Notes under the pieces: generated by a model
Seen by the model: only the letters and a program-made list of their open reading frames with translations
What the model was told of the DNA's origin: nothing
Database searches by the model: none
Part shown: positions 1 through 64,000 of the stretch, in pieces
Layout: each line of letters starts with the position of its first letter
Numbering within the stretch: position 1 is the stretch's first letter
Assembly: GCF_000003815.2 (NCBI RefSeq)
Contig: NC_049993.1
Coordinates: forward strand, 14,253,338 to 14,317,337
Direction of reading: 5' to 3'
Length of the DNA: 64,000 bases
Origin: Branchiostoma floridae
Lineage: Eukaryota; Chordata; Leptocardii; Amphioxiformes; Branchiostomatidae
Program-made: the position numbers and the translations under genes

Positions 1-104
1 AATCTGGATAGGATTACATACATAGAATCTACTTGCGGATGATCTAAGTAGAGTAGCCAAAGTCAAAATATTAATGCGATGCTACTGCGGTATCTGGTAC
101 TTCT

Positions 105-295
105 GCAACTGTAGTCAGTGGCTCACCTCCCTAACATACACTTCTACGAGTATGATTATTACGCTACAACACAACAAGTTTGCCTATATCGTCTATCTGA
201 CCATCCCCAAAGAAGAACATAATTATTTTTTCCTGAAATTAGGCCAAAATTAATGAACGCACTGATGTCATACATAATATTTACTTGCTGTAGCC
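105..295 (-). mobile_element. Harbinger-type MITE, one half only
   Basis: This segment matches one half of the MITE family seen complete at 32707-33094. It holds the sub-terminal block with cttctgcaac, a CAACACAAC stretch and a run resembling GACCATCCC, and ends in ttgctgtagcc, a mutated form of the family terminus TTGCTGTGGCC. The other half and its terminus are missing, so it is a truncated, immobile copy. It is oriented like the 32707 copy, with the intact end on the right. It has no coding capacity. Confidence 0.6.
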
Positions 296-1816
296 ATAGC
301 CTATTCACCCGATCCAGGAACACCCTATCTAGAGAACAGCTTGCCGTATCGTCACAGCATTGATTCATTTCACACAAGAATGAGATTAATGGTCATTGCT
401 TAATCGATTGGTGAACTGGAAAACGTTACAGAATCAAATTTACTTCATCATTCAGGGTGAACTTCAAACGTAAGTGGATCACGTAAGGGAATGGCTTGGT
501 TACGTATAACTCAATTGCAAGAACGGCACAACAACAAAATAAATTGCAATTTAGAAATACCGCCATATGCCGAGTCATTTAGTGACATTTTCAGTTCCTT
601 TTAAGAGCCGATTAAATCCTTGATAGACTGTATATCTGCCTGCTTCTCTGAGTTACGTTCAAGGAATTGGCTCGATATTGCTTTGTAGTGTTTTATTTTA
701 TTTTTTAAATATGATTTTAATGAAGAGCACTGCGATGAAAATTAAACATTTTACACTTATTTAGATAATCAAGCAATCGCGGAATGCAGTAATAACGGTT
801 ACTATTTGAAAGGCGTTTTTAACGAGATCTATATGTATTAAATTTGCTATTATACGGCTACCACATTCTTAGTCATTCACCCTACTTAGTCACACACGTA
901 TAGTTTTGACATCAGCGATTGCTACTTGCTATGGCCAATCTATGAACGTTTACGAAAAATTCTATATTCTCAATGTACTCTTCTATCTCTCCGACCAGAT
1001 GAAAACTTCACACAATTTGATATGGAGTAATTACGACAAAAAAGTTAATGCCATAAAAACTATATCATTTCGCATTATCAGTTCGCGAAATCCATGTTTA
1101 ATTCACCCATTTTTCGAAGCTGGTTGCCAGCTACCCGTAATGAAGTTCACAACAGAGATTTAAAACGAGGGCTCGAGCTTAGCATACCTTTTGCCAGACA
1201 TGATAGGTACAGAAACAGTGCTATTCCATACTTGTCCACACTCTTAAATACTGATTTATAGCCTGTTTATAGCCACATGACTACTACATGGAATCTTGAT
1301 TACTGCTCATGTAAGCCTTTGTGTGCAGCAATTATTGTTAAATATGTTATATTGTATATATTAAGATGCTTTTAAGACTAAAACTAACTTAATTCAGCCA
1401 GTTTTACAGCATTGTATGAAAGGCTGCAACGTTGTTTTAGTATGTCCATGTATGTATGTTTGTTTGAATAAACCATTGATCATACGGCAACTACACTCTT
1501 ACTTATTTACAAATAGTTTGGAATATTAGTGATTACCTCTTGCAGTGGTCAGTTCACCAAACACTACTATATACTGCTATCTCTCGAATCGGACTGAAAG
1601 CACCAGATGTTGTACATATGTAGTTAAATGCATTTTAGAAGGGGTCATAAGTATCAGAAAGTATATGTCACCCCCCGTCTCGTCTTTCATGCAAAAATCC
1701 CCCGTCGCGTCTTTCATGCAAAAATGTATATTTTTGGCTTGAACGGGTGCTTTAACCAAAAGACCTAAGGCTTGGTGCAGTGGCGCCTATAACATATCTA
1801 CGTAAGACCTAATGCC
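296..1816. other. AT-rich sequence, no gene recognised
   Basis: I see no convincing coding exon, RNA gene or complete repeat here. Near 1665-1725 a block of about 27 bases (cccccgtc, then cgtctttcatgcaaaaat) occurs twice in tandem. The open frames present are short and of unremarkable composition. Confidence 0.5.
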
Positions 1817-1916
1817 NNNNNNNNNNNNNNNNNNNNNNNNNNNNNNNNNNNNNNNNNNNNNNNNNNNNNNNNNNNNNNNNNNNNNNNNNNNNNNNNNNNN
1901 NNNNNNNNNNNNNNNN
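1817..1916. other. Assembly gap (100 N)
   Basis: Exactly 100 undetermined bases, the usual placeholder for a gap of unknown size. Anything spanning it, including short minus-strand frames that run through it, is meaningless. Confidence 0.99.
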
Positions 1917-4480
1917 ATGTCGTAAAGTGTCGTAAACGGCTGGTGCGTAAATTTGGGCATAAAGATTGCCACTGTCGTTCTTCTATTCTGGGTATCTGAT
2001 GCATTAAATACACCCCGGGGTGGTCGATTTTTAACAGAAAGCACTCTACTGTACGATGTTTTTGCAACATTTTAAAGATTATGACAGTATACCATCATAT
2101 AACATATAAAGCCCTTATAAACAAATAAACAAATAAATCTTACAGCCTTACTCGTAACCCCTTGATAACCAAAGATATATTTGTTTGTTGTGTGCCAGAA
2201 TAATAGTATTGCGTCTTATATTCATCGAGAACAACATCCAAAATAGTTACAATGGATATCATTGGAGCAATGTATTTTCCTTATTCTTTTCTTGTTAAGT
2301 GTTTTAAAAATATTTATTGCATTGCAAATGAACATAAAATAAGTCATACATAGCAACAGAAATTATTACATAATGAAAATAGAGATAGAAGACAATAACT
2401 GGAACAAACGTAAACAGATAGAAACACAAACCACGCTTAATTGACGATAAAGTTATCCTACAGTTTAAAAACAATAATTAGTATTTGGAGCACTGTGTCG
2501 ACAGGTGCGTTCCTTGTTAAGATGAAAACAAAAGTCTTTGATGATAAAAATGACTCATTATACTGATTGGTACTTTAATGTGATTAATATCCCATCACGT
2601 CGCATGTGTCCCGCGATTACTACGCTTCCGCAAAGATTAATATTTCCATATTGATAACGTAGTAATTACTTCGCAGAGGCAGATGCTGGGGAACAGAATT
2701 GTGATTATTGCGATGTGACTTGACATATTGGAATAGATTAACGCGATAGACACGTCCTATCTCTCAATTGGTAAAGAACTCGTCACGGTCATTTCATTAT
2801 TTGATATTACGATTTTCGAAGGGTTTCCTACATTTTCTACTATCTAAGATTGTTACTTCTTTGATAAATATGTGTTTTGAATGTGTCTGTGTTTCCAGAT
2901 ATTTTAGGAAATAAAAGGGGGGCCCTAGATGGATTGCGTATGTGGGTAGGACTTATGAAAAGAAAGACAGTGTTTGGACCTTTTTGTGGCTCTCATTGTC
3001 ACGGCAGCAATTTATTTTATATCATTTGACTTGTATAAGTTATGGCTTTGATTTTTTTTATCAACGGGCAGCTTGTAATGTCATGACGCAGTGGTATAGG
3101 TCTGGGACTCTTGTTTTGGAACTGCAGGGGAGTCTTTGTTTAAGTCTTTCAAATGGTATAACTGAAGGACGGATTTGTGTGTTCTGTTTTTCTATTGTTT
3201 ATCGATTTTATGGGTTTTATCCGGTTTCAGTCACAAAGACTGTTAGGTAGACTACGAAATTTTGAGACTTATGTGTCCACCGTTATTAACCTATACAATA
3301 GTCTACAGAAAAATACTTAAAAAATGTGTTACCGAAATACTCTTGAAAAGTTAAATTCTCTCAAAGTGTGAACTATGGCACTCTGCTGCTCCAGTCCCTA
3401 GACATGTGCTCCAACCTGATAGAGAGACACCCACAGAGTGGCGGTCATGGCGGGAAAATTGCTAATTTGCATAAAAGCCAGACATAGTGCTTGTTATTTC
3501 GCAAGAGGTGGATCACCATGACTGCCTGTTGCTCCTGACCTATGGTACTCTAGACTAGTGGATCAGCTGGCGAAAACTGAAAATTCGTGCGCCCGGGGCA
3601 CACCGTCATGGCGACCACATGGCTTCATCTGGAATATATTGTTAACTTCCAACTAGAAGCTTTAAGCAATATTTCCATAAAAAGAGGGAAACGTTATATG
3701 TAGTTACCTTTTTCCATTAAAAAATACGGACAGTTTCGTATTTCGCGTGAGTTAAGAAAAACAAAACAGGATAAGTCATGTTCTGCTCTTACAAGCGAGA
3801 AGAAAACAAATCTATATGATATACATAACATGTCCACAAGCTTCTTTTCTGTATTTATATGTACAAGCTGTTTTGTGAGCGTGCGTGTGTTCTGTAAGTA
3901 GTAAAGTGTGTAAAAAGGTTACTAAATATAAAGTTATCCATACATAGTATTTTTTTTTTAAATTTACAAACCGTAAATTATTTTTGTCAACTGATGCAAA
4001 CATTTTCCAATTTTGACATATACTAAAACTCTCTAAGACCTATTGTACATAACACTGTTTCTGGATATTTCTTTTCATTAAGGAAAACAAAGTTCGGCAG
4101 TAACTTTTCAAGCAGAAATCTACGATGATTTTTGCAATATATCTTCCTATAAATTATATTGATTTATCAATGATTATAATGAATACAATATATGCATATC
4201 AATCTATCTTCATCACATCAATCTGATATATAGTTACAATCACACAGTTATCATCAATTACCATGAACATTTTACCAAGTACAGCCAAAGTATGCAGTTC
4301 CGATGTAACATACAGCGCGGAATGATTCGTTAATGGAATCCGATAGGTAAAATCTCTCACTACGTGATGAGGCATTCCAATCCATGAAAACTCCGCAAAA
4401 AACGGTAACTTTATTGCCTCACAATCTCTATCCAATTTACGACTCATCATTAATCTCCTTTAGAATCGAACATTATACCC
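1917..4480. other. Unique AT-rich sequence, no gene recognised
   Basis: No recognisable gene. Near 2616-2666 there is a 9-bp inverted repeat (ATTACTACG and CGTAGTAAT). Near 3085-3130 a tRNA-like stretch (cgcagtggtataggtctggg) could be the head of an old SINE, but it lacks a good box B. The 3360-3640 segment is less AT-rich but matches nothing I know. A minus-strand frame of 83 codons at 4199-4450 is open but unrecognised and without supporting features. Confidence 0.45.
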
Positions 4481-4636
4481 CCAAATCATCCGTCGCCGTC
4501 AAGGCGCTAGGTGCGTGAGGGACACAGCCGGCCAATCACAGCTATCTATCATCATGTTCTGTAATTTAATTAGCTTATGGTTCCGGGAAGAACAAGCCAT
4601 TTGTAAACCATTTACACGTGTCGAGACTTGATTTCC

Positions 4637-4886
4637 AGGACAATTACTCTGATGACCCTTTGGGTCAAGGCTGACTGTGTCCGGCCGTTCCATTGGCTAT
4701 TATTATAGAACGTTGCATTGTAAGGACGAATAAGGTACATTGTTACATTGTTAATTCCAGGAACAATAAGTTACATTGTTCCTGGAAAATTACTCTGATG
4801 ACCCCCAGGCCAAAACTGGCTGTTTCCGTTCCATTGGCTACTACTATAGAACGCTTCATTGCAAGACGAATAAGTTACTTTGTTAT
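4637..4886 (+). repeat. Direct duplication of ~105 bp with a central hairpin
   Basis: The block at about 4637-4743 is repeated in diverged form at about 4782-4886. Both copies share attactctgatgaccc, ttccattggct and a run reading tatagaacg, then cattg, then a gacgaataag tail. Between them, 4755-4787 is a perfect 13-bp inverted repeat (TTCCAGGAACAAT and ATTGTTCCTGGAA) with a 7-base loop. Confidence 0.7.
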
Positions 4887-5269
4887 ATTTAAGTAAGAAA
4901 GGCATTCTCACAATGTGTACGATGTGTGAAACAATTGCTCAAATTCTTATCGTAGAATGCTTAAAATCCTTCGTAAACAAATGAAAGAAGAAGAAAAACT
5001 CCAGTAAAAAAATAATGAAAGAAAAAATGGGAGAAATACAGATGATGTCAAATTGTTAATAGTTATTTCGTGTTCGGTTGGTTATCATTGAAGTAATTCA
5101 ACGATAAGATAAAAGGAATAAAATATAAAACGGTAAATGCTCCTGAAGCACTTATGATAGAAATATATCATAAAATGATAGAAATCATCCGTGAATAGTT
5201 TTATCAGGTCGGTATGCAATATGTGTCGCTGCTTACAGATTCGGTCACGATCGCAGTGGTATATATGAA

Positions 5270-5376
5270 CAGTCACGCATATTGCTACAGTACCATGTGA
5301 ACCAGTCAGAATTGCCATGAGGAAGGTGACAGTGACCTAAACGTCGGTGAGAATAAAGTTTTGACTTCGTAAAAAT
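5270..5376 (+). mobile_element. Penelope-like element 3' remnant
   Basis: In the frame ending at the TAA near 5372 the plus strand reads HEEGDSDLNVGENKVLTS, then stop. This resembles the short tail after the GIY-YIG domain of Penelope-like retroelements. A related stretch occurs on the minus strand at 48811-48889. The upstream part is interrupted by a stop, so this is a 5'-truncated relic. The family name is from memory and only moderately secure. Confidence 0.45.
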
Positions 5377-5990
5377 CACAATTTCTAGCGTTTGACGTAG
5401 TCATTAGCGTGAAATTACGTTTCTGCAGTAACACAGTTATGTTTGAGTTGTGTGCAGGTGAAGAGTTATACACAGGTGAAGACTAATGAGGGAGTGGCAC
5501 CCAGGTGTGCGAGTGCAGACAATGGATAAAGGAAGGTGACAAGCTGAGAGCTTCATTCGAGGTCGCTCCTGCTACAGCCTAATGTCGTATCGTCTCTTTT
5601 TTGCAATTATGATTTAGCAACAATACCCAGAGAAGGCAGTTGTTTTGCTATGGGCTCTGGTGTACGTCCCCTTTTTCGGGGCCTTCAAACACCGGCAAAC
5701 AACCTAGTCAGAATATATTGTTCACTGTATTGTTGTTCTCGTTCTACTAGTAAGCTTAATTGTTGTGCCATGCACAAATGCCAAAGTTTAATTGTGCTTA
5801 TAACATATTTGGTGGGTATTTTCGGCAATGTTGATGTTGTTCTGTTTGGTGAAAATGTGTTTTGGGCAGAAGTGTTTTGGTCAATGCAACTGTTTTCAAG
5901 TGCCTGCATATTTTTTACAAAATTCCTGTCGCTGCTCATGCATAATCTGAACCATGAACGTGCTTATTGGTTAAGGCAACCATGAGGCTA
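5377..5990 (+). repeat. Duplicated block, copy 1 (tRNA-Ser cluster)
   Basis: This block matches 7936-8480 in the same orientation. Shared landmarks in order are tttctagcgtttgacgta, cacaggtgaagactaatgag, ggagtggca, caggtgtgcgagtg, ctgctacagcct, cccagagaagg, tttaattgtgctta and tgttgttctgtttggt. A serine tRNA lies just downstream of each copy, on opposite strands. The copies are clearly diverged by substitutions and small indels. Open frames inside it show no recognisable protein. Confidence 0.8.
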
Positions 5991-6117
5991 TAATGAGGAT
6001 AATTGTTATTTAATCTCTGTTGATGAATGACTAAGATTAGAGAGAAATGTCCATTTGAAAGTTGAGTTATAGCGTTTGAAGAACGGGACTCAGCACTACA
6101 AACCAAAATGTATCTGA

Positions 6118-6199
6118 GTTGTCGTGGCCGAGTGGTTAAGGCGATGGACTAGAAATCCATTGGGCTCTGCCCGCGCAGGTTCGAATCCTGCCGACAACG
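6118..6199 (+). tRNA. tRNA-Ser(AGA)
   Basis: An 82-nt class II tRNA gene. The acceptor arms GTTGTCG (6118-6124) and CGACAAC (6192-6198) pair fully, with a G discriminator at 6199. The D region carries box A TGGCCGAGTGG and the T arm carries box B GGTTCGAATCC. The anticodon loop CTAGAAA places AGA at 6151-6153. The long variable arm (gggctctgccc) is diagnostic of serine. No intron and no encoded CCA, as in eukaryotes. A T-rich Pol III terminator follows within a few bases. It is identical to the copy at 9203-9284, including a few bases of 5' flank (tgtatctga). Confidence 0.97.
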
Positions 6200-6212
6200 A
6201 TTTCTTTTTTCA
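6200..6212 (+). terminator. Pol III terminator of tRNA-Ser
   Basis: A T run (tttcttttttc) immediately follows the tRNA, the standard RNA polymerase III stop signal. Confidence 0.8.
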
Positions 6213-7935
6213 AACTTTCATAATTCTATCAATTGTTCAAAATCAAAGGCGTCATATTTGTTGCATTGACTTCGCCTTGCCCATGGCTCGCAACATGGTT
6301 TTCCCTATTGCAGCATTGCCAGAAGAAGTTAAGATTTTTTCAAGGCTAGGATTCAAGGTCTTCTGTATCTCAGTGGAGGACTGGTTCATTCTTCTCAAAA
6401 TGAAATTTAAGGCCCTTGTTGATCCTCGAATTCACGCAGGAGCCTTGAGTGTGCTAAAATTCAATATACGATCGCAGGCGTTGTAGAGTAGATGTAATAC
6501 AAACAACTCTTGTAAAATACCACGGAGGACCTTTGGGAAGCTGTTCAGGCCAAGAGAAATTTATAGCGTTTTTAGACGTGATTGAGTTCATCGCTGTTAC
6601 GGTCGCCATTTTGATGTCCCTTTATGCAGTTCAATGAGTTTTGATTATTTCGAGGACGTTCTCAAACTCACAAATGAATATCTACAGTTCGAAGATTGGA
6701 CTAGCGGGACAATACTAAAAAAACATGCGGACGAAGCAAAAGAAAATATACTTAGCATGAAAGTTCATCTGTGTAGGCAAATGATATTACTTAGCTCACA
6801 GGAGTTGACACGAATTTTATAACGGAAATGGCCCATCTGTTGCAGATTTCAGGACGTCGTAACGTTTAGGTATGTGGCTAAATGGTAGGGTTTTACGTGC
6901 CAGATAACATGTGTCGCCCCCCCGTCACCGTTTAATGTTGGAAGGTGACCTGGAATTTACACAACCTCCTGCACTTTACTTACAACGAAAATCTTTTCTA
7001 AATCTAGGATTCAACTTTGAAACGGAGTGTCCACAAACTATGTTAACTATGACCATTGAATGCAAAAAGGGACCACGACAGACAACACACCAACATGACA
7101 GCCAACGCTTTCCTGCCTTGTTGACACAGAGAGTGAGTCAAAACACCCTTTCTGTCTGGTGCATATACCTCTACTGTTTTACGTATTGTACTTTTGAAGC
7201 CATTCTACTTACAGTTGAGCTTCATACATGTCTTGGACAGTTGATTTGGTATCTTAGAAGGATACTGTCACAATTACTTACAACAATCCGTCAAACCCGA
7301 ATCTATCATTCAGGAAACAACGTTAAAGTAGGTTGATTATTCACAGGAGTCTGCCTGATGACCTCATCCGTAGTTGTGGTTGCAGGTCATGTTGTTGCGA
7401 TGAGGGACATCTTCAACATGGTTGACCTTTCCAAGGCACCCAGATGTTTTCTACACAATAGCAACTTGATTGGGCTAAACGACAACCTGTCCAGATGGTA
7501 CCATAAGGATTCATTAATGTTGACAGGCATTGCTTTCTGATACCGAAACCTTGACATTTTGGTGCCCTCAGAGGAAATTTAAAGGCAGGAGAGCCTAGAT
7601 TTGTCGTAATGGTTGTCCTCCCATTGCTTGCTATCAGTTACTGTCGCGACGTCGACTTAACTTCCGGAAAATTCCTTCTGTGTGTGTGTGGAATAAGTTA
7701 TTTTTGTACGAAAACAACATTCGGTAACTACATGCAGTTTGTATGTTTTGAAATGGCGCTTACTTTCTGTAATTTCCTGGAATGTTATTTGCCTTACCTT
7801 GTTTTTTTTCGTCATGAAACGACAGCACACAACTCTATTGCGCGTCTTACACAATTTCTATATCGATAAAGCCGACAGGTGATGACCGCCATTTTGGTGT
7901 CATCATTTGCATTTCAATGGATTGTCGCTCATGAG
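6213..7935. other. Spacer between tRNA genes, unrecognised
   Basis: No confident gene. The first tRNA creates a false 120-codon frame that runs on through 6486. Segments at 6280-6490, 6911-7336 and 7358-7540 are open for 60-140 codons but match nothing I know. At 6595-6650 and 7878-7930 a diverged pair shares cgccatttt and a tgcatttcaatg-like run, so the local duplication that copied the tRNA flanks may extend here. Confidence 0.4.
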
Positions 7936-8480
7936 AAATTAAAATTTCTAGAGTTTGACGTATTCATTAGCGTGGTGAAGTGAAGTGCAGGTGAAGTGTT
8001 GTACACAGGTGAAGACTAATGAGGGAGTGGCATCCAGGTGTGCGAGTGTAGACAAAGGATAAGAGGAATTGACAAGCTGACAGTTTCCTTCAAGGTCGCT
8101 TCTGCTACAGCCTACTGTCTTTTTTGCAATTGTGATTTATCATGAAAACCCAGAGAAGGAAGTTGTTTTCCTATAGGCTCTGGTGTGCGTCCCCTATTTT
8201 TTGGCCTTCAAACACCATGCAAGGTTTATTTAGGGGTTGCGTAGCCGGCAAGCAACCTAGTCAGAAAACAAATTGTTTATTGTATTGTTGTATCAGACGC
8301 TGTTCTCATTGTAATTTCAAGTAAGCTTATTGTGCCTTGCACAAATGTCAAGGTTTAATTGTGCTTATATAATTGGTCGGTATTTTTGGCAATGTTTTAT
8401 GTTGTTCTGTTTGGTAAAATTGTAAGGTGCAGTCAATTGGCAGAAGAGTTTTTTAAATTGATTTTGGTCTTCTCTTTCTG
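7936..8480 (+). repeat. Duplicated block, copy 2 (tRNA-Ser cluster)
   Basis: The partner of 5377-5990, with the same landmarks in the same order. It differs by small indels, for example an added tatttaggggttgcgtagcc-type insertion near 8225-8245. It lies directly upstream of the minus-strand tRNA-Ser(GCT). Confidence 0.8.
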
Positions 8481-8579
8481 CCAAATAAATTCTGAAAAGA
8501 ATCCTAGATTAAGAGGCCTCATCAAATTGTTTAAATTATAGCAGCTTGCGAAGTTGACAGTTTTTTTGGTACAATTGCT

Positions 8580-8585
8580 AAAAAA
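8580..8585 (-). terminator. Pol III terminator of tRNA-Ser(GCT)
   Basis: On the minus strand a run of six T follows the tRNA after a short AT spacer. This is a typical Pol III terminator. Confidence 0.75.
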
Positions 8586-8591
8586 TGTTAT

Positions 8592-8673
8592 CGACGAGGA
8601 TGGGATTCGAACCCACGCGTGCAGAGCACAATGGATTAGCAGTCCATCGCCTTAACCACTCGGCCACCTCGTC
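8592..8673 (-). tRNA. tRNA-Ser(GCT)
   Basis: An 82-nt class II tRNA on the minus strand. The acceptor strands GACGAGG and CCTCGTC pair fully, with a G discriminator. Box A is TGGCCGAGTGG and box B is GGTTCGAATCC. The anticodon loop CTGCTAA gives GCT (plus-strand agc at 8638-8640), decoding AGC and AGU. The variable arm is long, as expected for serine. Its D and anticodon stems are nearly the same as in the two flanking AGA genes, which suggests a common origin, but it lies on the opposite strand and decodes the other serine codon box. Confidence 0.97.
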
Positions 8674-8954
8674 CTGTTATAAAGGTGTTAACCGGACACC
8701 TGTTTATGGATATCTATTAGCAATAAAAAATACCACTACAGCGGTAGCTTGTCTCCAGCTACCAGCTTGTGGGTATATTTTCAAACGTGCTTAGAGAAGA
8801 GGAGAGCAATGTAGATAGGGTATGATAATGCAATGGACTTGTATTGATAAATATTTGTTGTTCTCAATCAGTTATATATACGTACATAGGAATGAAAGCT
8901 CTCTTTGTCGATGAGTTACATAAATTGTGATGTCAACCCTCGGAAATTATGTTC

Positions 8955-9078
8955 GGCTATATATCTTTTGTCGTCATCAGTAAAGTGACCGACTTTCTTA
9001 ACCTACTTTGAATTCTTTGATTCAAGGAGTTGAAGACGGAAAGTCTATATCTGCCCCCGTCTCGGTTCAAGGTAGACA
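8955..9078 (-). mobile_element. Penelope-like GIY-YIG end fragment
   Basis: On the minus strand this reads LNRDGGRYRLSVFNSLNQ, then about twenty more open residues ending TLLMTTKDI and a stop near 8960. The NRDGG-R-Y-L-P/S core followed by a hydrophobic stretch is the end of the GIY-YIG endonuclease domain typical of Penelope-like retroelements. A second example lies at 52440-52640. Only this C-terminal piece is present, so it is a 5'-truncated relic. Confidence 0.6.
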
Positions 9079-9202
9079 GAATGATTGCAAATTGCATATA
9101 CCGAAGTGATTGAGAAAAATCGAAAGAAAATGTGTTGAAAGTATTAGTTAATCGGAAGTTGTTAGAGAACGGCTAGTCTACAGGATAGTAGACTGTATCT
9201 GA

Positions 9203-9284
9203 GTTGTCGTGGCCGAGTGGTTAAGGCGATGGACTAGAAATCCATTGGGCTCTGCCCGCGCAGGTTCGAATCCTGCCGACAACG
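9203..9284 (+). tRNA. tRNA-Ser(AGA), second copy
   Basis: Identical over all 82 nt to 6118-6199: acceptor GTTGTCG/CGACAAC, anticodon AGA at 9236-9238, long variable arm, box A and box B intact, T run (tttgttttt) just downstream. Identity of the mature sequence despite diverged flanks suggests either a recent copy or gene conversion and selection. Confidence 0.97.
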
Positions 9285-10656
9285 ATTTGTTTTTGCATGT
9301 CCGAATACAGCAATCTGTAAATTGTGAATCACTTTGCCTCGTCAAGCAATTCGTTGTCCGGCAATTTTACTTGCCACTCTTGCAAGGCCAATCAAAATTA
9401 TTGTTCTAAACCCATTTCATATAACAACTTTATATGAAATGGGTATGAACAACAAAATATAACACGTATATTTGTGACAGTCTACATGTTTGAGTAAAGG
9501 CGAAAAAGAAAAATAGAGATTTTGTATTTAGAAAGTGTGAAGAGCAAGGGAAGATTCTGCCGATCGAGCATTTGCTCCAAACAACCCTTTGGAAACTTTG
9601 ATTTTAAACAAACAAACAAACAAACAAACACACAAACAAATGTAATGCTTGCCGTCAGATCATCAGTCAGGACCAAGCCATGCTGAAATGAAATATATAC
9701 ATATATATATCATCATCGCAGAAGTAAGGCGTATACTTCCAAAGCTTAGATAAACTTGCAACCTTGCAGCCCATTCGCAATTCGAAACAGAAAGGCCGAA
9801 ATGGTCAAGACAAAATAAGGAAAATTGGGAGGGTAAAGCATCATCTTTATTGTTTATATATAGCCACATTTTATCAACGATCCCTTTAGGAAACGTTACA
9901 AATGATTTAAACAGCTACCCGTTTCCATGCATTAAATCATTTCACACCTATGACAAACTGGATAGAAGCCAAATCCCAAAGTGTGTAAATCACCTTTTCT
10001 TGGACCGGTCATCCACTCTCCCTCGGGCTTGTCTGCACCCCAGGTAGCTAGTGGACAACACCGAGGATCAATAGTTGGACTACGTATGGCTACTTTGATA
10101 TCGAACCATCAACAAAACATCTTGGTCCCACAGGCTTTGTTATAACGGCATTTCCCCCCATTAATAACATCCCCGTGATCTAACCCGATAATTCACAAAG
10201 GTACTCTCTAACCTTTTGTTAGTACTTTGTTGATGGATCTCGTGGTCCTTCCTTGCCAACTTAGATGCACCGAGACACGTTACATTGGCCAGACAAAAAG
10301 GTGCAAGTTGAATACTGAGGCATTTTTTCTAAAGTCAAATGCTATTGAATCATCGTGTAAAATTCTCACGACATCCAATCTTTAACCATCGATTAAACCA
10401 TTCGTAAACTTATTTCGAAGCATGCATTTGAATTATGATTTGTGTCCTTAAATATAAGATTACGTACAATGAAAATGAGTAATGATTGTGTGCTTGATTT
10501 GTAATACCAAATTCGTAGTTGATAGTTGTGTGTATGTATATCATATCAAGACTACAAGATTTACTATACAATAATACATTTTACATTCCAGATCTTGTAT
10601 CTGATGCATTTGATATTATTGGTGTGTTTTGTTCCGAGGCGTTGAACCCAAATATC
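9285..10656. other. Non-genic, with a hairpin and an (AAAC)n tract
   Basis: 9410-9444 is a perfect 14-bp inverted repeat (ACCCATTTCATATA and its complement) with a 7-base loop. 9604-9640 is an (AAAC)n simple repeat. No coding sequence is recognised; the rest is AT-rich. Confidence 0.5.
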
Positions 10657-11171
10657 TCACCGGTGTATATTAAAGTATAAATGTAATAATCTACATATGA
10701 AAAATAAGAATAATGGCTTGTGCAATTGCATTTCTATTGTAGATAATACGAAGCAGTTTGAAGTAATTCCTCTTTTGTTTGATTCAATAATTCCATCGCA
10801 ATGCTTTTCTATGGTTGCTGCACACCCTGAGATACAAATATCTGGACCATAGCCCAATGGTGGTCCATCTGTCCATGAAACTTTATATCCTTTCGTTTGC
10901 ACCGCATTCCGAAGGGCAGAGACGAATGCCTAATTTGGAGGCAAACTAGGAGATGAACTGCGAAATTTCCTCTCATTGACAGACGTGTCGGCAGGATAGA
11001 TGTCCCCTGTCACTTTTGAGAGATAGTCCTGCAGCACTTTGCTGCTAGGTACGGCCCACTAGGTAGAAATGCGTAAAACAATCCATCAATGCTCTATGGA
11101 CATTGACGGGAGACTCATCATGTAAATCAGCTTTGATGAACTTGACTGCCATCTGATACGTCTGAAGACCA
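10657..11171 (-). pseudogene. Broken coding relic, unrecognised protein
   Basis: The minus strand keeps a coding-like reading across two frames. From a possible splice acceptor (ttgttttag) next to 11171 it reads SGLQTYQMAVKFIKADLHDE and on to MDCFTHFYLVGR. A one-base shift near 11050 then leads into VPSSKVLQDYLSKVTGDIYP and on to an in-frame stop (LPPN-stop) near 10930. After that stop the same frame stays open: AFVSALRNAVQTKGYKVSWT, a GYGP stretch, and a cysteine pair in ICISGCAA. One frameshift plus one stop suggests a decayed exon or retrocopy; assembly error is an alternative. I do not recognise the family, and the last ~35 residues before 10657 may simply be read-through. Confidence 0.4.
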
Positions 11172-13889
11172 CTAAAACAAGTTGAAAGACTACCTTTTCA
11201 TGCTCGAATCCGTAGTTATTTGTCATGTCGTTTCTTCTTGTACCTTAGGATTGCCTTGGATCCGCTCATCGTTCAAGCTGCCTGGAGATCCTTTATCTAC
11301 GGATCACTGTGATCATGACAAATTCGGCAATTGAAAAAAAAGAAAGAAAAGAAAAAGATTGCGAGTAAAGCTGATTAAGTTCTTATTGCGGAGACAATCT
11401 GTGGAGAGAATTGAACCCAGGAGTTATCATTGTATTACGAAGTGTAGATCGTAACAGACTGGTCTAGATAAGTATAATGCAGATCACAGCTGGGTGGGGC
11501 AACCTTCGGACTAGCTATCGACTTTATCCCCCAATTTACTGAGGCGCTGTTATGCCCGAAGCAGGTTATAAGTAGATTTCTTCATGTGTTTTTACGGGTA
11601 CTTTTTGTCAAAAGCGATATGTCCACTGTTAGATATACATAGGTATATTACTAAAAGACTCTACTACACTTAAAATTGATAAACGCTTTTGTTACACTGT
11701 ATACTGTATTTGATCCCAGGTTTATCCAATGTAGTTACTACGTCCTCTTTACTATACAATTTCATCGTAATCGTTAGGAATATTTGAAGGCAACACAATA
11801 CTACGATGAGTCTGATTTGTGATACTATTCCAGGAAATAATCAAAAGAAGAAAAGCAAGAAACAACACAACATCCGCAACTACAATAAAAATATGCAGAA
11901 AAAAAACGTTAAAATTTCTTTGATTTTACCTATAAAGCCACCCAATGCGAAGCTAATTATTTATGCTCTGATATACAATGTATGCTATTATAAATGTGCT
12001 TGTCTTCTTTGAAAGATTTGTGTGAATTTCTGGCTTGACACAGCTGGACGCTTCCAAAATGAGACAAATAATGAATAATGGACTATCGAAAACTATCTCA
12101 TCGTAACATTGTTAATAATTAAAATTCAAAACAACAATAACATTAGGTGATTTCTTCACTACAGAAATTGGCGTCGTACGTGTGATATTTCAGTGCCAAG
12201 TATAGCAACACGATCAGCAACAAGGTTATTTTTGACGTCATATTAATTTTGATGTCATATTAATCTAAAGCCAGTTTCCTGCACGGATCGTATTTAATTG
12301 CGTGTCAAAAGCATAATTTTCCCCTTTTTATTGACGACAGAGTCGTAGCACTTAGAAATAGTTATACAGAAATTGGCATTTTCTTGTTTGCTTTGAATAT
12401 TTATCAAACTACATAAAAGCTTTCGTATTTTCTCGCATAGTGTAATTTATTGAAAGACCTATGATATGTTGATCCAGTCATGTTACATTAGAAGTGTGAT
12501 TTGTTTGTTCGCCATTGTGCGTTACATCATCAAATTACCCTTCACGCGTTGGAAAGTTTATAAATCCATTTCGGCACTCCCTAATATTTTATCATTGTCA
12601 CCGTGTGAAGTGTAGCATCATTCGACGCATGCAATTAAAACTCTAATCGTTATATTATGTTCATAACCCATAAAAGAATCAGGGCAGATAACACAGAATA
12701 CCGTTCATAACACCGGTAATCTATGTTTTATTATCCTTACTTTAACACCCCCTTTCCGCTCATAGGCATGGGGTTCATTGACCTCAAGTCGATCAGTTTA
12801 GAGGATGTAATATTTAATAAATTACATATCAGTTTTCAGTGACATCTTCAAAGAGCATGTCATTTTTTATGCATTCTATATAAAATAAGCTGCAGTTGTC
12901 ACACTTTTTATCACGCCATAAATGCTTTACGACAAATCTGTCCATGAGCCTGAAAAACACGTTTTTATCACATCACTGATTTATTAGTTGTCATACGGTC
13001 GTAAATAATCCCGTTAATATATTTATTTCCATTAGTAATAAAAAAGTAAAAAGTATTATTGTTACGTCGATTAGTTCCTGTTGAGTTTCTGATTTTGGTC
13101 GTAAAAGTTTGTCAGTTGGCGTCGAGGAACCAAAGGAGAATATTGAATTAAAAAAAGGCTTGCTGACACAGATTTTTTTCACAAATTCGAATCTGTGCTT
13201 AATAATTAACATTTTTACTTTTTGCCTGTTTTGTTTTTCTGGTTATCTTGTATAAAATCAGTTGGGTGTCACACTTTAATAGTTTTTGTACAAGTGGGAC
13301 ATGGTCCCTGGGTGTCTTGTAACCTGGTAATTGTTAAGACAGATGGTGCATGTTATCTTTTTAATCGTCTAAATCGTAAAAATCCATTGGCGTTTCATCT
13401 CTAGTCGTAATTCTATGGTATGGTGTTATTGAAGCAAACAACTTAGATGATAGTCTAACTTTATCTGTTTTGCGATAGACGATACCCTGATGATGTACTT
13501 TCTGTAACATTATTGTCCTGGCCAAGGATGGTGTGACCTTCAAAGAGTATACGTTTATTTCCGTTTGACAAAATGCCTTAAGCGGAGTCGCCTAAGGACA
13601 CCGAATGGAAAACATTCAAGGGGTATCAAAGCATCAAGAAGATAACGTTTTTCCAAAAATGCCTGCTCGTGTTTATCTTAAGTGAACCGTTCTGCTAAGT
13701 CGTCTCCTGTAGAAACCGCGTTGTCTTGGTAATTTATCTTCGTTTGGTACATCACGGATTTGGCAGGAAGGACGAGTAGGAGGGATTTGAAGTCTTTCAT
13801 GTGTACTTGAGTGTGCGTGCCGGCTGTAGGTAATGAACGGAATTGATGGCATGATGTACGACCCTGGTCACTCCCCGCGCTGTATGGGA
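11172..13889. other. AT-rich, no gene recognised
   Basis: Only short low-complexity frames, for example a lysine/asparagine-rich one at 11806-12012. A short tandem duplication (gatgtcatattaat) lies at 12232-12265. Nothing else is supportable. Confidence 0.45.
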
Positions 13890-14290
13890 TGATCCGGGTA
13901 ATATGTCATCTTAGGCCGCCCGTAACGTTGTAAGTCTCTAAACATCATCTTCATACCAAATGGTGTGCCCCAAGGAAGCATCCTCGACCCCCTTTTGTTT
14001 TTGATCATTGCTAATGACTTGGCATTACACTGGATAATCCTGTAATGTGTCATCTCAGGCCCCCCGTAATGTTAAGATAAGTCTCCAAAGGATGGGACTA
14101 TTGACAACAGTCTGTAGTCATGAACAGTGATGATCTAAAAATAGCATCATCTTCATAGCACATGGTGTACCCCAAGGATACATTCTTGGACTCCTTTTGT
14201 ATTTGATTTTTGGTAATGATTTTGCATCACATCGGATAATCCCTGTCATATGTCATCACCGTTGACGTCATGGGTCTAAGGATTGGACAA
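13890..14290 (+). mobile_element. Tandem reverse-transcriptase fragments (LINE)
   Basis: The plus strand at about 13959-14030 reads NGVPQGSILDPLLFLIIAND. This is the conserved reverse-transcriptase block of non-LTR retrotransposons (G-V-P-Q-G-S-x-L-x-P-L-L-F-x-x-x-x-N-D). About 200 bp on, at 14162-14225, a second diverged copy reads HGVPQGYILGLLLYLIFGND. The flanking runs (atgtcatcttaggccgcccgtaa and atgtcatctcaggccccccgtaa in outline) repeat with them, and a third partial unit begins near 14234. A short RT fragment has therefore been tandemly duplicated. No full-length element is present. Confidence 0.7.
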
Positions 14291-15490
14291 AGGGACCACG
14301 TGCCGTTATGGTCTTTATTAATGTAGTATGGCCTTGAAGATGATTCACGGCTTATATAAAATCACATGGTAGACTATTAGCCATAAATTGATCTATCGGT
14401 GAGTTAACGTTGTGACGCGTTCATATTGTGTACTTTACCTGGACGTCAAATAAAAAACTTATAGCAACGTTTATTGTCCTTCAAGATTTACATTCCTTGC
14501 TGTATTTAGGGACATAAAACGTAAACAAAAGACAAAAACAGTCGGGCCATTCCCAGTTATAAAATATTTATCTGTTTCTTGAAAATGAAACAGGAGAATG
14601 TATAATGATGATTCATAGCTCTATAATGCTACGTATAGTAAACTATACAATAATTTAGAATACACTTCAGAAAATCAAGTTTAATAACATAGCATTGTGT
14701 TCGACCTGCCATGCGTTCAGTGTGATGCACGGGTCATCGAGTTACACTTACTTACGTTATTGTATTACACGTGTATTTGTTTATAGACGAAACAAAAAAG
14801 CAATACACATTTTGAAAGCAATAGTTAATTTCCTTCGAGGAAACATCGGAGGTTATTGGAAGGTCGAGACATTCATTGACATTACATAAAAGCACAAATC
14901 ATTTTTATATAGTTGTAACAGGGTCAGATCCGTTGAGATGTGATAGCCACAGTTAAACCTCCATGTTCGAAGGTACCTCCGTGTTTTCTGCGTTTCTATT
15001 TATTCATTGTCATGTTGTATGAATAGTAGAGTGACAGGAGGTGAATGGAAAAATGATGTCATCGCTGATTGACAGGAAGTGAAGGTCATTTCAATGTGCT
15101 TTATATCGTCTCATCACAGAGTGAAAGGAAGTGAAAGACAAGAGATGAAATGTACCTGTGTGGCAGGAAATAGAGTTCAGAGTTTGGTAGAATTAGTAGT
15201 AAATAAACCGTTTCTATTTGGAATTGAAAAACCAAGAATAGAAAAGAAGTAAGGGGACTCCAGGAAGAATAGCGATACTGCGGTATCGCTACTGGAGATT
15301 CCAATAAAACAAACAAACAAGCAAACAAACAAAAAGGGGGGGGGGGGTAAAGAGGCAAAGAGTCAAGAACTCAAACTAGATTACGAACGAATGTAAAAGA
15401 AAAAGATAAGGGTGGCAGCAACTGATGTTCTTCAGAGCACCAAGTGACAAATGTATAGGGCTGAACAGCAATCTCGCCGTGCGATAAGTA
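14291..15490. other. Non-genic AT-rich sequence
   Basis: No gene seen. It contains several gacaggaagtgaa-like repeats (15020-15145), an (AAAC)n stretch and a G homopolymer near 15300-15350. Confidence 0.45.
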
Positions 15491-16415
15491 CGAGGGTGAG
15501 TCAGAAAGTAATGCAAGTGGTTTCATAACAAAGTCGTTCTTTGATGGAATGAGTTGAAATTTGGCACAAAGGTTAAGACATATCTCCTTTTGAGGTTGAA
15601 ATATCTAAATTTGTTGCTCATTATTTTATGAGTGACTGACCTGCTTTCAAGGTGACCACACCCTTGGTATCCCGTCAGAAGAAAAGGGAGGTCCAATTAA
15701 CGTACAATTAAGAATTTCCCTAAACCAATTTTTGCTATTGTAGGAGATAGAGCCTGCACATGTAATAAGCTGCATTTTTCTATAAGCCACATGCTTAATT
15801 TCAACTCTGAAATCCGAGCAGTTTTTCTTTTTTCGTTGCTGGTATAGAGTGAGGTATAAGCGGTCGTCAGGGTCATGAGATCTGTGGTGTTTTGATTAAA
15901 ACTGCCTGTAGCCTTCTTTCCCATTAACAAAGAGAACTGAAACTTAGCACACTTTTTGGACTTTAAACAGTTAATAACTGTGTAAAGTTTCGTTTCTTTT
16001 GATTAATGAAAAAGTAGTCTTTTTACCAACAACTTACGAATTCGCGTATAAATCCAACAGCTCCTTAACACAACTTATCACATCCTAGCAGCTGTAAATA
16101 AAGAACCATTACGAGTTTAGAGATGAAAATTGGCACGCAACCTATAGAGACATTTGGTATTATACATGTATAATTTCAACCTCCTGCAGTGATTTTCAAA
16201 GGGTCATATTTAGAGGAATTGATAGCCTGACAAGCTATCAAGGGTGTGTTCATCTTGAAATCAACTCAGTTGCTCAAAAAAATGATAAAGACCGAATCTA
16301 AAACATTCAATCTCAAGAAGACATATATCTCTACTTTTGTGCCAAATTTCAACTCAATTGATTAAAAATCGAGTCTGTTATGAAACCACTTGCATTACTT
16401 TCTGACTCACCCTCG
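15491..16415. mobile_element. Mariner-type non-autonomous foldback element
   Basis: A 925-bp element flanked by TA on both sides (15489-15490 and 16416-16417). Its ends are inverted copies beginning CGAGGGTGAGTCAGAAAGTA and running about 40 bp nearly without mismatch. Inverted similarity continues imperfectly inward for about 170 bp on each side, including tgaaatttggcacaaa, agacatat and cacacccttg on the left against their complements on the right. TA duplication with such TIRs points to Tc1/mariner. No transposase frame of useful length is present, so it must have relied on an enzyme in trans. Confidence 0.85.
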
Positions 16416-16458
16416 TAAGTTTGCTAAAGCTCCTCTACACCGCAACATTCCAATTTTA

Positions 16459-16880
16459 GCGTGGAAAAGTACTTAATGCTTATCTATGATAATGGTAACG
16501 TCCAACCCTGCAGCGGAGTAAGCGTCGACGGGGAAATAGCTTGCATTAATCGTTCCAACAAACAAATCACTTTCGATAACGTTCGCTTACATGGAGAGTT
16601 TACCTTATCGAAATGTGCCACTAAAGTCTTATTCTATAATACTCCCACTTAGCTTATCTTACTGAGACTGACGGTAAAATTGAAAGTACGCGTTTCAAGA
16701 AAGCAAAATGTGGCGATGCCAATTTGTCTCTGGTTTACTTATCAGGGAGACCAGCACGTTTCGTGGAAGAAAAATGGGATGTTAGAAAAACTGTTGATCA
16801 AGGAAGAAGATTTTTAAAGGAACGGAAAGGCAATCGGAGATGGCATACTTCATTCCCTTTACCACAGTGCTCCGTTTTCG
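16459..16880 (+). pseudogene. Frameshifted coding relic, unrecognised protein
   Basis: After an acceptor-like ttccaattttag the plus strand reads VEKYLMLIYDNGNVQPCSGV, then on through NKQITFDNVRLHGEFTLSKC to NTPT and a stop at about 16650. One base over, the next frame opens at once with AYLTETDGKIESTRFKKAKC and continues GDANLSLVYLSGRPARFVEE to about 16880, where a CA-rich simple repeat begins. The two halves join smoothly if one base was lost, so this looks like a decayed exon or captured cDNA. Several cysteines and alternating hydrophobic runs suggest a beta-rich secreted domain, but I cannot name it. It starts only ~45 bp beyond the mariner-type element. Confidence 0.45.
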
Positions 16881-16884
16881 TATA

Positions 16885-17095
16885 CCATACACAGCATACA
16901 CACACATAAATGCATACATACACAGGCACGGACACACATACATGCACAAACACACACACACACAAACATACACATAGAGAGGCAAACATTCATGCACAAA
17001 CAAACACATACAGACAGAGAGAGACAGAGAGAGACACACAGAGAGACAAGCAGGTAGGCAGACAGACAGACAGAGGGGCAACGAGAGAGTGGAGA
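16885..17095 (+). repeat. (CA)n / (GACAGA)n simple repeat
   Basis: Tracts of CACACA, CATACA and GACAGAGA. The long minus-strand frame rich in Cys, Leu, Ser and Val over this tract is an artefact of the repeat. Confidence 0.9.
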
Positions 17096-17628
17096 GAGAT
17101 TCGGAATAACAGAGATACATCCATAGAAAGAAAATCATAATTTACATGTGTAATGGTCTGAGGATTTTAGGGAGTGTTTCAAATACCCCGTTTTCTGAGT
17201 TAACACTATGTTTACAGCCAAACTTTGCAGAGTAGCAGAACACTACAAATGGCTTCAATCGTTCATGGTCAATTGAGAAAACCGGTTACGACTTTAAACA
17301 TAGTCCTACTATATATAGACCAACAATACCACCCCGTCAAAGACTTTAATTATCCCCGCGTATAATGCTAGATAAAATATCTGATGACAAAAACGTGACA
17401 GCCTGCATCGTCATGTACTTTTGGGCAGAAGTCAGCTATATAATGTACTAGTGGATACCAGTATAATACCTCGTAATGAACAGAGTACAGACGTACATAA
17501 ACGTGTGTTGGCAATCTGGTGTTAGGACATTTATGGTGCCTTCTGCTGGCTACTAGAGTTGATTAGTTAGTAATAAAGCAGAAAGAGACCAGTGTTCTCC
17601 ATAGTAAGGTTGGCTGGAAAGGTTTTAA
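17096..17628. other. Non-genic spacer
   Basis: I see no gene or recognised repeat between the simple repeat and the piggyBac-type element. Confidence 0.4.
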
Positions 17629-18529
17629 CCTGGGGGGGGGGGGGGGCTTAAAGTGCCTGCGCCAACTTTGACCTCCCATATCTCCCAAACGGCTTGTGCT
17701 AGAACAACCAAACTTGATCAGTTTTCCTAAAATATTGTTGGCAACAATTTTTAAAAATTGAGTAAGTTTATGATTTTTTGTGTTGCCATGGCAACGGGTT
17801 TCTGAAAGGCAAATTTTACAAAAATCACTAATTTTAGTTTAAACAATGGGATTTTAAGATTTTTTTTCTAAACTTAACTTCTTTTCATATATCTTTAATA
17901 TCTAACACATCTTAGTTAAACATTTATAATTAAATATTCATAAATTATGCTAATGAGATGACGTAAATGGTCAAAATCCAAGATGGCCGACAATATCATG
18001 TTTAAAAGTATTATGATAACAAGCTTATTTTCACTCCGATTTCATCACTACGTGGTATTTTCTTACAGAAAACATTAGTTTGAACGTTTTTAATCCATTT
18101 CCATGGGGTTAAAGCGTTATATGTTGAAAAAAATGTATCTTGAGAAATGTAAGGTTGATAATCCAAGATGGCGGATAGCTAAACTACAAATTTTGACGTC
18201 GTTGCGTCGGCTTTTGACAACAGAAGTCTTAGAACACTTTAATATTAATAAAAAACCTTTATTGGTAACTTTTTGAGTGAGATATCTAGGCATTATGGGA
18301 ATTCCCCGTTTTAGCCAAAAATATCAATTAATGACGTCATATTACGTCATAATGATATAAAAAATTTCAGGAATTATAAAACTCGTTGAGCACAACCCCC
18401 CCCCCCCCCTGCAAATTTGGTGATCGTACAGCAAGCCGTTTTGAAATTAAGAAGGGGGGTCGAATGAGCCACCCCCCCCCCCCCCAGGCCAGGGAAGGCC
18501 CAAAAAGCCCAGTCTGGATAGCTATAGGG
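17629..18529. mobile_element. piggyBac-type non-autonomous element, copy 1
   Basis: An element of about 901 bp between TTAA at 17625-17628 and TTAA at 18530-18533. The right end reads GCCCAGTCTGGATAG, then ctatAGGG against the TTAA. The left end (CCTGGGGGG) is a shortened form of the TIR seen intact in the inverted copy at 50662-51568. TTAA duplications with CCC/GGG ends define piggyBac. Landmarks shared with copy 2 include caaacggcttgtgctagaac, tgttgccatggcaac, gaccatttacgtcatctcat-type sequence and ccaagatggc. No transposase is encoded. Confidence 0.85.
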
Positions 18530-18864
18530 TTAATAGTTGGAAAATCAAGACTTCTGTCTCTGTGGTAGTAGGACCTAAGTAGAATTTGAAAACAGCCATG
18601 AAGTATTTGGACTTAGTCATTGGTTGATCTCTAAGCAGTTGTAGGATACGGGTCAGTATTTTACGCTTGTTTTTAGTAATTTTTGTTATTCCTCTGTCTA
18701 GTAGGTTAGTCATTGGTGAGGTGAGAAACATTCGTTCGGAATCGAAAAGGGAAGGGTGTTCTTATTATTGTATTACAGAAAAGAGGGAGAGAGAGAATCC
18801 CTATCTACCGTCATTACTATTTTTCAGGTCCGTAATACCAGTGACCTTGTGCAAATATACATTA

Positions 18865-19387
18865 GGCCACAGCAAGTAAATTTCATAGATAGCATCAGCG
18901 CGCATTAACTTTCGCTTGATTTCAGAAAAAAAAAACATTATTTTTTTCTTCTGCAGGGATGGTCAACATGACGACAAAGTACCAAAATGAGCAAATATGT
19001 TGTGTTGTAGCCTAATAATTGTACTTGTAGAAGTGACACTCGCTAGGTACCCAGGACTGTAGTTAAAACTTATTGGATAGTTGTAAAGGTGACACCAATA
19101 TGGAAGCCATGAGTGTGGTTACCAACTTTGTTGGTGATGCCAGCTGCAGTCTGCCACACTAGTGTCACTTTTACCACACCAGTACATGTCTTGAATACAG
19201 GAATGAATACCTTGTTGGCTCTGATACCATGTTTTGTCCCTTTAATTCTTGTTACAACATTCATCACAACTTAAAGGTGCCTTTTTTTGGAAATGTTTTT
19301 TTTTTCACCCATGTTTTTTTTTCGCCCTATCGCACTATTTTTGCAGTCTGCAGAGGATGTCATCCATAAAATTTACTTGCTGTGGCC
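18865..19387 (+). mobile_element. Harbinger-type MITE, complete copy
   Basis: The element is bounded by a 3-bp TTA duplication (18862-18864 and 19388-19390). The termini are GGCCACAGCAAGTAAATTT and its inverted match AAATTTACTTGCTGTGGCC. TTA/TAA duplications with GGCCA-type ends fit the PIF/Harbinger superfamily (compare rice mPing, which has TTA/TAA and GGCCA ends). Poly-T runs near 19285-19322 lengthen it to 523 bp, against 388 bp for the 32707 copy. It encodes no protein. Confidence 0.85.
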
Positions 19388-19689
19388 TTACTCATTTGTA
19401 TTTCTTTGGCTATTGTAACAACAGACCCTCTTTTCCCAATACCATCCATATGTATACAGAAACACGAGATTAACTTCCCTATGCCTTACCATGCGTGCGG
19501 AGTGCAATAACACACCCTGTTCCATTCTTCACGGCCGTCCTTCTCCAGCCACGATGTCGTTTCTCCCTTAATTGAAATTCATGTCCCGGAGAGAGCTCCC
19601 ACTTTGGAGGCCTCCTTGTCTTACGGCGTCATCAGTTCCGCATGGCGCGATGCGCACAATATTACCCACACGGTGGCTGCCGATGTAAA
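19388..19689. other. Spacer without recognised gene
   Basis: No supportable feature. Frames overlapping 19568-19998 on either strand follow the tandem repeat downstream and are not convincing proteins. Confidence 0.4.
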
Positions 19690-20145
19690 TGGTGTCAAGT
19701 TTTGGACTACATTTGTTACAACCATTGCCGTGCCGGACAGCGTTATTTCCCGTGGGAACACCACTTTTTCCTTCAAGCAACGTGGCAGTCTTATTGACCA
19801 TACATTGAAGCAACCCACTGGATGCCCCCTCCCCATTTTGGATTTGAAAAGATATTTCTTGCCAATTAATGTTTCTGTGTTAGTGTTTATGCCCCTGGAA
19901 TGCCACTTTTCCCTCAAGTGATGTCGCCGTGCTAGATTTTTATTGGAAGAAACTGACACCACCCCCCCCCCAGATTTGAGAAGAATCTTTCTCACCAAGT
20001 TTCAAGCAGATGTAGTTTATGCGTTAGTGTAGTGCCCATAGAGTCCCAATGTTTTATTCTAATAATGTGGCAGTGGTGGATCCTTATTGGCAGAAACTAC
20101 AGCAACCCCGGGCCCCCTTTAGATTTAGAGAAAATTTTTGTCGTC
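19690..20145 (+). repeat. Degenerate tandem repeat, ~3 units of ~150 bp
   Basis: Three diverged units share aatgccactt-like starts, a ttattgg-aga-aaact stretch, C-rich runs, agatttgagaagaatcttt-like blocks and ttatgcgttagtg-like ends. The reading frames across it shift between units, so it is not coding. Confidence 0.55.
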
Positions 20146-22524
20146 GTTACAACACATTCCACGTCACCTGTTCAAAGCCTCATTATATTACCAGAATGTG
20201 AAATGAAACTGTGTGAGACCACGTTGAATTCTGTTTTGTTCATCTCTCAAAATCGAAAATTTTATATTCCTTACCAGTGGTCAACCAACCCCATTAGTTT
20301 ATGGTCGGTAGTTTTTGTTATTCGGTCGAGTCGAAAGTACAAAAATAAGATCCCTTCGTCTTACTACTAACAGACACCGTGACATTGAAAAAAATGTATT
20401 CATCTTCCGCAATAAAAGAAACATACGCGAAGTTGCAAAACGAAGGAGGGGTTTCTTCGCACACTATCACTACTGTATGCAATTTTGTAGTGGTTAGCGT
20501 TATGGACGCTTAAAGCGTGAAGTCTCAAGGCAGCGATCCAAGCACTTGAGGGACAATATTAAGGAATGATATGACCGATAAGGTATGTGATATATACGAA
20601 CGCTTAAGACACTAAATATGAATTATATCACTACTCTGTTTCCAAAGAAAAGTATTGCGTATATAACTTATAGTGATGAAATAGAACATTAAGTTTGTAA
20701 ATTCGTCGTTCCGGATGTATTTTATCTCTAGGCAACAAGTTATCTTTAATATTGGGAATATTGACGTACTACATTATTAAATCTTTTATTTAAAATGCAT
20801 TTTGCGAAAGGTTATTACATTTTACTGATCTTCAATACAATAATATGAGATGATGATAAAATCCATGCACGAGGGCTAATTTCATTCAAATAGATAATAT
20901 CTATTTCCTAGGTGCACATATGAAAATGAGTACCTAGCTTTGGTTAGGACCGTCCTTGGGATAGGACGTTTTGTATTTTTTGTTAGATAACAAAGGCGCA
21001 CCAAACTTTTTAAATTTCCTTTTCAACTTTTTTAATTAGTCAAAGCAGCAAATCTAACGCTAACGGAAAGTCCCTTAAGATATTTATGCCGTCCTAGAGA
21101 GCCCCCGCGCTAATCGACGTGAGAAAATGAGAAGATAATTGGAATTATGCAGTGTAACAAGTTTATAATTAGGTTTTCAATCCCTGTCAATTTATCATGG
21201 GTGCTACGGGTCCTCGTAGGATTACCGACAACAGCGTTCCAAGTGGGGGAGGAGAGACTTCTTCATTAAGACGTGATTAAGAAAGGCATCACATGCCTAA
21301 AGGCGTACTGTGAGTGGGTGCGTCACTCGAAAGTCTGCACGTATAGTAATTTGTCGTAACTTTTTAAATAGAGTTTCACGACTTTATACCTTCGCCAAAT
21401 GGATTTAACCTTTACATCTGCTCTGTTGTGTGTGTTTTTAATGAATTATGCGAAAAGTCGTTATTTGCATAATTGTACAAGATGATCATCTCCTCCACAC
21501 AAAATACATGACTTGATCTTTTTAGAAAGGGGCTATATAAGCATTTTATTTATGCAAATTAGGTCCGGAATTGAATCATTTCAAGGTCTCAACTCGACCT
21601 ACTAACATACTAAATATAAAGACAACTCATCCAGGTCTTCTAGAGTTATGGTGTCCATCCACAAACAAACAAACATACACACATATTAACCTTGCCTAAT
21701 ATATAACCTTCTTGTTGAAGGTAATTGTACTATTACTCGTACAATGGAATTATCTAAATGAGTACGTTATTATAAAGCTTATCCCTTCCCCTATACTAGC
21801 CCCAAGCGCCACTAAAAAATACAACATTCTCCGTAAATATCCTATAGTTTTTATACAACTGGCGTGTCAACTGGCATACATATCTTCCCAAGAGATGCCA
21901 TAGAATGATGCAGTTAACACGAAGACAAAATTGACGAGATAGAATTGAAAACCATTTCCTGGTTGAGACGAATGTATGACCTATAAAATGCGATAAGGAA
22001 TAGAAAGCTTAATTGTAGCTGGCGGAGTGGTCTTAGGGTAATCGTTCTGAAAGATGACCTACTTTTGGTGGATGCTGAATACATTACAGGTGTGCAAAGT
22101 GGTGTCCATCGATTTTAATTTGCTAAAACAATCCATTTAATTCTATAACGAAAGCCAGGTAAATGTAGTTTATTGACAGCAAGTCTGGTAGTGAAATTTG
22201 TGGATAATTCTGTTAGGACTTTTTGTATAAAAAGCCGACATAGTCAGAATATCAGCATAGATTGAATCTCTCCCTCTCTCTCTATTAGAGTGCTCTTTTT
22301 GCAGTGAATAGAGAATGCTACAGAAACGTTTTCAAAAATTAATCTCAGTTTTTAATCTATACGAATATGCGTTTTTTTACTGTTTTGTTGTGTATTCTAA
22401 AGCAAGCCGATTCATGTGAATAGAATTATGTTAATTGTGTTCATTCTATTTTGTTAAAGTTAAAAAAAATCTGTCTATGTTCATTCACCCCCCCCCCTCC
22501 TTAAACAAGAAAACAATTATTCGC
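20146..22524. other. Unique AT-rich sequence; possible dispersed-repeat core
   Basis: No gene seen. 21598-21690 carries a repeat core (catccaggtcttctagagt, then tatggtg and an AAAC tract) related to 30800-30890 and 49317-49420. 20488-20555 and 22015-22060 contain tRNA-like box A stretches (tagtggttagcg; tggcggagtgg) that may be SINE relics. 20930-21330 is unique, with several TAATT cores, and could be regulatory. Confidence 0.4.
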
Positions 22525-23103
22525 CCAAGTTAAAAATACTACTTTGCCATCTATGTTGATACAGTGTTGGCAATGGAATGTTTGGAAAGGCTCTGGAATA
22601 CAATTTTCCACTGAAACGATACCACGTACCCTTCCTCTTATGTTGCCTATCTACAAACCCTGTGGCGACGATATACATTTAGTGATAGACGCACCCCCCC
22701 CCCTCTCCAAGAGAAAACAATTATTCACCCACTGTGCCCCCAGCAGAAGATTCGTCACATTTATGACTCTTAGAGCTGTGAAGAGTACTATTAGGTTAGG
22801 GTCAATTTTGGGCGCATTTTAGTTCCATTTTGTTAAAGTTAAAAATAATACTTTGCTGTTGATATGGTGTTGGCAATGGGATGTTTGGAAAAGCATTAGA
22901 GTACAACTTGCCACGGAACGAAACAATGTACCCTTTTGTGATTGTTGCCTATTCACATAGCCCTTTGGCGGAGATGGAGTGATAGCCGCCCCCCTCCCAC
23001 TCACAACAATCACTCGCCCACCGTGCCCCGAGCAGACAATACTTCACATTTATGACTCTTAGAGCTGTGGAGAGTACTATTAGGTTAGGGTCAATTTGCC
23101 TCT
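22525..23103 (+). repeat. Tandem duplication, 2 units of ~290-310 bp
   Basis: Units at about 22525-22812 and 22836-23103 share gttaaaaata-tactttgc, gtgttggcaatgg-atgtttgg, gtaccctt, the poly-C run, catttatgactcttagagct and agtactattaggttagggtc. They are clearly diverged. The 92-codon frame at 22544-22822 lies in unit 1 and is not preserved in unit 2, so I do not call it a gene. Confidence 0.8.
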
Positions 23104-23340
23104 CCCAATTTTGCTGTGTCATAGTAGGCGTACCAATCGAACGTTTTATGGCACATATACACGTACTACTCCAGTACTAAAGCTGATTAAAAACAACGAC
23201 ACAGAGCGCTAGTTCACCTTTATCCGTAGTTTTACCTACATCCGTTGATTTAAAAATAGCGTATCTATAGATATCAAGTCGACGGACGATATTGCGATTT
23301 GATATAGCAACAAAAAATAGGAATTTAATAGAATTACCCC

Positions 23341-23482
23341 AATATTTGAAAACATTGCACTTTTATATAACATCGGATATAGGTTACACCGATATTTGAA
23401 AGTATTTCACTTTTATATAACAACGGATATAGGCTACCCCAATAGTTTGAAATATTTCAGTTTGATATAACAACAGATATAG
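23341..23482 (+). repeat. Tandem repeat, 3 units of ~60 bp
   Basis: Three units each carry a cccaatatttgaaa-like start, a tttcactttt-like run, atataaca and cggatataggtta-like ends. Confidence 0.75.
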
Positions 23483-25350
23483 AATGAACTAGCAATAGAT
23501 GATAATGTATCGAAAAGAGCAATGGCACATAAATAACAAACGTTTGATATATAATTTTGATATTTTTTTCGTGAATTTTCGACAGGTACACATATATCTG
23601 TATATCTAAATATTGTAACTACACCCTGATCGGCGCACTTGTGACACAAGGGCTTAGACAACCTTTGTGATATGATATTCAATAAGGCGTTTCTATTTCA
23701 CGCAAATGTCAAAACATTTATCACAATTAATCGCTGATTTCGTGTTGAAATTAGAAATCATTTTCAAGTTGCTGTGTCATCTCTTAGCAAATGTATAACA
23801 TGAATGACTTCTTGTGTGTGATCGTGGTGAAAAAGGGTTAGATGGGAGGCTTAGATATACATTTTCTTTGTTTCGCATAACCGGTAAACCCCTCTTAAGT
23901 GCATCAGATAGGTATTGTGCAGTAAATACAAATTAAGCAAGACTGAGATATAAGCTTAGATTTACCTACAACGGGAAAGACACCAAATATTTTCTTTAAG
24001 AGCGTTGTGTTCTTTAACGTGCTCGAGGCTTGAATCTCCTCAAATACTCCCATTAGATAGGTCATCCTGGAGCCAAACTATGTGCTCATGTTTGCTTTAA
24101 TTGAGTGTGAAAATATGTAAAACGTCTCTTTCCCAAGGACACAACGTTGCGTTGGGGCCTGCTATAGGGATTTGAAACCAAAACCTTTTAGATTCCAAGA
24201 CAACAACCCGAACCAGGAGACCACCCTGCCACCTCCTTCAGATATAGCTGCCCATAAATCAATGTAAATCTTATCATGTCCCGTCTTGTTTCGCGCTGGG
24301 GGCATTTTACCACTTATTGGACGCACCCAAGCAGACATTACTGACTGAGAGAGTGGTGAGTAGTACGCTCTCCTAAAAGCCAATAAAGGACTGACTCCCA
24401 GCATCCTGAAGAAAAAAGAAATAACACATCCAATCTTCTTGCTCCAGGGCAGTGGTAATGTTACCTGTTTATTGCCGTATCAGAGGAAGAAGCAATCTGG
24501 ACACTGTCACAAGAAATGAACCACAATAAAGTATGTACCCAGAGTCAGAGTGGTAAGCTTAAGGTGTCCGAAGGACAGAGGCAAAATCCACACAGTGGAT
24601 ATGTCGACTACTACGTGGTTGTTTGTTTTTATTTGTCTGTTTGATTCGTTGAAAAATGCTAAATAACTTTAATGCTGGACTTTCAAGGAGTTGACAATCT
24701 TAGCTTGTTCATGTCATTCAAGACGAAGGCATAGTTACGATTCTTGATTTTTTAAAACAAATTTTCATAATTAGTTCTATTCTAATCCATATCCAAAGAC
24801 GGTACATTGATGCTTCAGTATTGTAAACAGAAACAAATACGTAAATGTAAAATAAATAAGAAAAATCTAAAAATATTAATTTTACTTTCTGTGAATACAA
24901 TTGATTAAAATAGTTAACTATTCTATCAGTTGTTTCCAAGTGATTGCATGTCTGCATTTGGACTACCGATAACTTTGATATTTGATATTTGCAATATTCA
25001 TAATGTTTTTAGATGACTTCTTGGCAAATACACAACGTGTGTGGTTCGAATGACCTATCCAAAATACATTTATTGAAACTTGCTCATAAAACCCCCTTTC
25101 CTGCCTATAAAAGCGATGAACCTTAAATCATGAAGCACCCCACATGTACGAAGCGAAACGTGCATAATTGTTCCCTGTGTGTTCAAAGCACTTGATGCTT
25201 TTATCACCGTAGTGAATGAAACGTTACGAGAAGCCTTGAAGCAAAGTAGAAATAACATAACCTGACTACTTTGTGAGAAGAGTGAATCATGTCATGTACA
25301 TCCGGGAACACAAACACTATCTCAACCGAGACGGAGGGCGGTACCGACTT
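23483..25350. other. Non-genic; possible SINE on the minus strand
   Basis: No confident gene. On the minus strand at about 24160-24420 an 80-codon frame contains GGGRVVSWFGLLSW, read from tRNA-like DNA with a box-B-like ggtttcaaatcc. I favour a tRNA-derived SINE over a protein. The rest is AT-rich and unremarkable. Confidence 0.35.
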
Positions 25351-25354
25351 CCGA

Positions 25355-25775
25355 CGACCCAGTGATGACGTCATACGTGCGAAACAAAATCACGTGTCTT
25401 CAACAGATAGATCAGATAGATGAAGAAGGCCGGGCGATATGGTTGCGTAAAATTCTTTAGGATGAGAACAGTTAATTTTTATTTAATTATGAAAATGCAT
25501 TTCTTTTAGTCACGTTGCATTTCAAAACCTGCCTAAGCATTTGACTGTTTGACCAAATGCTGACGTCACACGTACAAAACAATCACGTGTCTACAGCAAT
25601 CGGGTCAGATAGATGAAGTTGACCGAGAGATTCGGTTTCGTAAAATTTCTTGAGCTTGAAAACAGTAAAATTTTATTTTATTATGAAAATGACATCCTTG
25701 TATTCAAATATTGAGTAAAATTTGTTGACTTTGAGAACAGCAAAATTTTATTTCTTTTCCTTGTATTCAAGAAGT
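25355..25775 (+). repeat. Tandem ~200-bp units with CRE and E-box sites
   Basis: Units at about 25355-25505 and 25555-25697, with a partial third at 25715-25775. Both full units carry a perfect TGACGTCA, then acgtgcgaaac or acgtacaaaac, then tcacgtgtct, gtcagatagatgaag-like and cgtaaaattt-like runs. TGACGTCA is the CREB/ATF palindrome and CACGTG an E-box. Function is inference only. Confidence 0.7.
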
Positions 25776-25850
25776 CTGCAAGCCGGCTAGTACGACGCGT
25801 TTAGCCAGTGACCATGATCTGACTTTCCCGGAGGCATTCTCTCTTTAGCA

Positions 25851-26038
25851 CTATAGCCAATAGACGGTAAAGCCCATCTGGATCTCAAGTATTTCCCACC
25901 CTTGATCCTCTTGAGCAAGCATGGTTCCAGAATACAAATTTCCCGTAAAAGTCTTATCGGAGTCAACGTAAATTGTTCCCGTGTGTTTCATATCTTCAGA
26001 CATGATGTTTGGGAGGGAAACATGACTTCCCAAAGGCT
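25851..26038 (-). CDS. Possible terminal exon, unrecognised protein
   Basis: On the minus strand an acceptor-like cgtttcattcatag is followed by an open frame of about 60 residues that ends at the TAG at 25851-25853. It contains GSHVSLPNIMSEDMKHTGTI, then YVDSDKTFTGNLYSGTMLAQ, then EDQGWEILEIQMGFTVYWL. Residue composition looks like real protein, not translated AT-rich DNA. There is no start codon in a good context, so it would be a 3' exon of a gene whose other exons I cannot place. I do not recognise the domain. Confidence 0.35.
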
Positions 26039-26084
26039 ATGAATGAAACGTTAAAAGTATGCCTGGTCTTCCAAATATGAAAGC

Positions 26085-28130
26085 AGAATTTTTATTTAAA
26101 TTAAGGCCTTGAGGACATTGAAGGTATTATGGTACATGACTATGTTACTATGCATTATAACAACAACAATCATACATTCTGCGACACTATAAATGATATA
26201 AATCTGGACTAGCTATGAGTCCTGTTTGCCTAATGTAAAAGAAGAATTATTATCAAGATACAGGCCTGGAGGACATTAATAAGCTACTTATCATATAGCT
26301 ATACAATTGCGTATTTAGAACATAACTGTTCTTCATTCTGTAATACTATAAAATGCAGTAGTGTAAAGGTGAACCTCATATACCTAATGTGCCATATGTT
26401 GAGCTTCGTATGTGTCTTATTAGGCCACAGCAAGTAAATTTTATGGATGACATCAGCGCGCTCATTCATTTTCGCCTGATTTAAGAAAAAAAAAAGATTT
26501 TTCCCTCTTCGTTGATTGTCAGACCAAAATAGAAAAATAACATGTTGTTTTGAGGCCTAATAATCATACCTGTAAAAGTAACACTAGGAAAGTAGCCATG
26601 ACTATAGTTGCAGAAGTGAAACTTGTTGGGTAGTTGTAAAAGTGCCACCAATAATGGAAGGCATGACTGTAGTTGCCAGCTTGCTATTGGCAAGTGATAC
26701 CAGTGCACCACACTTATATCACTTTTACTACACTAATTCACTTATGATACAGGAATGAATGCTTTTTAACAACATAGGATGTAAGTATAAGAAGAGTATA
26801 CATTTTAGTTTATTGGTAACTGTAGAATATTGATCTTCTACATATGTGGCCATAAAAACAGTTAACTCTAAAAAAATCTTTATAGCAGTCCAACAACACT
26901 AGTAATGATATCAATCTAGCATAACAGTGTGTCCAGTTTGATATGAAAGAAGAATTACAATTTAGATTTGGGGACTTACAACTATCAAAGTACATGGCTA
27001 TAAAACTGTACGTGTGTTATCAAAATCATCTTTATGTAACATTCTTCGACTCATCAACATTTTATCAATCTGGCGTAACAAGTTGTAAAGTTTGCATTTT
27101 ATGAAGAAAGGAATTAGTATTAAAATTGAGAGCTAGAAGTGATTAGAGTAGATATAATATAGCCATATAGCTGCGCGAGTATTATGAAAGCAACCTTTAT
27201 TACTGCTCCCCATTTTGCAATACTAGAACTATAAATGACATCGATATATCGTAGTAAGTAGTACGGATATGAAAGAAGAATTAGAGGTAAGATTAAGAAC
27301 TACATGGCAATGAACTAGTTAAAATATAGGTAGCTAAATAGCTTTCTTATGAAAACAATATTGATAACAGTTCTTCATTTTAGCAACGTCATAAATGTCA
27401 ATATAACTTTAGTTAGCAGTCTTGTTTGTCTAATATAAAAATAGCCCGATTAGATTACTAGCGAACATTGAACTATATGACCGTATAACTAATGTATGTA
27501 CTATCAAAAAAATGTCATATAACTCCACTTTGCAACACTATTAAATGATATTAATCTAGCGTAACACTAAACGTAAAAGAGTAATTATGACCTGGGGGTA
27601 CTTAACTATTTAACCAAGCATGGCTTTCGAATTGTGCATACTTGAGCGCTATAAAGATATGAATTTTGTGCAACATTTTGTCCATTTTCCCTTATGGTAA
27701 GTTTATTTCCTAGTTCATGCCCGTAGGCTAATTTTGAAGTACTTGGTAGAAAGATAGGGGATTTGATATATGGATGTAACAATGAACAGTGATACAAATT
27801 ATTGTACAATAAGACTACTCGAATACTAGACTAGGAGTAACAAAATTACACATATATGAAAGAATGATTAGACTTCACATTAAGAAAAATAACTGTTCAA
27901 GTATGTACAATATGTCCGTAGAACTGTACATTATAAGAAGAATCCTTCACCCTGCAACACTATAAATATATCAATATAGCGCAAGTGTGTTTAGTCTCCC
28001 TTACATATAAGAACGATTAGACTTCACATTAAGAAATGTAACTATTTAAGTATGTACAATATGTTGGTAAAACTATACATTATAGGAATTCGACGAATTC
28101 TTTACCTTATAACCATATAAATGTCCTCAA
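26085..28130 (+). repeat. Decayed ~160-bp satellite, about ten units
   Basis: A recurring module reads roughly: taactgttcttca, cattctgcaacactataaa, tgatatcaatctagcgtaac, a tatgaaagaagaatta run and a ttaaga/ggacatt stretch. Instances of the tataaatgatat/aatctagcg box occur near 26185, 26345, 26905, 27070, 27235, 27390, 27545, 27965 and 28115. Spacing is roughly 140-170 bp apart from MITE and decay interruptions. All units are strongly diverged from each other. A MITE at 26423-26780 interrupts the array. Confidence 0.6.
26423..26780 (+). mobile_element. Harbinger-type MITE, 3'-truncated
   Basis: Starts after TTA (26420-26422) with GGCCACAGCAAGTAAATTTT and follows the family through ttgatttaagaaaaa, ttgattgtcagaccaaaat, aagtgccacc and atacaggaatgaatgc. 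It then loses similarity before any right terminus. It sits inside the decayed satellite. Confidence 0.75.
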
Positions 28131-30289
28131 TCAATGCAGGCATTTATCCTATCTTTAGGCATCACGTATAGACGATAGTGCCACAGGCGACTCGTTTGCT
28201 GGAACATCTCCCCAATTGCCAGCAGGCCATTCACTTTAGTTGGCTTATAGTGGAGTCTTGTCCATTAGCTCTGCTGCCTCCGTGTCTCGGGGCGCCATCA
28301 GCGAACAGCGAAGCACTCAAATTTGGCGGCCGAACATTTGGCGCGCTCCTCCTCTCCCCGGGGTATTGGTGACCCCCGTCCTGTGATGTGTGCGACATAG
28401 TGGGTTGTGGGATGGTTTAAAACTAGAAATTTTTGAATAAATGCTGGATTGATTCCATCAGTATTCCTTGTTATCGCAAACGTTTAATTACCAAAACAGG
28501 GTTTGTTATCGCAAACCTTTAATTACTAATAGAGGCTTTGCTGTCACAAACCTGTAACAGCTAATGTTTTGTTCATATTTACCGGAACAGCTGATATGCT
28601 ATGTAAGTGGCAGTCTCAATTGGTTCATGGCAGAAGAAGAAAAAAAAAAGAAGAGTCCACCATCAAATACAAAATGAGACATAATTATATAAATTTATGT
28701 ATCCAGAGATTAATTACTGCTCTGTACACTTTACAGGGGAGGTTGCGAGACGATTTTGCTGTACTCTAATTTCCATAGTAATGATACTTGGGAGTTAGTA
28801 CTACTAGTGATTCTATGTTGTATATATAAGGATACCTGCCAAAATGATACAGATAGATCTCCTGTAAGTTGAAGATGGCTCACCTTAGAGCTTCTGGTTT
28901 GAAATTGGGATGTGTCTGTGAATCTTTGATGACAGCACATTGTAATCTGATCACGCAGAATATCGTGAGATACAACCACTATGCGACCGTTATGTGAATT
29001 TCAATATCATTTTTATGCGTGAGTTTGAGCAAATGTTAAAACTTTGGTAAGAGGGGAGAGACAGGTTGAAACACAATACAGATATTGTCAACAAATATGT
29101 TTCCTTTCAACGCTGTTTAATGTACGTTTGTCTTGGAGATGGTAAAGGAGCAGGCAATCCCCTATATCACTAGGCAGCGATTTCACTTCGACCTCGCTGA
29201 GACCTAAATCATATTTGCGTAACCCTTGATATCTTAAATGAAATATTATGTTACTAGCGCATTATGGCAAAAAGGAATGACTGAAACGTAAAAAAGACAC
29301 ACAAAGTGTGAAAAAGGGTCGTTGATGTTATTAATGTAATTTGTTCAGGACTCTGTCAAAATATAGGTCGTAGCAAGGTCACCGTCCAAGTGGGATTAAT
29401 GGGGGGTTGACGATTAATATCTCGTATCATCTACAGACGTGGTTATATGTATACGAAATGTTTATAGATAGCTATTGAAACGATATGGTTGCTTCTGTTT
29501 TCACACGACAGCTTTCATTATCTTTGGAGATCCCGATTGTTTTTTTTTTTTAAATAAGAATTCAAATCTTTCCTCACAGGAGACCCGTTGTAAGACTTAG
29601 CCAGAAATAATGAGATCTGTTAGCTTAGAAATACAGTTTTCAGTTAACACATATATACGGAGGGACGTGACAATCTCCCAATAGTATTGTATCTAAAGGC
29701 TCTGGTTGTGCAGACTCATGGTTTACGAGGAAAAGAGTTGGAAAGTCTTCTTTTCGTTCTGGCTGTGATGATGGATGTGGTATGTAAGTGTGCGTCCTGT
29801 GGGGGTTGATCTTGTAGGAAGGACAAGGTCGTGTAAGAAGTGGTCGCCCTGCAGCATATGATAGAGTAGTTTAAAAGTCGCTGTATTTTTCTCGTATATT
29901 TCATTCTAAACCCAACCTTCATTCAGACAAAACGCAAACAGAAATGAAGCAGATCTATTTGAATTGCACATACAATGACCAACAAATCAGTGTAGTACCT
30001 TTCTCGCATAGGCCATACGAAAGAAAAATAAATACCTGGACAATTAGCGTTGGGAAAAATGTGGTTTGAAAATGAATAGCCGCGGTATAAAGCATACACG
30101 TAAGTTAAGATATAGATTTAGTTGGTTAGAACTTACGTCATCCGTGAAAACCTAGCAAAGTTTAATTTCTATTGGGATAAGACAAAGCATTTCAAGTAAT
30201 TTGTTCTTTATGGAGGATCAATTAGCAGGTTTGGTTGACAAGTATGATCCTTCGTGTTTTACCAGTAGGCTTATCTTCGAGGGTTATAT
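28131..30289. other. Non-genic, with a GC-richer island
   Basis: 28165-28385 is clearly richer in G and C than its surroundings (ggcgcgctcctcctctcccc). It is open on the plus strand for 64 codons, but no domain is recognisable. 28440-28560 has short direct repeats around gttatcgcaaacgtttaattac. The remainder is AT-rich with nothing supportable. Confidence 0.35.
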
Positions 30290-31130
30290 TCTTGTCTCCC
30301 ATTAATGCAAATGACATCACAGCTATTCTCCTTTAGCTTTGATGACCTTTGCTACACGAAATCCAAACGACTTCACAAAGCTCCAGGTCTAACACTGCTT
30401 TGACCATTCCAATAATCGTAAGAAGCAATTTTCTTAAAGCTCTTGGCCGCCATCATCATCTAGCCTTAGTCAATCCGTAGTTAAGTCTTCAAGAATGTGT
30501 TGATAATTATCAATTCTATATTGTTTTTACCGAAGGACTTAACTTCGGATGACTTTCCAAAGCTTACACGTAATGAAGTCATAACATGCCCCTTTGTCAA
30601 ACTCTGAAACAAAATTGGCCCCTAAAGTAAAACTAGGGAAAAAAACTACACAAATACTCTCCCTTCCAATAGCTACCTACCTGCAAAAACTAATGACCAC
30701 AGCGTGACATGAAATATCACTTCGACGCGAGATATCAAAATCAGCATTTCCGCTGCAGTACCATAACACGCCAATAATCTAAGTATTGTTTTTACAAAGA
30801 ATTACATACCAAATATCAAAACAATCCATCCAGGTTTTCTCTAGTTATCTTGCGGCGCGGGCAGACATCTCTGTCACAAGCACACAGCATTCTCTACAAC
30901 ACCTCCGCCTCACTACTATCAAATAGGCTTTGGTTAACTTTGCTTCAGGAAATCCAGAAGACGCCCCGACCACATTCAAAGGTGCCCATGATCCAACACC
31001 TACTCGTTTCCTTCAGCCCACTCCAATAATTTTAAGAACCAATTTCCGAAAGCCGCCAGCTATCAGCCGAGCATATCTTGTATTTACCACGCTTTCATTG
31101 TTAACTGGAAACCAATGTTGAGAAGCGAAC
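30290..31130 (+). repeat. Dispersed invertebrate-type repeat region
   Basis: Two similar stretches (30340-30480 and 30945-31095) share aaatccaaacgacttcac-/gaaatccagaagacgcccc-like starts, a tccaggtctaac-/tccaacac block, ccattccaataat-/cactccaataat and agaa-caat-tt. Between them, 30800-30890 carries a core (accaaatatcaaaacaatcc, then atccagg and ttttctctagttat) that also occurs in related form at 21598 and 49317. The 63-codon frame at 30930-31121 runs through this repeat and is not called a gene. Confidence 0.45.
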
Positions 31131-31298
31131 GATGCCAAGGAGGCCGTCATGTTTCTGATCGTATCAGTTCTTGGAAGAAGAGGTTAGAAGTTAAAGAAAC
31201 TTGTTGCGTGGTTAATAGATGGAGAGAGTGTGATGTCAATATGGAATAGCCTGGAGGAGGAGTGAGGCATACAGCACTTTTGGAAGGACCCGATAACA

Positions 31299-31714
31299 TC
31301 AGGAGAGACTTTCAATAATGTAGGGCAGGTAATAGGTCAGCAACGCAGTGAGATTCATCAATTTCTGGTTCCATACACGCTCCGGGCAGGAGGTTTGGGG
31401 AATTGGCAAGAAACGCGGCGTGTAGCTCATACAACCTCTTGAAGCTTGCAGCTCATCCAGAAGGTGACATCCCATAGGAATCTTTATGTAGAGGACCTTG
31501 AATAGCTGCATTTTCAATTTTGGTGGTCATCCCTCGCCGGGACACAAGTCAACGCCTTTGACAGCTCATTTATCTGGATCAGAACCGCGGGTTCTCTCAG
31601 GGAGTTGGGCGGAGAGGAGGTGATGACTTGGGGGTAGCGCTTGCCGTCTGCCGCTTGGCTTCCCGCGTGACCCCGTCCTGGGAAAACGGTGGATGGAATA
31701 ATATTGAATGTCAT
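31299..31714 (-). other. GC-richer open stretch, possible coding relic
   Basis: Two adjacent minus-strand frames cover this stretch. The upstream one contains SQAADGKRYPQVITSSPPNS and LIQINELSKALTCVPARDDH before its stop at 31514. The downstream one contains KIPMGCHLLDELQASRGCMS. Base composition is higher in G and C than its neighbours, and the frames abut at the TGA/ATG. No known domain is visible. It could equally be part of a repeat. Confidence 0.2.
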
Positions 31715-31770
31715 TTCTTGTTGGACCTTAGGGCGGTAGAATGTTTCGCAACTTTATAAGGCTCTTGTGT

Positions 31771-31835
31771 GGTATTGAGGGACAATTGGCACGGATACAA
31801 GAGTCCTGTATTTGTGCCAACTGTCTCTCAATGCC
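31771..31835 (+). ncRNA. miRNA-precursor-like hairpin (candidate)
   Basis: Two 29-nt arms (31771-31799 and 31807-31835) fold back over a 7-nt loop (agagtcc). Position by position the plus-strand RNA has 24 Watson-Crick pairs, 4 G-U pairs and a single A-C mismatch. The four wobbles become mismatches on the minus strand, so the plus-strand RNA folds better, which is what selection on an RNA hairpin would leave. The left arm contains ttgagggacaattggcac and the right arm tgtgccaactgtctctcaa. Length is right for an animal pre-miRNA; the loop is short. I do not recognise the mature sequence. A small MITE is the alternative. Confidence 0.4.
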
Positions 31836-32706
31836 TTGTGTGAACTTCGTGCTGTGATACCAGTGGTAATTTCGTCGATACTTACGATATGTTACCTGTG
31901 CAACTACAGAGACATGTACTGGTACAAATGTTCCCTGTGATTTGTATTTTTTTCACCAGAGTCGTACGTTTTAGTCACAAAGTAAGTCACAACGTTAAAC
32001 AATTGAGTGTAAATCTGTTATTTAGAGTACCAGTTCTTTGATGTTTTGCATTTTGGACCTGAGGCTTTCGCTGTATTTCACCCTTTCACATTCCTACTAA
32101 AAGTCAAATAAAACGAATGGTATACCTCGATATAGGCGTTTGCGGTGAGACAACTGACAACAAATGAATAAAAAAACTGATAGGCCCATGGCTGTAAAGC
32201 TCAGTCAACCACCTAGTTTTTTGGTGATGAACAAAAATGTCGAATTCCAAATGACAGTGCTGTAAAGAAAATCTTTCTGTCGTGACTGAGCATTAGCTAA
32301 GCACAAAAGTTCAATATCGACCTATCAATTTTAATGACTGTATTAAAAAGAATAAACCTTCCATGAACGTAACAAACGTTTGCAACTGTAAAATAAACTC
32401 TATCCAAGCACTGTACAAACAACATGTACGATAAAATCACAGTATTTTCCGGAAACAGTACTCAAGACGTCTTGGGTACTCAGAGAAGATTCCTGAGAGA
32501 TACTCGTCACAACAGACATCCGTTCTGACACGACTTAAGAGCGTCTTCAACCCTCCGGCCCTCTTCTTGACCGGGGCTAGCACTTAGCCCACCCCTGCTT
32601 TTATCTGAGCTCTCCGAATCCCAAGCCAAATGGTCCTCCATCAAAAGGAAAATTGACGCCTTGTTTCGAAGACTCGCGACGGCGATGGTTGTAAAAAAAA
32701 GACTAA
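31836..32706. other. Spacer, no gene recognised
   Basis: AT-rich sequence followed by a less AT-rich stretch at 32440-32690 without a continuous frame. Nothing supportable. Confidence 0.4.
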
Positions 32707-33094
32707 GGCCACAGCAACTAAATTTTACGGATGAGACTGCAAAAATAATGGAAATATGGCATCAAAACCAACAAGGCATTCATACCTGTATTTAAGAAAG
32801 GCAACAGTGTAGTAAAAATGACCATAGTGTTGTAGACTGGTGTCACTAACAATGTTGGCAACTACGCTCCATATGGGTGCCACTCTTATGGGCAGAAAGT
32901 TTCACTTCTGCAACTACTTTCAATGCTACCTCTTTAGTGATTCTACATACAAGTACAATCATTAGGTTACAACACAACACAACCTATTTTGGTCTACCTG
33001 ACCATCCCTGAAGAAAAAAAAAATCTTGTTCTTTTCTGAAATCAGGCGAAAGTTAATAAGAGGATGTAATCCATTATATTTACTTGCTGTGGCC
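32707..33094 (-). mobile_element. Harbinger-type MITE, complete reference copy
   Basis: 388 bp flanked by TAA on both sides (32704-32706 and 33095-33097). The termini are GGCCACAGCAACTAAATTTT and ATTTACTTGCTGTGGCC. Its reverse complement follows the 18865 copy closely, so the two are the same family in opposite orientation. There is no coding capacity. Confidence 0.88.
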
Positions 33095-33628
33095 TAAAAG
33101 GGGAGAGGTGGTCACGATTGATCATCGGACAGAAGGGTAGATTACCAGCGGGGAGGTCTTCACTAATGACCGGCGTCTGCTGCAAGAAGCTGCGATAAAA
33201 ATCAGGGTGAGGTTCTCTCTGACTGTGTGAGATGGCTCCCAAGGAGAGACTTCTGACATATCACTCAAGAAACACCGAAGCCTGTCTCAAGTACAAGAGG
33301 AAATGGGATGGCCCCTGAACATCATATCTATGTCGTATAACTCCTTGGGAGAGCTCAAGTTTAAGCCGAAAGGGCGAAGGAGAAGTCTGTTGAGACGGTG
33401 AGAAAACGGCATGAGTTGTAGGGGACATCGATACCAAGATGTCTGACTTAACTTACTAGATCCTGTCCAACATGAGCAAGTAGCGGCTGAGTCAAGTTCT
33501 AGAGATCATAAAACACACTTAGGTATAGCATGAATGTTTATCTGTGTTGGTAAAATACATTATGGAAAAATGCTAACAGTAACACTTAACATTCAACACT
33601 GGGGTTAACACTATAGGGACTTATCCTT
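33095..33628. other. Spacer, no gene recognised
   Basis: Minus-strand frames of about 60 codons exist near the MITE edge (for example 33042-33242, which partly reads the MITE). No feature is supportable. Confidence 0.35.
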
Positions 33629-33781
33629 CTAAATTTTCGGACGAACTCCGTCGAACTTGTTCTTAGAATAAATGACCTTTCCATCTCCAGCAGTGACGTC
33701 AGGAACATGCCACTTTTGCAGGAGGGGTTCAGAAAGTATCAGAAAGTCTACATCGTCCCCGTCTTTGTTGAGGTCCATTTT
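33629..33781 (-). CDS. Possible terminal exon with acidic DxNxDG motif
   Basis: On the minus strand, an acceptor (gtgtattgtag) is followed in phase by KMDLNKDGDDVDFLILSEPL, then LQKWHVPDVTAGDGKVIYSK, then NKFDGVRPKI and a TAG at 33629-33631. DLNKDGDD looks like a calcium-binding loop of the EF-hand or related Dx[DN]xDG type, but a helix-loop-helix cannot be confirmed from 50 residues. A branch-point-like ctaag lies upstream. The other exons, which would lie to the right, were not found. The alternative is a short piece of a transposon protein. Confidence 0.4.
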   Translation of the reverse strand, partial: KMDLNKDGDDVDFLILSEPLLQKWHVPDVTAGDGKVIYSKNKFDGVRPKI

Positions 33782-36700
33782 CTACAATACACCTAGCATT
33801 TCCTATAATTCGCTTAGGTATAACTTAGACAAACATACAGTCTTAGTTTTTCTTTCATTTGGCCATTTATCATTTTAAATGTACCTCGACGATTTCAAGA
33901 CATTAGTGGTACATTTTGAAGTTTGTATTCAGAAATACTTATCCTACCGTTTAGCCTTTTCATCTGCCCAGTTACTTTAGTTGTGTCGATGAAAAGATTT
34001 GAGCGGATGGAATGCCTTTATCTTGCATTATGAAGTATATATAACATTTCTGGTACGATGGTACGATACCAGAGTCTTTGATTCAATACATTGTCACCAG
34101 GTCGCTCAAATGATTGAATACCTTTGTTGAAAAAAATTCAAAAGGTCGCAGTTATCGCTAGAAGGTCGGCCAGATTTGGCCGAGAAAGTTCTCATTCGGG
34201 AATAGGAGAAAGTGGCGGCTGGTAATCGTATGTCTAGACGTTTGACGGGCGGCTTCTCTTACTGGGCTCAGAACTGCCATGAATGCGTTATTCTGCTACA
34301 GTAAAGCTATAAAAGCACATACTACTCAGGATATTCACTTCTTCACAAGTTAGCCAAGTAAGAAATTATTGAAAATTACTTTTTCACTACCATAAACGCA
34401 GTCAAATCTGTAAAATGTATGTATTTCACACCTTGAAAAAGATAGGTGTACAATTGAATCATGAGAAACTCCATTTACCGTACAAGTAACTTACTAGTAA
34501 GTCTTTTATTCCCATCTATTGAATGCTCTATGTGAGGTACTATTCGATACAATAGGGTGGCAAAACATAAATACATTTCTTTTGAAGTCGATTTAATAAA
34601 TTTCAGATTTACTAGGTGTCGTATATACTTAAAAAAAGAACCCTTTTAGATTGGGAAAATTAGCCATTGAAAATTAATTAAGGGGAGCTAAGACAACGTT
34701 TGCTCCATTGTTTTACAGATCGGGTACTTTGGTCCCACTTTTTCGTGTTTATAAGATGCTTGGTCAGTGTTTCTTATGGCAAATCTTACCATCTTAATCA
34801 AAGGTCCTTCCGTCGTCCTACAGTGTGCAAGCCAAGTGGGGTACAGGAAAAACCGTAGCCATTATTATAAAGCCAAGTCCGTGAATGGATGTACGTAACC
34901 TGTGTTTATGAAAGGCGGTCTGAACTCTGTTTGCAGTTCTAAACACCATCGCAAGGTGCCGCACCTGTGCATACCCGAATGCATACCACTTCGTCCTTTC
35001 ACTATAATTGTTTGAGGACAAGTTGGAAGAATATTAGTGTAAGAATTAACACCGAACAATGCTTAAGGTTAATCCTGATAGTAAGAGACAAATAAGGAAA
35101 CATGTTTTTTTATCATATTCAAAAGAAAGTCATGTAAGAATAATTATTAGTTGCCTTACTGTATAACTCTCTAGGAATAAAAACAAAACAAAACTGATGT
35201 AATCTGATCTGATCTGATATCTATCCCTAACTATTTGACCGTTGGGACAAAACAAAAGATCTGGCGACCAGTTTTCACCACCCTTCTTTCCCCTTTTCTG
35301 TCGTCTTAATGTTTCTTTCTCGCTGGAAGTTTCCTTGAATGATAGCTTTCGCTAGTCCCGATGACCGTGACACGTTACCGTACCACTTCATCAAGTAGAA
35401 ATACAAAGGAATAACTCTAACAAAATAAAGTGGCTCCCTATCTACGCCACAGACACCCTTTATCACATTATAATCATACAAGTACCAAACGATTAGAAGC
35501 CAACATCACAGCCAACGTTTTAATGCACTAGAGAGGACCTCCCAACACACCAGATATCTAATTATGGAATAAATCCAAAGCATTTTATGACACGTGTCAC
35601 TTTTATGACCCGATAATCAAATTAAAGAATAGATTGTAACGTAATCATGTGTATAACCTTGTTTATACGCCATTTATTAATTCAATTGCAGTAGTAATAA
35701 ATCTAATGGCCTTTGTGGCTACCCGAGAAATATAGCAACGTAGGCTTAACAGCTAGCATTTGTATCAGGGTGAAAATGAATTTTCAAGAATCTATTTTGA
35801 ATATTTCACAGCGAAGTATTATACATCGAATTTAGTGCAATTCATGTAGTCATAAGATATATGTATCAAGAGCTCTACTCGTGGCGGTACTAACCTATTC
35901 TGGTAGATAAAAATGATTGTTACAATATGCACATGTTCTACAGCACGTCTCTACATTTTGGACGGCGATATTGCTTTCTGTCATGAACGCTATCATAATG
36001 TTCGTAAAACGTGATTGAACAGTACGAATATCAAGTATCTGTTACAGCTCAGATTATTGCTACTCAAAATTTTAGACTTCACGGGGAACTGCGACGTCAT
36101 CAAAATGGCGACAGCCAAGCAGTGAATGGTGATATCTCGTCCATAGTTTTCTCTCATAGTGTCCTAAGGTGTTTGACCCAATAACTGATGGAGTATCACA
36201 GAATCATATACAGAAACCAAATAAGACCCAACCACCACATTTAAATCAAGATATACGAGACATGACGACTTACATTTTTCGTACAGCAGGTCATTATCGT
36301 TATGGATAAACTAAACTTTCATTATCATTCTGAAATTTTACAAAGCAGGAGCGCCGCCTATTTATTACGGTGGAAACTGCAGGTGGCCTAAATGTGACCT
36401 TACCTGACCTAACAGAAGATGTCTTCGTTGGATCATGGCGTAGTTGGCATCAAAATCAGCGGTGGGTTGTTATTAAAGAGCATTGTAACATGATGAAGGT
36501 TATGCAATATTGAACATCTTTTGTTCCTATGTTCAGGTAAATCTCAAAATTAATATACGTCAATATGCGCGCGTTTATGTGCGCGTGTATTTGAATGCTT
36601 GGGGGTAAATACTTACCCCCTAAGCATTCAGATAAGTGTCAGCTTGTGTGTGTGTGTGTGTTCTATGTGTACATGCACGTGTGCGTGTTTGTATCCATAA

Positions 36701-38450
36701 GTGTATGTGTGTGCGTATGCAATTTTTGTGTTGTATTTTACAAGAAATGGCTACAATTCATCGCTGTAACGTCATACTAATCTGCACATATCATACATAA
36801 CATATCTTTTTTGATATTCCCTTTGAAGATACAAGGTTACATTTTATGGTTATAGCCTTTAGAAATATCGTTTTTGAGAACTACAGTACTCGAAAGTTCA
36901 CCGATATATGTATTATGTGGACAAACATACATGTACTATGTTAAATGGCTGCGTAGGCAAGAGTAAGCCCTAGAATTCAGGACAAGGTTCGACATAATAA
37001 GTCTCAGGTACACTGAGGCCGCCATGCCAAAAAAGTCAAGACAATTTTTGTTCCCATGCATAGGTATTGTCTTGGGGAGTTTATATAGGGTCGGGCATCC
37101 ATATACATAGCAAGGTACAAAGATAAAGGTCGTATAGTGCGTCACTTTGTCATACATTGTTCACAATAAGATGATTAACGCATAAAATTGTTCACATTTC
37201 TTTTCGCTTGCTCGTAAGAATTTGATACCATCTGTACGCTAGATAAATTCAACTATATCAAAGCAGGTATAACCCCTTACAGTGTACAAATATGTAAATA
37301 TATAAAAGAATGTTAAGACCTTAGAACCGAACAATTGAAATGATGTACGAGACTCAACATGCTTATGTATTGATACTTGTACTTATTCGCAGATAATTAT
37401 GTACTAGGTAGTTAATTGTATTACACGTTTTTGTCTATTTGTAGATGACCTTACGCAACTTGCTGTACTTTTGTTGTGTCAATAATGATGAAATATATAG
37501 TCTTGAGGTGTGGTATTATCAGTTGTAGGTCGTCGAATGATTTTGATGTAAATTCTTGTATCCTCTATAAGAAGCTTTTCAATTATGAACAACCCTCGTA
37601 ATCTTTTACATCACGTTTTATTCAAATCCAATTAGATACAATATTGTAATTGTGTAAAAGAGAAGTGCAATGCTTTAACAGATTCTCAATTCAGATGTTG
37701 TTTTTGCTGTTAGTAGCAAATATACGTGCATTTTAAAGTATATCCCGACAACGATTTACAGGCAGTACATTAGAAGAGCTTATTTCTCTTTAAATCCAAT
37801 TTTCTATCAGCTTAAACAGTATATAACACATCAGACACAAAAGTGTGATCTTCTGTAATATAATAATATCCTCGAAAGGATAGACGTACGGCAAAACGTA
37901 CTGGCGTCTACCAGAAAGTTTCTTAATATTTCCAAAAACATTTTTTACATAATTATATAATGATTAAGGATCATAGTTTCTCGGTAATACTACGTAAATG
38001 CTATGTACAACTTTGTAAATAGAGTTGTTTTCTCCAAATATACAATTACATGAATATATGAAATCTGTTGATATGAAGAATATAAAGACAACAAAACCGT
38101 CATTAGCAATAATAACATTGCCTTTGACAACTGAAGACCTCATAACAAACATTATACTTACAAAAACAGTTTTGCATGAAATTACAGAAGCCAGCACATT
38201 GTGATCTATTGCTCTTATAAGCCAATGATGATATGAAAGCTCCGTACTGTACAGTAACTTAAGAGAGTTTACTTATCAAGAATACAATAATTACATTACC
38301 ATACTTACGAAACATCAGGAAAATCTACGTGCTATAGTATTTTTAGAAACAAAATACAAATGTGATGAAAGGTTTTGTCTGTAACGTTACTTCACTATGC
38401 GAAAACATACAAATAGGAAAAAGGTAGAATGTCTACATGTTTTTTAACTC
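33782..38450. other. Gene-poor AT-rich stretch with a cruciform site
   Basis: No confident exon. Minus-strand frames near 34818-35059 and 35275-35481 look fairly protein-like but lack recognisable domains or paired splice sites. 36592-36630 is a long perfect-type palindrome described separately, and 36645-36716 is TG-rich. 37160-38450 is very AT-rich. Confidence 0.4.
36592..36630. repeat. Cruciform-type palindrome beside alternating purine-pyrimidine tracts
   Basis: Arms TGAATGCTTGGGGGTAA and TTACCCCC-T-AAGCATTCA surround a 4-base loop, with one unpaired T. Just upstream is an alternating stretch (atatgcgcgcgtttatgtgcgcgtgtat in outline, 36564-36590). Just downstream at 36645-36660 is (TG)n. 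Confidence 0.9.
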
Positions 38451-38451
38451 A

Positions 38452-38985
38452 TTTCAAAGTATTTTCATAAAGTCGCTAGTTAGAAAAGAGGGCCAAACCC
38501 CTAAATCTTGCCACTTGTACAGTATCTGTCAGCAAGCAAAGGCAACATTGTCTAGTTTTGTATTTCAAAGCAATTTTAACGCTACCCTCTTTCATTTAAT
38601 TTTCTGATTTTAACACGAGCTTCTGAGTCAGTCCCCAACATATATATTACAGATATATTAGCAGTTTGGTCCATTATGAATTTAAAGGAGGAAACAACAT
38701 TTTTTTTCCTTTTTTGTTATTCAGTGATATCTTCAAAAGTCGAATCTTGGTCAGCATTATGTTGTTGTTTTTCTTATTTCAAAGCATGTTTAAGGTTCGA
38801 AAAGAAGGTCAAACCCCTGCCACTTACATATTACTGATTTTCATCAATAAAAGGCAAGAACATTGTCTAGATTTGTGTTTCAAATCTACCATTTAATTTG
38901 CTGATTTAAACACAGTTTTAAACACGGTTTTCTGAAGCAGCCCCAATAGATGTACTAAAATTATTTATTGGTTGGGTCCATTATG
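38452..38985 (-). pseudogene. Duplicated 3' end of the LRR gene (C-terminus plus 3' UTR)
   Basis: Sequence at 38717-38761 reads on the minus strand HNADQDSTFEDITE then TAA. The LRR gene ends DADQDSAFGDANDHE then TAA at 39012, so the last codons and the stop are duplicated. The following sequence is duplicated too: 38452-38665 and 38776-38985 share tttcaaag, gccaaacccct/gtcaaacccct, cattgtctag-tttgt-tttcaaa, catttaatt-tctgattt and ggtccattatgaattt. The copy lacks everything upstream of the C-terminal dozen residues, where a stop appears, so it is not a gene. The offset between copies is about 300-325 bp. Confidence 0.75.
38964..38969 (-). promoter_or_regulatory. Candidate polyadenylation signal of the LRR gene
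   Basis: AATAAA on the minus strand, about 45 bases past the TAA stop. It is the only canonical hexamer noted close by. Such a short 3' UTR would exclude the duplicated UTR-like block. Confidence 0.4.
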
Positions 38986-39011
38986 AATTTTGTTTTGCTT
39001 TGATTTTTTTG

Positions 39012-40400
39012 TTACTCATGATCATTAGCATCTCCGAATGCCGAATCTTGGTCAGCATCTTTTTCAGCTTGGTTCTCACGAGCTTTATCGATATCTTCGT
39101 AAATATGACATGACTGACGCACGTTGGCATCGCTGGGCTTGCCTGCTTGTTCAGGGACTTCGTAATTGTTATCTTTGGCCCAAAACTTCCTACTAAACCA
39201 ATCTGTTATCTTGGGACCCAGAATGTAGGAGATCCCTACACTTGCTATCATTATGATGATGAAATAGATCAGGAGGTCGGAGTACTCACTCAAAGTGAAG
39301 TTTTTAGTGGGGACATAGTTGTTGGTCAAGCCGTTCATGAAGATGTAGACTTCTTTGGACCCGGTAGCAGGTTTGTTGAGGAAGTCGTTGGGGTTTGGCG
39401 GCTTGCTTTGTGGTGTTGTTGGGTCATTTGAGGCGGGTGCAGCGACGGCTTGTTCCGAAGAAGGTGAATGGTAGTGCCCTGCGTTTTTACCCTCGATGGG
39501 CTGGCTGATAGGCTTCGAGGTCGTGTTGTTTTCAAGGTCACAGTAACCGTCGTTTGCAGGTGCTGGACAACTGTCGTTGACGTAATCATCACAGACAAGG
39601 GTTGTAGGACTCAGGGTTGACATGTTGGCGTTTTTGAGCTCACACGGGCGGTCACAGAGCAAGAGTTCGCCATCTTTCACTGAAAACTTCCCGTTGGTGC
39701 TTGGGGTGAACCAGTCAAGGAATGCTGCAAGATGGCAGTCGCATTTTAGGGGGTTCTTTGCAAGGTAGATAGCAAGGTGGGGTTTCAAGGCTCGCAGATC
39801 GTAAGGAGGGGGTGTGGGGCGTTGAATCTTGTTTCCATTCAGAAGAAATGTCATCAATGTATGTTTATTATTTGGCAGCTTCATCGCATCCCAGGGAACG
39901 GCCTGCAGCTGGTTACAACTCAGGTCTACGTCTTTCAGGCTCCCGAGTGTGGAAAATGCTGAACCCGAAACATGTTGGATGCGATTGTTCTGTAGAAAAA
40001 TGGACATCACAGACGAGAGGCCGATGAAGAAGTGGTCTTCTATGTAAGGCAGGCGGTTGGTTGACAAGTAGAGATACTTGGCCTTTTTCAAGCCATCGAA
40101 TGCCTCCGCTTCAATGTCGGCGATGTCGTTTTTAGATAGATTCAAAAGTTTGACAGAGTAAGCGCCTCGGAAGGATCCTGCTCTGATCACGGATATGTCG
40201 TTATTTTCCAAGAATATGGACCTTGCCTTAGGTGGTACGGTCTTGGGTATCGTCTCAAGATTTTTGCCGCTACATAAGACCCATGTAGGTGTACAGGAAC
40301 ATGTTTTACAATAGTTGCCCTCCACCGCTTGGTTTGTAGGAGAATTTAGCACACAGAAAATGACAAAGATGAAGGCAACAGTGCGGTAGCTCACAGCCAT
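39012..40400 (-). CDS. LRR type I transmembrane protein
   Basis: A single-exon 462-residue protein. The ATG at 40398-40400 has an excellent Kozak context (ACAAAATGG); the frame is open further upstream only from a TTG, so that extension is rejected. Residues 1-26 form a signal peptide (VAFIFVIFCVL core). A cysteine cap follows (C31, C34, C36, C43: LRRNT). About six leucine-rich repeats span 58-195 (for example VKLLNLSKNDIADIEAEAF), then an LRRCT cap at 215-290 with NPLKCDC and later cysteines at 249, 253, 270, 278 and 287. A Pro/Thr/Ser-rich stalk of about 75 residues precedes a membrane helix at ~376-395. The ~65-residue acidic cytoplasmic tail holds NNYEVPEQ and HIYEDI, tyrosines in acidic settings that could be docking sites. 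N-glycosylation sequons lie at N87, N259, N275, N291/N292 and N367. The architecture implies cell-surface recognition or adhesion; the ligand is unknown and no orthologue can be named. Confidence 0.93.
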   Translation of the reverse strand: MAVSYRTVAFIFVIFCVLNSPTNQAVEGNYCKTCSCTPTWVLCSGKNLETIPKTVPPKARSIFLENNDISVIRAGSFRGAYSVKLLNLSKNDIADIEAEAFDGLKKAKYLYLSTNRLPYIEDHFFIGLSSVMSIFLQNNRIQHVSGSAFSTLGSLKDVDLSCNQLQAVPWDAMKLPNNKHTLMTFLLNGNKIQRPTPPPYDLRALKPHLAIYLAKNPLKCDCHLAAFLDWFTPSTNGKFSVKDGELLLCDRPCELKNANMSTLSPTTLVCDDYVNDSCPAPANDGYCDLENNTTSKPISQPIEGKNAGHYHSPSSEQAVAAPASNDPTTPQSKPPNPNDFLNKPATGSKEVYIFMNGLTNNYVPTKNFTLSEYSDLLIYFIIIMIASVGISYILGPKITDWFSRKFWAKDNNYEVPEQAGKPSDANVRQSCHIYEDIDKARENQAEKDADQDSAFGDANDHE

Positions 40401-40512
40401 TTTGTACACACAGCTGAACACCAACGGTGTTTGAGAGCAAACTGAGAGCTTGTGCGGCCTGCCTACGCATTTTCCCCAGACAATTATCAACTCTTGAGCA
40501 ACCCGCAGTAAA
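40401..40512 (-). promoter_or_regulatory. Upstream region of the LRR gene, with uATG or splice acceptor
   Basis: Only ~110 bp separate the start codon from a MITE. On the minus strand an upstream ATG at 40468-40470 opens a short frame that overlaps the main start out of phase and ends TGG-CTG-TGA. A plausible acceptor (ttggtgttcag) lies about 14 bases before the ATG, so the uATG may be intronic and the 5' UTR spliced. No TATA box is obvious. Confidence 0.35.
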
Positions 40513-41015
40513 GGCTACAGCAAGTAAATTTTATGGATGGCATCCTACGCAGAATGCACAAATAATGAGATAGCGTGAAGAAAAAGATTAGAAAAAACAA
40601 CAACAACAAGATGGCTAAATCTAAAAAAACAAACACCATAAACGTCGTGACAAGATTTATAGTGACAAAAACGTGGCATCACAACTAACAAGGCATTCAT
40701 TGCTGCATTTAAGAAGTGAACTGGTGTAGTAAAATTGATACTAGTGTCACTGATACACTGGTATCACTTGGCAAGTACATTCATGGCTTTCATACTGGTT
40801 GCACTTAAACAACTATCGAACAAGTTTCTCTTTTGCTATAGTAATGGCTACCTCCCCAGTATCACTTCTACAAGTATAATTGTTAGGCTGCAACACAATA
40901 CGTTTGCCCATTTTTCTCATTTAACTGTCCCCGAAGAGAATTTTTTTTCTTCTGAAATCAGGCAAAAAATTAATGAGCGCATTGATGTCATCCACAAAAT
41001 TTACGCGCTGTGGCC
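40513..41015 (-). mobile_element. Harbinger-type MITE upstream of the LRR gene
   Basis: Termini GGCTACAGCAAGTAAATTTT and AAATTTACGCGCTGTGGCC. TAA follows on the right (41016-41018); the left flank is AAA preceded by T, so the duplication is slightly degraded. Internal order matches the reverse complement of 18865. It lies immediately upstream of the LRR gene and could contribute promoter sequence. Confidence 0.82.
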
Positions 41016-41168
41016 TAAAAAAACAACGGATGACGAACAGCACGTGTACGTCACGTAAGCAAGTATAGGTTTGATTATTAAAGACGTGATGATTGTCTGG
41101 TTTGACGCACGCGACGTCAGGAAGATGAGTTTTTTTCATGTCTGACGGCGACGTTGTTGTGAACTTGA

Positions 41169-41232
41169 TTACTTTGCCACCATGGCGGTTGCTTGCGGCC
41201 CTAGAACCACTATAGCAAGGGTAGCTTCAGGG
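41169..41232 (+). CDS. Possible first exon (optimal Kozak), partial
   Basis: The plus strand has GCCACCATGG, the ideal vertebrate-type Kozak string, with ATG at 41180-41182. It continues MAVACGPRTTIARVASG up to a donor-like CAGGGTAGGA, where an in-frame TAG would otherwise stop it. The region just upstream is rich in CpG and has cgtcacgtaag and gacgtcagg. This could be a first coding exon of an unseen gene to the right, or chance. No second exon was identified. Confidence 0.25.
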
Positions 41233-42130
41233 TAGGAAAAATGTTAGACTCCCACGTAGCACAATTCTCAGAAAAATGACTCTTTTTTTGTAATTAGCCC
41301 GGATACGCTTATAAGACGGTATGTATGTTTAGGAAAAGATAATATATCGCAATTAGATTAGTCAGTCCAACTGCAGAGAAAACAACAACAACAACAACAA
41401 CAACAATAACTAGAAACTGCTGTTAACCTTCACATGGTCTGCATGCTTCACATGGAGGTTTTTTTTTTTCGGTGAGGTGTGTGTGTGTGTGTGGGGGGGG
41501 GGGGGGCTATGATTGGCGATTTTTATATATCCGGGAATACGATGGGAAAGGAAAATATGCCGGGAAAGGAAAAATGCCGGGAGAGGAATATATAACAGGG
41601 GGAGTGTACCGGCCCTAGACGCCCGTGAAGGAGGCTACAAACTACTGCTCTGTCTAAGCCATACTAAAAGCATCATAATTTTATATTTATGGGCATTAGC
41701 CCCCTAGCTCTGTCCCTTTACGTTCTACATAATGATGAGCATAAATCTTGTTGCTTGTTGCACTTAGGGTTATGCATTGTCGCGTATCATAATCGGGACA
41801 GTTTATTTATTCCCTACGGTATTGAAGCGTAAACTAGCGATGCGAAATATAAATGCAGTTTACGTTAGCACAACGAGGTTCGAGACTTTGGTCAAGTTAG
41901 GGTATAAAATCCGACTACATGTCCCAACAATGTTAACGAGCATCATCGGCCACTTGTTTCACTAAAGTAAATATAGGCCATCAAAATTACGGATGGCCCT
42001 ACGTTCAAATGTGGTTATTTAGCCCCCTACCACAAGAATGGCTGCAGTGGTGTTTTGAAATGCTAGTCGGCGCTTTTAGACGATCAAGGGTTTGTACTTT
42101 GTACATATAACACTTTCTCTACGCCAACAG
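41233..42130. other. Non-genic with (AAC)n and (TG)n(G)n tracts
   Basis: (AAC)n at about 41383-41408, a T run, then GTGTGT and a G homopolymer near 41480-41506. No gene recognised. Confidence 0.5.
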
Positions 42131-42215
42131 CAGCTACTCAAGCAACTGCACATGCTTTTGGAAACGGGCAGACGTTTCAGACAGCCATCCGGTGTCTTTC
42201 GCTGGTAACACGAAC
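42131..42215 (-). mobile_element. Penelope-like element 3' remnant
   Basis: The minus strand reads VLPAKDTGWLSETSARFQKH then VQLLE and a stop (TAG at 42134-42136). Short tails of this kind follow the GIY-YIG domain in Penelope-like elements as I remember them. Nothing upstream is recognisable, so the copy is 5'-truncated. Confidence 0.45.
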
Positions 42216-42224
42216 CGGATGTTG

Positions 42225-42307
42225 GAGAGAGTTTTTATATCCTAACTATTATATTATAAAAAGTATAAAAACCCTATCCAGCATAGCTAGGATATAAAAA
42301 CTCTCTC
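42225..42307. repeat. Perfect 20-bp inverted repeat, small foldback
   Basis: Arms GAGAGAGTTTTTATATCCTA (42225-42244) and TAGGATATAAAAACTCTCTC (42288-42307) match without a mismatch around a 43-bp AT-rich centre. It may be a tiny MITE; no clear target-site duplication is visible. Confidence 0.9.
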
Positions 42308-43045
42308 AAGCAAGATTTTTCTAGTATAAATTATTACCCGGATGTAAATAGACCTTTCTCTCTCTCCCTCTACCTCATCGTCTTCTCTCGCGCTTGTACA
42401 GCATTTTTTCAACATGATCATCATCATTTTGGGCGGCGGTTCTAAGTTCAGTACAATCTGCAACGTACACTTGTATCTTCAGTACATGAACGATAGCAGA
42501 GTCTTCACCGGCGTAGTTTTCCGGGTACTTCACCAGACCGATAGTATATGCCATCCCCTTTAGGAAAATCATGTCAAAATCAGGTCAAACCAACAGCTTA
42601 TTGAATGATATGTATTTTTCTAGTGATAGACTTTACTCAAAGGAGACAGTCCTCCATGAAACTTCCTGCAGTTCACACTTACCTTGCTAGGTGCGCTCTT
42701 TGGTGCAGTCACATGATGCAAATTAGCCAACCACACGCATTGTTTTACAGTTTTGACATAATATTGTCAAGCTGTATGGGGCGCGAACTTTGGAACTAGG
42801 CAGGGAAAATTAATTATTTCAAAGTTATCCATGACTATGGGTGTCCTTGACAGTGTTTGTATTGTGTGAAAAGAAGATTTGGGGCAGGGCTTGGCAGCTG
42901 GAGATGTCACCAAATACCTTCCGTACAGACACGGGGTTGGGAGGGGGGCTGCATGTAGAACTCAGGGTTTTTGAAGTTTGGAATCTCGTCTTATTCACAA
43001 AAATAACATAAAATGGAACTGAAAAAAAACATGAACACTCCCTAG
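42308..43045. other. Non-genic sequence
   Basis: No supportable gene. A 65-codon minus-strand frame at 42375-42572 is open but unrecognised. Confidence 0.4.
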
Positions 43046-43405
43046 AGCATACGTGTGTGTGTGTGTACATGTACGTATATGTGTGTCTCTCTGTGTGTCC
43101 GTGTTTGTGTGTGTGTGTATGTGTGTACGTTTGTGTGTGTGTTTGTGTGTGTGTGTGTACATGTGTATCTTCTTCTTCTTCTTCTTCTTGAGTGCCGTCA
43201 ATCTCTGGATGAGCGCTGTTTCCAGTGCAGGCTGAAACTGAGGATAATCCTGTGCAATAATACATTAATGTGTATGTGTGTGTGTGTGTAGGTATGTGTG
43301 TGTGTTTGTTTGTGAAAGAAAGAAAGAAAGAATGTGTATGTGTGTGTGTGTGTAGGTATGTGTGTGTGTTTGTTTGTGTGCGTGTGTGTGTCCAGATATG
43401 TGTAT
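43046..43405 (+). repeat. (TG)n, (CTT)n and (GAAA)n microsatellite cluster
   Basis: TG-rich tracts at 43050-43165 and 43268-43400, CTT repeats at 43168-43190 and GAAA repeats at 43314-43331. The last two TG blocks around GAAA are near-copies of each other. A 265-codon minus-strand frame across here is His/Thr-rich translation of the repeat, not a gene. Confidence 0.95.
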
Positions 43406-43569
43406 TTAGCATAGTGTAAGAGGCTATGAGTGCCGTTGAGCCTATACCGGGTCGAACTCTCCATTTCGATTGATTTTTGAGAAAGCATTTTTCTTTGTGA
43501 AACTTAACGAACGCCTTGTTGGACACTGCCATTTGGCAAAAGTGCCACACTGCAGAATTTGAAAGAAGT

Positions 43570-43715
43570 ACAAGCAGAGTACTTAGCCTCAATAGCAGGC
43601 TCTCTATGGCCTTTTTTGGCACTTTTGCTGGCCATTTCTTTTTGTACTGGGTCGCTGATTGCTGGCCTTTTCTGACAGCCGGCCATGTAGAGCCTGCCTA
43701 CAGAGTACTATACTC
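43570..43715. mobile_element. Short foldback (MITE-like) element
   Basis: The left part (agagtacttagcctcaatag, caggctctctatggcc) and the right part (ggccatgtagagcctgcct, acagagtactata) are inverted copies about 35 bp long with a small gap. The centre has ggccatttctttttgtactggg. No target-site duplication was established. Confidence 0.6.
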
Positions 43716-43964
43716 GCATGAGTGTTGTCCATGGTACTTTATAAAATGCATTTTGTTCCACCATACACGCCTTCTGAAAAAAAAAAAGAAATATTCATTT
43801 TAAACAACGTCATACTAAATTTAGTTAATTTGAATAAGATAATTGATTTACTTATATCGTACAATTATACTATGTATTGGTTATTCCTAAGTTGCTATAA
43901 GTTGGTAAATTAGATTTTAATTTTTTAGTGTATTGTTAGTTTAAATATGTATGTACCTTATGTC

Positions 43965-44390
43965 TAGGGTTACGGTGTACCGGTACAAAACTGTTTTTTT
44001 CTTGTTGGACCGGTCCACAAAAACCGGACCTGAAAAAATCAGTGAACCGGATGTTGCACCGATTCGAAAATGAACATATTTTACCGGCAGGCATGCACGT
44101 GTTTTGGGGCTTACAGGTTCAAGAAAATGATAGGAGCTAGGTATAGTTGATAATCATTTTTTACAATTTTTTACTGTCAAACTTGGCCTAAAACAGAGGC
44201 AGTTAGGTCTGTTACATGAATATATGATTTTAAATCGCCAATGGACGTCGGATACTCCACCAAACAGAATCCTTTGTAGCGATATGGACCATTGTTTTGA
44301 GTATGATACATTCACAGATAATCAGGTTCAGGTTATCCTCTGTACCTGGTATAGCTGGAACTGAACTTTCTGTACCGATACCCACCCCTA
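43965..44390 (+). mobile_element. hAT-type MITE, copy 1 (degraded flanks)
   Basis: 426 bp beginning TAGGG and a GTACCGGTACA run, ending CTGTACCGATACCCACCCCTA. Internal runs (ttggaccggtccacaaaaac, cggacctgaa, cagaggcagttag) match copy 2 at 45550-45999. The flanking 8-mers do not match, so the duplication has decayed. Confidence 0.75.
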
Positions 44391-44777
44391 TTCCAGGGCA
44401 AGGATATTAGTACGTCTAACACTAGGTAGCGAAGAAGAAAAGCCCGTTATATAACCAATCACGATGCCAACAAACTGTGCTAGAATATTCGGACGTTCAC
44501 CCATTGAGTTGTCAACTTCGATTGCACGTCGTCGCCGCGGCTATATACTGCAATACATCTATTTTTGCCCCGATTCAATTTGGAGATAGGATGGTATAGG
44601 GGTATCTCAAACGGTTCGTTTGCGGCATTGCTGGGTTCAAAATTGAAATTTTGTTCATAATGACTCGACCTCATAATGGGAATATCATACAAAACTTATG
44701 ACTGAAAATACACAGTTTCAAATTTTTAAAAAAATCGGTTTGTGTCGATAAAATGTTTGGAGCGGTTGGTCGCAGCT
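44391..44777. other. Spacer, no gene recognised
   Basis: Short frames only; no feature supported. Confidence 0.4.
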
Positions 44778-45010
44778 TCAGTGAAAGCAAGTAAATCTTC
44801 TGGATGACATCAGCACGCACATTAATTTTCGCCTGTTTCAGAAAAAAAGAAGAGATTTTTGTCTTCTGCAGGGATAGTTAACATGACCATAAAGTGCCAA
44901 AATGGGCAATTATGCTGTGTTGTATCCTAATAATTGTACTTGTAGAAGTGAAATTAGCAAGGTTGCCATTATTGTGGTTGAAGAAGTGAAACTTGCTGGA
45001 TAGTCGTAAT
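44778..45010 (+). mobile_element. Harbinger-type MITE, left half only
   Basis: Starts with a mutated terminus (tgaaagcaagtaaat), then gatgacatcagcacgcacat, cttctgcagggatagttaac, ataattgtacttgtagaagtg and aagtgaaacttgctggatag. It loses similarity near 45010 with no right terminus. Confidence 0.75.
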
Positions 45011-45549
45011 CATTTTGAAAAAAGGCTGAAAGTAGGCCATCTGCGCGTGTCCGGAAATACCGAAATTTTCAAATTATTGTGCATGTGAGAATTTATTTCG
45101 CACGCTCGCATCAGTTTGGGGTTCAAAGATGATGCCACACACCTACATAATCGAGTAGACATGGCCTATGCAAGACATTCTGAGTGTGTCTTTACAGGCT
45201 GCTAGATTCAATTTCGTGGCTGTAAAGAAGATTCCTTGGAGATTGGTCCTACTGGGAGGAACGGAATGGTTTTTGGGTTTTCTGGCTCGCCGAGCTCCTT
45301 TTCAAATTGATAACAGGTTTGGAGGTACTCCAACTCATACGTTATGTAAGTTGACTACATGCATCTTTTGACTGTAGAAATTCTGAATACACGCGTACGT
45401 GAAAAAGTTCAGATAGTTGTTTTTTAGGCATGGGTATGCATTTATTCGAACCAAGAGTAACACCAAAATCAAGTTACTAGCTTTTGTGTCAAAAATAACA
45501 TCTCTTCTCATAATTGTCATAATTTCTTCATAATTTTCATAGTACACAA
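45011..45549. other. Spacer, no gene recognised
   Basis: A plus-strand frame of 67 codons at 45168-45371 is open but shows no recognisable domain. Confidence 0.35.
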
Positions 45550-45999
45550 TAGGGGTGGTTACCCGAACGGAGTACCGGTACAAAACTGGTTTTTCTCATT
45601 GGACCGGTCCAGAAAAACCGGACCTGAATAAAATCGGTGAACAGGATGTTGGGCAGATTGGAAAATCAACAAATTATGTGATCAGACATTCACACATTTT
45701 GTGGCTTACCGGTCGAGGAAAATAACAAGAGCGAAGTAGATTATAGTCTATAGTCTATATTTCTACCAACTTTAATAGTCAATCGTACAGAGGCAGTTAG
45801 CCTCCGTAGGATTTTCAAAATGGCAATGGGAGTCAAATAAGTAACACAAAACAGATTTCTTCGTAGCGAAATGAAACATTCTTTTGCGTATCATCCATTC
45901 ACAATGTTTTACATATTGAATCAGGACCGGACCTGGACCTGATCCACTGGACCTGAACCAGACCTGGACCTGAATTTTCTGTACCGGTACCTACCCCTA
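45550..45999 (+). mobile_element. hAT-type MITE, copy 2, intact 8-bp duplication
   Basis: 450 bp flanked by GTACACAA on both sides (45542-45549 and 46000-46007). The termini are TAGGGGTGG and CTACCCCTA, with sub-terminal GTACCGGTAC on both sides. Eight-base duplications and YAGGGGTG-type ends are the hAT signature. A repeated gacctggacctga motif sits near the right end. No transposase is encoded. Confidence 0.9.
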
Positions 46000-46007
46000 G
46001 TACACAA

Positions 46008-47620
46008 CATTACAGGTATATACGTAGCCAATGAAAGCATGTAGTATGTTGTATGGTCATGGTGCTATCTCTATAGACTATAGACATCCATTTTAACATA
46101 TTGCTAAAATACACTCGGTATACTTTTGGGAATTTTTTTTCTTTTAGTTTCCTATCGGACCATGCAAATTGTGACCTACTTAGCATATCAATTCATAATC
46201 TTTTCGTAAAGCATGCTCTTCGACAATTCTCGCTCAGTGTCTTAAGTAGTGGATACTATCTGAAACGTCTGTATGTATCTTATAACTGCTTTTTGGTTAT
46301 TGCCTGGACGTCTAACCTTCATTAAAGTACTTTATACGTTGTTTGCAATCTTCAAATCCAGGGAAGGGGGGTTGACATCATCTTTATTGACATATAAACG
46401 CAACACATTTAAAATCAATATACAAGATGAGTTTAAAAAGAATGATATACTTGATGAACATTAATGATGTAACATCTTTCACAAGTTTAAAAAATGGGGT
46501 CAATAAAAGAATCTTATATAATAGTCTCTAAAACTGTTGAGGGATGTTTGAAATATTTCAGGGCAATGTGCTAAAGTAAAGCTTGTCGTCTTTTCCCGTC
46601 AAGTTATTGTCAATCTTCGTGGCTTAACTCTGCCCAACCGACCGCAAAGAAATCCAGCGCACCCTATACGGATTATTTCAGACCCAAAGAGGTGGTTGGA
46701 ACAGAGCCATCTCGTCAAACCCCGTTGAAAGGAATATTTATGAACACGTGTCCTTAGTTGCACCCCAGTGGTGTAGATATCTAGATGAATCATATCATTG
46801 CCAAAAAAGTTTTGGTAGCCATACTTTACTCCAGAGGAGAGTGTTCCAGTTCTGCTAGTGATATTTTTCTGAATCAAAAAATGTAATGGTATCGGCCACG
46901 TGACATCGAACCTGGACAAGGGAACAGTTACATTATAAAGCATTAACCCCCGAAGCTAGTTGTTGTGCTCGGGACGACGTTACTTAAGTTTTGGTCCTCT
47001 ATCACAATTCTTCGGAACTGCAGGGGCGTTTTACCTGCATACTTTGAAACAATATAAGGAAAGACGTGTTGTTGACGAATTGTTTTTTATTTCCCCTTTT
47101 ATTGGGATTTCCACATTACACATGGATAACAAGCACAATTTCTTTTTTTTTTCATTTTTTTTGATGCAGGAAAAATGACGTCAAGAAATGGAGATTTCTA
47201 TTTGATTGAATTTCCTTGTTTTAGAGTGGCATTCGTTTTTTCATAGCGAAAATATTCTTGACTTACATACGTATATAATTCACATATATCTGAACGCAGC
47301 TGTCTCAGTAAGAAGATTTACTATGGCAACAATGATATCTTCATTGTCGTCTTAGTCGCTTAATCTAGATTATTGTGACATAAAAGTCAGGATGGATTAT
47401 CTCCCGTCTATAATAAGGTTGTATGCCGGGTAAATCAAAAGATTAACTGATCCACTGTGATTGCAAAGTCACGGAGTCTCGATAAGGAAGACCTTGAACC
47501 TCAGACAATCCCTGCCTTGAACCTCAGACAAGGGCTGCTATATCTTCCAGGCGGAAGGTAGGACAAGTTGATCTCTTAATTTGCTGCCTCTAGAAGTTCA
47601 AGTTCCGGAGAGATTTGTAA
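46008..47620. other. Unique sequence; one unrecognised minus-strand frame
   Basis: A 114-codon minus-strand frame (46599-46943) reads protein-like segments such as LIQKNITSRTGTLSSGVKYG and IHLDIYTTGVQLRTRVHKYS. It has no recognisable domain or splice pair, so I do not call it a gene. 46960-47180 contains T-rich runs. Nothing else is supportable. Confidence 0.35.
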
Positions 47621-47890
47621 GATTAAAGACGACCTGTCACCAGGTTCTTTTAAGGACATCCATTATTCCAACCTAGCGAGGGATGTACTTGATTCTCCGT
47701 TTATAGTATATGACAAAAATTGTTGCTTCTAGTCAGTTGCTACCTCCGTGAAAAATGGAGGAAGTGTTTTCGTCAGATTAAAGACGAACTGTCACCGGGT
47801 TCTTTCAAGGACATTGATTTGATTTTCCGGTATAGTAGATAGTAAATAGTAGTTGCTTTTAGTCAGTTGTTACCTCTGTGAAAAACGTTT
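47621..47890 (+). repeat. Tandem duplication, 2 units of ~150 bp
   Basis: Units start near 47621 and 47776 and share gattaaagacga-ctgtcacc, gggttctttcaaggacat-like, ttgattttcc-like, gttgctt-tagtcagttg and tacctc-gtgaaaaa. The last motif followed by gtgtctcaagctctgtctgt is a common dispersed-repeat context in marine invertebrates, from memory. Confidence 0.75.
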
Positions 47891-48810
47891 TTATGTGTCT
47901 CAAGCTCTGTCTGTCTGATGTTTTGGGCCAGCATAGTTACAGTGTAACTTACACCAAATTATCTTCAAGCAATGACTGTTTTTAAAGGTAAGGTACATAC
48001 CTCCAAATTTTCGAAGGCTGACAGTCCATCTTGGTCTCGGAGAGTGACCTAGTCTCGATCTCGCGAGAGAGCACGAGACTAGGTCTGACCAGCGTAACTT
48101 CGGAACGGCTGAATGGATTGTGTTGATATTTGGTATTTAGGTATCGTATGTATGGGGAAACCGTAGTCTCTGTAACACAAACTGGGGATGGAAATGGCCC
48201 CTTCCCGCAGACGAGGCCGATCGGATATTGCCTTATTGGGCGGGCTGCTATATAGGCGAGATTTAATCAGGTTAGGAAAGATGGGTGTCAAGTTTGGGCC
48301 TCCTGGCGACAATCATTGGTACTGCTGCAGAATCTTTTGTCCTTGACATGCACGAAAGAAATCATGCCAAAAAATGGTTTTTGGGTTTCATATGGATTTT
48401 GATGTATATTGTCACAGGTTTTTTTTTTTAAACTTCTGCTAGAGTTACATCCAAGGGCGTTCTCACTGATGAACGGAAATCAATAATATACACAGAACTA
48501 TTCATTTGTGTTGATATCCTACCCCTTTGGCTGCATCGGTTGCCATCGAAAGACCGTCAGCAAAAACCATTTTGCCAATGAATCTTACCAATCGATGCCT
48601 AAAGACACGTTTATGACAGGAATGCAGCACATATACGCTGCCATAAAGAGGTCAATAGCTTGAAATATTAAATGCGTTCTTCGCGTTATAAAAGCTATGC
48701 CTTCTGGCGTTCAGTAAAATGCGGATCAATGGTCATTCAAGCTTGGAGTGTCAAGGAACATTGGAATGATAAAACGAGAAAGATCACATGCACATGTAAT
48801 AAAGTCACTC
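47891..48810. other. Dispersed-repeat-like sequence with a CG-rich hairpin
   Basis: 48046-48085 is a perfect 12-bp inverted repeat (GACCTAGTCTCG and its complement) around a CTCGCGAGA centre. 48090-48150 (cgtaacttcggaacggctga, tggattgtgttgatatttgg) looks like a dispersed-repeat end. A 77-codon minus-strand frame over 48079-48312 is read from it. No gene recognised. Confidence 0.4.
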
Positions 48811-48889
48811 TTTTTACGCAACCGATATTTTATTCTCACCGACGTTTCGGTGACCGTCTGTCACGTTCTTCAGTGCAATTCAGGTTCAC
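48811..48889 (-). mobile_element. Penelope-like 3' tail remnant
   Basis: The minus strand carries aattgcactgaagaacgtga, then cagacggtcaccgaaacgtc, then ggtgagaataaaatatc. It is related to the plus-strand stretch at 5318-5370 (GRNVGENK-type tail, here HRNVGENKISVA and stop). It is a short relic. The plus-strand 173-codon frame overlapping it is not a gene. Confidence 0.4.
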
Positions 48890-49761
48890 ATTGTATTGCA
48901 GGACAGGTGTCGTTGCTCACAATCCAGATGCGATCTCAAAACGTAAAGTATTTGCATATAACTGTACAGACAGATTTATGCAAAAATACATTATTTACAA
49001 TGCGGTCCCAAACGCAAAGGAGTGTAAAACAGCCATAGCATTTGTCAATTTACGGATCACATGCGCACGTTTCAAGGACTCGCCTGGAATCTTCTCCAGC
49101 GTCAACAAATGCCAGCATATCGGCTACCGGGCCTCAACATTTTCTCAAGGAAAGTTTACCTCAGCCCTACAACTCCCCCCCCCCCTCCATTGAAGACCTT
49201 ACGCATCCCATTTCACATGGTATGGAAATCAAGCAAGCGGTTACACAGACAGCTGAACGATATAGAAAACGAGGTTGTTGGCTTGCCGAACTGACCTTGA
49301 TCTTTACATTTACAACCTCTATCCACCAAATATCATTACAATTCATCTGGAGGTTCTAAAGTTATGCTCACCACAAATATCTGGAAACACACACACAAAA
49401 CAGACAGACAGACATGCACATATGCAACAAAAACAATGCTATTTTTCATGGATTCCCGGAGGTAATGCGAGCGATCAATTCAATAAAAGTTTTTTTTTTT
49501 AATGATTAAAGCTCTGTGTGTTTTGCTGACAGTCTGACTTTCACATCTTGCATGATATTCCAATGATGAAGTCAAGGATTACCCAAATGCCGTTGCACGT
49601 TCTGGTGGGTAAAAGTCACCGGGAAGGATTTGGATAGCCAGGCGGAGAAAGAAGCTTACGGTGCCGACGAATCGAGTCGCCTGCAGCCCTGACGAGCAGG
49701 TTACACGTGGAAATAGACAGTGTCAAATTAGCTGTGTTGACCTGCCCTAACCGTCTTAAGT
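48890..49761. other. Non-genic with dispersed-repeat core
   Basis: 49317-49420 has a core (tccaccaaatatcattacaa, ttcatctggaggttctaaag, ttatg) related to 21598 and 30803, followed by CACACA and GACAGA tracts. No gene recognised. Confidence 0.4.
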
Positions 49762-49995
49762 CCTATAGAGAAGTAAAAATCACATTAATCCTTAGTGACC
49801 TCTGATTGGACGTCACACAGAGTAGCGTCATCGATCATCCTGTCAGTCATTTTAAGTCCCATGACGTCATCGCACGTAACCTGCTTTATCCGACTGGTAA
49901 CTCTTATAGAGAGGAAAATCGTATTAATCCTTGGCGACCTCTGATTGGACGTCACGCAAAGTAGCGTCATCAATCATCCTGTCAATCACTATCAG
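49762..49995 (+). repeat. Tandem duplication, 2 units of ~145 bp
   Basis: Units near 49762-49850 and 49909-49995 share attaatcctt-g-gacctctg, attggacgtcac-ca-agtag and cgtcatc-atcatcctgtca. A TGACGTCA lies between them at 49862. The minus-strand frame of 62 codons simply reads the repeat twice. Confidence 0.85.
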
Positions 49996-50661
49996 CAACG
50001 CGTTGACGTCTTCATTAAGATCTACCGACGTAGACTGTAGTCTTTAAGCCGTTCTACCTGATCCATCTTCTTCTCCTTCACTTTTAGACGGCTTTCTGAT
50101 ATGAGAGTGAAAATGATCTGGAAACAGTTTTAGCACAATTGAACTCAATAAACAGAAGAGATGGTCGTGACAGAGAAGATAAATGTTATGTATCATATTT
50201 AACTTTAACTTTATTGCGATATGTATCATATTTACATTGTACCAAGAAAATCCCATAGCTTTTTACGACATCACATCTGGAAATATATCTTTAGTTTTAA
50301 CATTTTGTGTCAGTTTATGATATTCTTTTTTTACAATATTTTTTTTTTCTTAAAACGCTTCAACCATAGCTACTTGAGCTATGGCGTAGAACCCCAAACC
50401 ATTTACAATAAAACAATTGCACCAAAACATAACCTTCGTTGCGACCATAGATTTATATTGAAGTTGTTACTAAAATGCGTACTGCATATATAGAAACTAG
50501 ATAGATAATCGTTAACTGAGTCTCAACTTACAAAATCGACCGGAAGGAAGAAACGGGAAAGAGCAATGAAAATGACATCAAGTTAGTCAACATATGCCTT
50601 AATCGATGAGGTAACATTATTTGTTTGTCTTCGTAAGATTTTGAAGCCGTAAGATGTTTAA
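49996..50661. other. Spacer, no gene recognised
   Basis: AT-rich, with no supportable feature; ends at the TTAA (50658-50661) flanking the next element. Confidence 0.4.
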
Positions 50662-51568
50662 CCCTATCCAGACTGGGCTTTTTGGGCCTTCCCTGGCCTG
50701 GGGAGGGGGGGGCTCATTCGACCCCCCCTTCGTATTTTCAAAACGGCTTACTGTACGATCACCAAATTTGCAGGGGGGATTGTGCTCATAAAGTTTTATA
50801 ATTCCTAAAATTTTTATATCATTATGACGTAATATGACGTAATTATGACGCCATTAATTGATATTTTTGGCTAAAACGGGGAATTCCCATAATACCTAAA
50901 TATCTCACTCAAAAAGTTACCAATAAAGGTTTCTTATTAATATTTAAGTGTTATAAGGCTTCTGTTGTCAAAAGCCGACGCAACGACGTCAAAATGACGT
51001 CATAGAATGACGTCACCTGTAGTTTAGCTATCCGCCATCTTGGATTATAAACCTTAAATTTTTCAAGATACATTTTTTTCAACATATAACGCGAAAACCC
51101 CATGGAAATGGATTTTCAAATGAATGTTTTCTGTAAGAAAATACCACGTAGTGATGAAATCTGAGTGAAAATAAGCTTGTTATACTTTAAATCATGATAT
51201 TGTCGGCCATCTTGGATTTTGACCAATTACGTCATCTCATTAGCATAATTTATGAATATTTAATTATAAATGTTTAACTAAGATGTGTTGGATATTAAAG
51301 ATATATGAAAAGAAGTTTAGTTTAGCAAGAAAATCTTAAAATCCCATTGTTGAAACCAAAATTAGTGATTTTTGTAAAATTTGCTTTTCAGAAACCCATT
51401 GCCATGGCAACACGAAAAATCATAAACTTACCCATTTTTTGAAAATTGCCAACAATATTTTAGGAAAACTCACCAAGTTTGGTTGTTCTAGCACAAGCCG
51501 TTTGGGAGCTATAGGAGGTCAAAGTTGCCTTGGGCACTTTTAGCCCCCCCCTCCCAGTCTGGATAGGG
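50662..51568. mobile_element. piggyBac-type non-autonomous element, copy 2 (inverted)
   Basis: 907 bp with terminal inverted repeats CCCTATCCAGACTGGG and CCCAGTCTGGATAGGG. TTAA is intact on the left (50658-50661); the right flank reads AAGG, so one duplication has been lost. It is the reverse complement of 17629-18529 nearly end to end (shared ctggcaaatttg-/caaatttgcagggg-type ends, atccgccatcttggatta and ttgccatggcaaca blocks). TIR and TTAA fit piggyBac. No transposase frame is present. Confidence 0.87.
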
Positions 51569-52439
51569 AAGGCCACGACATTAACCTCCAACAATGAACT
51601 ACAACATACTTTTCGTCTATTTCGACAGCGGTACACATGTGTCAAGAAGTTTTGGACCGCATGACAGTCGCATGGCGATCGCACGACAATCGCACGACCT
51701 CTTAGCTTGATTTCGGATCATTGCTGATTATCTAGACCCTTTACAGTCAAGATAAGGTTTAAAATTACGTCCTTAACTTTACAAACTTAGTATTCCATTG
51801 ATCGATAGTCTAAGAAAGAAAAGAAGATCGAAAACCTACATTAAGGACTGGAAATCTATCGAGGAACTAATAAGTAACAGGACACTTGCCTAAGGACTGG
51901 ATTTCTCTGTCGATAAAAGCTATATGTGTAATGGTTACCTATGGTTTGGCGATGGAGTATTGGACATGAATGTGAGATATAGTGGTATCCCTGTAGCGAA
52001 ATACAAGATTCTAGTTTTCTGTCTCAATCAATAGCCCTGTTATGAATGTGGGTCATAGTAGCTTGACCTCATTGTTGAACATAAAGAAAATACCATGAGC
52101 ACATGCAGAAAAAAACGGAGCTTAGTTTCATTTTCAAGAGAAAGTTTGGACAGATATGATGCGAAAAAGTTGAAATCACAGGGGAAATTTGTAGGTACAG
52201 TGACTTACTCTAAACGTAATTCATCAACAGTAATTGCCAGGGAGTTCGATACAAATCACTTGATATCGTATTCGTGAGAACAGCATATTGCGCGTAATTA
52301 TATCAGGAATAGTATCATTTTATTTACATATCTGACATGTATAGATTACTGAAGGGTAAATGTAATGGATGCATAGGACATGTATATCTATAGATAGAAC
52401 CCAACATCAAAAACTCCTTATCATGTTGCAATTTCAAAC
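51569..52439. other. Spacer, no gene recognised
   Basis: No gene or complete repeat is recognised. Confidence 0.4.
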
Positions 52440-52640
52440 TTTATATCCTGGCACAAAATAAAGCACTTACCAGCAAGCTTTCGATCAGTCCTCTGATCCT
52501 TCTCAAGTTGAAATGACCCAAAGCCTAAGTCTCGCTTTAAGACCGGAAGTGTGACGTCAGCAAAGAGTCAAAGGTGCTTGGCAGTCGGTATCGGCCCCCG
52601 TCTCGATTGATGGAATGTTGATGGGCTCCTGTATTTAATG
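52440..52640 (-). mobile_element. Penelope-like GIY-YIG end and 3' tail
   Basis: The minus strand reads HSINRDGGRYRLPSTFDSLL then TSHFRS and a stop near 52550. A further frame continues with EKDQRTDRKLAGKCFILCQD towards 52440. INRDGGRY-LP-FDSLL is the recognisable end of the Penelope-like GIY-YIG domain, and the RTDRKLAGK tail is a typical follow-on. The stop between them shows the copy is dead. No reverse-transcriptase part is present. Confidence 0.68.
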
Positions 52641-53755
52641 TTACTGCTCTTGTAGGGAATGTCCAGGTATTTGGACACTGGCACACCGAATCCGTGTGTT
52701 TTGGGCTAATTTTAGACAGATTAGCCGAGGGTCGTCACTCCGTCGCCAGAGACTGGGATGTGAAGTTCGTTTCCATCGGGGAATAGTAAGAATCAATCCC
52801 AGGACCAATTGGCTCTGCGTCTAATGCTCCAACATTTACAGTTAGACCAACCCTTTAACCGACGAACATTCAAAAGCAAAGAATAAGGCCCTTCTACCCA
52901 AATTGCAACTTGAACCTACTGGTTTGTCTAGAAATGGAAAAATCGTTAGTTATTGTCTAAATCAATAGGAAACACAAAGCACTGCTAGTATTCTAGATTC
53001 CTTTGCGTAGGTCAGTGTCCTGTTTGTGACTCTATATTTGCTACCATATTTGGACCTTGCCTTTGCAACCGTGGCATGATACCACCCTGTAACTGTAGTG
53101 CGATACCATTTTTTTTCTGCAAACTCGATCGTCACCTCTTTGAAATATGGAATAAAGCAGAGTTCTTCGGCTTGAACTATGACTAGCGGACATATTATGC
53201 TAATCAGCAACGACCGATATTATGTTGAATTGATTGTGTGGATGGCATCCGCGCGCACATCAATTTTCTTCCGTTTCCAAAGAAAACTGAGTTTACTTTT
53301 AATTGTACAAAGCAGCTGTAAAAAGAGCACATATATTAAGTTATCGAAGAAATATTTTTTCACAGTCTAGCAGCTTCGTGTAACCTTACCAGGGTGGTGA
53401 GACTGAAAGTAATATCGATCTAGTCTAGCTCACTGAAGAGCTATACCTCCACTGGCCGTAGCAATGAAGACCGACGCCATGCACAATATTTACAGGTTCA
53501 TTGTACCTGGAAAATTCATCCAGCTCTTTTCTACAAGCTCAATGTACAGTGGAACACGGCCTAACGTCCCTTCTGCAAGCCTTTTCTGGTAGCGTATATG
53601 TTGGTTGAGCGACACAGCCGGTAACGAACTCATGGCTTCTAGTTCCAGTGGCAGGGCCGCTAAGCATTGGACTACGTATTTTATAAGTGGTTGTACAACA
53701 TGTTGCAGTTTAATGTAGACTGCCTGGGCAAACATAAAAGTTATCTACAAACCAT
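52641..53755. other. Spacer; possible MITE relic at 53225-53285
   Basis: 53233-53285 (tgtggatggcatccgcgcgc, acatcaattttc) resembles the left end of the Harbinger-type MITE but is very diverged and single-ended. An 82-codon minus-strand frame at 52962-53210 is unrecognised. Confidence 0.35.
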
Positions 53756-54495
53756 GTCTCTGTCCCAGGCTTGATAAAGGTCTAACCCCAGGCAATACTT
53801 ACTATTTAATGAGTTATCATGGTATTTTGTTACATAGTATCTGATGTAGACGTTTGTACTTTACCATTTGTAGCTCTATAGGGAAGGCGTTTTGTATGTA
53901 GCCCATATATTTTTCAATTAGATAAACGTTAAACCCTACCTGATCTTAACTTTTAGTGTACCATTGTATGGTATTTTAATGGTTTCTCTCATTCAGATTT
54001 ACGTAGATTTTCCCATTTGAAGCTGTATAGGGAATGTATAGATAATGTGTAGCACATATATGTTTGATAAAGCCTAGATAAAGATGTACCGCTAGGCAAT
54101 CTTTACTGTTTGGTAAGATACTAAAGTATGTCTTGTTGCGTGTTATCTAATGTAGACTTCTGTACTTAATTTTCCCATTTGTGGCTGTATAGGATTGGCG
54201 TTATCTAAGTAGCCCATATATATGTTTGCCCTAGATTAGATAAATGTTCAACCCTACACCACATTTACAGTTTGATAAGTTATCATGTTATGTTGTAGCG
54301 TGTTAATCAATGTAGATTTACGTACTGTCTTTTCCCCATGTAGAAGTATAGGGAATGGGTAGTTGACTTGTAGTCCATATTATGTTTGCTGCAGACTAGA
54401 TGAATTCACGTTACCATTGTTTGCTGTTGTGGGTTTTCTAATCTAATATAGATTTACGTACTGAATTTTCCCTTTTGTACTTATATAGAGAATGA
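53756..54495 (+). repeat. Degenerate tandem repeat, ~5 units of ~150 bp
   Basis: The box cccatttgtagctgtataggg in various forms recurs near 53866, 54012, 54174, 54333 and 54467. Between the boxes are agcccatatatatgtttg, tagataaa-gtt-aaccctac, tacagtttgataagttatca, and aatgtagatttacgtactg runs. Units are clearly related but diverged. Confidence 0.75.
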
Positions 54496-57470
54496 TTGGG
54501 CACTGTTTATGCTTGCCATATGTTTTTATAAGTCAGCCCCTAGCGCATCTTCAAATCTATTCCACAGTTTTGGGTGGTACCTCTCCCAGTTCACAATTGA
54601 ACACGATAACTGGAGAAGCTATGAATACTATCATCCCAATGATATTTGGTTGGTGCGTAGTGGTCGTTAGTGGGCCCTCTAGCAACCTACTGTACATACA
54701 TGCACGCGCAGGTACTGTATGGAAACATCTTGTATTCTTAAATGCGGTGACCGGGTTTTTTTTTAGTAGATTGATAATTGGGGACAGAGTAAATGGTGTA
54801 AGTTTGGCCTGCTAGCGGCTTTTCGGGAGCTGCATGAAGGGGCCGAGTTTGCTTCCTCGTTGATTTGTACTTGAGATGTTTCAATTATGCAGAGTTTTAT
54901 CTCTCTGTTGCAAGAAGCTCGCAGTGAAATAGCTGGTATAGTTTTTTATTAACCAAAATGAAACACAAGGACAGCTAGACCATTAGTCCACATTGCTCTA
55001 TCTGTCTCTACAGAAATATGACAGAAAACATGACATGACTTGAACAACGTTTACGAAACATTGCCCTGAATATCATTTTTACTCAAATGTTTACTCATAT
55101 ATATTCTATTTGATTCACTATCTTACAAAAATTTATGAAGCGTGTCTGTAATAATGGGAAAATTTAGAATTCAACGCAAACAGGATAGTACGGTTCGATG
55201 AGCACAATAGTTGCGATTCCCCAGCCAGGTTTTGAATGTAATAGTCTGACTACCATGTGGTGAAATGACCTGTGCTACATGGCGAAACGACTTGCCATGT
55301 GGAGAAATGACGGACTCTTTCGTGGTTTCCAAGGTCTACTTTAGGGGGGGGGGGGGGCTGTTAAAATATCATTGGGGGGCTTTTAATGCAAGCATACTGG
55401 TGATATATTCACAGAGTAAAGTCGCAATGTCTTTGTAACACACATATGGACATTCTACATAAACATTTTGGTCCGGAGTAATGTACTCTACAATGTCCTG
55501 TAGTTCAACTCATGAATGTATTTTCTTTGTCACTTTGGTCATATTACAGACAAATGATAATCTAAAAGATATTGTCCCCAAAAAGAAAGTAACAACATGC
55601 AACACATTTTACAGAGAATATTCCAATTTCGCACCAAAGCTTACAACATGCGCCTTTAAATCAAACGATTTGGGTACCCTCTAAAAGTCATCAGACAGTG
55701 AAATGAAACCTTGCCCCGTTTAGATAATCTCCAACCCTTTAGCCTAAACGACTTCTGTTCCCCCTAACAACCGTTATTATCACCATTAAGCTTTACATGA
55801 CTCGCTTTACAATACATAGGCTGTCTCCAAAATGCAATTAGAACTGTTCTAACAGATAGCGCTAAAAGACGTCTGTCTGGTACCATGATAAGCATAGCAC
55901 CAATTAAAGCCCCTTTTCATCTTTTCCGACGTCATGCGCCATTTATCTGTCCTACTCTGTTGATATGAGAGGATTCATAAAGTTTTTACGTGACACAAAT
56001 AATGTGTACATGATGGCATTGACTTGACGATCTAATCATCAGACGACAAATGGCTGACATGACGCCATCTTTATCATCATCAAAATGGTGGATTAGGGGC
56101 TGAGCCGACAATATTGCTTCGCATTTCCTGTGCGTGGAAATCGAAAGGACAGCTGTCACTGCATTTGCTGATACTGAAATGATGTGAAAAACTCCATAAA
56201 TTTATTTCTGAGCATTATATGTTGTGTACGTTGATCTTTTGCGTGGTTATTGTCAGGTGGTTGGTAGTTGGTGGTGGTTGGTAGTTTTTCCCTCCATCTA
56301 TAAGGTCATTCATCATTCCGAGTACGCATGCGCATTGACATGAATTGTGGGTGATTCATGAGGCACAACACGTCTGAAAAAAATATGTCGGGACACCGTC
56401 ATGCAAATCAAGTCGGGACGAGAACTCTTGTAATTACAAGTGAGAAACCTTAACATTTGACGTATTAACCACAACTCATTACGTTTCACATGTGTATACT
56501 AGAAATATTCTAGCAGCCTACGTTGATAAACTATTATAAAACCAAATTGCACTCTATTGCTAAGTCAGAACAAGCAAACATTCTCGTACACGTCTGTAAT
56601 TTTCATAATCAAAAATAAGAAATATGTTATATTTCATGGATTTTTTTTTGTATAATTGTGACAATCTATAATAATTCGGATGCAAACTCATCACAAATTG
56701 TGTTTTTCTTTTAGCACCACTTTTTTCTAAGGTATCGGTTTTAATCTATCTTTTGAAATGTCTGTTTTCTTAGCGTATCTGCAACAAAACAAACCTCTTT
56801 TCTTTCTAAACCAAACCTCTTTTCTTTCTTAACACTTCTAACTTTGAGCATGTAAACTAAATTTATTATAGAGATCCTCATATACGCGTGCCTATCTAAC
56901 TTTTCGCCAATGTGCATGATGAATAGACGAACATAACCGTATGTTAACATTAAGGAAAATTAATTGCACGCTGTCCCACTTTCTCTAAGCATCTTCATTT
57001 ACAAGCACGTATTAAACGGTAAAAATGTTATTACCGGAAATGAAATCGGCCTACTTGCCACCCTAGTAATAAGGTCTTCGCGTCTCATGGGAGTCTGAAA
57101 AAAATTAATTGCATTAGCACCTTCCGCAAATCCCCATGTTGTATCTGGTAATTGGGGTGCCCAAATAATTAATCAGTATTTATGGCTGATGCCTTTTTAT
57201 TAACTCTTCGATACTGTGTCAAATTCATTCTCTTGAATAAGACAACGTGGCACCTACCGCCATGTTTTTTCTAATAACCGTCTGAGAACTTGATTGGAAA
57301 TTGAGAAAACGACAGATTCTATATTTCAATACAATTATGGTGATAAGTAGACGATATAATTTGAAAAATCGCCTTTACTTTCCAATTAGGACAAAATGAT
57401 TAGATGAAGGGCAAAGGATCAAAGGATATTGTTATTCCATAGATGTCTGTGCTATTCGTGTTTTTGGGAA
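54496..57470. other. Unique sequence with possible regulatory clusters
   Basis: A 107-codon frame at 54492-54815 is unrecognised and partly reads the preceding repeat. A G homopolymer lies at 55345-55358. 55900-56170 contains gacgccatctttatc, ggtggattagggg and acagctgtcactg. 56950-57430 is unusually rich in homeodomain-like cores (ATTAATTG at 56959 and 57104, TAATTG at 57149, TAATTAAT at 57166) and ends with gcaaaggatcaaagg, two TCF/LEF-like sites. Confidence 0.4.
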
Positions 57471-57914
57471 AGTTTGACAGTAGTCATTTTTTTGACAGAA
57501 GTCTTTCTGTCAGTAGTCTTTCTGTTCGATAGTTGTACGTTTGACTGTACTTAGTAACCTAGTAAATTTCACAGAAGTCATTCTTCTTGACACTCTCATT
57601 CTCTCGGTAGTGTACGTTTGACAGTAGTCATTCTGTTTGGCAGTAGTCTTGTTAACAGTAGTCATTCCGTTTGACAATGTTCTTTGACAGTAGCCATCCT
57701 GTTTAACAGTGTATATTTGATAGTAGTTTATTTGACAGTAGTCATTCTTTTTGACAATGTTTCTTTGACAGTAGTCTGTTTGACAGTAGCCATGCTGTTT
57801 GGCAGTTTTTGTTTGACAGTGTATGTTTGGCAGTAGCCTGTTTGACAGTAGTCATTTTGTTTGCCAGAGTCTATTTGACAGGGTTCAGTCTATTCGACAA
57901 TGTTTGTTAAAAAG
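57471..57914 (+). repeat. Minisatellite (TTTGACAGTAGTC)n, left part
   Basis: About 20 imperfect copies of a gtttgacagtagtcattct-like unit with variable spacers. It continues at 59771-59870 in the same orientation on the other side of the pogo-type element. Confidence 0.88.
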
Positions 57915-58589
57915 TACAGTCAAACCTGCCCGAGCGACCACCTCTTCTCAGCGACCACCTGGCCATTTCGACCGCTTTTTCTCGGTCCCGATTTTTTTCC
58001 CCATTGACGTAAGCATTAAGCGACCTTTTCTCAACGACCACCTGGCCAACGCGACCGCGACCGGCCCAAATTGGGATCCATAACGACCACATCATTTTCA
58101 AAATTGAGGTTTTCATCGATTCTTTATGATAACTAGCGCGATTTTGTGCCGAAATTGTTGTAAGAAAATCCGAATTTAGTTGTTACAGAAGATTTTTTTT
58201 AATCTAACGTTATATCAATATAAAGTGAACGAATGCTGAAACGTATATAGCCTCATGCTTTTCAAAGAAAGATCTGTGTATCTCATACCTTTTTAAGGAA
58301 GATCTTTACGTGTGAGTGCTTTTGCCCAACTGTACTGTACATTTACCCGTGGGTAATTACGCAATCGGGACGTACCGGTCATCGAATTCGAAAGGTGCAC
58401 CGTAGTTATTTCAGATCTAACATAGTGCTCGACGCATAAAGGCTTGTATGGTAACTGACAGCATCAAAGTTCCCTTACTGTCTAAAACGTTAGTGTACAC
58501 ATACTTTAGCTTTAAAACACTGTATCGTATAAAAACTTGATAAAAGCTTGGGGTTAAATTTACAATTTACAGTGTGCGTGTTGTAATTA

Positions 58590-58717
58590 AGGGTTAATGA
58601 CCCGCCCCGAGGTGTATATGGTGTCATAACGCCTGGTCCTTTGCTATAACCACCGAATAAAACCACCGAGTGAGCGAAGCGAACAATATACCGAGGAACA
58701 GGTGGGTCATTAACCCT
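58590..58717. mobile_element. Nested small MITE-like palindrome
   Basis: Perfect 14-bp ends AGGGTTAATGACCC and GGGTCATTAACCCT. Imperfect inverted similarity continues inward (ccgaggtgtatat against atataccgagg). It sits inside the pogo-type element; no clear target duplication. Confidence 0.7.
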
Positions 58718-58930
58718 ATTATCATATAGCCTACCCACACTGACCCATTTAAGAGTAGATTAGACTAGAGTAGAGTTTCCAGATGAGTAGGAGCGACAAA
58801 TTCTTTTCTAAAACATACATCTTTTATTCAGTTCATACATTTGAACAGTGAATTTGAACAACATAAAACTTGTACGTGAAATGTATTTCTGTTCCAAGGC
58901 TTAAAATAAGAACAAAGTCGATTCATTATG

Positions 58931-59115
58931 TTACAAACTGTTGCACGCTCCGTATTTCTCCACTCGCCCATTCTCCAGTTTGTCGAGTTCGTTCGTATCA
59001 GGCGCTAAATCTCTGCCGGCTTTCCTGCGGTATTCCGGGATCCCTGTGCTTCACAGCTCTTGAGAATCTCGTTCACTACGAACCCAGACACGACTTCTCC
59101 GAAGAAAGGTAGCAT
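58931..59115 (-). pseudogene. Frameshifted small ORF inside the transposon
   Basis: From an ATG at 59113-59115 the minus strand reads MLPFFGEVVSGFVVNEILKS then CEAQG. After a frame change it reads IPEYRRKAGRDLAPDTNELD then KLENGRVEKYGACNSL and a stop at 58931-58933. The two halves form one sensible 60-residue protein if a base is missing. I cannot identify it; it may be a first exon captured by the element or a relic of an element protein. Confidence 0.35.
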
Positions 59116-59770
59116 TTTGGTCCTGCAGCGCCATGACCGCTACTCAATGGCGGACCGTGGTGTTATTGTCGTCTGAACTTGAATGGGCGGGGGTTCAAAT
59201 AATTTTATTTTCCATTTGCAGTTTAAATTGGACATGACTTGAAATAGATTTTATTATCTTAAATATTATAGGTAATTCAATGTTGTTTTAAGACAGCAAA
59301 TGTTTTCTTTGAACAAAGAAACACGCACTACTGATGTTAATAGAGGGACCCCCCCCCTGCCATGCATGTACTTATTCCCCTATCTTGGCAGATGGACGAT
59401 TCCTGGATATCTCATTCTGATTGGCCAGCGTCATGTTTGTCTGTCCTCTTGATTGGTTTAAACTTTCAAAGGTTTTATCACATATGTGATAATCAAAAAT
59501 TTAATGCATGGCTGTTACGGCGTCATAACCAGCATGAAATGGGGCCTTCTGATTGGCCCACGTCCCCTGGCTATATGATAATTGACATTAAAGACATCTC
59601 TTCTTTGCGTGCGTGCAGTGTACTTGCTATTTGCCATTAAGCACAACGGAAACCATTTATACTTTGCATCGGGCATGTTTTGAGTCGATACTCTTCTCAG
59701 CGACCACCTGTCCAAATCGACCGTTTGTTCCCGGTCCCGCGGGTGGTCGTCTTGGGCAGGTTTGACTGTA

Positions 59771-59870
59771 GTATGTTTGATAGTAGTCATGCTGTTTGAC
59801 AGAGACCTATTTGACAGTGGTAATCCTGCTTGACAGCAGTCATTCTGTTTCACTGTAGTCTGTTTGCATT
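59771..59870 (+). repeat. Minisatellite (TTTGACAGTAGTC)n, right part
   Basis: Four or five further units (gtttgatagtagtcatgctg, gtttgacagagacc, gcttgacagcagtcattctg), continuing the array interrupted by the transposon. Confidence 0.85.
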
Positions 59871-62800
59871 CCTTGTCTTATGCTCCCTTGATTACAAAGT
59901 CAATAATACCATTTACATTCATTAGTTTAAAAACAATCTCTGGAATATAATAACTCATTGAGCTCTCATAACATAAATAATTGGCTGCTAAAAACAATAG
60001 TACCGAATGTGTACAACTCATTCGTCCATCGAATTCAAGATGGCGGATGCATTAAAACTCCTATGACAATCGAACAATGTAAGGAATAGCTTCCATGCTG
60101 TATTTTCTGAATAATTCCCTTTTATACAGTGGTTTATTATTTGTGTATATTCATCTATAAAAACATTATTGACTCCCAGGCAATTAAAGACATCAATCAA
60201 CTGTGGCCTGGTCAGGTAAGATAATAAGACAGCAGGGAATATAAATCTCACTCATTATTACATTATTACCCCATAATGTAAATGACCACACCTTTGTGAC
60301 GAATATAACATTGCCATTGTTAATCATAGCCTCCATAATATGTTATATATTTGCTGAAAAACGTAAAGCATCTTAAAATACTATAATAAAGAAATTGTCA
60401 TGCTGCCCAGGGACGCAGTTGCATTTGCAATATGAAGGGTAATAAAAGATGAAAGATGTAATGTCCAATATTCTTCGCACGCAAGAATCACCCATCCTTT
60501 TTATGACCCCGACCTTTTGTTTTCGCATCCAAGGTCAGTAATTTAATTTCTCCCCTCTCTCTTTATGAAATACACGCGTCGGTTCATTCAAGGATCTAAA
60601 ACTCTCTACGTAATCCCAGACGTAACTTTCTGTATGGTCGTTACCCTCCCCACCTTTTAGACAATACCGTAACCCTGAAAAAAATCGATATACCGCTCTT
60701 GATTGTGGTAATAAAAAACAACAACTTTGCGGTGTGTGTCTACGAGGGTGGGTTCGTGCGCCAGCTGTTTGTTGTAATAATACCAAACCTCATTCCAAAC
60801 GCATCATTCCCCTCGAATGGTTTAATAAATGGCAACTTATTGATTTCGTTTCGAAACACCGTCTCATGATTTTCAGAGGAGAGTACTTTTGAAAAAAAAA
60901 GACGTTCCGAAAGAAGTAATGTCTTGCTTTGAAACGCCCCCTCGGGAAATTAAACTATCGTGTAGGTTGCCACACATGGCATCGGTCCTCCCCCAAGTTT
61001 TCCTGGTATTCTATGAAATTAAATAACAGAGGGGTTGGAGAAAACGCCTCCAAATAAAGGAAGAAAGGTCCACTAATACGCTTCACTGGGCGAAAGTGTA
61101 CGTCTATGATTTTCAATGAATTCTCTTATGCTAGAATTCTAGAAATAAATTGAACTAAACTGAAGAAATGTTACGTTGTACTAGGATAAATGTACTATGA
61201 TGTCATTGCGGAATGTGGTTACAATTTATCAAAAGATTAAACCTAATTATAAACATTTCTTTTCAAATGTAACCAGTGATGATTTGATGATAAGTGAATT
61301 GTTTTGAAATATCATATACATTTCTTCCAAGTTAAACTAAAATTATTAGATTTGAAACATCAGCACTTAAATATATCCCGCATTACTGTATGATGTTTCA
61401 TTGAATTGTATCAATCTTATTTTGCAATGATACTTACCAGTATTACTGCTATAACATACTTGCCTTAAAATACAATAAGACTCAACATTACAGTGACCTA
61501 ATCGAGTCATATGCGATATATCACTGGAATCGAATTTTAGATCTGACAGCGAGGAACGAAAATGACTTCAAGATAGATTGTGTCGTCTTCGACTTTTGAT
61601 TCTACTCTCTAAAGTTGGGGAACTCCATTTCAAGGTTGTCCATGTGGTAAGGGTGTTTCCGTGAACACCCCATTTCGCCAGAGCCATGCTTCGAGGCGCA
61701 GCTGCAATATTTATCGTTTAATCGAAGGCACCTCTTCCCGGAGATCGCAGCCAAACGTGCAGGACATACCAAAACTCCGTGACCCCGGATGTAGGAGGTG
61801 ACCGCAGCTGCGGCTCAGAGAGATGAATCAAACTCTCTCTCCACACTTCTGGGGTTTTCCCAATAAAGGAAACGTAATTTAGGGATCCATCTCTTGTGCG
61901 GTTGAATGCCCAGTTGATTGTGCTGAAAGGAACTACAAAACTCAGGATAAAACTTCGGCAAACGAATTTGTCGACTCTTCAAGGTCCTTTGTCACGGTAT
62001 AATCGATCGCGACCGACGAGTAATCAAAACTAATCTAAATACATTTAATGACCTCGTCAAAATACGGTCCAAAAACATATAGCTTAAACATTATTTTTTT
62101 TTAAATAATGAAACTCGTTTGAACCTAAGATGATATTTTGATTTGTTCAATGTTTGCTTAACGTAACGGGGTATGATCTTAATTACAAAAATTAACCATA
62201 ACCATGATTGTGATTTTCTCTATTATTTTGATATTTTACTCAGGTTCAGATGTAAAGATACAGAATAAAAATTACCCAATCCTGAAATAGTACTACTACA
62301 AGCCATGCAACACTTTAGATATTTCATCCAGAGTAGGTTTATCATCCAACAGGGTTATTCATAATCTTAGCATTGAAGTTCATTCGAGTTTGTTAACGGC
62401 AATATGAAAGAATACTTACCTTTATCTTACCAAAAATTCATTTAAGTTTTGACGGGGACTGATACAGGTTGCAAGCCCTTTGTTTCACTCGCGTGGTCTC
62501 AACGTCAAGTTCTAGAAATTGCGGTAGATTTCATAAACTTGGCTGGCGTAAACTTGGGCAAGTCCCAGTTAATTTGAAGTGTTGGTTAGATTTTCATAGG
62601 CTTGTTTTCAACTTGATCATCACATTTTGATTTTTTTATTGCACTGCAAACTACCTTCGGGGCTAACATTGTTTGTCAAGAGTCTTTTCGGACCTAAATT
62701 GCCGTATGCACTCTTGGCACACGCTGAACATGATCAATAGGAGCAATCGAGAACACGGCCCGACCATACGCTTTATTTGGATTCCTCATTACTGGAGACA

Positions 62801-64000
62801 ACCCGGACGAGGAATGAATCGTTTGACTGCCGTTGGATTAGCGGAATATTGGAAACTCGCCGGACTAGATTAATGGTTCCCATGGGCTGCTCTAAAGGCC
62901 ATTGGTAATGATTAAGTTTCTGCAGTTGTTTCTTGTAAAAATTGCAAATTTCATGCTTTTGATGATGTTGCAACAAGATGATTTGTTATCAATCTTTTGA
63001 ATTATTTTGATGAAAATGTGTAGTTTTTCATCAAAGATTTTCTACTCTAGGACATAAATAATGATTAATCTTGTGGTATTTAGGTTTATTCAAACGTGCC
63101 CCCAAAAAGCTCCGAGTTTTTTATGATGTTGTAGCAAGACGATATTATACAATTTTTTTTAGATTTCCATTAAGCGTTTCCAAAATATAAATCCAAATTT
63201 CAATAATTCTTATAATATTCCAACAATAATATTCTATTCTATTCATAAGAATAAAAGGAACTATCTACACATGTCCAACAAAAATATCAAGCATATTGAG
63301 TTTTATTTTTAATGACTTTTTAATGCGTGATGCTTCAACCATCATGGCCTTAGCTGGCAAAAAATTTAAAAATTGAATGAATATCAACTGTTCTAGAATT
63401 TCTATTTAGCACCAAGGATTCATTTTTCTACATTGCCCAAATTTCATACAAGTCTTCTAGACCAAACACAATAATTTACACCAGGAAACCAGTCTTCAGG
63501 GTGTCCGTAATGGTTCTCGCCATGGGTATAAGGATTAGCCCACTCATAAACGTCCCCTCGTTGATTCATTGTGCGGAGAGATATATTCATCTTCTGGGGG
63601 TAAAACGTCCCATTTGGGACCAATTACGCCCTCGCCTCGTAACCCACATGCCCAGCAATGGTATTAAAGGTTAAAATCAGACTGACACCAACCCATGCAT
63701 TTTTCTGACTGTGTATATAATAAGTACGAACATGATATCATCCGCAGTATGGTCACTGTAGATCATTTCGGTTTGGAAAGGCTATCTCGGAAAAATATGA
63801 CTGCATTTTGGAAGTGTCCAATAATGTTTTCTTTTCTATAAGATCGCGTAGAGGGGAAATTTGACTTGGAAATAAAAATAGGTTGTCTTGAAATGGACAA
63901 ATTGGGGGAAAACGGTGCATACATTAGCCAGTATAGTAAGTTAGTACCAAGTCGAAGTTGGCCAATGGTATTTTATTCTGATTTTGGCATATGATTTACA
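59871..64000. other. Unique gene-free sequence with possible regulatory islands
   Basis: No confident exon on either strand. 60280-61100 and 61600-62000 look unique and less AT-rich. 61646-61665 is an inverted repeat (gggtgtt, 6 bases, aacaccc); 61700-61820 has two CAGCTG E-boxes and aatatttatcg. 62820-62850 has ttggattagcgg, an Otx-like core. The last 1 kb is AT-rich. The frame at 60535-60786 is unrecognised. Confidence 0.4.

What the first reader, a model, noticed from the sequence alone, without database searches (positions are those of the whole stretch)
31771..31835. Near-perfect RNA hairpin with strand-specific wobble pairs: candidate microRNA precursor
Two 29-nt arms fold over a 7-nt loop with 28 of 29 positions paired on the plus strand, four of them G-U. 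Those wobbles would be mismatches in the minus-strand RNA, so the plus orientation is favoured, as expected if pairing is maintained in RNA. Beyond the arms, ~10 more positions pair weakly, giving a pre-miRNA-like lower stem. No other copy was noticed in the window, unlike the MITEs.
Basis: partly seen in the sequence, partly recalled or inferred. Interest (0 to 1): 0.7.

Follow-up and report, generated by a model that had tools for sequence, protein, structure and literature searches.

The report
Unique palindromic hairpin, probably relict insertion
This is a real, unusually well-paired hairpin that was found only once in its genome; it looks more like an old palindromic DNA insertion than a microRNA gene, though only small-RNA sequencing can settle that.

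Summary
The hairpin is real. Window 31771-31835 has 29-nt arms with 24 Watson-Crick pairs, 4 G-U and 1 A.C over a 7-nt loop; 0 of 2000 window shuffles reach 28 of 29. The microRNA reading rests on weaker points. The wobble bias is 4 versus 1 (one-sided P 0.19), or 4 versus 2 counting the near-palindromic loop. The minus strand folds as significantly (z -7.47 against -7.07).

The palindrome is flanked by a perfect 8-bp direct repeat, CTTGTGTG, abutting a 63-bp core (chance 9e-5 to 2.4e-3 by tolerance), which looks like a target-site duplication. And it appears single-copy: the 65 bases match only themselves in 513 Mb, and a 26-place arm consensus with up to 3 mismatches finds only its own two arms. 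A control hairpin MITE 70 kb away gave 613 first-look candidates, so a recognisable multi-copy MITE is not supported.

Best reading: a lone, aged palindromic insertion, either a relict foldback element or a templated insertion. A lineage-specific microRNA stays open at about 0.2. No small-RNA data or sister genome could be consulted.

The parts
31771..31799 (+). 5' arm of the hairpin (29 nt)
   Evidence: 28 of 29 positions pair with 31807-31835 (24 WC, 4 G-U, 1 A.C)
31800..31806 (+). 7-nt loop AGAGTCC, itself nearly palindromic (of its 3 opposed positions 2 are complementary, the third is A.C; one central base)
31807..31835 (+). 3' arm of the hairpin (29 nt); if a microRNA, the 3p product would lie about 31807-31829 (inference)
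31764..31771 (.). left copy of the 8-bp direct repeat CTTGTGTG, candidate target-site duplication
   Evidence: chance 9e-5 (exact), 6.5e-4 (+-1), 2.4e-3 (+-3)
31835..31842 (.). right copy of the 8-bp direct repeat CTTGTGTG
31772..31834 (.). 63-bp palindromic core bounded exactly by the direct repeat: the proposed inserted unit
   Evidence: only itself found

Best explanation
A unique, aged palindromic insertion. A roughly 63-bp, almost spacer-less palindrome entered this site (no gene recognised nearby) by a staggered break, duplicating 8 bp (CTTGTGTG) on either side. It is either the last recognisable copy of a very small foldback/MITE-like DNA element or a one-off templated palindromic insertion. 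It has since gathered six transitions between its halves. The hairpin RNA it could form follows from the palindromic DNA. Shown: palindrome, direct repeat, no other copy found. Inferred: that the repeat is a target-site duplication, that the palindrome was once perfect, and that the hairpin has no selected RNA function.
For: The perfect 8-bp direct repeat abuts the 63-bp core at both ends. 200,000 random 63-bp placements in the window give a repeat of 8 bp or more at 9e-5 exact, 6.5e-4 at +-1 and 2.4e-3 at +-3. In the sample from other contigs 0 of 10 strong hairpins have 8 bp or more within 8 bp of their ends; one has 7. Of 10 other hairpins tested in the 167-kb region 2 have 8 bp: one is a genuine MITE, the other was withdrawn. 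The MITE, 70 kb away, shows what such an element looks like here: 613 first-look candidates, 40 scored, and 8-, 9- and 8-bp direct repeats at the 3 of 3 copies inspected. The inverted repeat continues through the loop: the 65 nt and its reverse complement differ at 6 of 32 pairs, all transitions, 4 wobbling on plus and 2 on minus, so neither strand's RNA is clearly preferred.
Against: No second copy found in the 513-Mb assembly, which is odd for a mobile element. The 8-bp repeat was noticed by eye after looking, and it is GT-rich. Under the automatic rule (extend the stem outward past a mismatch, then search +-5) the target itself scores only 6 bp, because the stem is extended into the repeat. 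The strict element scan does not find the target (its arms hold G-U pairs), and the laxer scan does not single it out. Six of six differences are transitions, against 39 of 73 pooled over 16 other hairpins that I chose from the lists; at that rate about 0.02 (my arithmetic), a weak hint that pairing was kept. No empty allele or sister genome was available to show the insertion.
Confidence: 0.45

Rival explanations
1. A lineage-specific microRNA gene. Drosha and Dicer would cut the plus-strand hairpin into a duplex of about 22 bp, with a 3p product near 31807-31829 (UGUAUUUGUGCCAACUGUCUCU or an isomer), silencing targets by its seed.
For: No other copy found; 28/29 pairing and z -7.07; duplex well inside the published structural limits for animals (up to 7 mismatches, no asymmetric bulge over 3; Table 1 passage of PMC12594335); all six differences between the halves are transitions; a CNNC motif at 31845-31848 lies at a fitting distance (motif and distance recalled from general knowledge; position read).
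Against: 8-bp direct repeat at the ends; near-palindromic 7-nt loop; only about 8 bp of stem below the possible Drosha site (inference from the assumed product) and no stable lower stem; no strand preference in z; no Rfam match; six strings of 16-21 nt from the plus-strand arms, in RNA or DNA spelling, are in none of the held papers' main texts (supplements and miRBase not searched); the one upstream fold tested as a possible cluster neighbour, 31581-31680, has z -0.04.
Confidence: 0.2
2. A quasi-palindrome made in place by strand switching during replication or repair: one arm was copied from the other, with no mobile element; the flanking 8-bp repeat is coincidence or a repair footprint.
For: No other copy of either arm in the genome at up to 3 mismatches over 26 places, as expected if the sequence was made locally; almost no spacer.
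Against: Does not predict an exact 8-bp direct repeat at both ends (chance 9e-5 to 2.4e-3).
Confidence: 0.25
3. An ordinary member of a multi-copy MITE family.
For: 8-bp direct repeat and hairpin form; MITE-like repeats abound nearby.
Against: Whole-genome DNA search to E 10: 1 first-look candidate, itself, against 613 for the control MITE. 23-mer and 26-place arm patterns with up to 3 mismatches: only itself.
Confidence: 0.07

Closest known systems
Hairpin (palindromic) MITEs with 8- to 9-bp target-site duplications, such as the family at G000:C15:14355536-14355632 found here
   Same: Palindromic hairpin flanked by a perfect 8-bp direct repeat
   Different: No other copy found; 63 against 97 bp; ends GTATTGAG...CTCAATGC are unlike that family's TAGCCTGAG...CTCAGGCTA, and also unlike the C/T-A starts recalled for hAT ends
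Animal microRNA precursors (miRBase/MirGeneDB type), including amphioxus-specific ones
   Same: Single-copy, unbranched hairpin, 28/29 paired, strongly negative folding z
   Different: Near-spacerless palindrome with a 7-nt loop, no stable lower stem, direct repeat at its ends; no expression evidence
microRNAs born from palindromic transposons (human mir-548 from MADE1; recalled, no call)
   Same: Would combine both readings: inserted palindrome later processed as a microRNA
   Different: mir-548 is a multi-copy family (recalled); this locus has no other copy found

Membership tests
animal microRNA gene | 20-26-nt miRNA and miRNA* reads from both arms, 2-nt 3' overhangs, at least 75% precision (criteria in PMC12594335) | not testable with these tools
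   No small-RNA reads available
animal microRNA gene | Duplex with at most 7 mismatches and no asymmetric bulge over 3 nt | tested here: met
   1 mismatch in 29, no bulge
animal microRNA gene | Stable lower stem below the duplex (about 11 bp, recalled) | tested here: inconclusive
   10 scattered weak pairs past a 6x6 internal loop, changing with the folded length
animal microRNA gene | Conservation of the arms in related species | not testable with these tools
   The genome tool reports no relatives for this genome
known Rfam family | Match to a curated covariance model | tested here: not met
   0 matches at E up to 10 over 31650-31950; the window's 3 hits at gathering score are tRNAs
MITE family | Many copies in the genome | tested here: not met
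   only itself in 513,431,437 bases; control MITE 613 first-look candidates
MITE / DNA-transposon insertion | Target-site duplication abutting terminal inverted repeats | tested here: inconclusive
   Perfect 8-bp CTTGTGTG abuts both ends of the 63-bp core; that it is a duplication is inferred, no empty site seen
hAT-type element | 8-bp TSD plus hAT-like terminal motif | tested here: inconclusive
   8-bp repeat present; ends GTATTGAG do not match the C/T-A start recalled for hAT ends; no transposase searched for

The most novel reading that the evidence does not exclude
A very young, species-restricted microRNA (or hairpin-siRNA) gene caught just after birth: a single palindromic insertion, still bearing its 8-bp target-site duplication, whose only copy in the genome now yields a small RNA and is losing complementarity only through transitions.
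Probability: 0.13. Interest if true: 0.5.

Novelty: new member of a known kind. Interest (0 to 1): 0.25.

Why it matters
If it is only a relict insertion it is ordinary, and a reminder that near-perfect hairpins with a few wobbles are common in this genome and cannot be called microRNAs from sequence. If small RNAs map to it, it would be a clean single-locus case of a microRNA arising from one palindromic insertion, testable against an empty site in sister species.

Tried and rejected
Rfam at gathering score and at E 10: nothing at the hairpin. Text search for six arm strings in held papers: 0 papers. Short arm strings looked for inside PMC2728532 and PMC6775235: 0; inside PMC5650284 only uuggcac occurs, twice, within the homologue of miR-4871-3p, unrelated beyond those letters. 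Pfam on 3 ORFs: one leucine-rich-repeat protein at 39012-40514 minus, 2 without hits; on 10 ORFs, 9 of them in 30.8-35.0 kb and one at 28.7-29.0 kb: 0 of 10 hit. The rest of the window's ORFs were not scanned, so intron or UTR placement is unknown. Bacterial promoter/terminator scan: nothing, and not apt for an animal.

The 8-bp repeat beside the hairpin at window-scale 68336-68434 was first taken as a further case and then dropped: it lies inside a longer repeat shared with 15916-16014. A first null for the direct repeat was spoiled by N runs and redone without N. Two scans for elements with flanking repeats led nowhere. (Watson-Crick ends only) lists 7 rows over k 4-12, all with self-palindromic repeats, and misses the target. 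(G-U allowed) gives 22 rows at k=8, 20 printed: the target, one self-palindromic repeat at 12854-13537 and 18 rows in the GT microsatellite; its shift controls gave 7, 11 and 9 rows. Rows with dinucleotide entropy under 3.0, 3.2 or 3.3 were dropped before listing.

A covariance model R1 of both strands found, in 167 kb, the target on both strands and three matches at E 0.32-6.1; it could not be run on the whole genome. Supplements and miRBase were not searched. The species name is inference: 513.4 Mb, 431 contigs, large contigs of 19-35 Mb and my recall of the B. floridae assembly. Planned and never answered: an amphioxus microRNA pattern as species check, let-7 as positive control, copy number of the hairpin 42220-42312.

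Full report
Where it is. The window is contig 15, 14,253,338-14,317,337, of a 513,431,437-base, 431-contig genome. Size, contig number and large contigs of 19-35 Mb fit the Florida lancelet Branchiostoma floridae as I recall its assembly; PMC7269912 (passages) reports 19 chromosomal scaffolds for it. No call proves the species. Three tRNA-Ser genes lie at 6-9 kb and a leucine-rich-repeat protein at 39012-40514 minus. Ten ORFs, nine in 30.8-35.0 kb and one at 28.7-29.0 kb, have no Pfam hit; no host gene was recognised, but most ORFs of the window were not scanned.

Arms 31771-31799 and 31807-31835 pair at 28 of 29 positions: 24 Watson-Crick, 4 G-U, one A.C. The plus RNA folds at -45.6 kcal/mol, z -7.07. 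In 2000 dinucleotide shuffles of the window none reaches 28/29 with loop 3-40. Only two GT-microsatellite rows equal it in the window, with 13 and 5 Watson-Crick pairs. It is not a chance fold.

But strong hairpins are common here. In the 167-kb region around it ten other loci reach 26/29 or more with loops up to 80 (my count, overlapping rows merged; low-complexity rows dropped, at least two GT-rich ones remain), and ten reach 23/25 in 71,048 non-N bases from eight other contigs. miRBase v22 lists 156 B. floridae hairpins (PMC6396948, passage). Structure alone therefore gives a low prior for a microRNA, if the species is right.

The strand argument is weak. An aging palindrome changes by transitions that wobble on one strand or the other, taken here as equally likely. 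In the arms 4 of 5 wobble on plus, one-sided P 0.19. The inverted repeat continues through the loop. Counting the loop, 4 wobble on plus and 2 on minus, for which the same binomial gives 22/64 or 0.34 (my arithmetic). The minus strand folds with z -7.47. All six differences are transitions, against 39 of 73 over sixteen other hairpins chosen from the lists: a mild hint that pairing was kept, on differently chosen sequences.

A flanking direct repeat. The octamer CTTGTGTG stands at 31764-31771 and again at 31835-31842, bounding a 63-bp palindrome exactly. Among 200,000 random placements at that spacing in the window, a repeat of 8 bp or more occurs at 9e-5 (exact), 6.5e-4 (+-1) and 2.4e-3 (+-3). 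I saw it by eye first, and the automatic rule, which extends the stem past a mismatch, credits the target with only 6 bp. None of the ten sampled hairpins elsewhere has 8 bp within 8 bp of its ends; one has 7. Of ten other regional hairpins two have 8 bp. One, at window-scale 102199-102295, proved to be a real high-copy MITE: 613 first-look candidates, 40 scored, with direct repeats of 8, 9 and 8 bp at the three copies inspected. The other, at 68336, was withdrawn because its repeat is part of a longer shared sequence.

Copy number. The 201-bp surroundings at E 0.001 and the 65-base hairpin at E up to 10 each match only themselves, with one candidate at first look. The 23-mer of the 5' arm with up to 3 mismatches has one match, itself. 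A 26-place consensus of both arms with up to 3 mismatches finds exactly its own two arms, and nothing in the backward control. So at this sensitivity there is no recognisable family, no solo arm elsewhere, and no other sequence within 3 mismatches of the arms that could be a parent gene or a near-perfect target. The tool warns that it skips very common words and that no match does not prove rarity; the MITE control shows it finds such elements down to about 73-80% identity.

Interpretation. The direct repeat points to insertion; uniqueness argues against an ordinary transposon and fits a microRNA or a locally made palindrome. I favour a lone, aged palindromic insertion (0.45), then an in-place strand-switch palindrome (0.25), then a lineage-specific microRNA (0.20), then a member of a diverged or missing MITE family (0.07). 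The microRNA reading meets the structural limits in PMC12594335 (Table 1 passage), but its defining expression features could not be tested. It lacks a stable lower stem, has a near-palindromic 7-nt loop, and has no Rfam match. Six arm strings occur in none of the held papers' main texts; supplements and miRBase were not searched, so this does not show it is unreported.

Papers seen: PMC2728532 outline, sections 7 and 9 and a term search; PMC6775235, PMC6396948, PMC5650284, PMC7269912, PMC5802833 and PMC12594335 passages only; others search listings only.

Noticed in passing
window 32706-33095, 18864-19388, 26422-26765, 40512-41016, 44786-44998, 145-295, and about 4.0-4.3 kb upstream of the window: Copies of a repeat family with termini like AGGCCACAGCAAGTAAATTT, 66-74% alike over their longest aligned pieces, probably a MITE. 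Of three terminal strings searched in papers, one occurs in one unrelated paper.
   Followed up: partly
L011:8199-8295 (G000:C15:14355536-14355632): 97-bp hairpin MITE, 613 first-look genome candidates, 8- to 9-bp direct repeats at 3 of 3 inspected copies; on contig 11 half-element matches recur every 48 bp at two places.
   Followed up: partly
L003, about 2634-2767 (window-scale -40703 to -40570): Hairpin with 28 of 29 paired (25 WC, 3 G-U) around a 76-nt loop, with wobbles on one strand only; another candidate for small-RNA mapping.
   Followed up: no
window 36587-36641: Strong short hairpin with a 4-nt loop inside the most stable of the 100-nt folds scanned over both strands; no copy in 167 kb beyond short chance-level matches.
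   Followed up: no
window 42220-42312: Hairpin with a third, partly repeated inverted copy inside (42264-42284), so it can fold two ways; its genome copy number was asked but not answered.
   Followed up: no
window 57616-57881: Degenerate tandem array with units of 15-19 bp such as TCTGTTTGACAGTAG.
   Followed up: no
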